This document shows, piece after piece, positions 1 to 64,000 of a stretch of 64,000 bases of DNA. The DNA comes from Deltaproteobacteria bacterium. Its GTDB lineage: Bacteria; CG2-30-53-67. The DNA is taken from NCBI GenBank assembly GCA_013151235.1, contig JAADIO010000048.1, forward strand, positions 26,772 to 90,771, written 5' to 3'. The translations under genes were made by a program, and so were the position numbers. The notes beneath the pieces are model-generated. The model saw only the letters and a list, made by a program, of their open reading frames with translations, was not told the origin of the DNA and did no database searches. Positions within the stretch are counted from its first letter, which is position 1. Every line of letters starts with the position of its first letter.

Positions 1-714
1 CTCCGCCTCCTTGCGTGTGATGTATCCTTCAACAACCATCCTTTCCAACACCAGGTTCCGCCGTCTGCGTGCTGCTTCCGGATGGGTCAGCGGGGAGTAT
101 CGCTCCGGAGATTTCGGGAGCCCCGCGAGCAGGGCTGCCTCCGCCAGGGAAATTTTCGAGATCTTTTTGCCGAAGTACTTTTCCGATGCCGTCTGGACCC
201 CGTAGCAGCCGGATCCGAGATAGATCTGGTTGAGATAAAAGTTCAGGATCTGGTCTTTTGTGTAGTGCTGCTCGATCTGCAGGGTCAGGATGGCTTCCTT
301 GATTTTGCGGATCAGTGTCCGTTTCGAAGAAAAGAAGAGGACCTTGCTCAACTGCTGCGTGATGGTACTTCCCCCTTCAATAATCCTGCCCGCAGCGATG
401 TCCCGGATCAATGCACGGGCGACCCCCCGGAAGTCGATTCCATGGTGGAAATAAAACCGGCTGTCCTCCACGGCGATCACGGCCTGTCGGAGAAATTCCG
501 GGATCCGGGCAAAGGGGACGACCTCCCGTTTTTCGAGAAACAGTTCTTCGATGACCGTGCCGTCGTCCGCGAGGATACGGGAGGCCTGGCTGGGCTGGAA
601 GTTTTCCAACTGCGTGACGTCGGGCAGCCGGACCAGCCGGGAAAAGAGTCCGCCCGTAAAGATGCCGAGGAGGAGAATGCCGCCGAGGAGGAGAAAGTAG
701 GTACGTAGTTTCAT
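1..714 (-). CDS. mrcA: Penicillin-binding protein 1A, N-terminal part (cut by window edge)
   Basis: Bifunctional class A PBP that polymerises and cross-links peptidoglycan at the periplasmic face of the inner membrane. Only about 238 N-terminal codons are visible. A single membrane anchor lies at about residues 5-25. The glycosyltransferase family 51 motifs follow: EDSRFYFHHG with catalytic Glu83, GGSTITQQ at 114-121, KIKEAILTLQIE at about 137-148 and YLNQIYLG at 160-167. The transpeptidase domain would lie beyond position 1. The ATG overlaps the TGA of the upstream histidine kinase gene (ATGA), so the two are probably translationally coupled. The family call is secure. PBP1A rather than PBP1C or another class A paralogue is likely but not proven without the C-terminus. 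Confidence 0.9.
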   Translation of the reverse strand, partial: MKLRTYFLLLGGILLLGIFTGGLFSRLVRLPDVTQLENFQPSQASRILADDGTVIEELFLEKREVVPFARIPEFLRQAVIAVEDSRFYFHHGIDFRGVARALIRDIAAGRIIEGGSTITQQLSKVLFFSSKRTLIRKIKEAILTLQIEQHYTKDQILNFYLNQIYLGSGCYGVQTASEKYFGKKISKISLAEAALLAGLPKSPERYSPLTHPEAARRRRNLVLERMVVEGYITRKEAE

Positions 715-1622
715 TCCGGGTCCCCGGCCGTCGGGAGGGTGAGCCAGAGGCCCCGTACGCGATCCCTTTGGTATTCCAGACCGACCCTGCCGCCCTGGAC
801 GCGGATCAGCTCCCGGGCGATCCGGGCGCTGAGGCTGCATCCTCCGGAGGTGGGAGGGTTCGTGGTCTCTGCGGGGAAGAGTTTTCGGAAGAAGTTGTCC
901 AGGAGTTGTTCTTCCATGCCTGTGTGCCGGACAATCATGGAAATACGGACGAAATTCTCCTTTCCATGACAAGGTTCCGGCAGGGAATTTCCTTTCCGGT
1001 TGCTGCATTGTGCGTGCAAAAGAATCTCTCCTTCCGACAGGACGTGGGAGATCTTCCCAAGCAGTCGTGTCAGGATTTGTTGCAGGCGTTCGGCATCAGC
1101 ATACAGAGGAGGAAGGGAGTCCGGGACCTCGCAGGTGATGATGCACCCTTTTCCTTTGTTTTCTTCGCCAAGTTTTTCGACGGTTTCCCGGAGTGCTTCC
1201 GCCGGTGAGAGGGCGGTCCGGTTTAACAAGAGTGTGCCCGATGAAATCATCTCCATCTCCAGGAGGTCATTGACCTGATCCGTCAGAGAACGGGCACTGT
1301 TGAGGATAATTCCCAGATCTTTTCGCTGCGGTTCCGTCAGTTCTCCCTCCATGCCGGAGAGGAGGATCTCGGTAAAACCGATAATGTTGTTTAAGGGACT
1401 GCGGAGATCATGGACGACGGAGTGGATGATTTCGGTCTGTTCCTTTTTCCGATGTATCTCTTTTTGATGTAAATGCTTCAGTTCTGCAAGGAGCCCGGCC
1501 TCTTTTTCCTGTTTCAGGAGCAGGCTGCTTTTGAGTTTTTTCCCGCGGATGAGGAGAATGAGGAGGGCTGAAAGCATGAGGAGGGAAAAAACGCACAGGA
1601 AAATGGTCAATGTGTTATTCAT
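711..1622 (-). CDS. Membrane-anchored histidine-kinase-like protein with degenerate ATPase domain
   Basis: 303 aa. One N-terminal membrane segment (residues 4-25) is followed by a short coiled coil and a HisKA dimerisation domain with the H-box SVVHDLRSPLNN (His71). The C-terminal region has the length and spacing of a HATPase_c domain, but key residues are missing. The N-box reads LQQILTRLLGKI, without the catalytic Asn residues. The G1 box reads RHTGMEE (no DxGxG) and the G2 box reads GGCSLSARI. ATP-dependent autophosphorylation is therefore doubtful, and it may be a pseudokinase or scaffold. I chose the ATG at 1622 over the TTG at 1670 because the hydrophobic anchor begins there. No response regulator is adjacent. 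It shares an ATGA overlap with the PBP1A gene, which hints at a cell-envelope role. Confidence 0.75.
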   Translation of the reverse strand: MNNTLTIFLCVFSLLMLSALLILLIRGKKLKSSLLLKQEKEAGLLAELKHLHQKEIHRKKEQTEIIHSVVHDLRSPLNNIIGFTEILLSGMEGELTEPQRKDLGIILNSARSLTDQVNDLLEMEMISSGTLLLNRTALSPAEALRETVEKLGEENKGKGCIITCEVPDSLPPLYADAERLQQILTRLLGKISHVLSEGEILLHAQCSNRKGNSLPEPCHGKENFVRISMIVRHTGMEEQLLDNFFRKLFPAETTNPPTSGGCSLSARIARELIRVQGGRVGLEYQRDRVRGLWLTLPTAGDPE

Positions 1623-1676
1623 TGTTTTTGCCCGGGGGAACAGGGTGCGATTTCGTTGATCACAAGACAATTTAAC

Positions 1677-1685
1677 ATTATACCA
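1677..1685 (-). promoter_or_regulatory. Extended -10 promoter for the kinase-PBP1A operon
   Basis: Read on the minus strand, TGGTATAAT is a perfect extended -10 (TG-N-TATAAT) about 55 bp upstream of the kinase ATG. No good -35 hexamer precedes it, as is usual for this class. It diverges from the uvrB promoter. Confidence 0.55.
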
Positions 1686-1722
1686 CAGGGCTTCGGGAGT
1701 GCGAGAGAGTATTCCCCCCTGT

Positions 1723-1751
1723 TTGACATAGCATAAAACCTATTATAAAAT
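1723..1751 (+). promoter_or_regulatory. Sigma-70 type promoter for uvrB
   Basis: TTGACA (1723-1728), a 17-bp spacer, then TAAAAT (1746-1751), 31 bp upstream of the uvrB start. An alternative -10, TATAAA, lies at 1744. No LexA-type palindrome was recognised by eye. Confidence 0.6.
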
Positions 1752-1781
1752 AAAGGAAAAATCAATTTTCCCGAGGATTTT

Positions 1782-3791
1782 GTGAACCGGTTCCGTATTG
1801 TCTCGAATTTTGTCCCCTGCGGGGACCAACCGGAAGCGATCCAGAAACTTTCCACCTGGATTCGTGAGGGGCGTCCCCATTCGGTATTGCTCGGAGTGAC
1901 CGGCTCGGGGAAGACCTATACCCTGGCGAAGGTGATCGAAGAGGTCGGCAAAACGACCCTGTTGATCGCTCCGAACAAGACTCTGGCCGCCCAGCTCTAC
2001 AACGAACTGAAATCCTTTTTTCCCGAAAATGCCGTTGAGTATTTCGTCAGTTATTACGATTACTATCAGCCGGAGGCCTATCTTCCTTCAACGGATACCT
2101 ATATCGAGAAGGATTCCTCCATCAACGATGAGATCGACAAACTGCGTCATTCCGCCACCCGGTCTCTCCTTGAGAGAAACGACGTGATTATTGTTGCCTC
2201 CGTTTCGTGTATCTACGGTCTCGGGTCGCCCGAGGCCTACCATGGTATGTTGGTCTACCTGGAGGAGGGGTGCGAGACGGACCGTGACGTTTTGCTGAAG
2301 AAGCTGGTGGAAATCCAGTACCGGCGTAACGAAATTGATTTCAAGCGGGGGACCTTTCGGGTGCGGGGCGACGTGGTGGAGATCCTGCCGGTTTATTCCG
2401 ATACGGCCATCCGGGTGGAATTTTTCGGGGACGTGGTGGAGGCGATATCCGAGGTCGATTCCCTAACGGGGAAGCGGCTTCGTTCGATTCCCAAGATCGC
2501 CCTCTATCCCGGGAGCCATTACGTGACTCCGAAGGAGCGGCTGGAAAAGGCCCGTGAGGCCATCCTGAAGGAATTGCGGGACCGGGTGACCGAATTGGAG
2601 CGGGAGAACAAGCTCGTGGAGGCCCAGCGGTTGGAGCAGCGGACACTCTTTGACTTGGAGATGATCCGCGAGGTCGGTTATTGCCAGGGGATCGAAAACT
2701 ATTCCCGGCACCTCACGGGACGACTGCCGGGCCGGCCGCCGCCGACACTGATCGACTATCTTCCGAAGGATTCCCTTGTGATGATCGATGAGAGTCATGT
2801 GACGGTTCCACAGTTGAACGGGATGTACCGCGGCGACCGGTCCCGGAAGGAGACCCTGGTGAATTTCGGATTCCGTCTTCCCTCGGCGTTTGATAATCGT
2901 CCGCTCCGTTTTGAAGAGTTTGCCGAACTGGTCCCGCAGACGGTCTATGTCTCAGCGACGCCGGGCCCGTTCGAACTGGAAAAGGCCGGGGAGCGGGTGG
3001 CGGAACAGATCATTCGGCCCACCGGACTGCTCGACCCGGAGATCATTGTCCGGCCTGTGGAGGGGCAGGTGGATGATCTGCTCCATGAAATTCGTGTACG
3101 GATCAAACGGTACGAGCGGGTCCTGGTGACCACGTTGACCAAACGGATGGCAGAGGATCTGACCGATTATTATTCCGATCTCGGGGTCAGGGTCCGGTAT
3201 CTCCATTCCGATGTGGAGACGTTGGAACGGATGGAGATTCTCCGGAGTCTCCGTAAAGGAGAGTTTGATGTTCTCGTCGGGATTAACCTGCTGCGAGAGG
3301 GGCTCGATCTTCCGGAGGTATCGCTGGTGGCCATCCTCGATGCGGACAAGGAAGGGTTTCTCCGTTCGGCGCGTTCCCTGATTCAGACGTCGGGGCGGGC
3401 GGCCCGAAATGCCGGGGGGCAGGTTCTCTTTTACGCTGACCGGGTTACCGATTCGATGGCCCGGGCGATTGGAGAGACGGAACGGCGGCGGAAGATTCAG
3501 CAGGATTACAATGAGAGGATGGGGATTACGCCGAAGACCATTGAAAAAGAGATCCCCGCAAGTCTCGTTGAAATGTGTGAGGCCGATTACGCAGGTGTCC
3601 CCCGGGTGGAGGAGGAGGGGGAAGAGTATCTGTCGGAAAAGGAACTGGCGGCAAAATTGGATATACTGGAAGAGGAGATGCTGAAGGCGGCCCGGGAGCT
3701 GGAGTTCGAACGGGCGGCGGAGTTACGGGATCAGCTGATTGCACTGAAGGACCGTCAGGTAGGGGTGAAGACGGCGGGCATTGGGAAATAG
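1782..3791 (+). CDS. uvrB: Excinuclease ABC subunit UvrB
   Basis: 669 aa, the usual full length. UvrB is the damage-verifying helicase-like subunit of nucleotide excision repair. It receives DNA from UvrA2 and recruits UvrC. Visible are Walker A GVTGSGKT (38-45), the beta-hairpin [12 protein letters not shown] (91-102) that probes the duplex, DESH in helicase motif II, the C-terminal helicase motifs (SGRAARN) and a terminal UVR domain ([12 protein letters not shown]) that binds UvrC. The GTG start follows a GAGGA ribosome site at 1773-1777. It is the first gene of a uvrB-uvrC-cyclase-like-pilZ run. Confidence 0.97.
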
Positions 3792-3861
3792 AAATTGGAA
3801 AGTGGAAGATAGAAATTCGGGAATTCGCAAATTGAAAACAGCGGAAAAGAAGACGACAGCC

Positions 3862-5706
3862 ATGAAAGAGTCCATCCGGGAGACGGTGAAGGGCCTGCCT
3901 GCTTCGCCCGGTGTGTATATGATGAAGGACCGGGAAGGGAAGATCCTCTATGTGGGGAAGGCCAAGAATCTTCGAAACCGGGTCCGTTCCTATTTTGTGC
4001 CGAAGGCGCATCATACGGCGAAGACGGAGGTGATGCTTTCCAGGGTTTTCCAGGTCGATTTCATGGTCACGGCATCGGAGGTGGAGGCCTTCATCCTGGA
4101 GAGCAACCTGATCAAGAAGAATCGCCCCCGTTACAATATTCTTCTGAAGGACGACAAACATTATCCCTATCTCCGGCTGACCGTGCAGGAGGAATTCCCC
4201 CGCCTTGAGGTGGTCCGGAAAGTCGGGAAGGACGGGGCGCTTTATTTCGGTCCCTATGTTCCGGGAAGCCGTCTTCGCTCCACCCTCGATCTGATCGAAC
4301 GGACCTTTCCCCTCCGAAAGTCAAAGCGGAAGATCGAAGGGACAGGGAATCGGCCTTGCCTCAATTACCAGATCGGTCGTTGTCTTGCGCCCTGTGCCGG
4401 GAAGATTTCAAAGACGGAGTATGGACGGATCGTGCAGGAGGTGACGCTCTTTCTCAAGGGAAGGAACCGGATACTCCTCCGGAAGCTTCGGAGCGGGATG
4501 GAGACGGCCGCCCGCGACCTGAAATTTGAAAAGGCGGCACGGCTCCGGGACCAGATCCGGAGGATCGAACGGGTGACGGAACGGCAGAAGATCATCTCCA
4601 CCGCCCTGGAGGACAAGGATGTCCTGGGCGTGGCCCATGCAGGCAATACGGCTTGTGTGGAGATCCTCTTTGTCCGGGGCGGAAGACTTCTTGGAAAGAA
4701 GGAGTTCTTTTTCGAGCTTCCCGAAGACGACCCTTCCGGGGTGCTTCTGCATTCCTTCCTGTCCCTGTATTACGGAGAGGAGAGCCTGATCCCGCCACGG
4801 ATCTTTGTGCCCGGCAAGGTTCCGGACGGGGAGACATTGGAATGGGCCTTGACCGCTCTGCGGGGGCGGCGGACACGGATCGTGACCCCGCACCGGGGGT
4901 TGAATCATCAGTTGATTCGTATGGCGAATGAAAATGCCGAACTTGCGCTTCAGGGATACCTGCGGGAGAAAGACCGGGACCGGATCCTCCTGAAAGACCT
5001 GCAAAAACGGGCGGATCTGCAGCGTTTCCCGCAACGGATCGAGGCCTTCGACATTTCCAATATCCAGGGAGAATTCCCCGTGGCGTCAATGGTGGTCTTT
5101 GAAAACGGACGTCCCCGTAACTCCCATTACCGCCACTTCCGGGTCCGATCGGTTGCGGGGGCGAATGACTACGCCATGATGGAAGAGGTCCTCATGCGCC
5201 GCTATCGTCCGGAACCGGAGGCGCCCCTCCCGATGCCGGACCTCATCATGGTCGACGGCGGCAAGGGGCAGCTCCATGTGCTGTGCCGTGTGTCGGAAGA
5301 GATCGGTTTTGCCTCCCGGACGGACCTGATGGCCCTGGCCAAGGCCCGGCCGGGGAGGGGAGACGACTCCGTGGATCGCATTCTGCGTCCCGGATGGAAA
5401 ACGGAGATCCGGTTGAAACCGGACGATCCCGTGATCCATCTTCTGCAGCGGGTCCGGGATGAGTCTCATCGTTTTGCGATCAACTATTACCGGAAACTCC
5501 ATACGAAAGATCTTCTCTCGACGCAGCTTCTTGAAATTCCGGGGGTGGGCCGCAAAAGGAGCCTTTCGCTCCTGAAGCATTTCGGGAGCCTCCGCCAGGT
5601 ACGGGAAGCGAGTTTGGAGGAACTATTGTCTGCGCCCGCAATCAACCGGGAGGTGGCCCTGCGGATCTATCATTCATTTCATTCCAGGGGGAATGCTGCG
5701 CCATGA
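3862..5706 (+). CDS. uvrC: Excinuclease ABC subunit UvrC
   Basis: 614 aa, family-typical. UvrC makes the 3' and 5' incisions flanking a UvrB-bound lesion. The GIY-YIG domain is N-terminal (GVYMM at 17-21, YVGKAKNL at 30-37), followed by a UVR motif (LKFEKAARLRDQI), the RNase-H-like 5' nuclease domain (EAFDISNIQG and MVDGGKGQL) and terminal helix-hairpin-helix motifs (IPGVGRKRS near 559). I chose the ATG at 3862. An in-frame upstream ATG at 3781 would add 27 residues encoded by an AT-rich repetitive spacer and not expected in the family. The last 4 bp overlap the next gene as ATGA. Confidence 0.96.
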   Translation: MKESIRETVKGLPASPGVYMMKDREGKILYVGKAKNLRNRVRSYFVPKAHHTAKTEVMLSRVFQVDFMVTASEVEAFILESNLIKKNRPRYNILLKDDKHYPYLRLTVQEEFPRLEVVRKVGKDGALYFGPYVPGSRLRSTLDLIERTFPLRKSKRKIEGTGNRPCLNYQIGRCLAPCAGKISKTEYGRIVQEVTLFLKGRNRILLRKLRSGMETAARDLKFEKAARLRDQIRRIERVTERQKIISTALEDKDVLGVAHAGNTACVEILFVRGGRLLGKKEFFFELPEDDPSGVLLHSFLSLYYGEESLIPPRIFVPGKVPDGETLEWALTALRGRRTRIVTPHRGLNHQLIRMANENAELALQGYLREKDRDRILLKDLQKRADLQRFPQRIEAFDISNIQGEFPVASMVVFENGRPRNSHYRHFRVRSVAGANDYAMMEEVLMRRYRPEPEAPLPMPDLIMVDGGKGQLHVLCRVSEEIGFASRTDLMALAKARPGRGDDSVDRILRPGWKTEIRLKPDDPVIHLLQRVRDESHRFAINYYRKLHTKDLLSTQLLEIPGVGRKRSLSLLKHFGSLRQVREASLEELLSAPAINREVALRIYHSFHSRGNAAP

Positions 5707-8090
5707 GTCGTGCCGGATTTTCCCATGAACCCGTGCTGCAAGGGGGGCTGCTTTTCCTGACGCTGCGTTTTGCCGTTTTTCTGCTGATCGCACTTTCTGT
5801 TTCCCTGCCCTTCTTTGCGGAACGGCCTTTGGTTCAGTGGGGGGTCCTGAGCTATTTTGCCTTCTCCGAAATCCTGCTGCTCCTCCGGTCCAACCGGTGG
5901 ACGCGGCGGAAGATCGCCATCGGGATCTATTTCCTCGACGTCTATGCCGTGACCTCCCTCATCCTGACGCAGGGACTTTCGGTCGTCTGGTATCTGACGA
6001 TTCCCGTCTTCATGCTGGGGGTCAACCTCCTTTACAAGGGGAGACGCTCCTGGCTGTTGATCTCCCTGATTCCCGCGGTACTGATCCTTCTGCAACTCTT
6101 CCGGCAGGGCGGTCTTACCACCGGGGTGATCTGGGAGTATGGTGGTGTGGTTTTCCTCTTTTTCGTTTTTGAAGGGACCGTGCATGCCCTGGTCGGCCGT
6201 CTGGAATACCTGAATGCCCTCTGCCGGGGACAGCAGAAGGTTGTGCGGTGTATCATCGATGACGATTCCTCCGTCTCGCTGAAGGAGGGAATGCAAAAAA
6301 TCCTCGAAAAGGAGGTCCCCTTCGGAGTGGATCTGCAGGTTTTCCTCTTTCGGGATCCCGCAGGGGACCTGCGCGGGCTGGAACGGCGTCGGGAGGGAGA
6401 GGTCAGCGAGGTTTGGATCCATCATGCCGGTTTGCCCTATTGGTTGGAGAAGGTGCCGGTCCGGGGGCGTTACCTGGAAAAGCTTCAACGAGACGATCCC
6501 GGTGACGACTTCCGGAGTGCCCGGGATGTGCAAAGCCTCCTGATTCTTCCGATGCAGGTGGAAGCGAGGGAGGGGTTTCTCCTCTTCGGGCGGCGATCCC
6601 CCTCGGCCTTTTCAACGCTGGAACGGGAGAACCTGCTCCTCTATGGCGAAATGATCCGCCGGCGGCTGGTCCGGTCCGATGTGCAGAACATTCCGTCTTG
6701 TATGGATGGAGAGGGGCGTGAACCCCGATTTTCCGCCGCTTCTCCTCCGGGTGAAAAAGACGAAAGGGAAGAAGAACTACGGGAACGGCTTGCACGTCTG
6801 AAACAGGAGAACGCCCGGCTGCAATCAGTCATCGACAATGAACTTCATTCGGAGACGCTGGAACTCAAGAAGGCGGCACTGGCCGTTCTCTCCCGGGAAT
6901 CGGAGCAGGATCGAAAGGTTCTGGAGAAACTTGCCTCGGCGGAACTGAGCCAGGCCGTCTCCCATCTCTTTGACATGCACCTTGTGCTTGACCTGATCCT
7001 TGAAGTGATCTGCAAAAAACTCAAGGTTGAGAATGCCTCCATCATGCTGTTACGTGAGGAGAGCCGCGATCTGATTATCTCCGCCCATCGGGGTTTGAAA
7101 GACGAAGTCGTCCGGGAGACCCGGCTGATGGTGGGGGAGGCGATTGCCGGCTACGTCGCGCAGAAGGGCGAACCGCTCCTGATCGAAGATGTCCGGAAGG
7201 ATCCCCGCTTCGTTCCCTTCAGCCGGGAACGATACCGTTCCGGCACGTTGCTCAGTGTCCCGATCCTCGGCAAGGAAAAGGTTCTCGGTGTGATTAACCT
7301 TTCCGATCCGGCCCAGGACGGTCCCTTCCGGGAGCAGGACCTCGAAATCCTTCAGGCGATGTCCCGCCAGGCGGCTATTGTGATCGAAAATGACCGGATG
7401 TACCAGGAGTTCAAGAACGGCCGGTGGATTCGTGAGATCTATGAGGAAGAACTGTCGCAGCGAGTCTCGAAAAAGGTTTTTCAGGAAGGACAGGTGCTTG
7501 AGAAGGTAGCGGGCGAATATCCGGTGACCATTCTTTCCGTTCATCTTCATGAAGCCGGGAGCTCCGCGGCCGTGGACAGTCTGGAAAGAATCCGCCTGAT
7601 CGAACAGTGTTTTCAGGATTGTCGTCGAATTCTTGTCCGGCGCCGGGGGGATGTCGCCGGAGAGACGGGCGCCGGGATGATCGGACTTTTCGGTCTGCCT
7701 TTTCCGGACGCGAAGGATGCCTGGCAGTCGGTTCTTGCCGCGGTGGATCTGCTGAAATATTTTGCCGGGAAAAGTTCGAAAACCGGGACAGTGAGAGAAG
7801 AAGGTTTTGGGGTTTCCATCGGAATCTCCACGGGAAGGGTCCTTCTCCGGGAAAAGCAGGGAACGGTCCCCTATGCCGTTTTCGGAGAAACCTGGGAACG
7901 GGCCGTGACCCTGATGCATGCCGCCTCTCCGGGACAGATCCTGGTCGATGAGCCGACCCATGACCGGATTGAGGACGCCGTCAATGCCCTCCGCCTGGTT
8001 CTCCCCTACGGGATCAATAAACAGTTGACGGCCTTCGGGATCAAGGGGTTGAAAAAGGTGGTTGTTGCGGCGGAATCGGTTGAGATGTAG
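5703..8090 (+). CDS. Membrane GAF protein with degenerate class III nucleotidyl-cyclase domain
   Basis: 795 aa. The N-terminus holds five or six hydrophobic segments (about 15-165). A GAF-like region, a charged coiled coil (about 350-400), a clear GAF domain (about 410-555; SVPILGKEKVLGVINLSD) and a C-terminal region with class III adenylate/guanylate cyclase layout follow. Both metal-binding Asp positions look lost. The first strand reads VTILSVHLHEAG where active enzymes have an Asp-Ile pair, and the second reads ETGAGMIGLFG where active enzymes have GDxxMAVFG. It is therefore probably a non-catalytic sensor or regulatory subunit. It overlaps uvrC by 4 bp and precedes a PilZ gene. No ligand can be assigned. 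Confidence 0.75.
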   Translation: MSRAGFSHEPVLQGGLLFLTLRFAVFLLIALSVSLPFFAERPLVQWGVLSYFAFSEILLLLRSNRWTRRKIAIGIYFLDVYAVTSLILTQGLSVVWYLTIPVFMLGVNLLYKGRRSWLLISLIPAVLILLQLFRQGGLTTGVIWEYGGVVFLFFVFEGTVHALVGRLEYLNALCRGQQKVVRCIIDDDSSVSLKEGMQKILEKEVPFGVDLQVFLFRDPAGDLRGLERRREGEVSEVWIHHAGLPYWLEKVPVRGRYLEKLQRDDPGDDFRSARDVQSLLILPMQVEAREGFLLFGRRSPSAFSTLERENLLLYGEMIRRRLVRSDVQNIPSCMDGEGREPRFSAASPPGEKDEREEELRERLARLKQENARLQSVIDNELHSETLELKKAALAVLSRESEQDRKVLEKLASAELSQAVSHLFDMHLVLDLILEVICKKLKVENASIMLLREESRDLIISAHRGLKDEVVRETRLMVGEAIAGYVAQKGEPLLIEDVRKDPRFVPFSRERYRSGTLLSVPILGKEKVLGVINLSDPAQDGPFREQDLEILQAMSRQAAIVIENDRMYQEFKNGRWIREIYEEELSQRVSKKVFQEGQVLEKVAGEYPVTILSVHLHEAGSSAAVDSLERIRLIEQCFQDCRRILVRRRGDVAGETGAGMIGLFGLPFPDAKDAWQSVLAAVDLLKYFAGKSSKTGTVREEGFGVSIGISTGRVLLREKQGTVPYAVFGETWERAVTLMHAASPGQILVDEPTHDRIEDAVNALRLVLPYGINKQLTAFGIKGLKKVVVAAESVEM

Positions 8091-8113
8091 GAACAGTACC
8101 GGAGGCGGGAAGG

Positions 8114-8476
8114 ATGTCATTATTCCCCGGTGGACGGAAAAAGAGACGATTTCCCCGGGTCAGTCCGGAGAAGGGCCGACCGATCCGGGTCGACATTAAC
8201 GGAGTCGATTTTCTCGAGATCGTTTATGCCGACAATCTCAGTGAAGGGGGACTTTCCATTGTGGCTCCCCATGAGTTCAGGGGATGCAAAATCGACCAGC
8301 CCGTTTCGCTCATTATCTCCCTTCCGGAACCGGAAAAAGCAAACATCCTGGTTGCCGGGATCATTCGTTATATTTCCTACACCCGGAAGATCTTCGGCGT
8401 TGCCTTTGTGGACCTCAAAAAAGAAGACCGGAAGAAGATTCAGCGCTACGTTGAATATCGAATGAAGGGAGACTGA
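8114..8476 (+). CDS. PilZ domain protein (putative c-di-GMP receptor)
   Basis: 120 aa, essentially a single PilZ domain. The RxxxR switch region (RKKRRFPR) is at the N-terminus and the second c-di-GMP binding motif is present as DNLSEGG. Proteins of this size usually relay c-di-GMP level by protein-protein contact. It lies 23 bp behind the degenerate cyclase protein and has the ribosome site GGAGGCGGGAAGG. The gene pairing suggests a common signalling path, but this is inference. Confidence 0.85.
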   Translation: MSLFPGGRKKRRFPRVSPEKGRPIRVDINGVDFLEIVYADNLSEGGLSIVAPHEFRGCKIDQPVSLIISLPEPEKANILVAGIIRYISYTRKIFGVAFVDLKKEDRKKIQRYVEYRMKGD

Positions 8477-8564
8477 CCTCTGTCCCGGAACCTTCATTCA
8501 CTCTTATTTCCGGCGGTCTCAGGCGGGTGGTGGAACATTTATGACATTTTTTTGAGATTGTTTT

Positions 8565-8593
8565 TTGACAATACCCCTTGACAAGGATATATC
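8565..8593 (+). promoter_or_regulatory. Upstream promoter P1 of the nuo operon
   Basis: TTGACA (8565-8570), a 17-bp spacer, then TATATC (8588-8593). It lies in a 224-bp AT-rich gap between pilZ and nuoA and interleaves with a second promoter 13 bp downstream. Confidence 0.65.
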
Positions 8594-8606
8594 GTTGTTT
8601 TAATAT
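8578..8606 (+). promoter_or_regulatory. Downstream promoter P2 of the nuo operon
   Basis: TTGACA (8578-8583), a 17-bp spacer, then TAATAT (8601-8606). Both hexamers and the spacing are near consensus. Its -35 lies inside the spacer of P1, so polymerase cannot occupy both at once. The leader to nuoA would be about 85-90 nt. Confidence 0.7.
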
Positions 8607-8700
8607 CCAATTTAACGTTCTTGGCGTGTTCTCGTTGGATCCCGGGGATATTCAAAGGCAGTACGTATAGAAACTGCGGTTCATATTATCAGAGTCTGAG

Positions 8701-9072
8701 ATGCCTGAAACGATTATTCCTGCCGGCTATTTCCCCATTATCCTGTTCCTGATCCTTGCCTTGCTTTTCGGGGTAGTGACCCTCTTTTTCGGGTCATTGA
8801 TTCGTCCGAACCGTCCTGGTATTGACAAACTCTCCCCCTATGAATGCGGCAACCCCCCCTTCATGGATTCCCGGTCCCGGATCTTCATCCGTTATTACCT
8901 GGTGGCCGTACTGTTTGTTCTCTTCGATCTGGAAGCGGTCTTTCTCTATCCCTGGGCCGTGGTCTATCACAAGATCGGCATGTACGGCCTTGTGGAGATG
9001 GTCCTCTTTATTGTGATTCTCCTTGTCGGCTATGCCTATGCCTGGCGGAAAGGGGCATTGGAATGGGATTGA
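8701..9072 (+). CDS. nuoA: NADH-quinone oxidoreductase subunit A
   Basis: 123 aa membrane subunit of complex I. Three transmembrane helices are visible (about 8-30, 60-85 and 92-115). The conserved loop with YECGNPPF and the [18 protein letters not shown] helix identify the family. This loop lies near the quinone chamber. It is the first gene of a co-directional 14-gene nuo run. The ribosome site is weak (CAGAGTCTGAG before the ATG). Its 3' end overlaps nuoB by 10 bp. Confidence 0.96.
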
Positions 9073-9545
9073 TTGAACATCGATTCAACGACAACTTTCT
9101 CACGACGACGGTGGACCAGGTGATCAACTGGGCCCGGAAGTCCTCCCTCTGGCCGGTGACCTTCGGGCTTGCCTGCTGTGCGATTGAAATGATGACGACC
9201 GGTTCCGCCCATTACGATCTCGACAGGATGGGAGTGATTTTCCGTGCTTCGCCGCGACAGTCCGATCTGATGATCGTTGCGGGGACCCTGACCTGGAAGA
9301 TGGCCCATGTGCTGCGCAAGATCTATGACCAGATGCCGGAGCCGAAATATGTGATCTCCATGGGAAGCTGTGCCGCATCGGGCGGGGTCTTCAACACCTA
9401 CAGTGTGGTCCAGGGGGTTGACCAGGTTGTTCCCGTGGACGTTTATGTCCCGGGTTGTCCGCCCCGCCCTGAAGCACTGATGTACGGGATCGTCAAACTG
9501 CAGGAGAAAATAGAAAAGGCGCGGTATATCCGGAAGGAACTATGA
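9063..9545 (+). CDS. nuoB: NADH-quinone oxidoreductase subunit B
   Basis: 160 aa. NuoB carries the terminal [4Fe-4S] cluster N2 that reduces quinone. The ligands are visible as the tandem Cys pair in LACCAIEMM, the Cys in MGSCAASGG and the Cys in [12 protein letters not shown] chose the ATG at 9063 (MGLIEHRF). It overlaps the nuoA stop, and the longer frame upstream is only the shadow of nuoA. It is followed by nuoC with a 4-bp ATGA overlap. Confidence 0.96.
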
Positions 9546-10102
9546 GCGAAATCCATCTGAGTCAGGACGAAGAAGCGATCATCGCCGCCTTGAAGGACCG
9601 GGTGGAGAAGTTGGAACCTGCCGTGGAGAAGATCTGCGGTCAGCTTTCCCTGGGGATCGAAGGAAAAGATCTCACGGCGGTCTGCAGGGTACTGAAAGAG
9701 CATCCGGCCATGCAGTTCGATTACCTGGCCGATCTCTGCGGCGTTGATTATCTCGGAAAACATGCCCGCCGTTTTCAGGTGGTCTATAATCTTTACTCTA
9801 TTTCGCTGAATCACCGGGTCCGGATCAAGGTCGACCTGCAGGAAGGGGAGGCGATCGACTCGGTTACGAAGATCTGGAACACGGCGAACTGGCACGAGCG
9901 GGAGCTCTTCGACTTGTTCGGGATCGAGGTTTTAGGCCATCCCGATCTGAAAAGGATCCTCATGCCGGAAGGTTGGGAGGGGCATCCACTGCGGAAGGAT
10001 TATCCCCTCCAGGGGAAGGGGCAGCGGGAGGATTTTTCCTTTATTCCGGAAAATGAACGGCCCCCGACGCGCAGGCCGAAGGTCCGGTCGGAGGAATGGT
10101 AG
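9542..10102 (+). CDS. nuoC: NADH-quinone oxidoreductase subunit C
   Basis: 186 aa, the 30-kDa type hydrophilic subunit of the connecting module. It carries the signature [14 protein letters not shown] and the C-terminal HPLRKDYPL found throughout the family. It is not fused to nuoD. Translation is probably coupled to nuoB through the ATGA overlap. A roughly 100-bp AT-rich spacer separates it from nuoD. Confidence 0.95.
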
Positions 10103-10202
10103 AAAAATTAAAAACAAAAAAATAAAATTATAAATCCAGGACCGTATTCCAGGTCGGAATCAATATTTCACAACTGAAAATCCAAAACGAAAAGCGGACG
10201 AT

Positions 10203-11372
10203 TTGATTACCCAGGAACTGAAAATCAATATGGGACCGCAGCATCCCAGTACCCACGGGGTCTTGCGCCTGGTGCTCAATATCGATGGTGAAAAGGTCCG
10301 GAAAGCCGAGCCGCGGGTGGGGTATCTTCACCGGGGGATCGAGAAGCTTTCCGAGTACGGCTCCTACCAGCAGGTGATCACCCATATCGACCGCCTCGAC
10401 TATATCTCGGCCATCACCAACGAGTTCGCCTATACCCGCACCGTGGAAAAACTTTTGGGGGTTCGTATCCCGGAACGGGCGGAATATGTCCGGACCATTG
10501 TGGCAGAGATGCAGCGCATTTCGTCGCACCTTCTCTGGCTGGCCACCCATGCCCTCGACATCGGTGCCATGACGGTCTTCCTCTATACCTTCCGGGAGCG
10601 GGAGACGATCCTCGACCTCTTTGAAGAATTGACCGGGGCGCGGCTGAACAACAACTATATGCGAATCGGCGGTGTGAGCCGGGATCTTTCTTCGTTCTTT
10701 ATCGATACCCTGTACAAATTCTGCGACGAATTCCCCGCACATATCGAAGAGTACGATACCCTGATCCGGGAAAACCGGATCTGGCACAACCGGACCCGCG
10801 GGGTAGGGGTGATCTCCGCGGAAGAGGCGGTCAGCTACGGTCTCTCTGGTCCGACCCTTCGCGGTTCCGGCGTCAACTGGGATATCCGCAAGGCCGAACC
10901 CTACGGTGTCTATGACAAGGTGGAGTGGGAGGTTCCCCTCGGGGAGAACGGCGATGTCTATGACCGCTACTGGATCCGGGTGGAGGAACTCCATCAGAGT
11001 ACGAAGATCATCCGTCAGTGTCTGGATCAGCTTCCCGAAGGGCCGATCCTGATCGACGACCCGAAGATCGTCTCCCCGACCAAAGAGAAGATGAACATGG
11101 AGATCGAATCCCTGATCCATCAATTCAAACTGATGACCGAAGGGTTCAGGGTCCCGGAAGGCGAGGTGTACTGCGCCACGGAAGTCCCGAAAGGGGAGCT
11201 GGGGTTCTATCTGGTCAGCGACGGGTCGTCCCGCCCCTATCGGCTGAAGATCCGGGCCCCCTCCTTCGTCCACCTGGGGGCCTTCGACCGGATGGTCCGG
11301 GGGGGATTTGTGGCGGATGTGATTGCCGTGATCGGGACGATTGATATTGTCCTGGGAGAGTGCGACCGGTAG
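10203..11372 (+). CDS. nuoD: NADH-quinone oxidoreductase subunit D
   Basis: 389 aa, the 49-kDa subunit that shapes the quinone pocket next to cluster N2. The hallmark N-terminus (NMGPQHPSTHGVLRL), the HRGIEKL segment, and the C-terminal IDIVLGECDR are present. The start is TTG at 10203. Family N-termini normally begin two to five residues before QELKINMGPQHPS, and no ATG or GTG is available in frame. The upstream spacer is AT-rich, with no strong Shine-Dalgarno sequence. Confidence 0.95.
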   Translation: MITQELKINMGPQHPSTHGVLRLVLNIDGEKVRKAEPRVGYLHRGIEKLSEYGSYQQVITHIDRLDYISAITNEFAYTRTVEKLLGVRIPERAEYVRTIVAEMQRISSHLLWLATHALDIGAMTVFLYTFRERETILDLFEELTGARLNNNYMRIGGVSRDLSSFFIDTLYKFCDEFPAHIEEYDTLIRENRIWHNRTRGVGVISAEEAVSYGLSGPTLRGSGVNWDIRKAEPYGVYDKVEWEVPLGENGDVYDRYWIRVEELHQSTKIIRQCLDQLPEGPILIDDPKIVSPTKEKMNMEIESLIHQFKLMTEGFRVPEGEVYCATEVPKGELGFYLVSDGSSRPYRLKIRAPSFVHLGAFDRMVRGGFVADVIAVIGTIDIVLGECDR

Positions 11373-11445
11373 ATGGGTAAAGGCACAGGGGCGCGCACAG
11401 GGGCAGAGGCACAAAGTTTAAAGTTAAAACCAAAGGCGAAAGGCA

Positions 11446-11478
11446 TTCACCGCAAAGACGCAAAGGTCGCAGAGAAAA
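11446..11478 (+). repeat. Short periodic intergenic repeat (caccgcaaagacgcaaag type)
   Basis: The 137-bp gap between nuoD and nuoE holds GGCACAGGGGC-like repeats (about 11383-11412) and then TTCACCGCAAAGACGCAAAG followed by GTCGCAGAG. Roughly 9-10-bp periodic units of this kind recur in intergenic DNA of many environmental bacteria, as I recall. A relative (TTCACCACGGAGCACACAG) occurs at 41907. I see no open frame or strong hairpin here. Confidence 0.55.
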
Positions 11479-11509
11479 TCTAATATCGAAATCAAGGGAA
11501 CAACAGATC

Positions 11510-11995
11510 ATGCAAAGTACGGTCCCTGCAAAATTTTCCGAGGAGACACTGCTACGGATCAATGAGATCCTGGCGCGCTATGCGACGAAGCGGGCGGCGG
11601 CGCTGCCGGTCCTCTACCTGGCGCAGAAGGAGTTCGGCTGTATCAATGATGCGGCTCTGGATGCCGTCTCCCGTGTCCTTGAGATCTCCCGGGCCGATAT
11701 CTACAGCCTGGCGACCTTCTATTCCATGTTTCATCAGGAACCGCTGGGGCGGAATGTGATTTTTCTCTGTGACAACCTGGCCTGTACCCTCCTCGGTGCC
11801 GAATCGTTGCGGGATTACCTGGAACGGAAACTGGATGTCCGAATGGGGGAGACCACGGACGATGGTCGATTTACCCTGAAGAATGCAGAATGCCTCGGGG
11901 CCTGCGGACAGGCGCCGGTGATGCTGGTCAATGACGATTTTTACGAAGGCCTGACCGAGGCCCGGATTGATGAGGTTCTGGAAAAATACAAATAA
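11510..11995 (+). CDS. nuoE: NADH-quinone oxidoreductase subunit E
   Basis: 161 aa, the 24-kDa thioredoxin-fold subunit of the NADH module carrying [2Fe-2S] cluster N1a. The four ligands are seen in CDNLAC and CLGAC, with the expected spacing of about 40 residues. The N-terminal helical part (KRAAALPVLYLAQKEFG) is typical. It ends one base before the nuoF ATG. Confidence 0.95.
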   Translation: MQSTVPAKFSEETLLRINEILARYATKRAAALPVLYLAQKEFGCINDAALDAVSRVLEISRADIYSLATFYSMFHQEPLGRNVIFLCDNLACTLLGAESLRDYLERKLDVRMGETTDDGRFTLKNAECLGACGQAPVMLVNDDFYEGLTEARIDEVLEKYK

Positions 11996-11996
11996 A

Positions 11997-13277
11997 ATGG
12001 AAAAGATTTTATTAAATAGAGTTCATCTGAAGAACTCCCGATCCATCGAGGTTTACCTCGCCCACGAGGGGTATGAGGGGCTCAAAAAGGCCCTTGTCAT
12101 GACTCCCAAGGAGGTCATCGAAGAGGTCAAGCGGGCGAACCTTCGCGGTCGGGGCGGGGCCGGGTTCCCGGCGGCCATGAAATGGGGGTTTGCCGCTGCA
12201 GATCCGAACCGGCCTAAATATCTTCTTTGCAACGCCGACGAGGGGGAACCGGGGACCTGCAAGGATCGGCAGATCATGGAGGGGGATCCCCATGAACTGA
12301 TTGAAGGGATGGCGATCGCCGGCTACGCCTTTGGTGCCGAGTTCGGCTATATCTATCTCCGCGCGGAATATCCCCGGTTGGTGGGGGTGCTGGAGACGGC
12401 CATCGCCGAGGCCGGGGCGAAGGGGTTCCTGGGAAGTAAAATTCTCGGCTCCGATTTTAATTTTACGATCCGTGTCCATCGCGGCGCCGGAGCCTATATT
12501 TGCGGAGAAGAGACGGCCCTCATTGAGTCGATCGAAGGCAAACGGGGCCAGTCCCGGGTCAAGCCGCCCTTTCCCGTCAATGTGGGGCTCTTCGGGAAAC
12601 CGACGGTGGTCAACAATGTTGAGACCTTGTCCAACGTTTCCCATATCCTCCGCAAAGGGGGGAAATGGTTCGCCTCGATCGGTTCGGAGAAGTGTCCCGG
12701 CACACGGATCGTTTCTCTTTCCGGTCATGTCAACCGCCCTGGTTATTACGAACTCCCCATGGGGGTGACCTTCCGGGAGGTGATCTATGAGCACGGCGGC
12801 GGCATCCGGGGCGGAAAGGAACTGAAGGCCTTCATCCCCGGCGGTGCTTCCGCCTCCTGCCTGACCCCGCAACACCTCGATGTGAAGATGGACTACGATT
12901 CCGTGGCGGCGGCAGGGAGCATGCTCGGTTCCTCGGCCCTGATGGTGATGGATGAGACGACCTGCATGGTTAAGGTCGCGGAACGGCTGATGCGTTTCTT
13001 TGTGCATGAATCGTGCGGAAAATGTACCCCCTGCCGGGAGGGGACGGACTGGCTCCTGAAACTCCTTCAGCGGATCGAGGCGGGGGAGGGGAAGGAGAAA
13101 GACATCGACCTCCTCCGGGAGATCTGTGACAACATCTCAGGGAAAACCTTCTGTCCCTTAGGCGAAGGGGCCTTAGGCCCGGTGCGGGGAACGTTGAAAT
13201 ATTTTGAGGAAGAGTACCGGGAGCATCTTCGGTTGAAGGGATGTCCCGTAAAGCGGAAATCAAGAATTGGGAATTAG
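11997..13277 (+). CDS. nuoF: NADH-quinone oxidoreductase subunit F
   Basis: 426 aa, the 51-kDa subunit that binds NADH and FMN and carries [4Fe-4S] cluster N3. The NADH loop (RGRGGAGFPAAMKWGF), the FMN region (CNADEGEPGTCKDR), GAYICGEETALIESIEG and the cluster ligands (SCGKCTPCREG plus a later Cys in TFCPLGEG) are present. The ATG at 11997 gives the expected N-terminus MEKILLNRV. The last few codons run into a short AT-rich repeat (GAATTGGGAATTAGGAATCG) that also forms the spacer to nuoG. The final residues may therefore be repeat-derived. Confidence 0.96.
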   Translation: MEKILLNRVHLKNSRSIEVYLAHEGYEGLKKALVMTPKEVIEEVKRANLRGRGGAGFPAAMKWGFAAADPNRPKYLLCNADEGEPGTCKDRQIMEGDPHELIEGMAIAGYAFGAEFGYIYLRAEYPRLVGVLETAIAEAGAKGFLGSKILGSDFNFTIRVHRGAGAYICGEETALIESIEGKRGQSRVKPPFPVNVGLFGKPTVVNNVETLSNVSHILRKGGKWFASIGSEKCPGTRIVSLSGHVNRPGYYELPMGVTFREVIYEHGGGIRGGKELKAFIPGGASASCLTPQHLDVKMDYDSVAAAGSMLGSSALMVMDETTCMVKVAERLMRFFVHESCGKCTPCREGTDWLLKLLQRIEAGEGKEKDIDLLREICDNISGKTFCPLGEGALGPVRGTLKYFEEEYREHLRLKGCPVKRKSRIGN

Positions 13278-13292
13278 GAATCGGGAAGAGCT

Positions 13293-15797
13293 TTGTCGAC
13301 GATCAAGATTACATTCGATGATCAGGAATACGAAACCGAACCGGGTTTGACGGTGATCCAGGCGGCGGACCGGGTGGGGGTCTTCATCCCCCGTTTCTGC
13401 TACCTGGAGAAGCTCTCCCCTCTTGGGGGGTGCCGCATGTGCCTGGTGGCTCTCAAGGGGGTGCCGAAGCTCCAGACGGCCTGCACGACGCCGGCCAGGG
13501 ACGGGATGGAGATTGTGACCCGTTCCGGGGAGATTCATCAGGCCCGCAAGGCGATGCTCGAGTTTCAGTTGGCGCAGCATCCCCTCGATTGTTTTTATTG
13601 CGACAAGGCGACGGAGTGTGATCTCCAGGATCTGACCTACCTCTTTGCCGATATTGAACACCGCTACGATTTCCCGCCGCACAAGCGGGGGACGGTCTAT
13701 GACAACCCGCTGATTGAGCGCAACCTCGAGCGTTGTGTCCACTGTGAACGGTGTATCCGGGTCTGTAGTGAGATCCAGGGTGCCCATGCCGTGGTCGCAA
13801 CCAAACGGGGACGGATGACGGAGATGCGTGAGGTCCCCGGCGGCGGGGAGTGTCAGTTCTGCGGCCATTGCATTGATGTCTGTCCCGTGGGGGCCAACCT
13901 CGATCGTCTCTTCACTTACGGTGGTCGTCCCTTCCAGATGGAGAAGGGGGATTCCATCTGCCCCTACTGTGGTTGCGGCTGTACGGTCAGTCTGAACATG
14001 CGGGAGGAAAAACTGGTTCGGGTCCGTCCCGGGGTCGATACGGGCGTCAACAATGGAAGCCTCTGCGCCCGGGGTCGTTTCGGCTGGGGGTTCGTCCATG
14101 ACCCGGAACGGCTGACCCGTCCCCTGATTCGCAAGGAAGGAAAGTTCGTCGAGGCCGGGTGGGACGAGACCCTGCTCTACGTTGCCACGCGTTTTGAAAA
14201 GATTATCAAGGAGAAAGGTCCGGAAGTGATCGGGGGACTCGGTTCCGTTCGCTCCACCGATGAAGCGAACTATCTCTTCCAGCGTTTCCTCCGGACGGTC
14301 ATTGGAAGTAACCATATCGATAGCAGCGCCCGGCTGAATTATGCAGCGGTTCTTGCGGGATGGCTCGGGACGAAGGAGCAAGCCCGGGAGGCGACCTTTG
14401 AGGAGGTCCGGAAGGCCCGCCGGGTCCTGGTGATCGGCGCCGATCCCCTCGAGACGAATCCGATCCTGGGACTGGCCGTCAAGGCGATGCAGAACCGGGG
14501 CGGCACACTCTGGATTGCCGATTCCAGGGTGACCCTCACGACCCGCCTTGCAAACCGTCATTTACCGATCCTGCCCGGAGCGGAAGTTCCCCTGATTCTG
14601 GCCCTGGCTCGATCCGGGTTGGAAGAACCGGCCCTGTCCGGATTTTCCGGGTCCGACGTTTCAGCACGGACCGGTCTGACATCAAAGGTACTGGATGAGA
14701 TCGCGACCTTTCTCGGTGAGGATGCGGAAAAGACGGTCATCCTCGCGGGACGGGGAGTGAGCCAGGCTCCCTTCGGCGCGGCGGCGGTCTCGCTTCTGTT
14801 GCGGCTGGCCGCTGTAAGAGGCATCTCATATCTTTTTGCCCTGGACAAAAACAATGAGCGGGGAAGCTGTGAGATGGGGGTCCTGCCCGACCGCCTTCCC
14901 GGACTGGCCCCGCTGAGCGAGAAGGCGAGATTCGAAAAGGTCTGGGGGGACCGTATCCCCGATCGGCCGGGCTATTCAGCCTACGAGATGCTCCAGGCGG
15001 CCAGGGAGAGAAAGCTTTCCGCTCTCTATATTATGGGGGAGAATCCTCTGGTTGATTTCCCTGATACGAAGTTCGTGGAGGAGGCCCTGGGATCGCTCGA
15101 TTTTCTGGTGGTCCAGGATCTCTTTCTCACCCGGACGGCTTCCATGGCGGATGTGGTCTTGCCGGCGGCCGCCTTTGCGGAAAAGTCCGGGAGCTTTACC
15201 AACCTCGAAGGGCGGGTACAATTCTTTCCCTCTCTGGTCCCGGTGGCAGAAGGGGTCCGTGCGGATGCGAGAATCCTGGTGGAACTTTCCCGCAAGATGG
15301 GGAAGGGCTTTGCCTTGAAGAATATTGCCGAGGTCCGGGAGGAGATCGACTCTCTTGTCCCGATGAACGGGACCAGGAGAATGCTGCAGACCGGCGGACC
15401 GGAGATCCCTCTGCCCGGGACGGAAATGCAGTGGGGAGCGGGGGAGGACCCGGACTATCCTTCTCTTTTGATGTTGACCTCATCCCTCTACCGCAACGGG
15501 ACCCTGTCGAACCGGGCGGCGGGGCTGAAGAAGGCGCAGGAAAAGGCCCATTTGCTGATGAATGAACAGGATGCAAGTCTTCTGAAAATCGGCGAAGGGG
15601 ACAAGGTGATGCTCAGCTCGAAACAGGGTGAAATCCAGGTGGGTGTCCGGCTTTCCCATGAGATTCCCGCCGGGACTCTGCAGATGCCCGAAGGATTCTC
15701 GGATGCCAACCCGAAGAGCCTCCTTTCTCATGCACTCGATCCGGTCTCCCGGACGCCGATGGCGCGCTTTGTACGCGTCAAGATAAGGAAGATCTGA
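13293..15797 (+). CDS. nuoG: NADH-quinone oxidoreductase subunit G
   Basis: 834 aa, the 75-kDa iron-sulfur subunit of the NADH module. In order it has an N-terminal [2Fe-2S] ferredoxin domain (FCYLEKLSPLGGCRMC), the His/Cys cluster region (HPLDCFYCDKATEC), two 4Fe-4S motifs (CVHCERCIRVC and CQFCGHCIDVCPVGA), the N7-type motif CPYCGCGC, and a long molybdopterin-oxidoreductase-like region that is structural in complex I. The start is TTG at 13293 behind GGGAAG. It is separated from nuoH by 2 bp. Confidence 0.95.
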   Translation: MSTIKITFDDQEYETEPGLTVIQAADRVGVFIPRFCYLEKLSPLGGCRMCLVALKGVPKLQTACTTPARDGMEIVTRSGEIHQARKAMLEFQLAQHPLDCFYCDKATECDLQDLTYLFADIEHRYDFPPHKRGTVYDNPLIERNLERCVHCERCIRVCSEIQGAHAVVATKRGRMTEMREVPGGGECQFCGHCIDVCPVGANLDRLFTYGGRPFQMEKGDSICPYCGCGCTVSLNMREEKLVRVRPGVDTGVNNGSLCARGRFGWGFVHDPERLTRPLIRKEGKFVEAGWDETLLYVATRFEKIIKEKGPEVIGGLGSVRSTDEANYLFQRFLRTVIGSNHIDSSARLNYAAVLAGWLGTKEQAREATFEEVRKARRVLVIGADPLETNPILGLAVKAMQNRGGTLWIADSRVTLTTRLANRHLPILPGAEVPLILALARSGLEEPALSGFSGSDVSARTGLTSKVLDEIATFLGEDAEKTVILAGRGVSQAPFGAAAVSLLLRLAAVRGISYLFALDKNNERGSCEMGVLPDRLPGLAPLSEKARFEKVWGDRIPDRPGYSAYEMLQAARERKLSALYIMGENPLVDFPDTKFVEEALGSLDFLVVQDLFLTRTASMADVVLPAAAFAEKSGSFTNLEGRVQFFPSLVPVAEGVRADARILVELSRKMGKGFALKNIAEVREEIDSLVPMNGTRRMLQTGGPEIPLPGTEMQWGAGEDPDYPSLLMLTSSLYRNGTLSNRAAGLKKAQEKAHLLMNEQDASLLKIGEGDKVMLSSKQGEIQVGVRLSHEIPAGTLQMPEGFSDANPKSLLSHALDPVSRTPMARFVRVKIRKI

Positions 15798-15799
15798 CG

Positions 15800-16813
15800 A
15801 TGGCGGTACAGTTCGTAAATATGATAAAATTCCTCTGGGCACACAGTGTATTACAGATTGTGATTGTCTTTGCCTGTACCCTGCTGATGGTCCCGATCCT
15901 GACCTGGGTGGAACGGAAGGTGATCGGTCACATGCAGGTTCGTCTCGGCCCCATGCGGGTCGGTCCCCACGGAATCCTGCAGGGGATCGCCGACGGAGTC
16001 AAACTCCTCCTGAAGGAAAACATCGTTCCTTCCGGTGCGGACAAGCAGATCTTTATCCTGGCGCCGATCCTCTCGTTGGTTCCGGCGATGATCGCCTTTT
16101 CCGTGATTCCTTTTGACAAGTGGTTCTATATTACCGATATCAATATTGCGGTTCTCTATGTGCTGGCGATCTCTTCGGTGGGGACCTACGGGATTATTCT
16201 GGCCGGCTGGTCGTCGAACAGTAAGTATGCCCTCCTGGGGGCGTTGCGGTCGGCGGCGCAGGTCATCAGTTATGAACTTGCCATCGGTCTGGCCCTCGTC
16301 GGCCCCCTGATGATGGCGGGGACCCTGAGCATGGTGGGGATCACGAAGGCCCAGGCGCAGCACTGGTTCCTTCTTCCGCAGATCCTCGGATTCTTCATCT
16401 ATTTCGTGGCCATGCTCGCCGAGACGAACCGGGCCCCCTTTGATCTGCCCGAGGCGGAGACGGAACTGGTGGCGGGGTTCCATGTGGAATACAGCGGCAT
16501 GCGCTTTGCCTTCTTCTTCATCGCCGAGTATGCCAACATGGTCCTCGTCTCCTCCATGGCCACGGTCATGTTCCTGGGCGGATGGAACCCGCCCTTCCAG
16601 GCCTTCGAGGTGATGCACGTGCTGCAGCGTGTGCCGGGGATCTTCTGGTTTTTCGGCAAGATTTCATTTCTTCTTTTCTGCTTTTTCTGGGTGCGGGCGA
16701 CCTTCCCCCGCTTTCGCTATGATCAACTGATGCGGCTGGGGTGGAAGGTACTCATTCCGCTGGCCTTTGCAAATATCCTGGGAACGGGGATCGTCCTTGC
16801 GCTTCTGAGGTAG
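15800..16813 (+). CDS. nuoH: NADH-quinone oxidoreductase subunit H
   Basis: 337 aa, the membrane subunit joining the quinone site to the proton-pumping arm, with about eight transmembrane helices. Characteristic segments are WVERKVIGHMQVRLGPMRVG, the acidic loop ETNRAPFDLPEAETELVAGF and FFWVRATFPRFRYDQLM. The ribosome site GGAAG lies in the short gap after nuoG. Confidence 0.97.
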   Translation: MAVQFVNMIKFLWAHSVLQIVIVFACTLLMVPILTWVERKVIGHMQVRLGPMRVGPHGILQGIADGVKLLLKENIVPSGADKQIFILAPILSLVPAMIAFSVIPFDKWFYITDINIAVLYVLAISSVGTYGIILAGWSSNSKYALLGALRSAAQVISYELAIGLALVGPLMMAGTLSMVGITKAQAQHWFLLPQILGFFIYFVAMLAETNRAPFDLPEAETELVAGFHVEYSGMRFAFFFIAEYANMVLVSSMATVMFLGGWNPPFQAFEVMHVLQRVPGIFWFFGKISFLLFCFFWVRATFPRFRYDQLMRLGWKVLIPLAFANILGTGIVLALLR

Positions 16814-16839
16814 ATCGGGTATAAAAAGGAACATTTCAA

Positions 16840-17337
16840 TTGTCCGGTTCATTTAAAAAATTTATCCGAACCGTCACGCTCGTTGATCTGATCAAGGGGC
16901 TCGCCCTGACCGGGGGTGTCTGGGTCAGGAGCATTGTGACGCCGAAACATGTACTGGTTACCCGGCAATATCCGGAAGAAAAACGGCCGTCCTTTCCCAA
17001 TTTCAAGGGGCACCACGGGTTCCTGCTCAAGGAGGACGGCTCGCTCAAGTGCGTCGGGTGCGGGATCTGCGCCGGGGTTTGTCCCGCCAAGGCGATCCGT
17101 GTTTACACCGAGGAGGGAAAGGACCATGAGAAGGTCGTCACCGGCTATGAGGTCGACGCCTTCCGGTGTATCTACTGCGGATTCTGCGAGGAGGCATGCC
17201 CCAAGGATGCCATCATCCTGACCCGGCTCTACGAGTTGGCCGATTACGATAATCGGGAACAATACCGCTGGAAGATGGACCGGCTCATCGAGGTCGGGAA
17301 AAAACGTCCGCTCTTCCGGGATGAAGTCAAACTGTAA
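16840..17337 (+). CDS. nuoI: NADH-quinone oxidoreductase subunit I
   Basis: 165 aa, the TYKY-type ferredoxin subunit with two [4Fe-4S] clusters (N6a and N6b). The motifs CVGCGICAGVCPAKAI and CIYCGFCEEACPKDAI are complete. The N-terminal amphipathic region precedes the ferredoxin fold. The start is TTG at 16840 behind AAAAAGGA (16823-16830). Another in-frame start would cut into conserved sequence. Confidence 0.95.
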   Translation: MSGSFKKFIRTVTLVDLIKGLALTGGVWVRSIVTPKHVLVTRQYPEEKRPSFPNFKGHHGFLLKEDGSLKCVGCGICAGVCPAKAIRVYTEEGKDHEKVVTGYEVDAFRCIYCGFCEEACPKDAIILTRLYELADYDNREQYRWKMDRLIEVGKKRPLFRDEVKL

Positions 17338-17346
17338 GGACACTCC

Positions 17347-17877
17347 ATGTTCGGAACCATATTCTTCTATTATCTCTTTTTCATGATCCTGGCCTCGGCG
17401 GTGATGATGGTCACCCGGAAGCATGTGGTCCATTCCGTCCTCTATATGCTCCTCATGTTCTTCCATGTGGCCGGTCTCTATATCCTCCTCGATGCGGAAT
17501 TTCTGGCGGCGATCCAGATGATCGTCTATGCCGGGGCGATTCTGGTTCTTTATCTCTTTGTCATCATGCTGGTGAGCATCAAGACGGAGCGTACCCTGCG
17601 GGAGCAGCTCTTCGGACATCTCCCCTTTGCCCTGGTCAGCGCCGGGCTCCTCTGTGCCGGTGTCGTGACGGTCCTGATCCGGGAGACCCTCTTGAAAAAA
17701 CCGCCGGAGGCCGTGGTCCGGGCATCGACATTGAGCAACCCCGAGGCATTGGGCCAGGTCCTTTATACGCAGTATCTCTTTCCCTTCGAGGTCGCCTCCC
17801 TGATCCTGCTGGTGGCGCTCGTGGGAGCGGTGTTGATTGCCGGTCGAAAGAACGTAGATACGACGGAGAATAAATAA
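17347..17877 (+). CDS. nuoJ: NADH-quinone oxidoreductase subunit J
   Basis: 176 aa membrane subunit with five transmembrane helices. The pi-bulge helix that gates proton transfer is recognisable as QMIVYAGAILVLYLFVIML. The stop TAA shares one base with the ATG of nuoK (TAATG). Confidence 0.95.
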   Translation: MFGTIFFYYLFFMILASAVMMVTRKHVVHSVLYMLLMFFHVAGLYILLDAEFLAAIQMIVYAGAILVLYLFVIMLVSIKTERTLREQLFGHLPFALVSAGLLCAGVVTVLIRETLLKKPPEAVVRASTLSNPEALGQVLYTQYLFPFEVASLILLVALVGAVLIAGRKNVDTTENK

Positions 17878-18182
17878 TGACGATTACGCTGGAACATTAC
17901 ATCCTTCTGGGTTCGCTCCTTTTCTTCATCGGCATGGCGGGGTTTCTGATTCGCCGCAATGTCTTTCTCATGTTCATGTGCATTGAACTGATGATGAACG
18001 GTGTCAATATCTGTTTTGTATCGTTTGCTCGCTATTACCATAATCTTTCCGGTCAGGTCTTCGTTCTGTTTGTCATGACCGTTGCGGCGGCCGAGGCGGC
18101 CGTGGGACTGGCGATTATCCTGACGCTTTACCGGAATCGAGAGACGTTGAATGCGGATGAGTTTTGCCTGATGAAACATTGA
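17877..18182 (+). CDS. nuoK: NADH-quinone oxidoreductase subunit K
   Basis: 101 aa, three transmembrane helices, related to MrpC. The intramembrane glutamates are present in FMCIELMMNGVN and in VAAAEAAVGLAI. The stop codon TGA is formed by one host T (18180) and the first two bases (GA) of a palindromic repeat that begins at 18181. Confidence 0.95.
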   Translation: MTITLEHYILLGSLLFFIGMAGFLIRRNVFLMFMCIELMMNGVNICFVSFARYYHNLSGQVFVLFVMTVAAAEAAVGLAIILTLYRNRETLNADEFCLMKH

Positions 18183-18307
18183 CGGCTTTGCAAAAAGTCC
18201 GTCTGCGGCGTTTATCAGGTTTTGAGTTCATTGCGGCGTACAACGAATGTACGCCGCATTCCTCAAAACCTTCGCGCCTTGCATACGGAGCTTTTTATCG
18301 TGCCGTC
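18181..18307 (+). repeat. Palindromic MITE-like repeat, copy A
   Basis: 127 bp that folds back along most of its length. Outer arms are GACGGC/GCCGTC, then AAAGTCCGTCTGC against GCATACGGAGCTTT, GGTTTTGAG/CTCAAAACC and an apical GCGGCGTAC/GTACGCCGC. A second copy lies at 50206-50331 on the other strand with compensatory changes. It starts at the GA of the nuoK stop codon and is flanked by TT on both sides. No coding capacity. Confidence 0.85.
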
Positions 18308-18309
18308 TT

Positions 18310-18352
18310 AAAAAAGGAAAAGGTCTGATGAGACCTGACCTTTTCCTTTTTT
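18310..18352 (+). terminator. Terminator-like hairpin between nuoK and nuoL
   Basis: A perfect 16-bp inverted repeat. AAAAAAGGAAAAGGTC (18310-18325) pairs with the mirror arm at 18337-18352, which ends in a T-tract. A competing short hairpin AGGTCT-GATG-AGACCT (18321-18336) uses the middle of the same sequence. It ends 17 bp before the nuoL start and could act as an attenuator or partial terminator that sets nuoLMN level. Confidence 0.7.
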
Positions 18353-18368
18353 AATAAGGAGAACCTTC

Positions 18369-20324
18369 TTGGTACAGACACCGACTTGGATCCATATTCT
18401 GATCCCCGGCCTGCCTTTGCTGGCCTTTGTGATCAACGGCCTCTTCGGCAGGATTTTGAAGACCCGGGCCGCTTACGTCTCCATCGGGGCGGTGGTCCTC
18501 TCCTGCGTCCTCTCCCTGGTCACCCTCGGCCAGGTCCTTGCCGGGAGCCGTTTCTATGGGACCGTCTATGAATGGATCGGGGCGGGGAATTTCCGGGTCT
18601 CCATCGGTCTCAATATCGACCCGTTGTCCGCCGCCATGATTGCCATGGTGACCTTTGTCGCCTCCCTGATCCATATCTATTCCGTAGGCTACATGCACGG
18701 CGACCGCGGGGTCGCCCGCTTCTTCGCCTACCTCTCGCTCTTTACCTTCTCCATGCTCGTTCTGGTCCTGGCGAACAACTTCCTGCTGCTCTATTTAGGG
18801 TGGGAGGCGGTGGGACTCTGCTCCTATCTCCTGATCGGTTTCTGGTATGAAAAGAAGTCGGCCGCGGATGCCGGCAAGAAAGCCTTTGTCGTCAACCGGG
18901 TCGGGGACTTCGGTTTCGGTCTGGGGGTGATGCTCATCTTCGTCACCTTCGGGAGCCTCGACTACCATACCGTTTTTGCCGGGGTCCCCGGCATCCTCGG
19001 CCGGACCCTGGCGATCCCTCTTGGGGTGACGACGATTCAGGCAAGCCTTGTGACGGTGATCTGTCTCCTCCTCTTTGTCGGGGCCATGGGAAAATCGGCA
19101 CAGTTCCCGCTCCATGTATGGCTTCCGGACGCGATGGAGGGACCGACGCCGGTCTCCGCCCTGATCCATGCAGCGACCATGGTCACGGCCGGGGTCTACA
19201 TGGTGGCCCGTGCAAACCCGCTCTTCGCCGAGTCGAAGACGGCCCTCATGGTGGTCGGGATCGTCGGAGGTTTTACGGCCTTCTTCGCGGCGACGATCGC
19301 CCTGGCGCAGAACGATATCAAGCGGGTTCTTGCCTATTCGACGGTGAGCCAGCTCGGATACATGTTCCTGGCGCTGGGCATCGGGGCCTGGACGGCGGCG
19401 ATCTTCCACCTGCTGACCCATGCCTTCTTCAAGGCCCTCCTCTTCCTCGGTTCCGGCGCGGTGATCCATGCCATGTCGGGCGAGCAGGATATGCGGAAGA
19501 TGGGAGCGCTCCGAAAGAAAATCCCCTGGACCTACTGGACCTTTATCGTGGCGACCCTGGCCATCTCCGGCATTCCTCCCTTCGCCGGTTTTTTCAGCAA
19601 GGACGAGATCCTCTGGAAGGCCTTCTCTTACGGCACGACCTATGGAATGATTCTCTATGTCCTGGGTGCTTCGGCGGCGCTCCTGACCGCCTTCTATATG
19701 TTCCGGCTGATCTTTCTGACCTTCCACGGCGAGTCCCGGGTGGAACCGGAGCCAGCCCGGCATCTCCATGAATCTCCCTGGAACATGGTCGTCCCACTGG
19801 TCGTCCTGGCCCTCTTTTCAGCGATCGCCGGTTTTGCCGGGGTACCCGAGGTCTGGGGCGGAGCAAACCGGATCCATCATTTTCTGGGGCCCGTCTTTGG
19901 TCACGGTGCCGCCGGGGGGATCGTCCATGCCTCGGCGGCCGGTCTCGAACAGCTCATGGCCGGCGTGTCGGTCCTGATTGCCTCGGCCGGGATCCTTCTT
20001 GCCTGGTGGATGTATATCGCGAATCCCGCACTTCCGGGGAGGGTGGCTTCCGCCTTGGGCGGTCTCTACCGGGCGGTTCTGAATAAATGGTATTGCGACG
20101 AGATTTATGATGCCCTCCTTGTCAATCCCTGCAAACGTTTCGGCACCTTTCTCTGGGAGATCATCGATGCCGGGCTGATCGACGGGATCGTCAACGGCAC
20201 GGCCGCCCTGGTTCATTTCTGCGGGGAACGGATCCGGCGGCTGCAGACGGGGCATGTCGAAAATTATGCCCTCTTCATGGTGTTGGGGATCGTGGTGATT
20301 CTCGGATTCTATCTTCTGATCTGA
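18369..20324 (+). CDS. nuoL: NADH-quinone oxidoreductase subunit L
   Basis: 651 aa, the distal antiporter-like proton-pumping subunit with about 15-16 transmembrane helices and the C-terminal lateral helix region. The conserved pump core is visible in WEAVGLCSYLLIGFW, GAMGKSAQFPLHVWLPDAME, GPTPVSALIHAATMVTAGVY and DIKRVLAYSTVSQLGYM. The TTG start is preceded by AAGGAG (18356) at good spacing. It is the first gene after the nuoK-nuoL hairpin. Confidence 0.96.
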   Translation: MVQTPTWIHILIPGLPLLAFVINGLFGRILKTRAAYVSIGAVVLSCVLSLVTLGQVLAGSRFYGTVYEWIGAGNFRVSIGLNIDPLSAAMIAMVTFVASLIHIYSVGYMHGDRGVARFFAYLSLFTFSMLVLVLANNFLLLYLGWEAVGLCSYLLIGFWYEKKSAADAGKKAFVVNRVGDFGFGLGVMLIFVTFGSLDYHTVFAGVPGILGRTLAIPLGVTTIQASLVTVICLLLFVGAMGKSAQFPLHVWLPDAMEGPTPVSALIHAATMVTAGVYMVARANPLFAESKTALMVVGIVGGFTAFFAATIALAQNDIKRVLAYSTVSQLGYMFLALGIGAWTAAIFHLLTHAFFKALLFLGSGAVIHAMSGEQDMRKMGALRKKIPWTYWTFIVATLAISGIPPFAGFFSKDEILWKAFSYGTTYGMILYVLGASAALLTAFYMFRLIFLTFHGESRVEPEPARHLHESPWNMVVPLVVLALFSAIAGFAGVPEVWGGANRIHHFLGPVFGHGAAGGIVHASAAGLEQLMAGVSVLIASAGILLAWWMYIANPALPGRVASALGGLYRAVLNKWYCDEIYDALLVNPCKRFGTFLWEIIDAGLIDGIVNGTAALVHFCGERIRRLQTGHVENYALFMVLGIVVILGFYLLI

Positions 20325-20336
20325 CAGGCGGGAGCG

Positions 20337-21845
20337 ATGACGGAACATATCTTAAGTTACATTACCTTTTTCCCCCTGGCCGGTGTGGTCCTGCTTCTGT
20401 TGACACCGAGGGGCAGGGATGAGGCGGTCCGCAAGGTCTCCTTCACCGCCTCCCTGATCACCTTTGCCCTCTCTCTCTATCCGCTTCTCCGTTTCGACCG
20501 GGGGTCCTTCCGGATGCAGTTCACGGAATCGGTCCCCTGGATCCCGGCCTGGGGCGTTCATTATTCCGTCGGTGTCGACGGTATCAGCCTTTTGATGGTC
20601 GCCCTGACCACTCTTCTGTCCATGATTGCGATTCTCTCGTCGTGGACGGCGGTTCGGGAACGGGTAAAAGAGTACATGATTGCCCTGCTGGTTCTGGAAA
20701 CGGCCATGCTGGGGGTTTTTGTCTCGACCGATCTCTTCCTTTTTTATATCTTCTGGGAACTGGAACTGATTCCCATGTTCTTTCTCATCGGGATCTGGGG
20801 CGGCCCCCGCAGGCATTATGCTGCGATCAAGTTCTTTCTTTATACCCTGGCCGGATCGGTCCTGATGATGGTGGCGATCCTGGCCCTCTACGTCCATAGC
20901 GGGGCTCATCCGACCTTCGATCTTGCGACCCTGACGTCGGCGGCCGGAGGGTTCAGCCCGAAGTTTCAGTTCTGGGTCTTCTGGGCCTTTTTTATGGGGT
21001 TTGCTTTCAAGGTGCCCATGTTCCCCTTTCATACGTGGCTTCCCGATGCCCACGTGGAGGCGCCAACGGCCGGTTCCGTGATCCTGGCAGGGGTTTTGTT
21101 GAAAATGGGGATCTACGGGTTCCTCCGTCTTGCCATCCCCCTCTGCCCCCGGATCGTCCTGCGGCCGGAGACGGTGACGATCATGATGGCCCTCGCTGCG
21201 GTGGCCATTATTTACGGGGCGCTGGTGGCGATGATGCAGAAGGACATGAAGAAGCTCGTGGCCTACTCCTCGGTCTCCCACATGGGGTATGTCATGCTCG
21301 GCATCTTTGCTTATAATCTCCAGGGGGTCTCCGGCGGGATCCTCCAGATGTTCAATCACGGTGTTGTTACGGGCGCTCTTTTCCTGATCGTCGGGATGCT
21401 CTACGAACGGCGCCATACCCGGATGATTGCCGACTTCGGCGGGATCGCAAAGGTCATGCCGCTCTATGCAGCGCTCTTTCTGATCTTTACCCTGGCCTCC
21501 ATCGGGATGCCCGGAACGAACGGTTTCATCGGGGAATTCCTGATTCTGATCGGCGCCTTTGCCTCCCATTACCGGATCGCCGCCGTGGTCGGCGCCTTCG
21601 GGATTATCCTCGGTGCGGGATACATGCTCTGGCTCTATCAACGGGTGATCTTCAACCCGATGGTACACAAGTCGAACCAGGGACTGGCCGATCTCAGCCT
21701 CCGGGAGGTGGTGACGCTGGCGCCGCTTCTGATCCTGGTCTTCTGGATCGGTTTCTATCCGGCGCCCTTTCTGAATCTCCTCAATGCTTCGGTAACGCAC
21801 TTGATCGCACCGCTTTCGGCCTATTCTGTGGCGATGTTGCCATGA
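20337..21845 (+). CDS. nuoM: NADH-quinone oxidoreductase subunit M
   Basis: 502 aa antiporter-like proton-pumping subunit with about 14 transmembrane helices. Signatures are WELELIPMFFLIGIWGG (with the key Glu), FKVPMFPFHTWLPDAHVEAP and MQKDMKKLVAYSSVSHMGY. It lies 12 bp after nuoL and 22 bp before nuoN. Confidence 0.96.
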   Translation: MTEHILSYITFFPLAGVVLLLLTPRGRDEAVRKVSFTASLITFALSLYPLLRFDRGSFRMQFTESVPWIPAWGVHYSVGVDGISLLMVALTTLLSMIAILSSWTAVRERVKEYMIALLVLETAMLGVFVSTDLFLFYIFWELELIPMFFLIGIWGGPRRHYAAIKFFLYTLAGSVLMMVAILALYVHSGAHPTFDLATLTSAAGGFSPKFQFWVFWAFFMGFAFKVPMFPFHTWLPDAHVEAPTAGSVILAGVLLKMGIYGFLRLAIPLCPRIVLRPETVTIMMALAAVAIIYGALVAMMQKDMKKLVAYSSVSHMGYVMLGIFAYNLQGVSGGILQMFNHGVVTGALFLIVGMLYERRHTRMIADFGGIAKVMPLYAALFLIFTLASIGMPGTNGFIGEFLILIGAFASHYRIAAVVGAFGIILGAGYMLWLYQRVIFNPMVHKSNQGLADLSLREVVTLAPLLILVFWIGFYPAPFLNLLNASVTHLIAPLSAYSVAMLP

Positions 21846-21867
21846 TATCTTTGAACGGGAGAAGAGG

Positions 21868-23316
21868 ATGACCTTGATATTGCCGCCGATTCCCAACCTG
21901 CATGCGATCACCCCGGAGATCATTGTGGTGGTGACCTCGCTTCTGGTGCTGGTGATCGATATTATTCAGCCGCGCGGGAAGAAGGGAAAGCTGGCTTTTC
22001 TGGGAGCGGTGGGGCTCGCCGCCGCCGGCCTGTCCAGTTACAACCTCCTGCAACATCCCCTTGCGGCGGATATTTCCGGCTTCTCCGTGGATGCCTATGC
22101 CCAGTTTTTCAAGATCATCTTCTGCCTGGCCGGTCTGATGGTGATCGGGATCTCTGTACGGTATCTCGACCTGGAAGGCTTCTCCCTCGGGGAATACTAT
22201 TCCATCATCCTCCTCGCGATCCTCGGGCAGATGGTCATGGCCTCCGGAACGAACCTGCTGGTGATCTACGTGGGCCTGGAGCTGATGGCGATCTCCCTCT
22301 ATATCCTTGCAGGCTTCTTCAAAGACCATCCCAAATCGAACGAGGCGTCGGTGAAGTATTTTCTCCTGGGCTCTTTTTCATCGGGGATTTTTCTCTACGG
22401 GATCATGATGACCTACGGACTGACAGGAAGTCTCGATCTTTCGGTGATTGCCGGGAAGATCGAAGGTTCGCAATTCACGGGGCTTTTGCTCCTGGCCGTG
22501 GTCATGATGGGAGCGGGGTTCGCCTTCAAGATTGCCGCCGCCCCCTTCCATTTTTGGACCCCCGATGTCTATGAAGGGTCTCCCACGTCGGTGACGGCCT
22601 TCATGTCGGTCGGGCCGAAGGCGGCGGCCTTTGCGGTCCTGATCCGGGTTTTTTCCACCGCCTTTGGGAGTCTGAGAATCGAATGGACGACCCTTTTTAT
22701 CTGTCTCTCCATTGCCACGATGGTTACGGGAAATCTCATCGCGTTGCGGCAGACCAATATCAAGCGGATGCTCGCTTATTCCAGCATCGCCCATGCCGGG
22801 TACCTCATGATCGGTTTTGTTGCGGGCGGAGAGATGGGGATCTCGAGCATGATGTTTTATCTCATGATCTATGCCTTTATGAATATCGGGGCCTTCGGTG
22901 TGGTGATCCTCCTGAACCGGGTCGGGGGGATCGGGGATCAGATCGATGATTTTGCAGGTTTGTCGAAGGTCAGCCGGGCCTCGGCCTTTGTCATGATGGT
23001 CTTCATGTTCTCCCTCGCGGGGATCCCCCCGACGGCCGGATTCGCAGGAAAGTTCTACATCTTCATGGCGGCGGTGAAGAGCGGCTATGTCTGGCTGGCC
23101 GTCATCGGGGTCCTCAATTCCGCCGTCTCCGCCTACTATTATCTGCGGGTAATCATGCGGATGTATATGGCGGAACCGAATGGTGAACCGGTATTGAATG
23201 TTTCTACCGCTCTTTCGGCGATTCTCCTGATCGCCGTTGTCGGTATTCTTGCCATCGGTATTTTCCCCGGTTTCTGCCTTGATCTGGCCCGTGCCTCCGT
23301 AACCTCGATTTTATAG
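21868..23316 (+). CDS. nuoN: NADH-quinone oxidoreductase subunit N
   Basis: 482 aa antiporter-like subunit with about 14 transmembrane helices, and the last gene of the operon. Signatures are GLELMAISLYILAGF, FKIAAAPFHFWTPDVYEGSP and IKRMLAYSSIAHAGYLMIGF. No clear intrinsic terminator follows before the next gene at 23390. Confidence 0.96.
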   Translation: MTLILPPIPNLHAITPEIIVVVTSLLVLVIDIIQPRGKKGKLAFLGAVGLAAAGLSSYNLLQHPLAADISGFSVDAYAQFFKIIFCLAGLMVIGISVRYLDLEGFSLGEYYSIILLAILGQMVMASGTNLLVIYVGLELMAISLYILAGFFKDHPKSNEASVKYFLLGSFSSGIFLYGIMMTYGLTGSLDLSVIAGKIEGSQFTGLLLLAVVMMGAGFAFKIAAAPFHFWTPDVYEGSPTSVTAFMSVGPKAAAFAVLIRVFSTAFGSLRIEWTTLFICLSIATMVTGNLIALRQTNIKRMLAYSSIAHAGYLMIGFVAGGEMGISSMMFYLMIYAFMNIGAFGVVILLNRVGGIGDQIDDFAGLSKVSRASAFVMMVFMFSLAGIPPTAGFAGKFYIFMAAVKSGYVWLAVIGVLNSAVSAYYYLRVIMRMYMAEPNGEPVLNVSTALSAILLIAVVGILAIGIFPGFCLDLARASVTSIL

Positions 23317-23389
23317 CACGGGGGACGAAGATTTTTTGAGTCTCTAACGAAATAATCTGTTGTATCGGTTCCCCACCGGGAGGGTGTAT

Positions 23390-24745
23390 ATGACCAGTCG
23401 GATTGTTTCCCTGAACCGTGACCGCGGGATTGAGATTCCGGAACATATCCTTGATGAAATGCAGTTGAAAATCGGTGATCGATTCCTTATTTACAGGGAA
23501 GCCGGCGTGGTCCATCTCCGCAAGGTTGACGAATCCGCGACCTGGAGGGCGAAAGGGGAGAGAGATCTTAAGGATCAGGAAGAATTCCTCGAAGCAGTGG
23601 AGAACTGGTTCCTGACGAACCTGAAGGGGTTTGAAAAGAAGATGACCTTTCAGGGGAACCTCGAGAGTATGCATCTTTCGGAGATTCTTCTTTTTCTCGC
23701 AATGTCCAAAAAGACCGGGGTCCTGATCCTGAAGGGAAAGAACGTTACAAAGAAGGTTTACTTCGAGAACGGAGAGATCGTCTTTGCCGCCTCCACACTG
23801 CCCGAAGAACGGTTGGGGGACATCCTGTTGCAGGAGGGAACGATCTCCGGGGAGCAATACCGGCAATCCGCTGCGCGAATCGAAGCGGGCAAACGGCAGG
23901 GGAGGGTACTCGTTGAGATGGGAGTGATCCCACCGGAGGCCCTCTGGAAGGCGGTCTGCCGGCAGGTAGAGGGGATCGTGCATAGTCTTTTTACCTGGGA
24001 GATGGGCTATTTTGAATTTTTGGAAGGGAGCCTCCCGACGGAAGAAAAGATCAAACTGGCGGTCGGTGTCCCGAACCTGATCCTGGAGGGAATGCGGAAG
24101 GTCGCCCGGCAGGGGATCAACCAAGTCCACCATCCCGATGACAGCCAGGTCGTCTACTGTCTCTCGGGAGAAGGGAATGAATTCGGGGGGATCGAACTCA
24201 CCGACGAGGAAAAGACCCTCCTCTCCCGGATAGAATCCGGAATGACGGTCCGGAAGGTCTGTGAACAAAGTCCTTTGTCTGTGGAGGATACAAAGGAGAT
24301 ACTTTTTCGTCTCATAGCGGGGGGGGTGATTCGCTCCGCCAAAGTCCGAGGTCCCTACGTGGAGGCTGTGGAGATTGAAGACTCGGCAACATTGACGGCA
24401 CGGATCGAGCAGTGTAATATGATTTTCCGGCTCATTACGGAATTTCTCCGGATGGCCGTAGGGGACCGGGTCCACGTTATCCTCGGGGCCTTCTTCCGGG
24501 GGGTTGATCACGGTCAGGAGATCCTTTTTGACACGGTTTCCCTGGAACCGGACGGATCGCTCGACGCCCGTCCCCTCCTGGCCAACATCGCGGAATATCT
24601 TCCGGAGGAACGGGAGTCCATCCTCATCCGAGGGTTGAACGAACTCCTCTATTTTCAGCTCTTTGCCGTCCGGAACAACCTGGGGCATCAACAGGAAAAG
24701 GAAATTCTGACGGCCTTGCGCGAAATGCAATTTTTGGAAGAGTAA
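23390..24745 (+). CDS. DUF4388 (PATAN) protein with AbrB-like N-terminus
   Basis: 451 aa. Residues 1-45 resemble a swapped-hairpin AbrB/SpoVT domain (RIVSLNRDRGIEIPEHILDE). Residues from about 85 to 220 match the DUF4388/PATAN pattern (GNLESMHLSEILLFLAMSKKTGVLIL, followed by KKVYFENGEIVFA). The C-terminal half has a helical region that suggests winged-helix folds but no assigned motif. DUF4388 proteins are common in Deltaproteobacteria and Myxobacteria and are linked to signalling, often gliding or two-component systems. I chose the ATG at 23390 behind GGGAGGGTGTAT rather than a TTG 30 bp upstream. Confidence 0.75.
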   Translation: MTSRIVSLNRDRGIEIPEHILDEMQLKIGDRFLIYREAGVVHLRKVDESATWRAKGERDLKDQEEFLEAVENWFLTNLKGFEKKMTFQGNLESMHLSEILLFLAMSKKTGVLILKGKNVTKKVYFENGEIVFAASTLPEERLGDILLQEGTISGEQYRQSAARIEAGKRQGRVLVEMGVIPPEALWKAVCRQVEGIVHSLFTWEMGYFEFLEGSLPTEEKIKLAVGVPNLILEGMRKVARQGINQVHHPDDSQVVYCLSGEGNEFGGIELTDEEKTLLSRIESGMTVRKVCEQSPLSVEDTKEILFRLIAGGVIRSAKVRGPYVEAVEIEDSATLTARIEQCNMIFRLITEFLRMAVGDRVHVILGAFFRGVDHGQEILFDTVSLEPDGSLDARPLLANIAEYLPEERESILIRGLNELLYFQLFAVRNNLGHQQEKEILTALREMQFLEE

Positions 24746-24835
24746 AAAAGGGTTCCGGGGCCCGGGGGGGTGGTTTGCCCACTCGCGCCCTTGGCTCCTT
24801 TTTCTCAATGTTGATGAGAACCGAGGAAGTTGATG

Positions 24836-25588
24836 ATGCGCAAGACGCGGCCTGAGAAGAAGTTGCCGGTGAGTGACCGCCTGATCGTCGCCCTGGATTA
24901 CGAGACGGAAGAGGCAGCCCTGATGATGGTAGAGAGGCTTTCCGAGTTACTTACGACCTTCAAAGTCGGAAGCCAGCTCTTTACAAAATGCGGACCGGAG
25001 ATTGTCCGGAAGATCCACGATGCGGGAGGACGGGTCTTCCTCGATCTTAAGTTTCACGACATCCCGACGACTGTCGCAAAGTCCGGAATCGAAGCGGCCC
25101 GCCTCGGGGTCTTCATGTTCAACGTCCACGTTTCCGGCGGTGGGACCATGATGAAGCGGTGTGTGGAAATGGTCGGAGAGGTTTGCGAAAGGGAAGGACT
25201 GTCACGCCCCTACATCATCGGCGTGACCCTTCTGACCAGCATCTGTAAAGAAACCCTGCGGGACGACCTGGGGGTCGCGAAGCCGGTTCCCGAACAGGTC
25301 ACACACTTGGCCCGACTGGCCGAAGAATGCGGTCTGGACGGTGTCGTCTCTTCGGCCCGTGAAGTCAAATTGATCCGGAAGACCTGCGGTCCCGATTTTC
25401 GGATTGTCACCCCCGGCATACGCCCCGCCGGGGCCTCCATAGACGACCAGAGCCGTGTTGCAACGCCGGGCGATGCGCTTCGGAGTGGTGCAGATTATCT
25501 GGTGATCGGCAGGCCGATCACAGCCGCGCCCGATCCCGCCAGGACCGTGCAGGAAATCCTCAAGGAGATGGAAGCAAAAAAGTTTTGA
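24836..25588 (+). CDS. pyrF: Orotidine 5'-phosphate decarboxylase
   Basis: About 250 aa. PyrF decarboxylates OMP to UMP, the last step of de novo pyrimidine synthesis, in the cytosol. The catalytic Asp-Lys-Asp array is visible in FLDLKFHDIPTT. The phosphate-binding end is PGIRPAGAS followed by DYLVIGRPIT. Three consecutive possible starts exist (TTG 24830, ATG 24833, ATG 24836). The last has the best spacing from GAGGAAG (24823-24829). The stop codon lies inside the -35 element of the tRNA-Ala promoter. Confidence 0.95.
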   Translation: MRKTRPEKKLPVSDRLIVALDYETEEAALMMVERLSELLTTFKVGSQLFTKCGPEIVRKIHDAGGRVFLDLKFHDIPTTVAKSGIEAARLGVFMFNVHVSGGGTMMKRCVEMVGEVCEREGLSRPYIIGVTLLTSICKETLRDDLGVAKPVPEQVTHLARLAEECGLDGVVSSAREVKLIRKTCGPDFRIVTPGIRPAGASIDDQSRVATPGDALRSGADYLVIGRPITAAPDPARTVQEILKEMEAKKF

Positions 25589-25613
25589 CTAATCTTTCGT
25601 TTCCATTTATTAT
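25585..25613 (+). promoter_or_regulatory. Promoter for tRNA-Ala
   Basis: TTGACT (25585-25590), a 17-bp spacer, then TATTAT (25608-25613), about 37 bp before the mature tRNA. The -35 hexamer contains the pyrF stop codon TGA (25586-25588). Confidence 0.65.
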
Positions 25614-25649
25614 TCATAGATTCCCAATTCCGGATTTCTGCAATTCCGT

Positions 25650-25725
25650 GGGGGTGTAGCTCAGTTGGGAGAGCGCAGCGTTCGCAACGCTGAGGTCGTC
25701 GGTTCGATCCCGATCACCTCCACCA
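25650..25725 (+). tRNA. tRNA-Ala (anticodon CGC)
   Basis: 76 nt with CCA encoded. The acceptor stem is GGGGGTG/CACCTCC with the G3-T70 wobble pair that is the alanine identity element. The D stem is GCTC/GAGC, the anticodon stem CAGCG/CGCTG with loop TTCGCAA (anticodon CGC, reads GCG), and the T stem GTCGG/CCGAT with loop TTCGATC. Confidence 0.97.
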
Positions 25726-25861
25726 ATTAAATCAATCACTTACAAGATTCGGATTCTCTGGAAATTGTCTTGTGTGTTCATTTCGCGCCCTCTTTTTTTC
25801 CATAGGACCGCATAATCAGTCATACAAAAAAAACAATAAGACCCCTTAAAGTACATGATTA

Positions 25862-26689
25862 TCAGAACTGAAGAAGCGTTCCTTCCTTTCTGGCCCGGTT
25901 GAGGGCACGCTGGAAGAGGAAAAGGCTTACGGGGATGCCGAACAGGGCGAAGCCCGCCAGCGCCCAGAGATCGATCCCGAGCCGGGATACAGGTGTTCCC
26001 AGAAGAATGGCATGACGCATGGCGCGGAGGGCATAGGTCAGGGGGAGCAGGTTCGAACATTTCTGTACCCATTCCGGAAGGATGGTGACCGGATAATAGA
26101 CTCCTCCCAGGAGGGTTGACAGGGTTCCGAAGAGGAAGGAGATTGGATCTCCCCGCTTGAAGACAAGGACAAAGGCGGCCGAGAGAATGCCGAAGGCGGA
26201 GAAGGCACAAATGGTCAGGACGAGAACAACCAGCGTAGAGAGCAGATCGGCCGAGCCGACCTGGAGTCCGAAGCCGAAGATGCCGGTCAGCAGATAGAGT
26301 GCAACCTCATAGGTGACATAGAAATAATCCCAGAGACTGGAATAGACGAGGACGGCCAGATACCGGGTCGGGGTGATCAGCATTACTTCTACGGTTCCCG
26401 TTTCCTGTCCGTCCCGGACGGTATCGGCAAAGGTGCTCAGCGCCACGTTCAGGTACCGCGTAAAGGCGATCCCGATCAGGACAAAGGGGAAATACTTACC
26501 GCCGTAGGCGGCCAGATAAGGCGAAGCGGATGTGCCGAAGAGGCGGGAGATAAAATAGAACATGACTACGGAAAAGAGAACGCCGAAGACCTGCCACAGA
26601 AAGGAAAGACGGTAACTTGCTGCCTCCATGAAATCCCGACGGAGGAAGGAGAGCGGTTTATAGATCAGGGGAAGAGAGAGGGCGGTCAT
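25862..26689 (-). CDS. ABC-2 type transporter permease
   Basis: 275 aa with six predicted transmembrane segments and the ABC-2 fold typical of exporters of polysaccharides, lipids or drugs. The segment RDGQETGTVEVMLITPTR is the usual cytoplasmic coupling loop. Its ATG directly follows the TGA of the ATPase gene, so the two form one exporter. Substrate unknown. It is the last gene of the four-gene leftward operon that begins with the ExeA-type ATPase. Confidence 0.88.
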   Translation of the reverse strand: MTALSLPLIYKPLSFLRRDFMEAASYRLSFLWQVFGVLFSVVMFYFISRLFGTSASPYLAAYGGKYFPFVLIGIAFTRYLNVALSTFADTVRDGQETGTVEVMLITPTRYLAVLVYSSLWDYFYVTYEVALYLLTGIFGFGLQVGSADLLSTLVVLVLTICAFSAFGILSAAFVLVFKRGDPISFLFGTLSTLLGGVYYPVTILPEWVQKCSNLLPLTYALRAMRHAILLGTPVSRLGIDLWALAGFALFGIPVSLFLFQRALNRARKEGTLLQF

Positions 26690-27463
26690 TCAGACGGCCT
26701 CCTTCCGGGTGATCCGTGTATAGATATTTCCCAGGCCCGATCCCGTGCGCTCGTGGGGTTCGATCTCCTCAATCCCTCCCCGGCGCAGGATGCCGATCCG
26801 GTCACAAACCGTTTCCACTTCGCCGATGCGGTGCGTGACCATCAAAATGGTGGCCCCGGAACGCTCCGTCAGGAAACGGAGAGATTGCAGAAGGGTTCGT
26901 GCGGCCTCCGGGTCGAGGCCCCGCGTCGGTTCGTCCAGCAGGAGGATTTTTGCCCCCCCGAGAAGTCCACGCGCCACGGCAAGACGTTGCCGCATGCCTG
27001 TTGAATATGCATCAAAACGATGATCCAGAAAATCCTCCATCTCCAACAGATTCGTCAGTTCTCCGATCCGACGTTCCAGGGCCTTGCCGGTCAGATTCCA
27101 CAAACGCCCGAAGAAGCGGAGGTTTTCCCGGCCGCTGAGGCGCCAGCAGAAACTTCGTTCATCGGAGTGGACCCAGCCGATCTTTTCCCTGACTTTGTTT
27201 TCTTCAGTCACAACATCGTGTCCTGCAATTCGTACCGTTCCTTCATCGGGCCGGAGAAGGGTTGCCAGAACCTTGAGCAGGGTTGTCTTTCCGCCGCCGT
27301 TCGGTCCTAACAATACAAAAATCTCCCCCCGGCGAATGTCCAGATCCAGCCCTTCGAAGACCCGGATTTCATGTTGAATAGGAGAGGTGGAAAGCCAGTG
27401 GGCAATCCCCGTTGCAGGACGGAAAACCTTGGTGAGTTTTGAAACCTCGATAATGGAGGACAT
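26690..27463 (-). CDS. ABC transporter ATP-binding protein
   Basis: 257 aa from the ATG at 27463 (MSSIIEVSKL). It has Walker A GPNGGGKTT, a signature motif in the variant form YSTGMRQRLAVARGLL, and Walker B AKILLLDEPTRGLD. The N-terminal insert FRPATGIAHWLSTSP is typical of ABC-2 exporter ATPases that carry a short extra strand. It partners the following permease and starts 2 bp after the HD-GYP gene stop. Confidence 0.92.
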   Translation of the reverse strand: MSSIIEVSKLTKVFRPATGIAHWLSTSPIQHEIRVFEGLDLDIRRGEIFVLLGPNGGGKTTLLKVLATLLRPDEGTVRIAGHDVVTEENKVREKIGWVHSDERSFCWRLSGRENLRFFGRLWNLTGKALERRIGELTNLLEMEDFLDHRFDAYSTGMRQRLAVARGLLGGAKILLLDEPTRGLDPEAARTLLQSLRFLTERSGATILMVTHRIGEVETVCDRIGILRRGGIEEIEPHERTGSGLGNIYTRITRKEAV

Positions 27464-27465
27464 GA

Positions 27466-28686
27466 TCAAGTCTTCGGTGTTTTGTGATGGCTGGCACCGG
27501 CTTTCATGTTCCACCCATTCTTCTCACCGAGGATATCCTCTTCGTAAACGGACCGGATGATATAGATCAGGGGAGTATCCTTCAAACGGACGACTTTGGG
27601 TACCTTGAGGCTGTGCCCCTCTGCATCATAGAGGATCTCCACCGTGGGTCGGAGAGGCCGGTCTTCACTGGTTTCGATTACCTTGCCGACTTCATTGGTA
27701 TTCAGTTTCACAAACCCTTCCAGAGGGAAAACGGAAATCTTTTTGAGCAGGGTTTTGATCAGACGAGGAGCAAAAACCCCCTTTTCGCTCTCTACGATGA
27801 TCTTGACGGCATCATAGGGGAGAAAACGGCGCCGTTGTGGACGAGTATGGGTCAGGGCCTCGTAGTAATCGACAAGACCGATGATCTGAGCGTACTCGTG
27901 AATCTCCTCACCGGTCAGCCCGCGGGGATAGCCTTTTCCGTTGATCCGTTCATGTTCCTGCCGGACGACCGCGGCGATCCAGGTATAGGTAGGTCCGAGC
28001 CGGGAGAGCATCTCGTAGCTGTATTCCGGATGACGTTTCATCTCCTCATATTCTTCCTTGCTCAGGACGTCTTCCTTGTTGATCAGTTCCAGATCGAGCT
28101 TGGCCATCCCGATGTCATGGAGTAACGCCACCGTGCCGAGACGGATGAGCTGGTTTTCGTTGTAGTCGAGTCCCATTCCGATTTTGAGGGAGAAAATGGC
28201 CACATTGACGGCATGAGAGACAAGGTCGGTCGAAGAGTGACGGGTATAGACGGCCTTCAGATAGAGACGGTCCGCCGCCATGAGGCTGTGAACCATCCGT
28301 ACGGTACATTCGGCAATCCGTTCCGCCGAGAAGGATTCCCCTGCCTTGCCGCGATCCATGGCGATCTGCACCTGTTCCTTGGATTCATCGTAGATCTTTT
28401 CCACATCTCCGTAGATCCACTCCCCTTCGGAACGCTTGGTTTCCACACGTTCCCGGAGGATGGACGATCGTCGGCGAAGCGCCTCCTGGGGCATCACATT
28501 CCCGATCCCCTGCTCTTCACTCTCCTTGAGGAGTTCATCGACGGAGAGGATCTCGCTCAGTTTTAGATCCCTTTTCGGAGGTTCCGGCTGTTCCATTTTC
28601 GGAGTTGCAGCCGGATCGGTGGGAGAAGAGGAGGGAGCCGATTTTGTTGCATCGGACTCTTTCAGAATATCCGTGATTCGTACCAT
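27466..28686 (-). CDS. HD-GYP domain protein (putative c-di-GMP phosphodiesterase)
   Basis: 406 aa, soluble. An unusual low-complexity Ser/Pro-rich N-terminus (1-40) is followed by a helical region and an HD-GYP domain. Visible metal and catalytic residues are His158, His190-Asp191 in LLHDIGMAKL, His219, and the GYP loop EHERINGKGYPRG. The loop has Glu-His where many active members have His-His, so metal content or activity may differ. A further roughly 100-residue C-terminal tail has no known domain. It sits between an ExeA-type ATPase and an ABC exporter, suggesting c-di-GMP control of export or surface assembly. Confidence 0.82.
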   Translation of the reverse strand: MVRITDILKESDATKSAPSSSPTDPAATPKMEQPEPPKRDLKLSEILSVDELLKESEEQGIGNVMPQEALRRRSSILRERVETKRSEGEWIYGDVEKIYDESKEQVQIAMDRGKAGESFSAERIAECTVRMVHSLMAADRLYLKAVYTRHSSTDLVSHAVNVAIFSLKIGMGLDYNENQLIRLGTVALLHDIGMAKLDLELINKEDVLSKEEYEEMKRHPEYSYEMLSRLGPTYTWIAAVVRQEHERINGKGYPRGLTGEEIHEYAQIIGLVDYYEALTHTRPQRRRFLPYDAVKIIVESEKGVFAPRLIKTLLKKISVFPLEGFVKLNTNEVGKVIETSEDRPLRPTVEILYDAEGHSLKVPKVVRLKDTPLIYIIRSVYEEDILGEKNGWNMKAGASHHKTPKT

Positions 28687-28698
28687 AACAAAACTCCC

Positions 28699-29496
28699 TT
28701 ATAAAGAACCGTGGGCGGATTTTTCCACGATTGCACTATTGATGAAATTGACACTCTCTCCGCATCCGATCAGGAGGCTTAAGTCACAGATATTGTTGAT
28801 CTTCCGGGGAATCCCGCAACTGAAATCATAGATCTTACGGAGGGCATCGTTCGTGAACATGTTCCGTCTTGCTCCTGCTTTCTTGAGACGGAAAAAGATG
28901 AATTTGACCATCTCCTTCACATCGAGAGCCTGGAGGTGATAACGAATGGCGATCCGTTGATTGAGTTGAGTAATATGTTCGATCTTCTCTTTCAGTTCCG
29001 GCTGGCCGATGAGAATCAGCGTCAGCAGAAAACGGTCATTGAGCTGAAAATTCAGCAGCAGCCGCAATTCTTCGAAGGTGTGTTCACTGTTGATCAACTG
29101 GGCTTCATCAACAATGATGACGGAGTTTTTTCCCTCGTTGAGGTTCTGATAGAGATGATCATTCAACCGATGAATCATCTCCCGCCTGGATTCGTTCGTT
29201 GTCTCCATCCCGAACTGGTAGAGAATTTCCCGGAGAAAATCTTCCGATTCCAGGCAGGGGTTTTCAATCAGAGCAATCTGATAGTTCCGTTTCACCAGCC
29301 GTTGGACAAGAAGCCGGCTGATGGTGGTCTTCCCGCAGCCGATCTCTCCCGTCAGCATTGCCGCACCTTTGCGGCTTTCAATCGCGTAGATCAGACGGGT
29401 CAGAGCCTCTTCGTGAAGCGGCGACTTGTAGAGGTACCCGGGATTGGGAAGGTTTTCGAAGGGGTATTCGATGAGGCCCCAGTAATCTTTGTACAT
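28699..29496 (-). CDS. ExeA/GspA-type AAA ATPase
   Basis: 265 aa. It begins with the family hallmark YWGLIEYPFENLPNPGYLY. Walker A is GEIGCGKT (50-57), Walker B VIIVDEAQL (126-134), with sensor-type IGQPELKEKI. Members such as ExeA, MshM and exopolysaccharide-locus ATPases remodel peptidoglycan-associated secretion or pilus complexes. This copy lacks the C-terminal peptidoglycan-binding domain. It is the first gene of the operon, with the ribosome site GGAG 11 bp upstream. Confidence 0.85.
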   Translation of the reverse strand: MYKDYWGLIEYPFENLPNPGYLYKSPLHEEALTRLIYAIESRKGAAMLTGEIGCGKTTISRLLVQRLVKRNYQIALIENPCLESEDFLREILYQFGMETTNESRREMIHRLNDHLYQNLNEGKNSVIIVDEAQLINSEHTFEELRLLLNFQLNDRFLLTLILIGQPELKEKIEHITQLNQRIAIRYHLQALDVKEMVKFIFFRLKKAGARRNMFTNDALRKIYDFSCGIPRKINNICDLSLLIGCGESVNFINSAIVEKSAHGSL

Positions 29497-29608
29497 GGAC
29501 AGATTCTCCGGAAAGGGTAAAGGTCAAAGCAATCCCGGCCCAGGGCTCTGCTTGCCGGTACATCCTCTGATATCATGCAGAAAAGAAGAAAATCTATTAC
29601 TAATAATA

Positions 29609-29637
29609 TGTTAAATGGCATCCTTGAAATCTGTCAA
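29609..29637 (-). promoter_or_regulatory. Promoter for the ExeA/HD-GYP/ABC operon
   Basis: On the minus strand TTGACA (29637-29632), a 17-bp spacer and TTAACA (29614-29609). The leader to the ATG at 29496 is about 105 nt. The -35 starts only 10 bp past the cysteine synthase stop. Confidence 0.6.
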
Positions 29638-29646
29638 GCTATTATT

Positions 29647-30618
29647 TCAGGGAGTTGGAGGGAGAAACTTGCGGAGTTTCCTGAGGATCTCGTTGGTATA
29701 GCGGAAAAATTCGTCGGCAACGATGGCGACCCAGAGTCCTTTTTCGCCCCGCTCTTCCAGAACTTTCATTCCGTAGACGGTCATCCCGGAGGAAGGCCCT
29801 GCGACAATCCCTTCCCGGCATATCATTTCCACCAGGGTGCGATAGGCATCGTCGGAGTCGACGAGGATTTTTTCATCGATGATCGATTCATCATAGATCT
29901 CCGGCTTCATCGTGTATTCCGTGTTGCGCAGACCGTAAAACTCGTGGCTCTGCTCACTCGGTTCCACGGAGATGATCCTGATCTCCGGGTTCTTTTCCTT
30001 CAGGTATCGGCCCACCCCGGTGATGGTGCCCCCGGTGCCGACGCCGCTGATGAAGTGGGTGATCTTTCCGGCCGTCTGCGCCCAGATCTCCGGTCCCGTC
30101 GTTTGAAAATGGATCTCCGGATTATGACGATTTCCATACTGATAGGGAACCATATGATCGGGCAGGTTCTTGTAACCGAAGGCGGCGGCAATGGCTCCTT
30201 CTCCGGGGAAACGGGGGCAGGCGTCATCGGGGCTTAAATCCATCGAGGAGGTCGTCAGGGTCAGCAGCGCCTTCTTGCCGGCGGGGATCTGCTCCCCCGA
30301 GGTGATCACCGGCTTCTTGTATCCTAAAAGGTTCAGAAAAACGCTGAGGGCCACCCCCGTGTTTCCCGATGTCGGTTCGACACAGGTGGTCTCCGGCTTC
30401 AAATCACCATCTTCAATGGCGCCGGTAATCATGCCGAAAGCGGTCCGGTCCTTGATCGATCCCACGGGGTTGAAAAATTCCAGTTTCGCGCAGGCGATCC
30501 GATCCTTCTTCGGTTCAATAACATGATTCAGGCGCACCAAAGGAGTGTCCCCGATCAGCTCGGTGATGTTGTTGTAGATCCCCCGATGTTTCAGCGGTGG
30601 TCTGGTATGCTCTGTCAT
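29647..30618 (-). CDS. Cysteine-synthase-like PLP enzyme (CysK/CysM family)
   Basis: 323 aa. Fold type II PLP enzyme with the Schiff-base Lys56 in NPVGSIKDR, the substrate loop TSGNTG (83-88), the phosphate clamp GVGTGGTITG and the C-terminal GPSSGM. The segment after the substrate loop (ITSGEQIPAGKKALLTLTTS) differs from standard CysK. The enzyme should replace the activated side chain of O-acetylserine or O-phosphoserine with sulfur. Placement at the end of an operon with a MoaD-type carrier, an E1 enzyme and a JAMM peptidase suggests a protein thiocarboxylate as sulfur donor, as for mycobacterial CysM. That is inference. I used the second ATG (30618) for spacing from AGGAG. Confidence 0.85.
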   Translation of the reverse strand: MTEHTRPPLKHRGIYNNITELIGDTPLVRLNHVIEPKKDRIACAKLEFFNPVGSIKDRTAFGMITGAIEDGDLKPETTCVEPTSGNTGVALSVFLNLLGYKKPVITSGEQIPAGKKALLTLTTSSMDLSPDDACPRFPGEGAIAAAFGYKNLPDHMVPYQYGNRHNPEIHFQTTGPEIWAQTAGKITHFISGVGTGGTITGVGRYLKEKNPEIRIISVEPSEQSHEFYGLRNTEYTMKPEIYDESIIDEKILVDSDDAYRTLVEMICREGIVAGPSSGMTVYGMKVLEERGEKGLWVAIVADEFFRYTNEILRKLRKFLPPTP

Positions 30619-30699
30619 CATCTCTCCTTTCCGGCACCCGGCGGGGAGGATTCTTCCGTTCTGTCATATAAGAAGCCGCCGGTTCATACAGATGAAGCG

Positions 30700-30942
30700 T
30701 CACTTTTTCTTTGCAATTATTTGCCAGTCCGTTTCGTTGACGGCGCTGACTTCCAGCACCTCGTGTCCCTCCCCCCTGAGACTGCGGGGCACGTTTTCCG
30801 TGGCGGGCTGATGGTCCACGATGATTCTCAGTATCTCGCCGGCCGAGAGGGTCTCCAACGCCAGTTTCGTCTTGACGAAGGTGTAGGGACAGACTTCTCC
30901 TTTGATGTCCAGTTCCCTGTCGATCTTGTATGGATCGTTCAT
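30700..30942 (-). CDS. TusA-family sulfur carrier
   Basis: 80 aa. The TusA (SirA) signature CPYTFVKTK is present with the persulfide Cys18. TusA proteins take sulfane sulfur from a desulfurase or rhodanese and hand it to a partner of the DsrE family. DsrE-, DsrF- and DsrH-like genes lie directly upstream in the same operon. Strong ribosome site GAGGAG. The C-terminus ends in Lys residues. Confidence 0.92.
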   Translation of the reverse strand: MNDPYKIDRELDIKGEVCPYTFVKTKLALETLSAGEILRIIVDHQPATENVPRSLRGEGHEVLEVSAVNETDWQIIAKKK

Positions 30943-31020
30943 GAAGTTTTCTCCTCATAATATCATTTCCCGTTCCCTGCCGGAATCCATGAGAGGTGAT
31001 TGATCCCCCCCGCCGGAGCG

Positions 31021-31281
31021 TCACCAGCAGATTACGGCATCCGCCTCCAGAAGAAGGGAAACAATGGCATCATAGTCTACGAGTTCGCCTGTGATCGACT
31101 TTCCTCTCGCCTCGACGTCGTCCCGGCAGGCATAGACCTTCTCGATCCCTTCCACCGGAGTCAGCACGGCATCATGGAGGAGGAGTACGGAAACCTCGGC
31201 TCCGGCCGCCTGTTCCTCCAGGATTTCAACGGCATAAGGATCCTGCCGGCTTTTGAGAACATGGAGGATTTTTTTCGGCAT
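31021..31281 (-). CDS. DsrH/TusB-like protein
   Basis: 86 aa. It fits the DsrH/TusB pattern: LHVLKSRQDP at the N-terminus, LLLHDAVL, VYACRDDVEARG (a cysteine and the Asp-x-x-ARG motif), and a C-terminal aromatic Trp after ADAVIC. In TusBCD and DsrEFH this is the third subunit. ATG at 31281 behind GAGGGA. A GTG two codons upstream would overlap that site. Confidence 0.78.
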   Translation of the reverse strand: MPKKILHVLKSRQDPYAVEILEEQAAGAEVSVLLLHDAVLTPVEGIEKVYACRDDVEARGKSITGELVDYDAIVSLLLEADAVICW

Positions 31282-31291
31282 ACCCACTCCC

Positions 31292-31636
31292 TCAACAGCC
31301 GATTACAAGATCGCTCCCGGCAAGGATCTTGCCGAGGGTACGACGATTCTCCCGGGTTACGGGGAAGACGGTCTCGACGATGCTCCGCTCCGCCATTGAC
31401 TCCTTCTCCGCCAGAAAGGGACACCCTAATTCCCGGAGAGTCCGCACATGGCGGTGAATTTCGGACAAACCGATCCTCTCCGGTGCCGGGGCCTGCAGGA
31501 GAAAGACCCCTTCTTCGGCCAGCACGATCTTGACCCTATTCCCGGAAAGCGTCATCCCCAGGGACATGCGGAGCATTTCCGAGATAAACATTCGTTCCAG
31601 GGGCGGTTTCCGTAGAAGTATGACGAGCTCTTTCAT
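31292..31636 (-). CDS. DsrE-superfamily protein, DsrF/TusC-like
   Basis: 114 aa. N-terminal strand-helix KELVILLRKPPLERMFISEM and VKIVLAEEGVF match the DsrE-like fold. The C-terminus SDLVIGC ends in a cysteine, a position seen in some family members. Its order between the DsrE-like and DsrH-like genes supports the DsrF/TusC role. Similarity is weaker than for its neighbours, so the subunit assignment rests partly on gene order. Confidence 0.68.
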   Translation of the reverse strand: MKELVILLRKPPLERMFISEMLRMSLGMTLSGNRVKIVLAEEGVFLLQAPAPERIGLSEIHRHVRTLRELGCPFLAEKESMAERSIVETVFPVTRENRRTLGKILAGSDLVIGC

Positions 31637-31647
31637 GAATATTTGCC

Positions 31648-31962
31648 TCAGTGAAAGGAGAGGAACGCATCGCCCTTCGCGACCATTTCCGACAGATCAT
31701 ACTGACTGCCGAAGAGGACCCCCTCCCGGCGGGGCACTTTTCTTTGGTCGGCATCGTAGGCACAGAGAATAATCTCCACCCCCCGGTCCGCAAGTTCCAT
31801 GAAATCGTCCCGGAGAATATGGTAGACCCCGTCGTACATCAGAAAGATCCGGACCCGGTGCCCCTGCCGGAGGGCCGCTTCCGAGATCTTCATCACGGTC
31901 CGGCGATTTTCACTTTCCGGGCTGGAGGTCAGCAGAAGACCGATCGCAGCGGACTTGCCCAT
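31648..31962 (-). CDS. DsrE/TusD-like sulfurtransferase subunit
   Basis: 104 aa from the ATG at 31962. DsrE fold with GLLLTSSPESENRRT, VRIFLMYDGVYH and VEIILCAYDADQR. The cysteine after the last strand matches the position of the persulfide Cys in DsrE/TusD. The start overlaps the JAMM gene stop by one base (TAATG). It probably forms a complex with the two following subunits and accepts sulfur from the TusA protein. Confidence 0.78.
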   Translation of the reverse strand: MGKSAAIGLLLTSSPESENRRTVMKISEAALRQGHRVRIFLMYDGVYHILRDDFMELADRGVEIILCAYDADQRKVPRREGVLFGSQYDLSEMVAKGDAFLSFH

Positions 31963-32417
31963 TATGCATAACTCCCTTCCCGGAATTGTTTCCGGGGGAT
32001 GATCCTCAATCGCTCTTCCCGGAAGGATCTCTCCTGCGGCTCCAAAACCCAGGACCTTGACGATGGGTCTTTCCCCTCGATGACTGAAACAATCAGATAG
32101 GAATATTCGTTCCATGCACGGTGAAGATCCACGGAGGAGGGGAGGGAAGGCCCATCGGGATGAGAGTGATAAAAGCCGAGGATCTCCCGACCGGCCTTTC
32201 GGGCCTCCCGGTCTACCCGCAGGAAGTCTCTTCCGTCGATCGCATAACGGTCACATCCCCGAAGGTGTTCGCGGTTCTTTGTCGGAAAATTTTTTTCAAC
32301 CCGTTTCTCTTTCCCCAACCGGCCGACGAGAATTCCGCAACATTCCTGAGGATATTCCCGGACGGCCTGCCGATGGATGCGTTGAAGAAGAGAGGGGGAA
32401 ATCAGGAGTGCGGTCAA
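31962..32417 (-). CDS. JAMM/MPN+ metallopeptidase (Mec+-like)
   Basis: 151 aa. The zinc peptidase motif is complete: Glu25 in PQECCG, then His84-x-His86, Ser94 and Asp97 in HSHPDGPSLPSSVD. Bacterial members such as Mec+ (Mycobacterium) and HcyD release the amino acid product from a sulfur carrier protein after C-S bond formation. The MoaD-like carrier in the same operon is the obvious substrate. The start is uncertain. TTG at 32417 has the ribosome site GAGGTG, and a TTG at 32435 has none. Confidence 0.87.
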   Translation of the reverse strand: MTALLISPSLLQRIHRQAVREYPQECCGILVGRLGKEKRVEKNFPTKNREHLRGCDRYAIDGRDFLRVDREARKAGREILGFYHSHPDGPSLPSSVDLHRAWNEYSYLIVSVIEGKDPSSRSWVLEPQERSFREERLRIIPRKQFREGSYA

Positions 32418-32450
32418 GAATGGATCACCTCGCAAGGGGACGGAAAGCCG

Positions 32451-33257
32451 TCAGAAGTTTACCCGGCAGAATTCTTCATAATCGATCAATTCCGTAATGG
32501 TCGGATGCTCCCCGCAGACGGGGCAGCCGGGATCTTTCCGCACCTTGATGGTCCGGAACTCCATTTCCAGCGCCTCGTAATTCAGCATCCGGCCCTGCAG
32601 AAGTTTTCCCGTCTTCAGGATCAGCTTCAGAACTTCCGTCGCCTGAAGCAGACCGATCACGCCGGGGAGAACCCCGAGAACCCCCGCTTCTTCACAGGAG
32701 GCCGTCATCCCCGGCGGGGGCGGCTCCCGGAAGAGACAGCGATAACAGGGACCCTCTCCGGGGAGAATGGTCATGACCTGACCGGTAAAACGGAAGACCG
32801 CTCCGTAGGAGAGGGGCTTGCCGGTCAGGACACAGGCGTCATTGACAAGATAGCGGGTCGGAAAATTGTCGCTCCCGTCGACAACAATGTCATAGCCCTG
32901 AAGGATCTCCAGAATATTCTTTGAGGTCACCCGCTCCTGATAGGTCGTTACCTCCACGGCCGGATTCAGCGCTTCCAGGGTTTCTTTGGCGGAGAGTGCC
33001 TTGTTCTTCCCCAGGTCCGTCATGCTGTGTACCACCTGCCGTTGCAGGTTGCTCAACTCCACGTGGTCGCCGTCGACAATCCCGATCTTTCCCACGCCTG
33101 CGGCGGCGAGATAGTAACCTACCGGCGCCCCGAGACCTCCGCCTCCGATCATCAACACACGGGCATCACGGATCTTTTTCTGGCCTGCTCCCCCGACCTC
33201 CGGGAGAAGAATATGCCGGCTGTAGCGCTTGATTTCGTCTTCCGAAAAGTCAAACAT
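32451..33257 (-). CDS. E1-like sulfur carrier adenylyltransferase (MoeB/ThiF family)
   Basis: 268 aa. Adenylation site GGGGLGAP (38-45), the DGDHVELSNLQRQ loop, zinc-binding pairs CYRC (171/174) and CPVC (245/248), and a Cys188 in TASCEEAGVLG. There is no C-terminal rhodanese domain, so sulfur must arrive from another protein. The Tus-like relay encoded downstream is a candidate. The likely job is to adenylate and thiocarboxylate the Gly-Gly end of the MoaD-like protein. It could instead serve molybdopterin or thiamin synthesis, but no moa or thi gene is nearby. Confidence 0.9.
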   Translation of the reverse strand: MFDFSEDEIKRYSRHILLPEVGGAGQKKIRDARVLMIGGGGLGAPVGYYLAAAGVGKIGIVDGDHVELSNLQRQVVHSMTDLGKNKALSAKETLEALNPAVEVTTYQERVTSKNILEILQGYDIVVDGSDNFPTRYLVNDACVLTGKPLSYGAVFRFTGQVMTILPGEGPCYRCLFREPPPPGMTASCEEAGVLGVLPGVIGLLQATEVLKLILKTGKLLQGRMLNYEALEMEFRTIKVRKDPGCPVCGEHPTITELIDYEEFCRVNF

Positions 33258-33259
33258 TT

Positions 33260-33484
33260 TCAGTTGCGTTCCTCCACGTTCACGTGCATCGTTCGTAAAA
33301 ACGAGACTGCGCGCTCGATCTCCTTTTCCTCACCCTCCAGTTCCAGGAGGACCCATCCTTCCTGTTCCGTTACCGCCGCCTGAAAGATGCTGGTCACCAC
33401 CTTGAATTCGTGACCGATCCGATAGATGACCGGTTCCTGAATCAACTCGTCGGAAAAGGTCAGACTGATCATTTTCTTCGCCAT
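33260..33484 (-). CDS. NIL domain protein (second of a tandem pair)
   Basis: 74 aa, a stand-alone NIL (ferredoxin-like ACT-type) domain: MISLTFSDELIQEPVIYRIG, then VLLELEGEEKEIERAV. About half its residues match the adjacent NIL protein, so the pair arose by tandem duplication. In methanogens and Deltaproteobacteria NIL domains are often fused to MetN or 4Fe-4S domains and linked to methionine or homocysteine sulfur metabolism. Here no fused domain exists. A few bases overlap or abut the E1 gene. Confidence 0.82.
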   Translation of the reverse strand: MAKKMISLTFSDELIQEPVIYRIGHEFKVVTSIFQAAVTEQEGWVLLELEGEEKEIERAVSFLRTMHVNVEERN

Positions 33485-33508
33485 ATCATTGCTCCCCGTC
33501 CTCCACCG

Positions 33509-33745
33509 CTATTCGATCACATCCATTACGACCGGTTCGACCCGCACGTCCTGTGACTTCAGGTATTCCATGGCCCGGCCGATCTCTTCCGGTTCCCCTT
33601 CCAATTCCAGCCCGACAACCCCGATCTCGTCGGTCACACTGGCACAACGAATGTTGGTCACCACATTGAACTTGTGACCCACATGATAGATCAGCGGCTC
33701 CCGGATCAGTTTGGGGGGAAAGGTCAGATAAACTTTACGTTTCAT
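33509..33745 (-). CDS. NIL domain protein (first of a tandem pair)
   Basis: 78 aa. KVYLTFPPKLIREPLIYHVG and VGLELEGEPEEIGRAMEYL define the NIL domain. The ATG at 33745 follows AGGAGG at ideal spacing and lies 2 bp after the MoaD-like gene. The roughly 10-residue C-terminal tail (VEPVVMDVIE) is longer than in its neighbour. Possibly a small-molecule or partner-binding regulator of the sulfur carrier path. No catalytic residues are seen. Confidence 0.83.
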   Translation of the reverse strand: MKRKVYLTFPPKLIREPLIYHVGHKFNVVTNIRCASVTDEIGVVGLELEGEPEEIGRAMEYLKSQDVRVEPVVMDVIE

Positions 33746-33747
33746 CC

Positions 33748-34023
33748 TCAACCTCCTGCAATGGCGGGAACGATGGAAAGAGCGTCCCCGTCCTTGATCT
33801 TTGTTTCCAGATCGTTCAGAAACCGGATATCCTCGTCATTGAGATAGACGTTCACGAATCTTCGCAATTTCTCATTCTCATCGCAGATTCGTTCCTGAAT
33901 GCCGGAATATTGCTTCTCCATGTTCGAAATGATTTCCCGAACCGTTTCCCCTTCAGCGGTCACCTCCGATGCGCCATCGGTCAGTGATCGAAGCGGCGTT
34001 GGAATTCTGATTGTTACGGACAT
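33748..34023 (-). CDS. MoaD/ThiS-like sulfur carrier protein ending in Gly-Gly
   Basis: 91 aa, ubiquitin-like fold. It begins SVTIRIPTPLRSLTDGA and ends ALSIVPAIAGG with the terminal di-glycine directly before the stop, so no processing is needed. Segment FVNVYLNDEDIRFLNDLETK is the usual MoaD/CysO beta region. A strong ribosome site (GGGAGG) supports the ATG at 34023. Operon partners (threonine-synthase-like enzyme, E1, JAMM, cysteine synthase) fit a CysO-type role better than molybdopterin synthesis. Confidence 0.9.
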   Translation of the reverse strand: MSVTIRIPTPLRSLTDGASEVTAEGETVREIISNMEKQYSGIQERICDENEKLRRFVNVYLNDEDIRFLNDLETKIKDGDALSIVPAIAGG

Positions 34024-34060
34024 TATTGACCTCCCATGTTTCAGTTTTTTAGATGTTTTA

Positions 34061-35302
34061 TCATAACCGGGACTGATTTTCCAGCAAAAGGGCTTCAAAG
34101 GAGTCGAGCCTGGAATCGATCACCGGGTGGGGATGCAACCGGCCGACGAGGGCTTCCTGAGTTTTCAGGCCATTTCCTGTAATGGAAACCACGATCGATT
34201 CGTCGCGGGGGATCTTTCCCTGTTCAATGAGTTTTTTCGCCGCCCCCAGGGTGACCCCGCCGGCGGTTTCCGTGAAGATCCCTTCCGTCTCCGCCAGCAG
34301 TTTGATCGCTTCGATGATCTCATCGTCGGTGACCTCTTCTCCCCACCCTCCCGAATCGGTCATGGTCCGGATGGCGTAGAACCCGTCCGCAGGATTTCCG
34401 ATGGCCAGCGATTTGGCGATGGTGTCCGGTTTGACCGGTTTGAAAAGCTCCGTCCCTTTCTTCACGGCCGTTACAATCGGGGAGCAGCCGGTCGCCTGGG
34501 CTCCGAACATCTTCGTGGGGCTCTCCTCCACCAGACCGATCTTCGCCATCTCCTGAAAGGATTTCTTCAGCTTGGTGATCAGCGAACCTCCGGCCATCGG
34601 CACCACCACATTCTGCGGAAGCCGCCACCCTAATTGCTCTGCGATTTCGTATCCGAAGGTTTTGGATCCTTCCGCATAGAAGGGACGAAGATTGATGTTG
34701 ACGAATGCCCACCGGTGTTGGTCGGCCACTTCGGTACAGAGCCGGTTTACATCGTCATAGTTCCCTTCGACCCCCACGAGGTTCGTCCCGAAGACCTGCG
34801 TTCCCATAATCTTTCCCTGCTCCAGGTCGGCCGGGATGAAGACGTAGCTCTTCAGACCGGCGGACGAAGCACAGGCCGCCACGGCATTGGCCAGATTCCC
34901 CGTCGATGCGCAGGCAATCGTGTCGAAGCCGAACTCCTTTGCTTTCGAGACCGCCACGGCGACCACCCGGTCCTTGAAGGAGAGCGTTGGGAAACTGACA
35001 GCGTCATTCTTGATATAGAGTTCCGAGACGCCGAGTTTGTGCGCCAGGTTTTCCGCCCGGACGAGAGGCGTATAACCGACGTTCTCTCCTACGGTCGGTG
35101 CTTCATCCAGGGGGAGCAGTTCCAGATAACGCCACATGTCCGGCGGCCGGGCCATGATCTTTTCACGTGACAAGACGTCGGCAATCTCATCATATTGATA
35201 GACCACTTCCAGCGGCCCGAAACAGAACTCACAGATATTGATCGGATCCTTGGGGTATTCTCTTCCGCATTCCCTGCATTTCAAACCCTGTACATAACCC
35301 AT
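34061..35302 (-). CDS. Threonine-synthase-like PLP enzyme with N-terminal zinc ribbon
   Basis: 413 aa. An N-terminal four-cysteine ribbon (Cys9, Cys12, Cys24, Cys27) precedes a fold type II PLP domain with Lys110 in LSFKDR, ACASTGNLANAVA and the glycine-rich VPMAGGSLI. The family normally converts O-phosphohomoserine to threonine. Because it is second in an operon devoted to sulfur carriers, a sulfur-accepting variant (for example acting on O-phosphohomoserine or O-phosphoserine) should be considered. The sequence alone does not decide. Confidence 0.85.
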   Translation of the reverse strand: MGYVQGLKCRECGREYPKDPINICEFCFGPLEVVYQYDEIADVLSREKIMARPPDMWRYLELLPLDEAPTVGENVGYTPLVRAENLAHKLGVSELYIKNDAVSFPTLSFKDRVVAVAVSKAKEFGFDTIACASTGNLANAVAACASSAGLKSYVFIPADLEQGKIMGTQVFGTNLVGVEGNYDDVNRLCTEVADQHRWAFVNINLRPFYAEGSKTFGYEIAEQLGWRLPQNVVVPMAGGSLITKLKKSFQEMAKIGLVEESPTKMFGAQATGCSPIVTAVKKGTELFKPVKPDTIAKSLAIGNPADGFYAIRTMTDSGGWGEEVTDDEIIEAIKLLAETEGIFTETAGGVTLGAAKKLIEQGKIPRDESIVVSITGNGLKTQEALVGRLHPHPVIDSRLDSFEALLLENQSRL

Positions 35303-35319
35303 TTCCCTGTCCCTTTCAT

Positions 35320-35763
35320 TTAGATCTGATACATATCCCGGGAAAGACTCTCCCGCTTTTTTTCTCGCTCCGCAACATCTTCCAGAGTGATTGATTTCAG
35401 ATGATTCACGATCTTCTCATTGACTTCGCCCCAGATATCACGGGTCACACACCGGTCCGACCGTTGGCAGAAAGAGCGGTCTGCCACACACTCCGTCAAG
35501 CTGAAGGCGCCTTCCAGCACGGTGATAATCGTGTAGAGATCAATTTCAGCGGGTGACCTTGCCAGGTGATAACCGCCGTGCGGCCCCCGGGTACTCTTGA
35601 CCAGACCGCCGACCCGCAAGGGAGTGACCAACTGCTCCAGATACTTCACGGAGATTTCCTGCCGTTTCGAAACCTCTCGAAGGAGGATCGGGCCTTCTCC
35701 GAAATGAAGTGCAAGATCGAGCATGAATCGTGTGCCGTATCGTCCCCGTGTTGAAAGTTTCAA
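35320..35763 (-). CDS. Rrf2-family regulator (IscR/CymR-like)
   Basis: 147 aa. Winged helix MKLSTRGRYGTRFMLDLA, EISVKYLEQLVTPL and GPHGGYHLARSP. Three cysteines (Cys92, Cys99, Cys105) at nearly the IscR positions suggest an Fe-S cluster sensor, although the spacing is CX6CX5C rather than CX5CX5C. The TTG start (35763) follows GAGGG. It heads the sulfur operon and probably autoregulates from the promoter just upstream. Confidence 0.88.
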   Translation of the reverse strand: MKLSTRGRYGTRFMLDLALHFGEGPILLREVSKRQEISVKYLEQLVTPLRVGGLVKSTRGPHGGYHLARSPAEIDLYTIITVLEGAFSLTECVADRSFCQRSDRCVTRDIWGEVNEKIVNHLKSITLEDVAEREKKRESLSRDMYQI

Positions 35764-35813
35764 TGGTCCAGGCCCTCTTAGTAGCTTATTATCCCTATCT
35801 GTTTAGTCAAGTT

Positions 35814-35842
35814 AAGATACTCGAAATAAAAAAGGGTGTCAA
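35814..35842 (-). promoter_or_regulatory. Promoter of the sulfur operon
   Basis: On the minus strand TTGACA (35842-35837), a 17-bp spacer, TATCTT (35819-35814). An inverted repeat TATCT/AGATA (35796-35819) overlaps the -10 and start region, a fitting place for an Rrf2 operator, though the match is short. Confidence 0.65.
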
Positions 35843-35861
35843 GCAATTTTTTTAAGAAAAT

Positions 35862-36428
35862 TTAAAGAATAATCTGATCGAGGGGACGTTTCGGCACATG
35901 GTGTACGTCCGTCTCATCCCGCCAGTAGCGGATATTCCCATCAGCCCCGACCTCCTCGATGACCACTTTTTCCTTCGGCCTGCCGATGGCCAGGACCAGA
36001 AGAATTTTGTAGCGATCCGGAATTTCCAGGGATGCCCGCAGTTTCTCCCGCCGGATCGAGCCGATCATGCAGCCGCCCAACCCCTTTTCCACGGCTCCGA
36101 GGAGAATCGTCTGGGCTGCAATCCCGTGATCACATCCGAAGTCCTTGACGATATTCGTATCCCCCAGGATGACGATATAGGCCGCCGGTCGTTCCCCCGG
36201 CGCCGGTCCTTTCCACTCTTTGAGATAACCGGCCCAGGCAAGATGGGGGAAGATCCGGGCGTTTTGTTCCGGCTCGCAGGAAAGAAGATATTTCAGGGGT
36301 TGCAGATTGGCCGCCGCAGCGCTGTGACGCGCCAGGTCGACCAGTTTTCGCAAGGCCTGCATGGAAACGGTCTCCCCTTCATAAAAACGGCGATAACTTC
36401 GGTTCCGGTATACCAGATCCTTGAACAT
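35862..36428 (-). CDS. Nitroreductase-family flavoprotein
   Basis: 188 aa. N-terminal FMN-binding motif YRNRSYRRFYEG, then RHSAAAANLQPLKYLLS, DHGIAAQTILLGAVEKGLGG and a typical C-terminal VLAIGRPKEKVVIEE. It is an FMN-dependent NAD(P)H oxidoreductase of the short nitroreductase type. Its substrate cannot be told. The ATG at 36428 follows GGGAGGAATAAGG. It is transcribed leftward. The gap to the Rrf2 promoter is only about 20 bp, so transcripts may read through the sulfur operon. Confidence 0.88.
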   Translation of the reverse strand: MFKDLVYRNRSYRRFYEGETVSMQALRKLVDLARHSAAAANLQPLKYLLSCEPEQNARIFPHLAWAGYLKEWKGPAPGERPAAYIVILGDTNIVKDFGCDHGIAAQTILLGAVEKGLGGCMIGSIRREKLRASLEIPDRYKILLVLAIGRPKEKVVIEEVGADGNIRYWRDETDVHHVPKRPLDQIIL

Positions 36429-36510
36429 CCTTATTCCTCCCTTCTTGGTCAAACTGATAACAGCTCATGATTATAAAGCAGGTGTTCCGAATTGTCACCC
36501 CAACAATTTT

Positions 36511-36689
36511 GATGAAGTCGTAAAAAGTCGTTTTCAGGATTCCGTTCATGGTTCGACAAGCTTCCGAGCATGGTGAGCTTGCCGAACCACACGAACGGAA
36601 TATCAATTACTTACACCGTTCGCCCTGAGCACGCCTGTCCTGAGCCGGTCGAAGGGTCGAAGGGCTTCGTGACTTTTTACGACACCATC
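36511..36689. mobile_element. MITE-like element with 6-bp target duplication
   Basis: 179 bp flanked by direct repeats AATTTT (36505-36510 and 36690-36695). The terminal inverted repeats are GATGAAGTCGTAAAAAGTC and, read inward from the other end, GATGGTGTCGTAAAAAGTC. Inside is a second palindrome (TTCCGTTC at 36540 with GAACGGAA at 36593) enclosing GGTTCGACAAGCTT. A CGCCCTGAGC...GGTCGAAGGG segment follows at about 36620-36660, a motif I recall as widespread in intergenic DNA of environmental bacteria. No coding capacity. It occupies the 475-bp gap between the nitroreductase and dGTPase genes. The rest of the gap shows nothing clear. Confidence 0.82.
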
Positions 36690-36903
36690 AATTTTCAGGG
36701 CAGGCGCAGAAGTGCAAACAGCTTATAACGGCGAATGGCTCATTTTGCGGGATCCTCTGTCGGAGCGGTTCGTATGATTTTATCTGTGGCCGGTTCGGCG
36801 CTGACTTCCGGGCGGCTGCAATTTCTTTTCTTCCCGGGATGGATCTGGTAAGATAAAACAATTTTTTTTGACGAAAGTTGTGGGGAAAGGGCGGAAATCC
36901 AGG

Positions 36904-38256
36904 ATGAAACCTTCAGAGACAATTCAGGTTCCGGTTATTTGCGACAAAGAGTATCTCCACCAGCTCGAAGAAGATCGTCTGGCGGTCTATGCCATGAAGA
37001 GCCGTCGGGCCACCCGGAGGCATCGGATTCCCGCGGAAGGTCGCAGTCACGACTACCGGACCGAGTTCCAGCGTGATCGGGACAGGATTCTCCACTCCCG
37101 GGCCTTCCGGCGCCTGAAACACAAGACGCAGGTTTTTCTCGCCACCGAAGGGGATCATCAGCGGACCCGGTTGACCCATACCCTGGAGGTTGCCCAGGTG
37201 GCCCGGACCCTTTGCCGGGCACTGTCGTTGAACGAGGACCTGGCGGAGGCCATCGCCCTGGGGCATGATCTCGGCCACACCCCCTTCGGACATATTGGTG
37301 AGGCGGTGCTCCACAAGATCATGTCCGGGCAGGATTCCCTGGAAGGGCTGCTGGACATCAAGGTCTCAGCGAACACCGGAGGGTTCCGGCACAATTTTCA
37401 GAGTCTTCGTGTTGTTGATTTGCTGGAGAAACGGTACAAAGGGGAGGGGCTTAATCTGACCGATGAGACCCGATTGGGAATTGTCAGGCATACGTCGCTT
37501 CCTTCCGATGTGACTTACCAGCCTTTTCAAGCGCAACTCTTCACCCTGGACAGCCCCCCGTTTCTCGAAGCCCAGATTGTAGCCCTGTCCGACGAAATCG
37601 CCCAGCAGACACACGACATGGAAGATGGTCTCCGGACGGGGCTGGTCAACCTGGAGCGGTTGGAGAAGCTGGAACTGATCGAAGAAGTAATTCGGCGGAT
37701 TGCGGTGGACTATTCCGATTCTCATCGTTCCTTCCATAAACAGAACATGCTCGTTCGGGGAACGATCCATTTCCTGGTTACGGACATCCTCCTTCAGACG
37801 GGCAGGAGGATTCGGGCCTGGATCAAAAAAGAAGGGATCCGTTCCTCTCAGGATTTTTACAAGAAGATCGGGGACCTTCCGCCCGATCTGGTTGCCTTCT
37901 CTCCCAGGGGGAAGAAACTCTACGGAGGGCTGAAAAACTTTGTCTACCGGGAGATCATCAACAGTTATCGGGTCAACCGAATGGATGGCCGGGCGATCCA
38001 TTTTCTGCGGAGTCTCTTTATGGCCTATTACGTTAATCCTCGGCAGCTTCAGGACTGGGCATTGTTGCGTTATGCACAAGACCGAAATGAATCCTACCTG
38101 CGGGACATTCCCTTAACGCAGGTAGAGAAGAAGATACGGGCATTGCAGAAAGAACCTTCCTTTCTGCGTCTTCTTTGTGATCATGTCGCCGGCATGAGTG
38201 ACCGCTTTGCCATGGAAGAGTACCGGAAACTTTATCTGCCGAACATGCAGGGATAG
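36904..38256 (+). CDS. dgt: Deoxyguanosinetriphosphate triphosphohydrolase-like protein
   Basis: 450 aa HD-superfamily dNTPase that releases triphosphate from dNTPs. Motifs in order: YRTEFQRDRDRILHSRAFRR, LKHKTQVF, the first metal His in RLTHTLEV, HD in LGHDLGHTPFGHIGE, and the distal Asp in IVALSDEIAQQTHDMEDG. The start at ATG 36904 is uncertain. A TTG 36 bp upstream is open too. Neighbours give no further clue. The length suits the longer bacterial dgt class. Confidence 0.9.
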   Translation: MKPSETIQVPVICDKEYLHQLEEDRLAVYAMKSRRATRRHRIPAEGRSHDYRTEFQRDRDRILHSRAFRRLKHKTQVFLATEGDHQRTRLTHTLEVAQVARTLCRALSLNEDLAEAIALGHDLGHTPFGHIGEAVLHKIMSGQDSLEGLLDIKVSANTGGFRHNFQSLRVVDLLEKRYKGEGLNLTDETRLGIVRHTSLPSDVTYQPFQAQLFTLDSPPFLEAQIVALSDEIAQQTHDMEDGLRTGLVNLERLEKLELIEEVIRRIAVDYSDSHRSFHKQNMLVRGTIHFLVTDILLQTGRRIRAWIKKEGIRSSQDFYKKIGDLPPDLVAFSPRGKKLYGGLKNFVYREIINSYRVNRMDGRAIHFLRSLFMAYYVNPRQLQDWALLRYAQDRNESYLRDIPLTQVEKKIRALQKEPSFLRLLCDHVAGMSDRFAMEEYRKLYLPNMQG

Positions 38257-38398
38257 GAATGATTCGGTCTGATGAGCGTACAAGTACAACGCGGAGAGCA
38301 GGCGGCAAACCGTGTCTGAAGAAGAGAACCTGAATATGAACATCCCCTTTTCCACATGTATGGATCCCGGCAATGCGTTGATGGGACCGTGTGGGCAC

Positions 38399-38893
38399 TT
38401 ATTCAGCGGCGGGGGTCTGTTTCCCGTCTTTGCCGTCCGGGGTTTTGACGACCACCCGTTCCGTGGTAAAGGGTCCCCAGGTCCGGTCGAGGATATCCTT
38501 CCAGGTGCCTTTCATCTTGTTGCCCTGAACCTCGGCATCAAAGGCATAGCTGCGGCCGGTGCGAAAATTGCTTCCGTTGGCGGTCGCCGTAAAGGTCAGC
38601 CGGCTACCGATCAGTTTGGCGTCGGAGATGATTGCATGCTCGAAAGTCCCGTCTTTGGAGGTAATCGTTCCCCAGACCAACCCATTTTTCTGCTGGTTCA
38701 ATTGGAGAGAAAAAACAGCATTGGGCGTTCCGGTTTGCTGTGCAGCTCCCTTCCAGATTCCCTGGATGTTGTCGGTGCCGGTTCCATCCGCTTTTTTATG
38801 TTTGGCCGGTTTGCTGCATCCGATTGCAGCAGTCAGCAACACACAAAAGACAAGAATCACGAGTTTCTTCAGCCGGTTTGATGAGATATCCAT
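38399..38893 (-). CDS. Hypothetical lipoprotein
   Basis: 164 aa. Signal peptide LKKLVILVFCVLLTAAIGC with a lipobox-like Cys26, so probably a periplasmic-facing lipoprotein. The mature part is rich in beta-strand patterns (GIWKGAAQQTGTPNAVFSLQ, WGTITSKDGTFEHA), like small lipocalin- or calycin-like domains of unknown role. I do not recognise a named family. Its 5' end faces glgP and shares the intergenic region. The terminal region (DGKDGKQTPAAE) is low complexity. Confidence 0.65.
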   Translation of the reverse strand: MDISSNRLKKLVILVFCVLLTAAIGCSKPAKHKKADGTGTDNIQGIWKGAAQQTGTPNAVFSLQLNQQKNGLVWGTITSKDGTFEHAIISDAKLIGSRLTFTATANGSNFRTGRSYAFDAEVQGNKMKGTWKDILDRTWGPFTTERVVVKTPDGKDGKQTPAAE

Positions 38894-38911
38894 GTTCTTT
38901 TTTAAACCTCC

Positions 38912-38939
38912 TTGACCATCTTCGAAATTAAGTTATAGA
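38912..38939 (+). promoter_or_regulatory. Probable promoter for glgP
   Basis: TTGACC (38912-38917), a 16-bp spacer, TATAGA (38934-38939), giving a leader of about 72 nt to the ATG at 39018. The -35 overlaps the leader of the divergent lipoprotein gene. Confidence 0.5.
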
Positions 38940-39017
38940 ATGTAAGTTACTGAACGATACTGGTTCATTTCCTGAAAATCAAGAAGAAAATTATCCGGCA
39001 CTGAATGGGGAAATGGA

Positions 39018-40808
39018 ATGACTCTGGAAAGCGAAAAAATAGAAGAGATGAATGATTATTTTGTCAAGATTGCCTACTTCAGTATGGAAGTAGGGTTGGA
39101 GGAGGATGTGCCTACCTACAGCGGGGGGCTGGGGATTCTGGCGGGGGATACGTTGAAATCCTGTGCGGATCTGCATCTTCCGGTCGTGGGAATGACCCTT
39201 CTGCAGGGAAAAGGTTATTTCATCCAGAAGCTGGACGCAAAGGGTAACCAGAGTGAGGAACCGGTGAACTGGGACCCCTCTTTTTCGATGAAACAGTTGC
39301 CTTACAGAGTCAAGGTCCGGATCGGCGGCCGGGAGGTCGCAATCCAGGCCTGGCGCTACATGATCCGGGGGGAAACGGATGCCGCCGTTCCGGTCTATTT
39401 TTTAGACACCAATGTGGAAGACAATCATCCCGAGGATCGTGAGATTACCTCCTACCTTTATGGGGGGGACCATGCCTACCGGTTCAAACAGGAAATCGTT
39501 CTGGGGATCGGCGGAGTACGGATGTTGCGGGCCATGGGATATGACCGCCTGACCACCTATCACATGAACGAAGGCCATGCGAGTCTTTTGACCCTTGAGC
39601 TGTTGCGTGAGAACGAAAAGTCCCCGGAAGCGGTCTGGTTTGAACAGGCGCGGTGGGACCCGGAGTCCGTCAAAGATCTCTGTGTTTTTACGACCCACAC
39701 TCCGGTGCCGGCGGGGCATGACCGTTTTGAGAATGACCTGGTCAAGAAACTGCTCGGGGAGAAGAAGGAAAACCTGCAGGGGGAGGAGGACCCCTATCTC
39801 ATTCACAAGATCCCCTTTGAGGTCGTCGATAATCTGAGCGGCAAGGGGAAATTCAATATGACACTTCTGGCGCTGAACCTGAGCCGCTATGCCAACGGGG
39901 TGGCCAAGAAGCATGGACAGGTGTCGAAAGAAATGTTTCCGGAATATGAGATCGATTCCATCACGAACGGTGTCCATGTACGGACCTGGATGTCAAAGGA
40001 GTTCCAGGCACTCATGGATAAGTATGTCCGGGGATGGAAGACCGACTCTTTCATGCTGCGCCAGGCCATGGGGATCCCTCCGGAGGAGGTCTGGACGGCC
40101 CATCAGCAGTGCAAGAAAAAACTCTTCGATTATATTCACCGGACGACCGGTGTCGATCTGGATCCGGAGGTGCTGACCATTGGTTTCGCTCGCCGGGCGG
40201 CCGCCTACAAACGGGGGGACTTGCTCTTCCGGGATATTAAACGGCTGAAAGAAATCCTGGAGAAGGCGGGGAAATTTCAGTTGGTTTATGCCGGGAAGGC
40301 CCATCCCAGGGATGAACCGGGCAAGGCCCTGATTCGGAAAATCATTCAGCATAGTCATGAACTGGCCGACACGATTCCTATCGTCTATCTGGAGAACTAC
40401 GACTTTGCACTGGGAAGATTGTTGACCTCCGGCGTGGATGTCTGGCTTAACAACCCGAAACGCCCTCAGGAGGCCTCCGGGACCAGCGGGATGAAGGCGA
40501 CCCTGAACGGAGTCATCAATTTCAGCGTACTCGACGGCTGGTGGATCGAAGGACATCGTGAAGGGATTACCGGCTGGTCGATCGGCCCGAGGCCGTCCAG
40601 CGTTCCACCGGGGGCCGATACGGATGCCCTGGATGTACAGGACCTTTATGAAAAACTGGAAGAGGTGATTTTGCCCACCTATTACCACAAACGGGAAGAC
40701 TGGATCGGGATCATGCTCAACGGGATCAGTCTGAACGGATCTTTCTTTAACACCAACCGGATGATGTTGCAGTATGTTTCCAGCGCCTACCTGAGAAGAC
40801 TGGGCTGA
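39018..40808 (+). CDS. glgP: Alpha-glucan phosphorylase, short type (GT35)
   Basis: 596 aa. It releases glucose 1-phosphate from alpha-1,4-glucans using PLP as acid-base catalyst. The PLP Lys493 is in GTSGMKATLNG. Other family marks are YFSMEVGLEEDVPTYSGGLG at the N-terminus and FTTHTPVPAGHDRF. It belongs to the shorter bacterial and archaeal phosphorylases (about 550-720 aa), not the 800-residue animal or E. coli type. No glycogen-synthesis genes are nearby. It is 15 bp upstream of the MetE-like gene. Confidence 0.93.
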   Translation: MTLESEKIEEMNDYFVKIAYFSMEVGLEEDVPTYSGGLGILAGDTLKSCADLHLPVVGMTLLQGKGYFIQKLDAKGNQSEEPVNWDPSFSMKQLPYRVKVRIGGREVAIQAWRYMIRGETDAAVPVYFLDTNVEDNHPEDREITSYLYGGDHAYRFKQEIVLGIGGVRMLRAMGYDRLTTYHMNEGHASLLTLELLRENEKSPEAVWFEQARWDPESVKDLCVFTTHTPVPAGHDRFENDLVKKLLGEKKENLQGEEDPYLIHKIPFEVVDNLSGKGKFNMTLLALNLSRYANGVAKKHGQVSKEMFPEYEIDSITNGVHVRTWMSKEFQALMDKYVRGWKTDSFMLRQAMGIPPEEVWTAHQQCKKKLFDYIHRTTGVDLDPEVLTIGFARRAAAYKRGDLLFRDIKRLKEILEKAGKFQLVYAGKAHPRDEPGKALIRKIIQHSHELADTIPIVYLENYDFALGRLLTSGVDVWLNNPKRPQEASGTSGMKATLNGVINFSVLDGWWIEGHREGITGWSIGPRPSSVPPGADTDALDVQDLYEKLEEVILPTYYHKREDWIGIMLNGISLNGSFFNTNRMMLQYVSSAYLRRLG

Positions 40809-40823
40809 CCGGAGGAGGACCGT

Positions 40824-41876
40824 ATGAATTTTTCAGGCCGTTGTCTGGGGACCGGCATCGGCAGTCTCCCTTTTACCGATGTACAAAAGGCGTGTGCGAT
40901 CGTCCGGGAGCATCTTCCCGAGATCCCTTTCTGGCCGCAGCTTCCGAAACTCGGTTTTCGGGAGCAGATGGTCCCGCAGTATTCCGAGGCCTTCCCCGGC
41001 ATCGTCATCGACCTGGAGAGAGAAAAGATTTCCGTGGATTCCAATCGGGCGTTGGCGGAGCTGGAACGCTTCTATGAAAAGGAAATGGCGGGGGAGGCGG
41101 ATCACTTCCGGCTCTCCCCGGACTATGCCGCAGGTTTGACCCCCTTTATCGAGGGGCTGCGGGAGGAACGACCGTCGGAGCTGATCTGTACCAAGGGGCA
41201 TGTCACCGGTCCGGTAACCTTCGGATTCTCCGTAAAGGACGAAGAGGGGAGGGCGATCTTTTACGATCCCAACCTGCAGGATGCCGTCGTCCGCCTGATC
41301 GCCATGAAGGCGCTCTACCAGATTGAACGGCTCAGGGAATTCCATGTACCCACGATCATCTTTATGGATGAGCCCTATATGGCGGCCTTCGGGACCACGG
41401 GGATGAACGTCGGCCGGGAGGAGGTCGTGCAGTCTCTCAACGGAGTGGTGAAACGGATTGGTGATGCGGGCGGGATTGCCGGGGTTCACTGCTGCGGAAA
41501 TACCGACTGGTCCCTCCTTTTTGAAACGGATGTTGATATCGTAAATTTCGATGCCTATGATTTCATGGACCGGATGGCCCTCTACCCCGAAGCGGTCAAG
41601 GCCTTCTTGAACAGGGGGGGCAATCTTGCCTGGGGGATCGTGCCCACCTCTGCGGCCGTTCGGGAAGAGACGGCTGAATCCCTTGCAGGTCGGTTCCGGA
41701 ATGGGTATGACAAACTGGTTTCTCTCGGTGTCGATGCCCGACGATTACGGACCCAATGTCTGGTGACGCCGGCCTGCGGATTGGGGAGCCTCTCCGAAGC
41801 GGATGCCCTCCGGGCCCTCGGCCTCGTCCGGGATCTTTCCCTGCATCTCCGGTCGGAGTTCGGATCGGCGGGGTAG
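40824..41876 (+). CDS. Core-MetE-like methyltransferase (methionine synthase-related)
   Basis: 350 aa, corresponding to the C-terminal catalytic half of cobalamin-independent methionine synthase. The zinc ligands can be picked out: His222 and Cys223/Cys224 in GVHCCGN, and Cys318 in TPACGLG. The substrate-side Asp/Glu is in IFMDEPY. Short core-MetE proteins do not use folylpolyglutamate alone and may take methyl groups from corrinoid or other donors. Whether this one makes methionine is unproven. A diverged copy of its last ~16 codons occurs at 44572-44619, past an inserted island. Confidence 0.82.
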   Translation: MNFSGRCLGTGIGSLPFTDVQKACAIVREHLPEIPFWPQLPKLGFREQMVPQYSEAFPGIVIDLEREKISVDSNRALAELERFYEKEMAGEADHFRLSPDYAAGLTPFIEGLREERPSELICTKGHVTGPVTFGFSVKDEEGRAIFYDPNLQDAVVRLIAMKALYQIERLREFHVPTIIFMDEPYMAAFGTTGMNVGREEVVQSLNGVVKRIGDAGGIAGVHCCGNTDWSLLFETDVDIVNFDAYDFMDRMALYPEAVKAFLNRGGNLAWGIVPTSAAVREETAESLAGRFRNGYDKLVSLGVDARRLRTQCLVTPACGLGSLSEADALRALGLVRDLSLHLRSEFGSAG

Positions 41877-41906
41877 GGGGGGGTATAAAGTCAAGGTCAA
41901 GAGCAA

Positions 41907-41927
41907 TTCACCACGGAGCACACAGAG
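41907..41927 (+). repeat. Short periodic intergenic repeat (ttcaccacggag type)
   Basis: TTCACCACGGAGCACACAG followed by AG, in the 130 bp between the MetE-like stop and the deleted RAYT element. It relates to the nuoD-nuoE repeat at 11446. The remainder of 41877-42006 shows no gene. Confidence 0.5.
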
Positions 41928-42006
41928 TTCGAGCGAGAGGTTGGCCTCCCCGCCGACGATTGAGAGCCCTTAACCATAGCGTGCACACGGATTGCCTACG
42001 TGCTTA

Positions 42007-42279
42007 AAAATAGGGACAGCGACCATTATTATTGACAGCTTTTGGGAAATATGATACATCTTTTTCATGCCAAGAATAGCAAGAGCCGCAGCCCAGGGAT
42101 ATCCACATCATGTTACACAGCGAGGCAACGACCGTCAGACGGTATTTGAGGATGATGAAGATTTCCTTGTGGCAGCGATGCATTTATTCGGAAGATAGGA
42201 AAGACGGTTGGCCGAGACTTAATGGCGAGGGGGAGGGGTAGACCACGAAAAGGCAAATAATGGTCGCTGTCCCTATTTT
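42007..42279 (+). mobile_element. Deleted RAYT element with perfect 24-bp inverted repeats
   Basis: 273 bp bounded by exact 24-bp inverted repeats (42007-42030 and 42256-42279; core AGGGACAGCGACCATTATT). Inside is only the start of a transposase reading frame and, in another frame, its basic tail. It is an internal-deletion, non-autonomous derivative. The intact RAYT at 43580 has different ends (GGGGTCAGACTTTG), so it is not the parent. Between 42280 and 42386 I see nothing except the ribosome site of the next gene. Confidence 0.85.
42067..42198 (+). pseudogene. RAYT (Y1 transposase) N-terminal fragment
   Basis: 43 codons beginning MPRIARAAAQGYPHHVTQRG, the standard start of a REP-associated tyrosine transposase, running into a stop at 42196. 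A basic C-terminal tail (ARGRGRPRKGK) of the same family follows in a different frame up to about 42257. The HUH and tyrosine motifs are deleted. Non-functional. Confidence 0.85.
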
Positions 42280-42386
42280 ATGCCCCTGTACGTTGGGAGA
42301 CTGAGGTATTAGCAAACTGTGCTGCCCCAGGCGTTACAGCGGGGTAACGGAAAGTGCCTTCTTGAAAATCTATAACCGGAGAGATT

Positions 42387-43346
42387 ATGAAAAATAATTT
42401 GAAGTCATTGAGCCATCAGTTGACCGATCAAATCAATGCACAACGAGGGGGCGGCGGAAAATGGCCGTCGCATTTCGATTATACGGTTGACCTTGAGAAC
42501 CGCCGGATCACCCTGGATGCTCGCAAAAAAATCAATAAGTCGGGTTACCGCTGCTTAGACTCCTGGGGTATGGCTCTTTTTCACTATGTATGCAATGACC
42601 AGCATCAAGAGATCAGGGAAATCCGGTTTTGTATCAACAAGAATGGATCAGCACGGGAACCGAATACCGAGGCCTTCAAACGAAGGGTTTCGTTTCTTTC
42701 CATCAATAACGAGGAGATTGATTTCAGGGTCATTCATAATCACCGTCAGATCGGTCTCTACTCCAGGAAAGAGCTTTTTGAGAGGCCGGCGAATGAAAAG
42801 ATACACACTGTCTTGAACAAGAGAGGAGATGATGACAGGGGAGAGCGGATTGAAAAAGATTTCCAGACTTTCTTGTTCGGGAAAGGTCTCAAAACCAGAA
42901 CGAATGACCGGCTTGCAATATTGGGGGAGCATTTCTTCCTGTTAAAGAAGAAAAAGTATGGGGTTCTGAGGGAGTTCCCGACGGGCGTATTCCTGGACAG
43001 CGTTTCCAAGCTCAACATGATCATGCCCACTGAATTTGTCGATATCGTGACGCTCAACCGCAGAGGATATTTGTCTGTGATCGAATTGAAATTGGACGAT
43101 GTGAAATTGGAAGTCATGTCGCAACTGTTGGACTATGCGCTCTATTTCGCTTGTTACAGAAAGGAAATTCTGAAGCTCCTGGGAAAATATTCAGAGATCA
43201 GACCGAAGAGAAAGATGATCATGTGCTATGTGGTAAACAATCGGTTCCATCCACGGTTCGATGACGTCTTTCGCTATTACAGCACCAAAAACAAATCCTA
43301 CAGCTTCAGAATCTTTAAGGTCGTATTGGGAGACACATGTGAGTGA
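42387..43346 (+). CDS. Hypothetical protein with PD-(D/E)XK nuclease-like C-terminal domain
   Basis: 319 aa, no membrane segment. The N-terminal half (HFDYTVDLENRRITLDARKK) is unfamiliar. The C-terminal half shows a restriction-nuclease-like core: Glu in LREFPTGVF, Asp219 in FVDIVTLNRRG, then Glu233-Leu-Lys235 in LSVIELKLDD, followed by the helix VMSQLLDYALYF. This D-x13-ExK arrangement fits PD-(D/E)XK folds of NucS- or restriction-type enzymes. The gene lies in an island between two transposase elements, overlaps a small gene, and has lower GC than its surroundings, so an acquired defence-related role is possible. ATG behind GGAGAG. Confidence 0.6.
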   Translation: MKNNLKSLSHQLTDQINAQRGGGGKWPSHFDYTVDLENRRITLDARKKINKSGYRCLDSWGMALFHYVCNDQHQEIREIRFCINKNGSAREPNTEAFKRRVSFLSINNEEIDFRVIHNHRQIGLYSRKELFERPANEKIHTVLNKRGDDDRGERIEKDFQTFLFGKGLKTRTNDRLAILGEHFFLLKKKKYGVLREFPTGVFLDSVSKLNMIMPTEFVDIVTLNRRGYLSVIELKLDDVKLEVMSQLLDYALYFACYRKEILKLLGKYSEIRPKRKMIMCYVVNNRFHPRFDDVFRYYSTKNKSYSFRIFKVVLGDTCE

Positions 43347-43548
43347 TGCAAAGATCAAAAACGACTATGCCGAATACATAGCCCGGTTGACTCGGCAATT
43401 GTGGGCCTATCAGCAAAGCCATTTCCCCCGGTGGGAAGAGTATCTTGAAAAGCCCGAAGATGGTACAGGCAGGCCGCCTGTGTTTCTCAAGGAGAAAGCC
43501 GAGGGGAACGGAACCTCTTGGGGTCAGACTTTGTTGTTTTTATATTGA
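43339..43548 (+). CDS. Small protein gene, 3' end replaced by RAYT element
   Basis: 69 codons from GTG 43339, overlapping the stop of the nuclease-like gene by 8 bp, with GGGAG 6 bp upstream. The native part reads DYAEYIARLTRQLWAYQQSH and PRWEEYLEKPE. From about codon 56 the sequence (TSWGQTLLFLY) is encoded by the left end of the RAYT element (TTGGGGTCAGACTTTG at 43518), so the original C-terminus is lost. No function assigned. The overlap suggests it worked with the upstream protein. Confidence 0.55.
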   Translation: MSDAKIKNDYAEYIARLTRQLWAYQQSHFPRWEEYLEKPEDGTGRPPVFLKEKAEGNGTSWGQTLLFLY

Positions 43549-44565
43549 CACCGGCATACGAATCTGTTATCGATTTACAATGGCCAGGAAACCTCGGGTA
43601 CAATATCAGGGAGCTTTCTATCATGTTATTGCCAGGGGCAATCAGCGTCAAAAGGTCTTCCTTGATGACGAAGATTACCAGCAGTACCGGAACCGCCTGA
43701 TCACCTACCAGAAACGCTATTGCTGTACGTTCTATGCTTACGTCCTTATGTCAAACCATGTTCATCTGTTGATTGAACAGGGGGAAACAGACCTATCCAA
43801 AATCATGCAAGGGCTTCAGCAAAGTTACACCATGTACTTCAACAAAAAGTACGGCAAGACAGGTCATCTCTTTCAAGGAAGATACAAAGCCATCATCTGT
43901 GACAGGGATGCCTATCTGTTAGAACTGATCCGGTATATACATCTGAATCCTGTTCGAGCGGGAATTACAAAGTTGCCGGACGACTATATCTGGAGTAGCC
44001 ACCATGCATATCTCTCAGGGAGGTCCTCGTTTTGGCTTGAAGTAGAAATGCCGCTGGCCTGTTTGGCGAAGAGCAGAAAGAAAGCGGTTTCTTTATATAA
44101 GGATTTTATCAATGTTGCAGTAAACGATGGGTATAGAGAAGACCTCTATGAAGTCAAAGAACAGCGTTATCTTGGAGAAGACAAATTTGTAGAAAAGTTA
44201 GAGAAGCGGTTTGTCAGGGGAAAACCAATACGTTTTCCTGTTGCTCTGGACATGGATGCACTTGTTGTGAAGATCGGAAGGTCTTTCAAGGTGCCCGTTG
44301 GGAGGATAATGGACCACACTCGAAGCAGAGATGCTGCATTGTGCAGAGCTGTGACGGCCTATGTTGCGAAGGAAGTGGGAAGCATTACTTTGGGGGAGGT
44401 GGCACGCTACTTTGCTCGGGACCCGGTGTCCATAAGTATCGGGGTGAGAAAGCTCAGAGAGAGGTTAGAAGATGATGCTGAACTTGCTGCACAAATGAAT
44501 AGGATAGAGAAGTCTTTAAGAAAAGGGCGGCGAGTAAAATATAAAATTAGCAAAGTCTGACCCCA
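43518..44565 (+). mobile_element. RAYT element with terminal inverted repeats
   Basis: Left end TGGGGTCAGACTTTG (43519-43533) matches the reverse of CAAAGTCTGACCCCA at 44551-44565. Similarity extends inward through AT-rich DNA (TTTTTATATT). It contains one intact transposase gene. A promoter-like TTGACA (43545-43550), a 17-bp spacer and TATCGA precedes the gene. The transposase stop codon lies inside the right repeat. Confidence 0.75.
43580..44560 (+). CDS. REP-associated tyrosine transposase with DnaA-like C-terminal domain
   Basis: 326 aa. Y1/HUH endonuclease of the RAYT class: N-terminal MARKPRVQYQGAFYHVIARG, the HUH motif His60-Val-His62 in MSNHVHLLIE, and the catalytic helix AYLLELIRYIHLNPVRAG (Tyr112 or Tyr119). 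The last roughly 100 residues resemble the DnaA domain IV/Trp repressor-like HTH (MDALVVKIGRSFKVPVGRIM and VARYFARDPVSISIGVRKLR), a known fusion in this class. Apparently intact. It lies in the accessory island. Confidence 0.92.
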   Translation: MARKPRVQYQGAFYHVIARGNQRQKVFLDDEDYQQYRNRLITYQKRYCCTFYAYVLMSNHVHLLIEQGETDLSKIMQGLQQSYTMYFNKKYGKTGHLFQGRYKAIICDRDAYLLELIRYIHLNPVRAGITKLPDDYIWSSHHAYLSGRSSFWLEVEMPLACLAKSRKKAVSLYKDFINVAVNDGYREDLYEVKEQRYLGEDKFVEKLEKRFVRGKPIRFPVALDMDALVVKIGRSFKVPVGRIMDHTRSRDAALCRAVTAYVAKEVGSITLGEVARYFARDPVSISIGVRKLRERLEDDAELAAQMNRIEKSLRKGRRVKYKISKV

Positions 44566-44571
44566 GGACTT

Positions 44572-44619
44572 GGGGATCTTTCCCTGCATCTCCGTGCGGA
44601 GTTCAGCCCGGCGGATTGA
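44572..44619 (+). pseudogene. Vestigial 3' end of a MetE-like gene
   Basis: Codes for LGDLSLHLRAEFSPAD plus stop, closely matching the C-terminus VRDLSLHLRSEFGSAG of the intact gene at 40824-41876. At DNA level 22 bp (GGGATCTTTCCCTGCATCTC plus 2) are identical, followed by scattered differences. It marks the right edge of the 41877-44571 island. Confidence 0.8.
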
Positions 44620-44669
44620 TGCCGCACCCTGAATCTTCATCTTCATTTTTTTTCCAGAACGAAATATTC

Positions 44670-44698
44670 TTGACATCCGTTTTGGAACATGGTCTAAT
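44670..44698 (+). promoter_or_regulatory. Promoter for cspA and its leader
   Basis: TTGACA (44670-44675), a 17-bp spacer, TCTAAT (44693-44698). The start would be near 44705, giving a cold-shock-type leader of about 140 nt. Confidence 0.6.
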
Positions 44699-44752
44699 GC
44701 CGTGCAAGTAGAGGGTTGTGCAGACTTATCATCGTGAATTGGTAACATGAAA

Positions 44753-44780
44753 GCCGCCCGATTATACGGGTGGTTTTTTT
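44753..44780 (+). terminator. Terminator-like hairpin in the cspA leader
   Basis: CCGCCCG-ATTATA-CGGGTGG (44754-44772) followed by seven T (44774-44780). It lies between the promoter and cspA, so it would either release a small RNA of about 75 nt or attenuate cspA. Confidence 0.65.
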
Positions 44781-44845
44781 CCCACTGAACGGTTGAGGTT
44801 GCACATGGATTTACGGTTTGGATCCTGAGAGGAAAAGGAGAAGAG

Positions 44846-45046
44846 ATGTCAGAAGGAACAGTAAAGTGGTTTAACGACGGCAAGGGGTATGGTTTCATTG
44901 AACAGGAAGATGGTCCTGATGTGTTTGTCCATTTTTCCGCCATCCAGGAAGAGGGGTTCAAAACTCTGGAAGAAGGTCAGCGGGTGAGTTTTGACGTGAG
45001 CGAAGGACAGAAAGGGCCCCAGGCCTCGAATGTCGTCCGCCTGTAA
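44846..45046 (+). CDS. cspA: Cold-shock domain protein
   Basis: 66 aa CSD. It starts [20 protein letters not shown] with RNP1 KGYGFI and RNP2 VFVHF, typical nucleic-acid chaperone length. Strong ribosome site AAAAGGAG. It has its own promoter, a long leader with a hairpin, and a strong terminator, hence monocistronic. Confidence 0.97.
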
Positions 45047-45070
45047 ATTATTCCATCATTGTCAATCCAA

Positions 45071-45101
45071 AAGCTCCATGAGTGATCATGGAGCTTTTTT
45101 T
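45071..45101 (+). terminator. Intrinsic terminator after cspA
   Basis: Perfect 10-bp stem AAGCTCCATG/CATGGAGCTT with loop AGTGAT, then a run of seven T (45095-45101). Confidence 0.9.
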
Positions 45102-45160
45102 GTTTTTTGATGAGGAATGGTGTACTATAATTTTTCCGGTTTTTCGGGAGAGCGTGCAGG

Positions 45161-46126
45161 ATGTCGTACAAGCGCAGGTTGCAGAAGATGATCTTGTCCA
45201 GGGTGGTTTTGTTCGGGTGTCTCGGCATGCTGGTCGTCCTGTTTGCTTGTCATCCGGCAAACGAAAACGAAGCGAATTTACAGCAGATCCGGGTGGTGGC
45301 CAGCATCTACCCTCTTGCGGATTTTGTCCGGAATGTGGGTGGAGACCGGGTTGTGGTCATGACACTGCTGCCGCCGGGGGCAAGTCCCCATGTTTTCTCT
45401 CCCGCGCCGAGGGATCTTGCAAAAATATCCGGCGCCCGGCTTTTCGTGAAGATCGGTTTGGGGTTCGAGTTCTGGGCGGAAGGTTTTCTGCCGTCTGAAA
45501 CGGTCGGTTCCCTTGAAGTTGTGGACACCTCCCGGGGCATCAGGACCCTGGACGGTGCGGTCGGGCAACCGAACGGCGGGCGGATTGCCAATCCCCATCT
45601 CTGGCTGGACCCGTTACGTGCCATGGAGCAGGTGGGGCGGATTCGGGATGCGCTCATCCGGATCGATCCCGCACACAGGATGGAGTATGAAAAGAATACG
45701 CGTGCCTACCTGGCGCAATTGCAACAGCTTGATCGGGAGATCCGGGCGACGGTCGCAACCTTTCCGAAACGTCTCTTTGTTGCGATCCATCCCTCCTGGC
45801 GTTATTTTGCCCGCCGCTATGGACTGCCGGAAGGGGGGGTGATTGAGAAAACGCCGGGGAAAGAACCGACGCCGACGGAGTTGATCCGGATGGTTCAACG
45901 AATTCGGAAGGCGGGGGGGGCGGTGATCGTCGCAGAACCGCAGTTAAATGACAAAGCCGCCCGTGTTCTGGCGGCGGAGACAGGCGCTGTGATCGTCCGG
46001 ATGGACCCCCTCGGCACACCCGGGGATGCAGAGCGATCAACCTATCTGAAACTGATGCGCTACAATCTGAGTCATCTGAAACGAGGTTACCTGACCGTTG
46101 TGGATTTCGGGGGAGGTGCCGGGTGA
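45161..46126 (+). CDS. znuA: Zinc/manganese ABC transporter substrate-binding lipoprotein
   Basis: 321 aa, cluster A-I (ZnuA/TroA) protein. Signal and lipobox LVVLFAC anchor it to the outer leaflet of the inner membrane. Metal ligands are His in GASPHVFSP, His in NPHLWLDP, His in AIHPSW and the C-terminal EPQ/MDPLG region. There is no His-rich loop between the first two ligands, which is often long in strict zinc binders, so Mn or Fe is also possible. It overlaps the ATPase gene by 4 bp (GTGA). Confidence 0.9.
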   Translation: MSYKRRLQKMILSRVVLFGCLGMLVVLFACHPANENEANLQQIRVVASIYPLADFVRNVGGDRVVVMTLLPPGASPHVFSPAPRDLAKISGARLFVKIGLGFEFWAEGFLPSETVGSLEVVDTSRGIRTLDGAVGQPNGGRIANPHLWLDPLRAMEQVGRIRDALIRIDPAHRMEYEKNTRAYLAQLQQLDREIRATVATFPKRLFVAIHPSWRYFARRYGLPEGGVIEKTPGKEPTPTELIRMVQRIRKAGGAVIVAEPQLNDKAARVLAAETGAVIVRMDPLGTPGDAERSTYLKLMRYNLSHLKRGYLTVVDFGGGAG

Positions 46127-46917
46127 CAAAGGAACGGAAGGTCGTTGTCGAAACCCGTCACCTCCATGTTGCCATCAACGGTTGTGCCGTACTGAAGGAT
46201 GTGAATCTGCGTCTCCTTGAAAACTCCTTTACCGGTCTCATCGGTCCCAACGGGGGAGGGAAGACTACCCTCCTTCGAACCTTGCTCGGTTTAATTCGTC
46301 CGGAGAGCGGGGAAGTCCTTGTTGAAGGACAACGACTCGGGACGGGCAGGAAAGGTGCCTGGGTGATGGGGTACGTTCCGCAACAGATCCGGATCGACAG
46401 GCGGTTTCCCCTTTCCGTACTCGATGCAGTTGTCATGGGGCGTTACGGGACGATCGGACTGGGGCGCCGTGCCGGTCGCAGGGATCGGGAAATCGCTCTC
46501 GACTGTCTTGATCGTGTCGGTCTGGTACACTTGGCCCGCGTCCGGATCGGCGATCTTTCCGGAGGGGAACAGCAGCGTGTTTTTATTGCCCGCGCCCTTT
46601 CCGCCTCTCCGAAGGTCTTGATTCTTGATGAACCGATGGCGGCCGTCGATGTGGCGGCACAGGACGGTTTTTACCGTCTGATCAAAAAGTTACAGCAGAG
46701 CTATTCCCTGACCGTGGTCATGGCAACCCATGACATCGGGGTTGTACCGATTTACTGTGACGCCATTGCCTGCCTCAACCGGACGCTCCATCTTCACGGT
46801 CGTCCGGAGGAGATCCTGAAGAATGAGGTTTTCAAAAAGCTCTACGGGTCGGAAGTGGAAGTGGTGATGCACGGAAAGCTTCCCCACCGGATGATCGGAG
46901 GCCATCCGCATGGCTGA
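46123..46917 (+). CDS. znuC: Zinc/manganese ABC transporter ATPase
   Basis: 264 aa. Walker A GPNGGGKTT, signature LSGGEQQRVFIARAL, Walker B KVLILDEPMAAVD, and H-loop MATHDIG. GTG start overlapping the znuA stop, with ribosome site GGGGGAGGTG. It overlaps znuB by 8 bp. One tightly coupled three-gene transporter. Confidence 0.93.
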   Translation: MTKERKVVVETRHLHVAINGCAVLKDVNLRLLENSFTGLIGPNGGGKTTLLRTLLGLIRPESGEVLVEGQRLGTGRKGAWVMGYVPQQIRIDRRFPLSVLDAVVMGRYGTIGLGRRAGRRDREIALDCLDRVGLVHLARVRIGDLSGGEQQRVFIARALSASPKVLILDEPMAAVDVAAQDGFYRLIKKLQQSYSLTVVMATHDIGVVPIYCDAIACLNRTLHLHGRPEEILKNEVFKKLYGSEVEVVMHGKLPHRMIGGHPHG

Positions 46918-47767
46918 AATCTTTTCCTACGGATTTATGCAGAAAGCGTTGATGGCCGGCGCCATGGTCAGTGTGATCTGCTCCCTGATCTCTTTTTTTG
47001 TCCTCGTGAACCGTCTCTCCTTTATCGGCGTCGGGATTTCCCATGCATCTTTCGGCGGTGTGGCCATCGGTGTCGCCTTGGGTGTGGATCCCACACTGTC
47101 GGCAATTCTCTTTGCGGTCCTGACCGCCTGGCTGATCGGTCTCGTCAGCCGAAAGGGGATGCTCCATGAGGATACGACGATCGGGATCTTCTACGCCGCC
47201 GCCATGGCCCTGGGGGTCGTGATTATCGGACTTTCAAAAGGATACAACGTCGATCTTTTCGGTTATCTCTTCGGAAATATTCTGGCCGTTACCCGGCAGG
47301 ATTTGTGGCTGATCCTGTTTCTGGGGCTTTCCGTGATCGGGCTTTTGGCCTTCTTTTTCAAAGAGCTTCTCTACATCAGTTTTGATGAAGAGTCCGCCCA
47401 GGTGAGTGGTGTCCCGGTGACCTTTCTCTATTATCTTCTCCTGACCCTCATGGCGGTGACCATCGTCATTTCCATGAAGGTCGTAGGGATCATTCTCGTT
47501 TCGGCGCTTCTGGTGATTCCCGCTGCCGCCGCCTATGAAGTCAGCGGTGATTTCCGAACCGTTCTCATTGTTTCCGTCTGCATCGGTCTCCTCTCCGCCC
47601 TGGGCGGTCTTTTCCTTTCCGTCCGGTTGAATACCGCCTCCGGTGCTACGATTGTCCTCCTTGCGGCTGCGATATTTCTGGTCTTTTTCATGTTCCGGTT
47701 TCTCCGGGACCGTTTTTTCAGTTTTTCTTCCGGGACCCGGTGTGCGGTGGAGAAGAATGGGGACTGA
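46910..47767 (+). CDS. znuB: Zinc/manganese ABC transporter permease
   Basis: 285 aa ABC-3 family permease with eight to nine transmembrane helices. Characteristic segments are GVGISHASFGGVAIGV, the EDTTIGIFYAAAMALG coupling loop and VVGIILVSALLVIPAAAAY. Last gene of znuACB. Confidence 0.93.
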   Translation: MAEIFSYGFMQKALMAGAMVSVICSLISFFVLVNRLSFIGVGISHASFGGVAIGVALGVDPTLSAILFAVLTAWLIGLVSRKGMLHEDTTIGIFYAAAMALGVVIIGLSKGYNVDLFGYLFGNILAVTRQDLWLILFLGLSVIGLLAFFFKELLYISFDEESAQVSGVPVTFLYYLLLTLMAVTIVISMKVVGIILVSALLVIPAAAAYEVSGDFRTVLIVSVCIGLLSALGGLFLSVRLNTASGATIVLLAAAIFLVFFMFRFLRDRFFSFSSGTRCAVEKNGD

Positions 47768-47797
47768 AAAGATCTTCTGCGGTTTTGATCACCAGCG

Positions 47798-48064
47798 TTA
47801 CATCAAACAACCGACAACCTGCCCTTCGTGGGTCCCCCCGTCATCGGCCCGCATACGGGTGAAGCGATTCGGCCCGTTGAAGATTCTTATCCCATTTTCG
47901 TAGGCTGCCTTTTCTTCATGGGTGAGCCAGATCACCCCGGGGTTGTTGCATCGACCGCAGATCAGCGCCGTATCGGGGTAGCCGACCGGTTTTACATAAG
48001 CCACATATTCCTGTTTCCTTCCCCGGGGCCAGCAGTGGACCTCGATACACCTGCAAATTGACAT
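47798..48064 (-). CDS. Small cysteine-rich hypothetical protein
   Basis: 88 aa from an ATG behind AGGAGG. Cys-rich start MSICRCIEVHCWPRGRKQEY, then YPDTALICGRCNNPGVIWL with a CxxC pair. Together these could bind zinc. I do not recognise a named family, though similar small ORFs are, as far as I recall, common hypotheticals. It lies on the strand opposite to both neighbours, with its 3' end facing znuB. Confidence 0.65.
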   Translation of the reverse strand: MSICRCIEVHCWPRGRKQEYVAYVKPVGYPDTALICGRCNNPGVIWLTHEEKAAYENGIRIFNGPNRFTRMRADDGGTHEGQVVGCLM

Positions 48065-48163
48065 TCTTGCCTCCTTGACAGAAATATCCTGCACTGATAT
48101 TTTGGTGCAAAGATACAAATAACGATACAGGCTTTCATATTGTATATCATGAAAGGAGAGGGG

Positions 48164-49138
48164 ATGTATACCGAACCGGATCGATCGATCAACTACGTCC
48201 TGGTTGCGATTATCATCATTCTGCTGGGATGCGCAATCTTTTTCTATGTCGAACGGGACCGGGTGGGGCAATGGCTCTCAAAGGATCGGATTGAACAGGA
48301 GAAGTCGGCTCTTGAAGAGAGGATTGCCACCCTGGAGGATGAGGTCTCAAGCCTGAAAAAAGAGGCAGCCCTGCAAGCCCCGCCGCAGGCGGTTCCGGAG
48401 GCCCGGAAAGAAGAGGTCTTCGGGAAGAAGCAGGAACCCGTATCGAGGGGAGAAGAAGAAAACTCTCCTGCAACATCTTCCACGGAAGATGAATGCCGTG
48501 ACCTGAATAACCGACTGGACCATTTCTGCAACTACCTGAATGGCCGGGAATATGTTTCCGCTTACGGATTGAAAGAGGGGGTTTGCCGACATTTTCAGGA
48601 TTTGCTCCCCCGCCTGATGAAGAGGCCTCCCGTGGTGGTTCGGGAAACGGATGATCTGTTGCGGGTCCTTCACAATAACGCCCATTTCTTCCGGGTCCTG
48701 GGAAAGAAGAACACCCTTCTGCTGCGGGACATTCTCCGCTATGACGGGGATATGATGGAGTCTGTTTTTGCACTTCTCTACCGGACGCTCACAGAAGGTG
48801 TCTCCTGCAGGAAAGCGGGAGCGGGCCTGTCGGTTTCACTTCCCCTGCGGGGAAGCTATGATTATGCCGTCTATTTTCTGAATACCCTGGGGGGGCGCTC
48901 CTATCTCATGCGCAGGGATTCCCGGGTGCGGATGCTGACACAGTATTACTCCATTCTCATCCTCGACCGGGCCAATGACGCCCACCTCAACCGGTGGGGA
49001 ATGGATATTCGTTATCCCTTGAATGCCCTGATCTCGGATATCCGGGGGGCGGCCAATCTCGAAAAACGGACGGAATATTTACATACCCTGAATGTCTTGC
49101 AGAAAAAATATCGTAAACGTTACGGGGCCGCGGGATGA
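48164..49138 (+). CDS. Hypothetical single-pass membrane protein
   Basis: 324 aa from the ATG at 48164 (ribosome site AGGAGAGGGG). One N-terminal membrane helix (YVLVAIIIILLGCAIFFYV), a coiled coil (about 40-70), a Pro/Glu-rich linker, then a helical domain with paired cysteines (ECRDLNNRLDHFC, VCRHFQDLL). No family recognised. Its last 19 bp overlap the 3' end of the convergent DUF4340 gene. Confidence 0.65.
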   Translation: MYTEPDRSINYVLVAIIIILLGCAIFFYVERDRVGQWLSKDRIEQEKSALEERIATLEDEVSSLKKEAALQAPPQAVPEARKEEVFGKKQEPVSRGEEENSPATSSTEDECRDLNNRLDHFCNYLNGREYVSAYGLKEGVCRHFQDLLPRLMKRPPVVVRETDDLLRVLHNNAHFFRVLGKKNTLLLRDILRYDGDMMESVFALLYRTLTEGVSCRKAGAGLSVSLPLRGSYDYAVYFLNTLGGRSYLMRRDSRVRMLTQYYSILILDRANDAHLNRWGMDIRYPLNALISDIRGAANLEKRTEYLHTLNVLQKKYRKRYGAAG

Positions 49139-50139
49139 TTCGCCGTTTTCTCTTTCCTGCCGGCCGTCCCGCCGGAGGCCGGCGCTTTTGCGGAGACGAC
49201 CAGTTTCGCCGGATCTTTCATGATCCGTTCGGCCTTCCATTCCGAGAGGTAAAAGGGATAAGGACTTTCCGAAGAGGTCGCCCGGTAACGGTTTCCCACC
49301 TTTTTGAAGATCCTTACCGTGTATGTTTTCGTCCCTTTCAGTTTGACCGAATAGATCGGCGTCTCCGTTTCCTTCAGGCCTTTTGAATCCTCAATGAAAC
49401 CGTCGCATCGCAGATGAGTGAGAGCAGCGACCACTTCGTCTATTGCCCCTTCCTCTGCCTTTTTTCCGTCGGGGGTCTGCCAACGCTCTGGTGGGGGGAC
49501 GGACTCGGCGCTCTTCTCTTTTTGAGGCTCTTCCGATTTTGCAGTAACCGTAGGTGACTTGACGAAGGTAGCCGTCTGTTTCCCTTGGGAGAGGATGACC
49601 TGTCGAATTTTTCCATTCAGGGGCAGGACTTCTTTGTCCCGCAGTTCCGGCACCTTTTTGTTGAAGAGGATCGAGAGGTTTTCTTCTGCGAGGTAGACCC
49701 CTTTTTCTTTGGGAAGCTTGACAAAGGTCTGTTGGCGGGAGGAGGTGACTTTTCCGATCCCGACCTCCCGAAGGAGTTTGTCCCCCTGGTAGAGTTGCAC
49801 GTCGATCCGCTTGTCCTCCTCCAGGTCATAAAGGTTGTAGTTTCCTGATTCCGAGGTGAGGGCCGTCAGATTCAGTTGGACAATTCCGTCAACCATCTCT
49901 TTTACCATGGAGGGATCGGCGGGGTATTTCCGGGGAAGAATCACCCACCGGTCGTCGACCTTTTTCAGTGTCAGATCCTGTTTCCCGTTGTGGATATGCA
50001 GCCGGGTAACATCTTTGGCTGTAACCGGAGGGAGTTTGGGGAGGATGTAGTTGGTCTTTCCTTTCTTGTGCAACACCAGGTAGGTCGAAAGCGCTGCGAT
50101 GATCAGGACGAGGATCAGGATTTCTTTTTTCCCTTTCAT
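49120..50139 (-). CDS. DUF4340 domain protein
   Basis: 339 aa with an N-terminal membrane anchor (KKEILILVLIIAALSTYLVL) and periplasmic beta-rich repeats typical of DUF4340 (VTRLHIHNGKQDLTLKKVDD, WVILPRKYPADPSMVKEMVD). DUF4340 genes usually follow GldG-type genes of ABC exporters, as here. The region around residues 215-245 (SEEPQKEKSAESVPPPERWQ) is a charged linker. The start at 50139 follows GGGAGAAG. A palindromic repeat separates it from the gldG-like gene. Confidence 0.82.
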   Translation of the reverse strand: MKGKKEILILVLIIAALSTYLVLHKKGKTNYILPKLPPVTAKDVTRLHIHNGKQDLTLKKVDDRWVILPRKYPADPSMVKEMVDGIVQLNLTALTSESGNYNLYDLEEDKRIDVQLYQGDKLLREVGIGKVTSSRQQTFVKLPKEKGVYLAEENLSILFNKKVPELRDKEVLPLNGKIRQVILSQGKQTATFVKSPTVTAKSEEPQKEKSAESVPPPERWQTPDGKKAEEGAIDEVVAALTHLRCDGFIEDSKGLKETETPIYSVKLKGTKTYTVRIFKKVGNRYRATSSESPYPFYLSEWKAERIMKDPAKLVVSAKAPASGGTAGRKEKTANHPAAP

Positions 50140-50205
50140 TGTATCTTCTCCCGCTGTTGAGGGTTGTGTCCATCCAGATTGATGGACTCGCAAGAAGTCC
50201 TATAG

Positions 50206-50331
50206 GATGGCACAGCAAAAAGATCCGAATGCAAGGAGCGAAAGTTTTGAGGAGTGAGGCGTACTTTTTTGTACGTCGAAGCGAACTCAAAACCTGATAA
50301 ACGTAGCAAGCGGACTTTTTGCAAAGCCATC
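50206..50331 (-). repeat. Palindromic MITE-like repeat, copy B
   Basis: 126 bp, reverse orientation to copy A at 18181 and about 75-80% identical by eye. It starts (minus strand) GATGGCTTTGCAAAAAGTCC and ends in GTGCCATC. The end pair GATGGC/GCCATC replaces GACGGC/GCCGTC of copy A, a compensatory change. Its first two bases complete the stop codon of the upstream gldG-like gene. CT flanks both sides. Confidence 0.85.
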
Positions 50332-52522
50332 AGGCTTGTGTAAAGATTTGCTGAATATGCCGCTTCCGTGCCGAGCGGCGGTACCAGATGATCAGGCCGG
50401 CAAAGATGATCAGGATGGGAAGACCTGCAATATTTGCCGCCTTAATCATCGTCTTTGCCATAGGTGATACCTCTTTCAGGGGGTTAAATCGCTGAGACTT
50501 GCTCCGCATGACGGCGGTATCCACCCGGTGATTTAAGGCATCGAAGATGTTCATCACAAACTGGGCATTCGGACTGGTCCCGTTGTCTCCCAAAACATTG
50601 TCCTTCAGAATCGCCGAGGTTCCGATGAGAAAGATCCTGCCGCCTCTGGAGGTCTTCAGCGTAATTCCTTGCGCCTGGATATGCGACATGTCGATTCCCC
50701 CCGTTTTTTCGTTCCCGGCGGTTTGCTTCTTTTCTTTCTGCTGCGTGTTTACGTTTCGTTCCGGGATTGGTTTGTCGGCAAAGTAGCTGGGAATCGGGCC
50801 GGTGAGGGTATAGGCCAGCGCGAATTGCTGCAGGTCCGATGTCCGGCGGGGAGGCTGCAGGAACATCGGGTTCAGGTTCACCCGCCCCTCCATTTTCCAT
50901 GCCTCCCGGCTGGAGGAGAAGAGCCGTGTTGCCGTCAGAGCGTGCTTTTTGATGCTCGCTTCATCGAGGTTCAGCGGGGCGGCTTTCAGCAGGACCAGTC
51001 CCTTGATGTTTGTGAGATAGGGGACGGACTTGTTGATGAAGGTATTCTTGATGATCGGGGCAAAGTAGATCTGCCGTTCACCACCGCCGAAGGCCTGGGG
51101 AATCTCCTGCCGGAAACAGTTTTTGTCCAGCACATAAGCAGCCTTCAGATGGATTCCGTAGGCGGAAAGGAGTTTCTCCAGTCCCGTGTGGATGGGCAGA
51201 TACATCGGACCCTGCCCCCCCACCATCATTCCCTGTTGAGGAAGCGAGGTCTCCTTGAAGGGATCGAGGAAGAGGGCCAGGTTGCCCCCCCGCATCAGGT
51301 ACTGATCGACCCGGTAGAGTTCTTCCTCGGAAAACGGTTTTGTGGGCCCGGCAATGATCAGGGTCGGCAACCCCTCCGGGATTCCCCCATCCTTCAGGCG
51401 AACCTCCCGGACGTTGTATTCTTCCGAAAGGAGTTTGTGAAACTGAGAAAGAGAATCACTTTGAGCTTCGCCCGGCATCGCGGGATAGGACTCAAGAGGG
51501 AGAGTCCCGTGGTCGGCAAGATAACCGATCTTCTCGTTTGTGTTGATCAGGTTTTCTACGGCGTTTTCGATTCCTTCTTCGATCTCCTTCATTTTCGCCA
51601 ACTGGTATTGTGTTCCGAAGATCGGAAGGCGGAAGATGTGAAGCAAGGGGATCGTTTCCTTGTGATTCCCATGTTGTATCATGATCCCGGCATAGCCGTG
51701 GCCGGCCGGGATGGTTTTGCCCCGCCGATCGGTGAAGGCATCCCACTGGAGAGGAAGGATTTGCCGGCCGCGGATCTCTTTTTCCCGGCTTGGGTCCCGT
51801 GTCGGGTCGATGGCGGAGAAGGCCAGCCGTCCGTAGTTCTTTTCATTCAGCTTCTTTACGACCGCTTTGATCCGGGAGGGGAGTTCCGCCAGTCCCGTCA
51901 GATTCATATAGGGGCCTACGATCTGCAGGGAAGAAGAGAGGATCAGGTTGACCTTCACCTTGTCTTTCAGAGCCAGCAGGGCGCTGATCTTGTTGTTCAT
52001 CGTCCGGATCGTGGAGGTGATCTTGTATTCCAGTCCTTCCGTCGAGGTGATGGTTGGGATCGTTTTAATCAGGTCGCCGTGGATGAGAACCATCCCCATG
52101 AAGGCGTTCTGGAACTTTACCTGGTCCTGTTCAATGTTGCGGATCTGAACCGGATTGATCCCGTAGTTTTGCGCCATCTCCTGATTTTTCCGGGCCGATT
52201 CATTCTCTTCGCCGGAGACGTCGTAGAACTGATAATTAAAATAGCGGTTGCCGGCAATACTGTATTCCTGGAGGAGGTCGTGGAGATAACGTTCCAGTGT
52301 GTTATAGGGGGCGGGGAGGTTCTTGGTAAAGAAAACCTTGATGGTCAATGGTTCCGAGAGAGTAGAGACCACCTTTCGGCTGGCTCTGGAGAGGGAATAG
52401 ATGTGGTTGGCCGTCAAGTCGACCCGGAAGAAGAGGCTCGTTGCGGCTATGTTCAGAAGAACAATCACGACGAGGTAGAGAAGAAATTTCGGTCGGAATA
52501 TTTTATGGAGTACGGCGTTCAT
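50330..52522 (-). CDS. GldG-like ABC exporter auxiliary protein
   Basis: 730 aa. N-terminal membrane helix (PKFLLYLVVIVLLNIAATSL), a large periplasmic part with the GldG/ABC_transp_aux pattern (LTANHIYSLSRASRKVVSTL, VKVNLILSSSL, TLIIAGPTKPFSEEELYRVD) and a C-terminal membrane helix (LPILIIFAGLIIWYRR). In Bacteroidetes GldG works with GldA and GldF in gliding. In Proteobacteria these operons have unknown cargo, perhaps a sensor or shear role at the membrane. It is 12 bp downstream of the permease gene. Confidence 0.85.
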   Translation of the reverse strand: MNAVLHKIFRPKFLLYLVVIVLLNIAATSLFFRVDLTANHIYSLSRASRKVVSTLSEPLTIKVFFTKNLPAPYNTLERYLHDLLQEYSIAGNRYFNYQFYDVSGEENESARKNQEMAQNYGINPVQIRNIEQDQVKFQNAFMGMVLIHGDLIKTIPTITSTEGLEYKITSTIRTMNNKISALLALKDKVKVNLILSSSLQIVGPYMNLTGLAELPSRIKAVVKKLNEKNYGRLAFSAIDPTRDPSREKEIRGRQILPLQWDAFTDRRGKTIPAGHGYAGIMIQHGNHKETIPLLHIFRLPIFGTQYQLAKMKEIEEGIENAVENLINTNEKIGYLADHGTLPLESYPAMPGEAQSDSLSQFHKLLSEEYNVREVRLKDGGIPEGLPTLIIAGPTKPFSEEELYRVDQYLMRGGNLALFLDPFKETSLPQQGMMVGGQGPMYLPIHTGLEKLLSAYGIHLKAAYVLDKNCFRQEIPQAFGGGERQIYFAPIIKNTFINKSVPYLTNIKGLVLLKAAPLNLDEASIKKHALTATRLFSSSREAWKMEGRVNLNPMFLQPPRRTSDLQQFALAYTLTGPIPSYFADKPIPERNVNTQQKEKKQTAGNEKTGGIDMSHIQAQGITLKTSRGGRIFLIGTSAILKDNVLGDNGTSPNAQFVMNIFDALNHRVDTAVMRSKSQRFNPLKEVSPMAKTMIKAANIAGLPILIIFAGLIIWYRRSARKRHIQQIFTQA

Positions 52523-52534
52523 CAGGTTTTCTCC

Positions 52535-53239
52535 TTAATTCATTTCATCGACGGCCAGGTGGGTTCCGTAGAGCATAACGAAGGCAAGACTCAGAAAATA
52601 GAGAACATCCCGGGAATCAATGATTCCCCGGGCGATGTTCTGGAAATGGGAATCCGCACTTAAAAACTGGAAGACGCTCAGAAGGGACTTGGGCAGAAAA
52701 ATGAGCATCTTGTCGAGAAGGGTGAGGGAGAAGCAGACCGCCATCCCGGAAATAAAAGCGATAATCTGATTGTGGGTCAGAGCGGAAGCGAAAAGTCCGA
52801 TGGCGGAAAAGGCTGCACCTAAGAGAATCGCTCCCACGTATCCCCCGATCAAGGGTCCTACATCAAGATCTCCCAAAAAGGAGATGCATGCACCGTAGGA
52901 GAGGGTGGGAAGCAGCATGACTGCCACGAAGGCGACGGCGGCCAGGAATTTTCCGAGGACGATGTCGGTTGAGGAGACCGGCATGGTCAGGAGCAGTTCA
53001 TAGGAGCCGCTGTTGAACTCCTCGGAAAAGAGACGCATCGTCACCGCGGGGATGACGAAGGAGAAGGTCAGGGGGAGCAGGGAGAAAAAGTTTCGGAGAT
53101 CGGCCTGGTTGTAGAGGAAAAAGGTGGAAAAGAAAAACCAGCCGGTCAGAACAAGAAAAATCGAAATGACGATATAGGCGATCGGGGAGATGAAATACCC
53201 CCCGAATTCTTTTTTAAAAATCTGGGTGACGTTTCGCAT
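52535..53239 (-). CDS. GldF-like ABC-2 permease
   Basis: 234 aa, six transmembrane segments, with the N-terminal cytoplasmic KKEFGGYFISPIAYIVISIF and the coupling loop RLFSEEFNSGSYELLLTMP that mark the GldF/NosY class. ATG at 53239 behind AAGGAGGG, 1 bp after the ATPase stop. Confidence 0.88.
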   Translation of the reverse strand: MRNVTQIFKKEFGGYFISPIAYIVISIFLVLTGWFFFSTFFLYNQADLRNFFSLLPLTFSFVIPAVTMRLFSEEFNSGSYELLLTMPVSSTDIVLGKFLAAVAFVAVMLLPTLSYGACISFLGDLDVGPLIGGYVGAILLGAAFSAIGLFASALTHNQIIAFISGMAVCFSLTLLDKMLIFLPKSLLSVFQFLSADSHFQNIARGIIDSRDVLYFLSLAFVMLYGTHLAVDEMN

Positions 53240-53240
53240 T

Positions 53241-54176
53241 TCATCCCTCCTTTGTGAGTTGCCGGAAGATCGACTCCAGGGTCCGGGTCTTTCGATGGAA
53301 TTCCAGCAGGCGCCATTCCTGTTTTCGTATGATCTCATAGAGCACCGGACGGAGATCTTTTGCCGTCCGGCAGGTCAGAGAGAAATCGAGGGTTCCGTTC
53401 CGGCTGCCGATCCGTTTTGGCGCGTCCACATCGGGGATCCCGGCAAAGGCCTTTTGAACCTGCTCGAAATTTTCTTCCTGCAGGGAGATCTCAACGGTGT
53501 ACTCGCCGCCGGCGCGTTCCTTCAGGGTTTCCGTCGGCCCGTCGGCGACGATTTTCCCTTTGTTGATGATGACCATCCGGTCGCAGGTCGCTTCGGCCTC
53601 GCTCAGGATATGGGTGGAGAGAATCACCGTTTTCTCCCGGCCGATCTCCCGGATGATCGCCCGGATCTCTACGATCTGGTTTGGATCGAGGCCGGAGGTC
53701 GGTTCGTCAAGAACGAGGATCTCCGGATCACTCATCATGGCGTGGGCCAGTCCGACCCGCTGCTTGTATCCTTTGGAAAGTTCATGAATCGGTTTGTGCA
53801 TCACGTCATTCAGGCCGCATAACCGTGCCAGTTCTTTGATGCGGCTCATCCGGTTTGCCTCCCGGAGTTTGCGGAGACCGGCCACAAAGAGGAGGTAATC
53901 GTAGACGAGCATATCCGGATAAATCGGCGCCGACTCCGGCAAATAGCCGATCATCTCCTTGATCTTGATGGCATGGTCATGAATGTTTAAGTCCCGGACG
54001 GTGATGTTGCCGGAAGAGGGGGGGAGATAACAGGTCAGGATCCGCAGGGTCGTTGATTTGCCGGCCCCGTTGGGACCGAGCAGGCCCAGGATCTCTCCCT
54101 TCCGTATTTGAAAACTGATTCCGTTGACGGCATGAACATCGCCGTAATGCTTTGTGAGGTTTTCCACCCGTATCAT
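53241..54176 (-). CDS. GldA-like ABC transporter ATPase
   Basis: 311 aa. Walker A GPNGAGKSTTLRIL, signature LSKGYKQRVGLAHAM, Walker B ILVLDEPTSGLDPNQ, and a C-terminal extension of about 70 residues typical of ABC-2 exporter ATPases. First gene of the ATPase-permease-GldG-DUF4340 operon. The ATG at 54176 follows GGGAGG. Confidence 0.93.
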   Translation of the reverse strand: MIRVENLTKHYGDVHAVNGISFQIRKGEILGLLGPNGAGKSTTLRILTCYLPPSSGNITVRDLNIHDHAIKIKEMIGYLPESAPIYPDMLVYDYLLFVAGLRKLREANRMSRIKELARLCGLNDVMHKPIHELSKGYKQRVGLAHAMMSDPEILVLDEPTSGLDPNQIVEIRAIIREIGREKTVILSTHILSEAEATCDRMVIINKGKIVADGPTETLKERAGGEYTVEISLQEENFEQVQKAFAGIPDVDAPKRIGSRNGTLDFSLTCRTAKDLRPVLYEIIRKQEWRLLEFHRKTRTLESIFRQLTKEG

Positions 54177-54628
54177 CGGCAATTTCCTCCCTGGATGAAC
54201 TGCGAAAGGATGCAGTTCACAGATGAACCCTGCTTCGTATAGGCAGGAAAGCGGCCGGAAGGCATGCGATAAGGATGTCTTCAAACGATACGATCGCCCT
54301 GAAACCTTTCCTGCGAAACACGGAATTACGGACAGGGTATTTTGAAAACGTCGGGAAATATATGCCTCTCGTATTTGTTTGTCAAGACCTGACTTTTTAA
54401 TCTCTCTTTGGGGTTAGCCTATGCTCCGCAGTTATTCCCTATGAGTGGTTTTTCTCGGAGTTTTGTATGGAGCATCTTTAAGCGGGGAGAGAGAAGGTTC
54501 CCTGGACGATCTGTCTCATCGGAGAAGATTAATGACGACCGTTTCTACTGTCTTCACGCATGTTGTGTCTTTGCGAACCGGTTTTTAAGTTTTCGGATTC
54601 GAAATTATCACGGGTGCTGTAATTATTG
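54177..54628. other. Non-coding divergent region between the GldA-like and pilin operons
   Basis: About 450 bp with no gene I can support. Its right end merges into the regulatory block of the pilin operon. A stretch near 54400-54500 (GGGGTTAGCCTATGCTCCGC) shows scattered open frames of up to 81 codons but nothing conserved, so I treat it as non-coding. Confidence 0.5.
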
Positions 54629-54662
54629 TGTAATCGATTACATAGTTGTGTAGTCCGTTACA
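54629..54662 (+). promoter_or_regulatory. Two tandem activator-type palindromes
   Basis: TGTAATCGATTACA (54629-54642) is a perfect 14-bp palindrome. TGTAGTCCGTTACA (54649-54662) is an imperfect second copy with centres exactly 20 bp apart, two helical turns. They lie about 100-130 bp upstream of a sigma-54 promoter, where enhancer-binding proteins such as PilR or NtrC relatives bind. Confidence 0.65.
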
Positions 54663-54759
54663 TAAGCATTCCCCGATTCCGAGCTTTTCTGTATTTCAAC
54701 ATTTCTGAATAATCTTTATCTAACGGTAAGATACGGACCGGCACCTCTGAATGGTAAAA

Positions 54760-54775
54760 TGGCATGCTCCTTGCT
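54760..54775 (+). promoter_or_regulatory. Sigma-54 promoter of the minor-pilin operon
   Basis: TGGCATGCTCCTTGCT matches the sigma-54 consensus TGGCAYGNNNNTTGCW at every fixed position. It lies 37 bp upstream of the fimT-like start, giving a short leader with AAAGGAGG. Confidence 0.85.
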
Positions 54776-54812
54776 ACCGTATGGAGGTGTGTGGAGAAAA
54801 AGGAGGTCCATT

Positions 54813-55352
54813 ATGAAGAGGTCTGAGCAAGAGGGATACACTCTAATTGAACTTGTTATCACCTTGTCAATTGTTGCGCTGACGCTGCTTTTTTCGGCAC
54901 CTTCCATTGCCGATTGGGCACCTTATTACCGAATGAAGGGAGATGCTACAACGATTGCAGGGATGCTGACCAATGCCCGTTTTGAGGCGGTGAAGCGAGG
55001 ACAGAATGTAACCGTTACCTTCGATCCCTCGGCAGAAACGGTAACGGTCTCTGCGGGAGGAACGACTCTGAATACCTACACACTCAGCCAATCCGTTGAT
55101 TTCGGAATTAATCAGGTAATAGAAAAAGACGACTTAAATGCCAGTGGTCATCCGCCTACGAAAAAGATTACCTTCGCTGGTAGTAGTGTTGTCTTTGCTT
55201 CCAACGGTGCTGCAACGCCGGCGGGCGAACTCTATTTGATGTTTGACCCGGCGGCCACTGTAAACAAACAGTATTTTTTCGGGGTTGCCGTAGAAGCGAG
55301 TGGACAAGTGACATATTCTCGCTGGAATGAATCAGGCGCCGCCTGGGATTAG
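54813..55352 (+). CDS. fimT: GspH/FimT-family pseudopilin
   Basis: 179 aa. Type III prepilin leader with the peptidase site EQEGYTLIELVITL (cleavage after Gly, mature residue Tyr, Glu at +5). The rest fits the GspH domain (APYYRMKGDATTIAGMLTNA, FDPSAETVTVSAGG). A minor pilin priming type IV pilus assembly. First gene of the sigma-54 operon. The ATG at 54813 is preceded by AAAGGAGG. Confidence 0.88.
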   Translation: MKRSEQEGYTLIELVITLSIVALTLLFSAPSIADWAPYYRMKGDATTIAGMLTNARFEAVKRGQNVTVTFDPSAETVTVSAGGTTLNTYTLSQSVDFGINQVIEKDDLNASGHPPTKKITFAGSSVVFASNGAATPAGELYLMFDPAATVNKQYFFGVAVEASGQVTYSRWNESGAAWD

Positions 55353-55362
55353 GAGGAAAGAA

Positions 55363-55818
55363 ATGTATCGCAAAAGTATGAAGTCAAACGCCGGATTTAC
55401 GTTGATTGAGGTCATGGTAGCCATGGTTGTAATGGCCTACGGCATTCTGGCTGTCATGTCGATGTCGGTGGCGGCGATCCGGGGAAACTCCACGGCGGAT
55501 CATGTGACCCAGGTCACGATTCTATCTGATGAAGTGATCGAAATGATCCGGGCGAATGTCGATAACATCTCTGCCTACAACGGGATTGATACCAGTAATG
55601 TCAATACCCGCCCCTCCATTGATGCTACAGCCGGTGCCGACTATGACACGATTGTAAGCCGGATCTCGGATTTGGGGCTTCCTTCCGGTAAATGCTCAAT
55701 TGAGATACAAAATAATACCCCTACTGCCGGGATTAGTACAGCACAGGTGACTATTGCCTGGAGCCGGACCGGAAACCACTCCATGACTTTCACGAGGGAG
55801 TTTGAAGGGTTACACTAA
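55363..55818 (+). CDS. pilV: Minor pilin PilV
   Basis: 151 aa. Prepilin signal KSNAGFTLIEVMVAMVVMAY and the PilV-like follow-on (ILAVMSMSVAAIRGNSTADH). It should sit in the priming complex at the pilus tip with PilW, PilX and PilY1. ATG at 55363 behind AGGAGG. 10 bp after fimT. Confidence 0.88.
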   Translation: MYRKSMKSNAGFTLIEVMVAMVVMAYGILAVMSMSVAAIRGNSTADHVTQVTILSDEVIEMIRANVDNISAYNGIDTSNVNTRPSIDATAGADYDTIVSRISDLGLPSGKCSIEIQNNTPTAGISTAQVTIAWSRTGNHSMTFTREFEGLH

Positions 55819-55833
55819 TTGGAGGAATCAGGC

Positions 55834-56466
55834 ATGTACAGCAACCAAAAGGGTTTTACCCTGATCGAAATCATGGTCTCTCTTGTGGTGACATTGGTCA
55901 TCGTGGCGGGGGCCTATGCCGTCTTTGCCATACAGAACAAGTCTGCCAATGTCCAGAATGAGGTGGCGACGATGCAGCAGAACGGCCGGATTGCCATGGA
56001 TGTACTTGTGGAGGAAATTCGGAGGGGGGCTTACAACAATCCGGCAAACCCCGCCGGTGCAACTATTACTGTCGATGCTTCCGGCAGTATGATTACCATT
56101 CAGAAGGATGTCAATGATGACGGAGTGATTAATGATACGTTAGCCAGTTCTGCGGATGATGAGGAGTGGATTGTCCTGCAGGTGAACGGCAATAACCAAT
56201 TGACGAAGCAGATCCTGCGTAAATCCGATGGATCGGATGTACAGACCCTGATTTTGGCGGATAATATATATTCCTTGTCTTTTTCTCCGGCCGGGGTCAC
56301 CGATCCGTCCTCTGTCGACATTTCCCTGACGGTTCGGACGAAGCATGAGGATCCGAATTGGACTGACACAAACAAGGGTGTCAATCTTTCGGGGTCTGTA
56401 TCGGATGGTTTGGCACGGATTCGAAATTATCAGAAAACCGTCTGGGTCCGGAATCTGAATCTCTAA
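55834..56466 (+). CDS. pilW: Minor pilin PilW
   Basis: 210 aa. Prepilin signal NQKGFTLIEIMVSLVVTLVI and the PilW pattern VQNEVATMQQNGRIAMDVLV, with a beta-rich C-terminal globular domain. ATG at 55834 behind TTGGAGG. Part of the minor-pilin operon. Confidence 0.88.
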   Translation: MYSNQKGFTLIEIMVSLVVTLVIVAGAYAVFAIQNKSANVQNEVATMQQNGRIAMDVLVEEIRRGAYNNPANPAGATITVDASGSMITIQKDVNDDGVINDTLASSADDEEWIVLQVNGNNQLTKQILRKSDGSDVQTLILADNIYSLSFSPAGVTDPSSVDISLTVRTKHEDPNWTDTNKGVNLSGSVSDGLARIRNYQKTVWVRNLNL

Positions 56467-56485
56467 ACGGCAAAGGAGAACAATC

Positions 56486-57118
56486 ATGTATCTGAATCGG
56501 GCGGGAAATCAGAAAGGGATGGCCCTGATTGTTGCATTGTTGCTTTTGGTGGCACTTTCGGCTGTTGCATTAAGTTTGATGTTTTCATCCACTTTTGAGA
56601 ATACCATTGCCGCAAATGATAAAAAAAACACGATCGCTTTCCAGAATGCTGAAACGGGGATCGAGATGGCCAGAAACGTCCTGTTGAATTTTCGGGATCG
56701 GGATGAAGGATTCACGAAGCTTTTGTCCATTATTCCAAGCAGTGCTGATCCCGTAGTGCTTGATTTAGAAAATGTAGGAATCAATTCCGGCGATCCCGTT
56801 TATAGCGTTGGTGCGAATGTTTATAATCTTGATACCACTCGTTACACTGTGACTATCTGGGATGACAGCAACGATCCCCTGGAAACCGATAATAACGACC
56901 GTGTGGACAGCAATTTTTCTGTTATGGTCCGTTCCGTTGGGAAGGATCCCACGGGGAATGCGGCGAAGACGATTACCACGAAACTTCGCTATGGGGATGC
57001 ACGGGAATTTGCACAGGGGAAACAGGACGCAAACTCTGGAAGCAGCAAGGACCAGAAAGTAGAAACCGAAGCAGGCAATGGAAGGAGTACCAGTACTTTT
57101 GATCCCTCGACCACGTAA
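56486..57118 (+). CDS. pilX: Minor pilin PilX
   Basis: 210 aa. PilX-type N-terminus NQKGMALIVALLLLVALSAV, which lacks the usual Phe-Thr-Leu-Ile-Glu but is typical of PilX, and NTIAFQNAETGIEMARNVLL. The C-terminus is Ser/Thr-rich. Ribosome site AAAGGAG. Next gene is pilY1 after 102 bp. Confidence 0.87.
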   Translation: MYLNRAGNQKGMALIVALLLLVALSAVALSLMFSSTFENTIAANDKKNTIAFQNAETGIEMARNVLLNFRDRDEGFTKLLSIIPSSADPVVLDLENVGINSGDPVYSVGANVYNLDTTRYTVTIWDDSNDPLETDNNDRVDSNFSVMVRSVGKDPTGNAAKTITTKLRYGDAREFAQGKQDANSGSSKDQKVETEAGNGRSTSTFDPSTT

Positions 57119-57220
57119 AACGATTTCCCGGCTTACCCGGGCCTGTGGTGGTATGGTGACGCCCGGTTGAAGCGGGAGCCTGATCTCCCGATCCAAGGGG
57201 AAGAACTAAGGAGGTTCATT

Positions 57221-60200
57221 ATGAAAAAGATTGAGATCTTAATTGCTGTGATATCAGCGCTATTTGTTTTTGCCGGCAGTGCCACAGCGGATCAGCGGAC
57301 CTTTCCAGCCGGTTCCCTGATTATTCCGATGAACAGCAGCTACCAGGGAGCGACGGACCACGGAATCTTCGAAGCTTACGGTCTGATGTATGCTCTCCTG
57401 GACCACAAGGATACCGCCGGAGATCCCGACCCGATTCCGGTTTTCTGGTGCATAAATCCGGATAAGACTTCTATTACGGACACGGATTTTTCTATTAGTA
57501 CCGATACGGGGGTTGATCCGGCATCGGAATATGACCACGCCGGAAGTACGAATCCAATCAACACGGGGATTTACACCAACACCGACGGAGCGCTCCAGAT
57601 CGACTATTTCGGCGGGCCCTTTGTGATCGATGCTGCCTATGCCGATGCGGCCAAGACTATAATCGATAATTGGAAAAACGTGAATATCCATGTCGCGAAT
57701 GCTCCCTTCACAGCCGATATCGGACGGGTCTTAGACGGCGTTCCGCCAAAGATTGCTCTCTTGAACGACACAGAGTCCCATACCAACGGCAATGCTGTGA
57801 CTATTCTTGCCGGTTATCTTGAAATTGCCGGAATCGGTAGCGGTGTGTATGACGTGGTAACGCCAGATGAAGTTGGTGGCATCGCTACGACTGTGGATGG
57901 TGTTTCCGTGCCGGCGGGTAACGGGATTCTGGAAGAAAAGGATGCTGACGGGAAATATGTCTACGATCTCCTGTGGGCGCCCCACTGGACGGCCTACAAA
58001 GATTACGGTGCAAATGCAAAAAAAATCATCAGCAAGATTGGCGACTTTCTCGATCGGGGTGGCGCACTTTTTGCCGAATGTGCCTCCATTATGAATTTCG
58101 AATACCACCCGAACGATGCAGGAAGCTACAATGTCGGTCCCTGGCTGACCACGAACGATATCTCTCACAACGGCGGTACAAACAACGCCGCCGACATCAT
58201 TGTTGCCGACCCGACGATCCCCTTCACCCAGACGGGGGATTTTGCTTTCGGACCCGAAGGGGGGCACCTTCACAATTGGGAGCCGTACAATACGTCCAAT
58301 AGCGGTTATTTTGACGCCTCGGACTTCTCCTACGGTGTGCCTGTTGCGCCGCCGGATAGTGATTACAACGCAACAGTGCAGCGTTTAATTTATGATACGA
58401 CCGGTTGGGACTACTATGTTGCCGGCTACAAGGATGGTGATGACAGCAAGGGGTTCATCAGTTACCTGGGAGGGCATACATACGTTGATTGCACAGGAGG
58501 TGGCCCTGGAGGTCCTAAAGGCGGTCCCGGCGGAGGTGCGGTTCAAAATGCTCATGAGTTTAAATTCGAATTCAAGGACAAGGTGGATGATCCCCATGCA
58601 TCCTTTACGATCCATGTCGACTATAACGACGGAGGAACTTCTGAATCGACGGAGATCACATTTTCGAAGGGAGATGATTTTGCAACCGGTGATCCCCTGG
58701 AAATCGATTTGTCGAGCATGAAAATCAAGGACAAAACGATTGAAAAAGTTTTTTTCAACAACAAAGGAACGAACACCATTACACTCACTCATTTTAAGAT
58801 TACCTTCACAAAGGGAGGCAAATTAAAGAAAGTCGAGGACAAAGTAGGGAAAGATACAACAAACCTCCTGGATTCGCATGACGGGATTCCGTCTGTAACA
58901 TCTTTTGACACCAACGACGTTCTTGCTGCATCCAGTGGGGCCGGCACAGGCGGAGGTACACCGCTCAGTTCCTGTACTTATAAGAATGTTGCCGGGATTC
59001 GCTACGTTCTGAATACCGTATTGGACCTTCAGGCCTACGTGAATTACAAGGAATTTATGAAGTCCTCTCCGGTTATGGATCTTGCCGACTTGGATGGTAA
59101 CGGTGAATATAATGATTTGATAGCCTATTATGGGTCTTTTGATTATCCTGGTTATACCGGCCACCTGAGAGCATTGAAGGTTAAAGACGATGGCAGTTTT
59201 ACCGAGCTATGGGATGCTGCAAACAAGATTCCGTCTAACCGGACTCTTTATACGGCGATTGACGACAGCGATGGGGACAGCCGGGTCGACGATCGGATTA
59301 ACCTGGAGGCATCGGCCACCTTTCTTGCCCTAAACGATTCTGCGACCGGACAGACCATCAACGAGATTTTGAACGTGACACCTTCTGACGGCACCGATAC
59401 GGATGAAATCTCCTTGCTCAATAATGTGATCTCCAAAGATTTGGGCGGAATTATCCATTCCTCACCGGCTGTCGTCGGTCCGAGTCCCTTTGTGGACCCT
59501 GATCGTCCTATCGTAATCTATGCTGGGTCCGCCGACGGGATGCTCCATGCCTTTACGGGCTCAACCGGTGCGGAGCGGTGGGCTTTCCTTCCGCATAATT
59601 TATTGGGCAAGCTCTATGGCGCTTCGCTTCTCCAGGATACGGATATGCCGACGGCCGTGGTTGATGCCTCGCCGACGGTAGCTGATATGATGGTGGACCG
59701 TATCGGGAGTACATTTGACGGAAACAAGCAGCGCCGAACAATTCTCCTTTCTGCGGAAGGGAGCGGAAATCACTATGTTTTTGCCATGGATATCAGCGAT
59801 CCTGATGATCCACAGCCCTGGTGGGAGGCCACCGCCACGAACATGGGGTATGCCTACCGGACCTCCATGGGGCATATCAAGGTCTGTGATGTAAATGACA
59901 ATTGCGAAGTCAAGGCGGCAGCCTTTGTTTCCACCAATTATCAGGCGGGAACGGGAATCCAGGTCTACGCCTTTGATCTGGAGACAGGGGATGAATTCTG
60001 GTCTTTCGGGCAGAGCTATGGATCGACAAGCAACGAGATCCCTGATGCCCCGGTCCTCGTTGACAAAGACGGGGACGGGGTCATCGATTCTGTTCTGGCC
60101 GCGGACATGGAAGGTCGGCTTTGGCAGTTGGATGCTGCTACGGGCAAGTCACTCTATGGAACAACGGAATCACCGCAGCCGGTCTATCAGGTAAATGTCG

Positions 60201-60784
60201 GTGGGACCACGACCGGTTATCCCATTGGTTCCTCTCCGGCGGTTTATGTCTGTGACGGTGGTCATGTCCTCGTATTCTTCGGAACCGGTGGTGCTGATTT
60301 TGCTTCTGACAGCAATTCCGGGCATATCATCGGGATCGATATCACCAATGGTGCCGTTACGTCCGGTGGTACCGGTGAATTGTTCAACTATACCCTGGAT
60401 GTTGGTGAAAAGCTTTATGCCTCTCCGATCGTGACTAAAAACGCTGTCATTTTCGGTACGGCTTTTGGTGACCGGGAGACGACGGACCCAAACTCAGATA
60501 TTTCGGATAGTCAGTCCGGGAAAATCCACATTGTGAAGCCTGTAAGCGGAGACATCTGTTACGCCAGTGGATGTGGAGGTAACGGTCAATCAGACTATAA
60601 TGACTCCAGTCATGAGGTTGTTTCCGATGTGAGCGCCAAGGTGACTGGAAGCTATGCGGAAGGAAACCAAGTGATCCTCGGGACTATGGATGGCAAAATC
60701 ATCCGGTTTGGCAAGGATAAAGAGGATGGGAACAATCTGGCTCCGAGCGAGCGGGTGAATATCGAATTTTGGCGTGATTTCTGA
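57221..60784 (+). CDS. pilY1: PilY1-type pilus tip protein with an unusual N-terminal domain
   Basis: 1187 aa. Signal peptide (KIEILIAVISALFVFAGSATA). The C-terminal part is the PilY1/PilC beta-propeller: VIYAGSADGMLHAFTGSTGA, ERWAFLPHNLLGKLYG and the calcium-type loop DKDGDGVIDSVLAADMEGR. Another DxDG-type loop is in DLADLDGNGEYNDL. Residues about 25-440 are not the usual vWA-like head. They hold FFG-like and flavodoxin/ThuA-like patterns (FLDRGGALFAECASIMNFE). A glycine-rich hinge (GGGPGGPKGGPGGG) at about 425-440 joins the parts. It acts at the pilus tip in adhesion and calcium-tuned retraction. Last gene of the operon. Confidence 0.85.
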   Translation: MKKIEILIAVISALFVFAGSATADQRTFPAGSLIIPMNSSYQGATDHGIFEAYGLMYALLDHKDTAGDPDPIPVFWCINPDKTSITDTDFSISTDTGVDPASEYDHAGSTNPINTGIYTNTDGALQIDYFGGPFVIDAAYADAAKTIIDNWKNVNIHVANAPFTADIGRVLDGVPPKIALLNDTESHTNGNAVTILAGYLEIAGIGSGVYDVVTPDEVGGIATTVDGVSVPAGNGILEEKDADGKYVYDLLWAPHWTAYKDYGANAKKIISKIGDFLDRGGALFAECASIMNFEYHPNDAGSYNVGPWLTTNDISHNGGTNNAADIIVADPTIPFTQTGDFAFGPEGGHLHNWEPYNTSNSGYFDASDFSYGVPVAPPDSDYNATVQRLIYDTTGWDYYVAGYKDGDDSKGFISYLGGHTYVDCTGGGPGGPKGGPGGGAVQNAHEFKFEFKDKVDDPHASFTIHVDYNDGGTSESTEITFSKGDDFATGDPLEIDLSSMKIKDKTIEKVFFNNKGTNTITLTHFKITFTKGGKLKKVEDKVGKDTTNLLDSHDGIPSVTSFDTNDVLAASSGAGTGGGTPLSSCTYKNVAGIRYVLNTVLDLQAYVNYKEFMKSSPVMDLADLDGNGEYNDLIAYYGSFDYPGYTGHLRALKVKDDGSFTELWDAANKIPSNRTLYTAIDDSDGDSRVDDRINLEASATFLALNDSATGQTINEILNVTPSDGTDTDEISLLNNVISKDLGGIIHSSPAVVGPSPFVDPDRPIVIYAGSADGMLHAFTGSTGAERWAFLPHNLLGKLYGASLLQDTDMPTAVVDASPTVADMMVDRIGSTFDGNKQRRTILLSAEGSGNHYVFAMDISDPDDPQPWWEATATNMGYAYRTSMGHIKVCDVNDNCEVKAAAFVSTNYQAGTGIQVYAFDLETGDEFWSFGQSYGSTSNEIPDAPVLVDKDGDGVIDSVLAADMEGRLWQLDAATGKSLYGTTESPQPVYQVNVGGTTTGYPIGSSPAVYVCDGGHVLVFFGTGGADFASDSNSGHIIGIDITNGAVTSGGTGELFNYTLDVGEKLYASPIVTKNAVIFGTAFGDRETTDPNSDISDSQSGKIHIVKPVSGDICYASGCGGNGQSDYNDSSHEVVSDVSAKVTGSYAEGNQVILGTMDGKIIRFGKDKEDGNNLAPSERVNIEFWRDF

Positions 60785-60804
60785 TCCATTACGGTCAGAT
60801 AGTG

Positions 60805-60835
60805 AAAAGACCGCCGGTTTTCCCGGCGGTCTTTT
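60805..60835 (+). terminator. Intrinsic terminator after pilY1
   Basis: AAAAGACCGCCGG (60805-60817), loop TTTTC, CCGGCGGTCTTTT (60823-60835): perfect 13-bp stem ending in a T-tract. Confidence 0.92.
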
Positions 60836-60918
60836 TGGTTTGCCCGGCATGGCAGGCAAATCCAGTCCCGGTAATCGGAATGTCACCCCAATCAGCAGGA
60901 GAATCCGAAGGGTAAAAT

Positions 60919-61051
60919 CGGGATGACCCGTCGGCCTGGTTCGGCGGGGACCGTTACCTGTCACAGCCTGCAAGGAGTGAAGTTCCTTGGCGTGAGCACC
61001 CACTCCACCTTCATCCGGATGCAGGCGGGGAAGATCCGGTCTTCCAAGGCC
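60919..61051 (+). ncRNA. Possible structured RNA, unknown class
   Basis: Nested complementary segments with no convincing reading frame: CGGG/CCCG (60919-60930), GGCCTGG (60933) with CCAAGGCC (61044), GGGGACCG (60946) with CGGTCTTC (61037), GCCTGCA (60966-60972) with TGCAGGC (61020-61026), GGAGTG (60974) with CACTCC (61001). The long central fold resembles a rod-like RNA. Not matched to 6S, SRP, RNase P or a riboswitch by eye. Strand uncertain. Between 60836 and 61077 I see nothing else. Confidence 0.35.
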
Positions 61052-61077
61052 TGAATTCAGCAACTCACCCTTTTTGC

Positions 61078-61106
61078 TTGACTCAAAATTAATTTAATGA
61101 TATTTA
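61078..61106 (+). promoter_or_regulatory. Promoter for the thioredoxin-ArsR operon
   Basis: TTGACT (61078-61083), a 17-bp AT-rich spacer, TATTTA (61101-61106), about 75 bp upstream of the GTG start. Confidence 0.6.
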
Positions 61107-61180
61107 GATATTCAGATAAGGCTCTACATAATTTGTCAGAGTGAAAATTATAAACAGGATGAAAAAGAGGGAGGTCGATT

Positions 61181-61510
61181 GTGGGGTCTGATAAAATTAT
61201 TACATTAAATGATCAGAACTTCGAAAATGAGGTGAAGGAATCCAAAATTCCCATCCTGGTTGACTTCTGGGCGGAATGGTGTGCGCCATGCAGGATGGTT
61301 GCTCCCGTTCTGGACGAACTTGCCGAGGAGTTTGACGGCAAGGTCAAGATTGGAAAAGTAAATGTTGACCAAAACCGAACGGTTGCCGCTCAGTATGGGG
61401 TGATGTCCATTCCGACGCTGATTCTCTTCAAGAATGGCGAGTTGGTTGAACAGATGGTCGGTGCACAGCCGAAAGAAAACCTTCAGAAAGTCTTGCAATC
61501 AGCATTATAG
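61181..61510 (+). CDS. trxA: Thioredoxin
   Basis: 109 aa thioredoxin fold: DFWAEWCAPCRMVAPVLDEL with Cys34 and Cys37, cis-Pro in MSIPTLILFKNG. The active site reads WCAPC rather than the classic WCGPC, which may shift redox potential. No signal peptide, so cytosolic. GTG start behind GAGGGAGG. Shares an operon with an ArsR-type regulator 27 bp downstream. Confidence 0.95.
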   Translation: MGSDKIITLNDQNFENEVKESKIPILVDFWAEWCAPCRMVAPVLDELAEEFDGKVKIGKVNVDQNRTVAAQYGVMSIPTLILFKNGELVEQMVGAQPKENLQKVLQSAL

Positions 61511-61537
61511 TCCTGTTGAACCCAACCAGGGAAAATT

Positions 61538-61849
61538 ATGGATTTTGAGAATGCGGCTGAACTCTTGAAGATCATGGGGCATCCCACGCGGTTGCGTATC
61601 CTGATGTATCTGAAGAGCGAAAATAAATGCGTGAAGAATATCTGGGAGAGTCTTGCTCTCCCGCAGGCAAATGTTTCGCAGCATTTGATCCTGATGAAGA
61701 ACAAGGGGATTCTTGATTCGGAACGCAAAGGTTCACAGATCTGCTATTTTCTGAACAATGAACATGTTCTAAGCATACTGAATTTTCTTGAAGCCTCAAA
61801 GGATGTCGTAAATCCCATTGCCAAGAAGAATGGTCTTCATCGTCTCTGA
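61538..61849 (+). CDS. ArsR/SmtB-family regulator
   Basis: 103 aa winged helix: FENAAELLKIMGHPTRLRIL and PQANVSQHLILMKNKGILDS. The metal or redox Cys region shows ENKCVKN in place of the ELCVC motif, so a classic As/Cd site is absent. Two cysteines only. It may be a redox or small-molecule sensor. Paired with thioredoxin. Confidence 0.9.
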   Translation: MDFENAAELLKIMGHPTRLRILMYLKSENKCVKNIWESLALPQANVSQHLILMKNKGILDSERKGSQICYFLNNEHVLSILNFLEASKDVVNPIAKKNGLHRL

Positions 61850-61947
61850 GCCCGCCTCTTCCTTCCGGAGGTTTTCATTTTACAGCCTCCATTGATTCCA
61901 TACTTACATCGGTGTTCAATTGTTCGGCTTTGGGAAAAGCCTGTTTT

Positions 61948-62003
61948 GGGTACATAATCCTGAAAACTGCTTGACAAAATGTGTACCCCCCGATAGATAT
62001 AAT
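61948..62003 (+). promoter_or_regulatory. fadL promoter with inverted repeat across the -35
   Basis: TTGACA (61971-61976). Candidate -10 hexamers are TAGATA (61994-61999, 17-bp spacer) and TATAAT (61998-62003, 21-bp spacer). GGGTACA (61948-61954) and TGTACCC (61982-61988) are perfect inverted repeats on either side of the -35, like an operator. Confidence 0.6.
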
Positions 62004-62051
62004 AATGATTCTTTCACGCTTTGCAATATACCTTAAAGTAAGGAGGATGGA

Positions 62052-63443
62052 ATGAAAAAATTCATGACACAACTATTGGGAGGAGTTGCGGCCGTCTTAT
62101 TTCTGAGTTCTCCGGCTTGGGGGGCGGGGTTCCTGATCTTCGAACAGGGGGCCAAGGCGATGGGCATGGCCGGGGCTTTTACCGCAACGGCCGACGATCC
62201 GACGACGGTCTTCAACAACCCGGCAGGGATCACGCAATTAGAAGGAACGCAGATTTCTTTTGGGAACACCTTCATCCGGAACGACCAGAGTTATGATGTG
62301 GACAGTGCCCTGATTGTCGGCAAGACTTATCATGAAGAGATGGGCTCCAAGACCTTTTTTCTTCCTCACCTCTATGTCACCCAGAAATACAATGATCGAC
62401 TGAGTGTCGGATTCGGTGTTTTCTCCCCCTTTGGGATCGGGACCGACTGGGCGGACAACTCCGTGGGAAATTCCGTTGCAAACGAAACGACCATCAAGAC
62501 CTACAACCTGAACCCCAACGTGGCGTATAAGATCACCCCGAAACTCTCTCTGGCCTTGGGGGTGAACTACATCCGCACCAATATCCAGATTCAGCGGAGG
62601 ATTGGTGCCGAATCGTTTGTTCCGGGTGTTACACCTGTTATGAGCTATGAAGTCCTTGGCCAAGAACAATTGGGTCGCCTTCAGGTGGACGGTCGCGGTG
62701 GCGGCTGGGCCTACAATGTGGGGCTCCTCTACAAGATCAACGAATCCTGGCAGGCGGGCTTCTCCTACCGGAGCGATTACAAGATCGAGATTTCCCGGAG
62801 TCAGAGTTCCGTGACCTGGTCTAAAAGTTCCAAGCTCCTTTCCGATCTATCCGTGCTGAATCCCGCACTGGCGGCGGCTCCTTTTAATCCTCTTGTGAAC
62901 TCTTCTACAGAAGGATTCACCCGTCTTAATCTTCCCGGGATCTTCCTGGCGGGGGTTTCCACGACCATGTTCGACCAATGGAATATCGAATTTGATGTGC
63001 AGTATACGACGTGGAACCATTTTGACGATATTGTTATTGAAGTTGAGCCCCCGTTGAACTTGAATCCGTTCTTGCCTGGAATTAAACCGGGTGTGGATAT
63101 TACTCAGGATACCCTTCCTGCTTTGCAAGAAGACTGGGAGAATGGGTGGGGCTTTCATCTCGGTACGGAATACCACTATACCGAAAACTTCGCCGTCCGA
63201 ACCGGCTACTTCTACGACAAGAACCCCATTCCCGACCGAACCCTGGGACCGATCCTGCCCGACTCGGACCGGCAAAGCTTTTCTCTCGGCTGTGGTTACA
63301 CGAAGGGAAACTGGACAATGGATGCCGCCTACATGTATTCTCATTTTAAGAACCGGAGCACCGACAAAAACTACCAGAATTTTAATGCCTCCTACAAGTC
63401 GGACTTTCAGCTATTGGGATTGACGTTGACACGGAAATTGTAA
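62052..63443 (+). CDS. fadL: OmpP1/FadL-family outer membrane transporter
   Basis: 463 aa. Signal peptide ends in SSPAWGAGF. Mature N-terminus GFLIFEQGAKAMGMAGAFTA, then NNPAGITQLEGTQISFGN are FadL marks. A 14-strand barrel pattern continues to the C-terminus, which ends LGLTLTRKL instead of the usual Phe. Takes up long-chain fatty acids or hydrocarbons by diffusion. Strong ribosome site AAGGAGG. Confidence 0.92.
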   Translation: MKKFMTQLLGGVAAVLFLSSPAWGAGFLIFEQGAKAMGMAGAFTATADDPTTVFNNPAGITQLEGTQISFGNTFIRNDQSYDVDSALIVGKTYHEEMGSKTFFLPHLYVTQKYNDRLSVGFGVFSPFGIGTDWADNSVGNSVANETTIKTYNLNPNVAYKITPKLSLALGVNYIRTNIQIQRRIGAESFVPGVTPVMSYEVLGQEQLGRLQVDGRGGGWAYNVGLLYKINESWQAGFSYRSDYKIEISRSQSSVTWSKSSKLLSDLSVLNPALAAAPFNPLVNSSTEGFTRLNLPGIFLAGVSTTMFDQWNIEFDVQYTTWNHFDDIVIEVEPPLNLNPFLPGIKPGVDITQDTLPALQEDWENGWGFHLGTEYHYTENFAVRTGYFYDKNPIPDRTLGPILPDSDRQSFSLGCGYTKGNWTMDAAYMYSHFKNRSTDKNYQNFNASYKSDFQLLGLTLTRKL

Positions 63444-63461
63444 TATCGCGAGACATAATTG

Positions 63462-63498
63462 AACGGATATGCCCGCCAACCCGGCGGGCATATCCGTT
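63462..63498 (+). terminator. Intrinsic terminator after fadL
   Basis: AACGGATATGCCCGCC (63462-63477) with its perfect reverse complement at 63483-63498 and a loop of 5 nt, followed by TTT. Confidence 0.9.
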
Positions 63499-63577
63499 TT
63501 GCGATATTTTTTCGCCCATGAGTTTCTTGACTCATGAAACCATTCATGGTAAAACCTGCCCGGCCTTCCACAAAAGC

Positions 63578-63654
63578 GCCCCCGTAGCTCAGGCGGATAG
63601 AGCACCGGTTTCCTAAACCGGGTGTCGGGTGTTCGAGTCACCCCGGGGGCGCCA
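63578..63654 (+). tRNA. tRNA-Arg (anticodon CCT)
   Basis: 77 nt with encoded CCA. Acceptor stem GCCCCCG/CGGGGGC with discriminator G73. Anticodon stem CCGGT/ACCGG with loop TTCCTAA (anticodon CCT, reads AGG). T arm GGGTG-TTCGAGT-CACCC. A frameshifted transposase remnant lies downstream. Confidence 0.95.
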
Positions 63655-63874
63655 TAAATCCGACCATTATTTATATCCTGTTGTTTATAAAAGGTTTTTA
63701 CGTGTTCTGAAAACCGCTGCCCGAAAACATGGCTCCATATTTTTTGCAAATAATGCTGCAAATATTGTGGAAATGGTATACGAACATTTTCGATGACACT
63801 GCTGTCCGGATGTTTGGTTGCCAAAATCTTGTAACTATATGTTATAAAAGAGAAAAGCCTTGTTTTTGTCTGTC

Positions 63875-64000
63875 AGCTAACGGCAAACTGCACGATGTCA
63901 ATATCCTCGACGAATTGGTTCCGCAACCGGGGCCTTCTGCATCATGGATCGCGGCTATCTCGATTTCGGAAGGCTTTATCGACTGACGTATCCTGCTTTT
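63875..64000 (+). pseudogene. IS4-type transposase remnant, frameshifted and cut by window edge
   Basis: Two reading frames must be joined: ANGKLHDVNILDELVPQPG, then GAFCIMDRGYLDFGRLYRL one base out of register at the G-run near 63932. Both parts match the DDE region of IS4-family transposases (DRGY motif with the second catalytic Asp). The 5' part is missing, so it is non-functional. Between the tRNA and 63875 I see no other gene. Confidence 0.75.

Follow-up and report, generated by a model that had tools for sequence, protein, structure and literature searches.

Which sulfur amino acid is made by an operon that joins a ThrC-like enzyme, a Gly-Gly sulfur carrier, a CysM-type cysteine synthase and a full TusA-DsrEFH set, and by which path would sulfur reach it? 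This question is raised by twelve co-directional genes placed on the minus strand between 35763 and 29647 of the window, meaning the whole 64,000-nucleotide stretch of deltaproteobacterial DNA that was analysed. The genes are spaced by 2-78 bases or overlap shortly, with 17 bases between the Rrf2 regulator and the following gene, and all the types named in the original prediction were present, each of them backed by family searches. Two starts were corrected, that of the carrier to 34023 and that of DsrE from 32115 to 31962, where an ATG overlaps the JAMM stop codon and the relatives count 101-112 aa. The operon reads as follows:

35320..35763, minus strand: Rrf2-family regulator, IscR/CymR-like, 147 aa, first operon gene (rrf2_super of NCBIfam, over cut-off)
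34061..35302, minus strand: probable MetM-type homocysteine synthase, ThrC-like PLP enzyme, 413 aa, with N-terminal Cys4 knuckle (PALP Pfam, relatives)
33748..34023, minus strand: sulfur carrier, 91 aa, ending in PAIAGG, MetO/CysO-like (ThiS Pfam, ThiS fold)
33509..33751, minus strand: NIL protein 1, 80 aa, TTG start overlapping the carrier stop (PF09383, MetN C2 profile match)
33260..33484, minus strand: NIL protein 2, 74 aa (PF09383, alignment)
32451..33257, minus strand: E1-like adenylyltransferase, ThiF/MoeB type, 268 aa (ThiF Pfam)
31962..32435, minus strand: JAMM metallopeptidase (Prok-JAB, PDB relatives)
31648..31962, minus strand: DsrE/TusD-like protein (DsrE Pfam; Cys conserved in 10/10 sequences)
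31292..31636, minus strand: DsrF/TusC-like protein, no conserved Cys (DsrE/DsrF Pfam)
31021..31287, minus strand: DsrH/TusB-like protein, no conserved Cys (DsrH Pfam and TusB model below cut-off; same gene type in L072/L073)
30700..30942, minus strand: TusA-like sulfurtransferase (TusA Pfam; Cys18 invariant in 17/17)
29647..30621, minus strand: CysM-type cysteine synthase (cysKM)

The regulator was matched by the IscR and CymR models of NCBIfam below their cut-offs, and a Cys-rich stretch, CVADRSFCQRSDRC, was read from its sequence. Within its own family the block was kept in 6/6 genomes, it was absent from 2/2 genomes of the sister family, and ten of its gene types were found together again in two genomes outside the source phylum (L072 and L073). 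Such a distribution indicates that the operon is not a chance assembly.

The ThrC-like family was present in 51 of the 290 sampled bacterial genomes, distributed over many families, and the window enzyme shares 59-70% identity with most of its cross-phylum relatives. These proteins formed a clade separate from true ThrC, with a support of 100/100; 36 positions were fixed differently in the two groups, several ThrC motifs among them, and the ThrC motifs were lost in 49-51 of the 51 proteins. A housekeeping ThrC identity was ruled out by the separate thrC operon of the source genome. In Streptomyces albulus, MetM and MetO were reported as a ThrC-like synthase converting O-phosphohomoserine to homocysteine and its sulfur carrier (Hasebe et al. 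2024, AEM e01247-24, as described in PMC12172450), placed behind a SAM riboswitch (PMC12172450). The relation of the window enzyme to this MetM was drawn from the published description and bridged via a Nonomuraea protein with a carrier next door (54% identity to the window protein, within the 53-54% of actinomycete relatives) and via a 72% GC, 9.2 Mb genome whose MetM-carrier pair lies behind a SAM riboswitch. Judged by sequence and context, the window enzyme probably matches MetM, with the family chemistry published for Streptomyces. The operon resembles the MetM/MetO system in the ThrC-like enzyme next to a carrier and in the SAM riboswitch upstream of several relatives, and differs from it by its dedicated E1, JAMM peptidase, NIL proteins, TusA-DsrEFH set, CysM-type synthase and Rrf2 regulator, and by the lack of a riboswitch in a riboswitch scan of the window.

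The genomic surroundings of the relatives also point to methionine. Within the scanned loci, 14 relatives had a SAM-type riboswitch upstream and no such element turned up at any other place; MetM was co-located with homoserine dehydrogenase, ThrC or aspartate kinase genes, one locus reading Hom-TusA-E1-JAMM-MetM-carrier-NIL-ThrC-PhosphMutase; sulfate assimilation genes adjoin MetM in three loci (L083, L089 and L102). The pattern of MetM was complementary to that of MetB/MetY-type enzymes, since strong PF01053 enzymes were missing in 36/51 genomes with MetM versus 83/239 others (p 3e-6), and MetM and strong PF01053 were mutually exclusive in the source phylum; 15 MetM genomes retain PF01053 enzymes. 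The source genome also has HcyBio (DUF39) with NIL-ferredoxin, an alternative way to homocysteine that leaves the need for MetM there undemonstrated, and G004, a genome of the same family, carries neither HcyBio nor a strong PF01053 enzyme. At least one homocysteine route has been recognised as missing in some bacteria and archaea, and a protein thiocarboxylate pathway was mentioned in the same study (Price et al. 2018, PMC5764234).

A bifunctional threonine synthase/deaminase has been claimed for Microcystis, a cyanobacterial MetM homologue being reported to act mainly in this way in vitro (PMC12172450). For the window enzyme, such an activity, with the carrier as an incidental neighbor, is very improbable in view of the lost ThrC motifs, the SAM riboswitches, the carrier that adjoins MetM in 43/51 loci and in the window, and the true ThrC found within the same operon as MetM in two genomes.

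The carrier presented Amycolatopsis CysO (4n6e_B) and Mycobacterium tuberculosis CysO (3dwg_C) as its best PDB matches, and its C-terminal Gly-Gly was invariant among relatives. The source genome encodes only one further ThiS-fold protein, a ThiS whose gene adjoins thiG, and a separate ThiF lies close by; family searches of this genome revealed no MoaD-like second carrier, and no MoaE was found beside the carrier at the locus. A MoaD or ThiS identity was therefore discarded, and the grouping with a MoaE-linked MoaD that would have overturned the relay model was not what emerged.

A Wolinella pathway makes homocysteine from a protein thiocarboxylate by means of HcyS, HcyD and HcyF together with MetY. 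The operon shares with it the use of a carrier, an E1 and a JAMM protein; its PLP enzyme, however, is ThrC-like and not of the MetY type (PF01053), and the family of the source genome has no strong PF01053 enzyme.

Regarding cysteine, the last gene of the operon encodes a synthase with the loop HEFYGLRN in place of the CysK motif IQGLGAGFVP, as seen when it was aligned to E. coli CysM and to the other CysK of the genome; the CysM type is marked by Arg/Lys in this loop where GxGAGFVP would otherwise stand. Its overall best PDB match was cystathionine beta-synthase, not M. tuberculosis CysM. In sister genomes whose operon lacks the synthase and JAMM genes, a synthase-JAMM fusion was found elsewhere in the genome, which supports a CysM-CysO-Mec+ arm. 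The JAMM peptidase keeps E31, H90, H92 and D103, leaving its catalytic residues intact, and occurred in 48/52 MetM genomes versus 14/60 others, being thus statistically tied to the MetM pathway. Together with the fusion, this enrichment indicates that two PLP enzymes probably draw on a single carrier. On the other side, the source genome has CysE and a second CysK, so that sulfide-based cysteine synthesis is possible as well.

The likeness to the M. tuberculosis CysM-CysO-Mec+ system, advanced in the original prediction, was sustained for the CysM-type loop, the CysO-like carrier, the synthase-JAMM fusion and the JAMM peptidase, but not for the activating enzyme: MoeZR has a rhodanese domain (PMC3227635), whereas the 268-aa E1 of the operon matched ThiF alone in Pfam, as had been predicted. 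The main conserved PLP enzyme also differs, being MetM. These shared components would suit an essentially cysteine-producing operon, as originally proposed, in which the ThrC-like protein also makes cysteine or is simply a threonine synthase. This reading is improbable: the conserved core consists of the ThrC-like enzyme and the carrier, often with NIL, in a methionine context, no cysteine synthase was nearby in 31/51 MetM loci, and both the riboswitches of the relatives and the separate ThrC of the source genome speak against it. The ThrC-like gene is not primarily a cysteine enzyme. The operon probably serves the carrier-dependent synthesis of sulfur amino acids and delivers two products, homocysteine through MetM and cysteine through the CysM-type synthase.

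As to the sulfur source, the E1 conserves a catalytic-type Cys188 and two CxxC pairs (C171/174 and C245/248), and among the relay proteins conserved cysteines were found only in TusA and DsrE. A putative sulfur order from TusA to DsrEFH to E1 is plausible, the missing conserved cysteines of DsrF and DsrH speaking against it. It resembles the TusBCD-TusA and DsrEFH-TusA relays in its components and in the TusA and DsrE cysteines, and departs from them in that the operon includes no DsrC/TusE, the DsrH/TusB-type subunit has no conserved Cys, and the acceptor is probably the E1/carrier pair. It is rather unlikely that DsrEFH and TusA serve instead another sulfur process, such as tRNA thiolation or sulfur oxidation. 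Known Tus/Dsr roles elsewhere and the presence of Dsr genes in only 5-8 of the 51 MetM loci favor that view, but the same set accompanies MetM, carrier and E1 in the two genomes of another MetM lineage (L072 and L073), a third genome has DsrE/DsrF with these three genes, and the E1 has no rhodanese domain. No published description of Dsr/TusA proteins feeding a carrier-dependent cysteine synthase in such an operon was found among titles and abstracts.

The NIL proteins, originally left without a place in the scheme, can be given a likely role. Their sequences matched, by profile and alignment, the methionine-binding C2 regulatory domain of MetN, in which Asn295 takes part in methionine binding (PMC12357092); the equivalent Asn is mostly kept, being present in NIL1 and replaced by Ser in NIL2. 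A fused relative aligned with 3tuz with a Z of 12.3 and an rmsd of 2.9 over 75 residues. The proteins are thus likely, if putative, methionine sensors, sharing the NIL fold with the methionine importer and differing from it in being free-standing or fused to the carrier and not to an ATPase. A persulfide role was dismissed because no Cys is conserved. NIL accompanies the MetM pathway in 31/51 loci, nine of which encode carrier-NIL fusions with the Gly-Gly internal, and the structural model of a fusion predicted two folded domains with an AGG linker of low confidence between them. These fusions would also fit a role of NIL in docking or as a precursor part, holding the carrier or offering it to MetM or JAMM with no ligand sensing, a possible though less likely reading given that the MetN C2 domain is closest in both fold and sequence and that its binding Asn is mostly kept.

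In the proposed mechanism, TusA and the DsrE-F-H complex would collect sulfane sulfur, and the E1, judging from its family, would adenylate the carrier Gly-Gly and convert it to a thiocarboxylate. MetM would combine this thiocarboxylate with O-phosphohomoserine from the threonine pathway to yield homocysteine, the methionine precursor, while the CysM-type synthase would use the same carrier and an activated serine, probably O-phosphoserine, to form carrier-bound cysteine, which the JAMM peptidase would release. Some relatives have a carrier that is extended at its C-terminus or fused to NIL, and there JAMM probably has the additional task of maturing the carrier by exposing the Gly-Gly. The NIL proteins would bind methionine or a related compound and exert feedback control on the pathway, like the equivalent domain of the MetN importer, and the Rrf2 regulator may stand in for the SAM riboswitch of the relatives. 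More tentative, and as a whole unlikely to hold in every part, is the full scheme of a shared thiocarboxylated carrier, loaded by TusA-DsrEFH-E1 with no rhodanese domain and gated by methionine-sensing NIL proteins, which in some lineages is made as a carrier-NIL pro-protein that only cleavage by JAMM would enable to carry sulfur, perhaps under methionine control.

The complete arrangement had been regarded as undescribed, which holds for the full set but not for the MetM/MetO pair. The pathway that includes the methionine enzyme and the carrier was first published in 2024, whereas its NIL components and sulfur relay seem not to have been described before. The NIL proteins and their fusions to the carrier offer a concrete idea of how carrier-based sulfur flux may be regulated. 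Since the MetM-carrier core is present in 51/290 genomes, 28 of which lack both strong PF01053 enzymes and HcyBio, many of the genes annotated as "threonine synthase" are probably misnamed.

The co-directional cluster of twelve genes described in the original prediction was borne out on the minus strand, from 35763 to 29647, with consecutive genes separated by 2 to 78 bases or overlapping slightly. The start of DsrE was placed at 31962, overlapping the JAMM stop, because DsrE relatives measure 101–112 amino acids. The TTG start of NIL1 overlaps the carrier TGA stop (33748–33751), and the Shine-Dalgarno-like GGAGG stretch of NIL1 consists of the carrier's own Gly-Gly codons, which, judging from sequence, could be the NIL1 ribosome-binding site. 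A frame slip at this junction would yield a carrier~NIL fusion resembling those of relatives. The window genome (2.6 Mb, 99% complete) belongs to a small phylum (8 genomes sampled), its near relatives being MAGs labelled Nitrospirae and CG2-30-53-67. The cluster was present in all six genomes of its family and in neither of the two from the sister family. The JAMM gene of the closest relative (locus L004, 6895–7401) was apparently broken by an in-frame TAG stop.

By following NIL matches across 290 genomes, the ThrC-like protein (mostly 60–70% identical), the carrier (50–60%) and a NIL protein were found grouped in loci of many lineages, and a profile search (E below 1e-120) detected the ThrC-like protein in 51 of the 290 genomes.

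Genes accompanying the ThrC-like gene (number of the 51 loci)
Carrier: 43
NIL: 31
E1: 22
Cysteine synthase: 20
JAMM: 16
TusA: 15
Rrf2: 11
DsrE: 8
DsrF: 6
DsrH: 5
True ThrC: 2

Therefore, the core comprises the ThrC-like enzyme and the carrier, often with NIL, the other genes being variable.

According to the account in a 2025 paper, Streptomyces MetM converts O-phosphohomoserine to homocysteine, metO encodes the sulfur carrier, homologues occur in cyanobacteria, and S. albulus metM is preceded by a SAM riboswitch (PMC12172450, citing Hasebe et al. 2024). Among the scanned ThrC-like loci, same-strand SAM riboswitches lay upstream of the ThrC-like gene in 14 (L084, L087, L088, L089, L107, L111, L115, L118, L119, L122, L123, L125, L132, L133), all SAM-I except one SAM-alpha, and within 0.4 kb of the gene in ten of 13 of them; the scan detected none at any other position in these loci. 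L133 (72% GC, 9.2 Mb single contig) presented a Streptomyces-like MetM-carrier arrangement, and the Nonomuraea gerenzanensis pair was 54% and 51% identical to the window proteins. True ThrC proteins fell outside the ThrC-like clade (support 100/100). Comparison with three of them showed fixed differences at 36 positions, some of which lie in ThrC signature motifs (several motifs are affected). The window genome carries a separate ThrC, 34% identical to the ThrC-like protein, in an operon also encoding a phosphoglycerate-mutase-like protein and, by sequence, aspartate kinase. The window enzyme is thus considered to be MetM with O-phosphohomoserine as putative substrate, and the explanation as a whole (MetM, cysteine arm and NIL) is regarded as probable.

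The gene orders of L076 (homoserine dehydrogenase, TusA, E1, JAMM, MetM, carrier, NIL, ThrC, PhosphMutase) and L075 (MetM, carrier, NIL, ThrC, PhosphMutase, aspartate kinase) place MetM at the putative O-phosphohomoserine branch point. The phosphoglycerate-mutase-like PhosphMutase gene adjoins ThrC in three threonine operons (L075, L076, L097), and is a candidate unusual homoserine kinase.

Regarding the cysteine arm, the operon synthase carries the short CysM-type loop HEFYGLRN, and the genome's other CysK an IQGLGAGFVP-type loop. In the related genomes G001 and G002, whose operons have neither synthase nor JAMM, the two are fused elsewhere (L135 7119–8450; L136), which supports, by analogy with Mec+ acting after CysM (PMC3227635), a peptidase step directly following the synthase. 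JAMM (E up to 1e-6) occurred in 48/52 MetM genomes versus 14/60 non-randomly chosen others (p 3e-14).

Cysteines were conserved in TusA (Cys18, 17/17), DsrE (10/10) and E1 (Cys188, 25/26), and none in the aligned DsrF or DsrH relatives. L072 and L073, whose MetM belongs to a lineage different from the window's, held a near-complete set (MetM, carrier, E1, DsrE, DsrF, synthase, DsrH, TusA, NIL-NIL, Rrf2). Sulfate assimilation genes adjoin MetM in L083, L089 and L102. L083 also carries a natural carrier-E1 fusion (7329–8432; ThiS 6–92, ThiF 110–344) together with APS/PAPS reductase, ATP sulfurylase and sulfite reductase. The MetM sulfur donor is reportedly thiocarboxylated MetO; we infer carrier thiocarboxylation here, as well as the direction, order and partners of sulfur transfer.

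Nine loci encode carrier~NIL fusions with an internal PAIAGG (or PAVAGG), and some other carriers have short tails beyond Gly-Gly. Since the thiocarboxylate needs a free Gly-Gly end, cleavage after Gly-Gly is expected in both, with JAMM as the candidate peptidase. The predicted fusion model showed two confident domains joined by a linker with pLDDT below 50 at residues 103–105 (AGG); its carrier domain matched Mtb CysO over 89 residues (rmsd 1.7, Z 17.9), and its NIL domain matched C2 of MetN over 75 residues (rmsd 2.9, Z 12.3). The NIL Asn aligned by profile with Asn295 of MetN, the binding Asn of that methionine-binding domain (PMC12357092), and was kept in 42/50 NIL proteins by motif count, with Ser in window NIL2; no conserved cysteine appeared in the NIL alignment. 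Methionine-sensing feedback, with methionine as the putative ligand, is the preferred role, at roughly even chances; a docking or precursor role is its less likely rival. A NIL domain was also found within a ~783–893 aa protein (L103 6258) of a MetM-free genome.

Strong PF01053 enzymes (best E-value below about 1e-28) were missing in 36/51 MetM genomes versus 83/239 without MetM (p 3e-6), and complementarity held among HcyBio-negative genomes (p 1e-7), both values being uncorrected for phylogeny. In the window phylum, the six MetM genomes had no strong PF01053 enzymes and the two MetM-free genomes had them. Among these homocysteine routes, the family genome G004 has MetM only. The window genome also harbors, on contig C2 (L023 9751–12870), a second sulfur locus, where HcyBio (DUF39) stands with genes for CysK, NIL-ferredoxin and an Rrf2 protein. 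This locus represents another route to homocysteine, so that homocysteine routes may be redundant in this organism.
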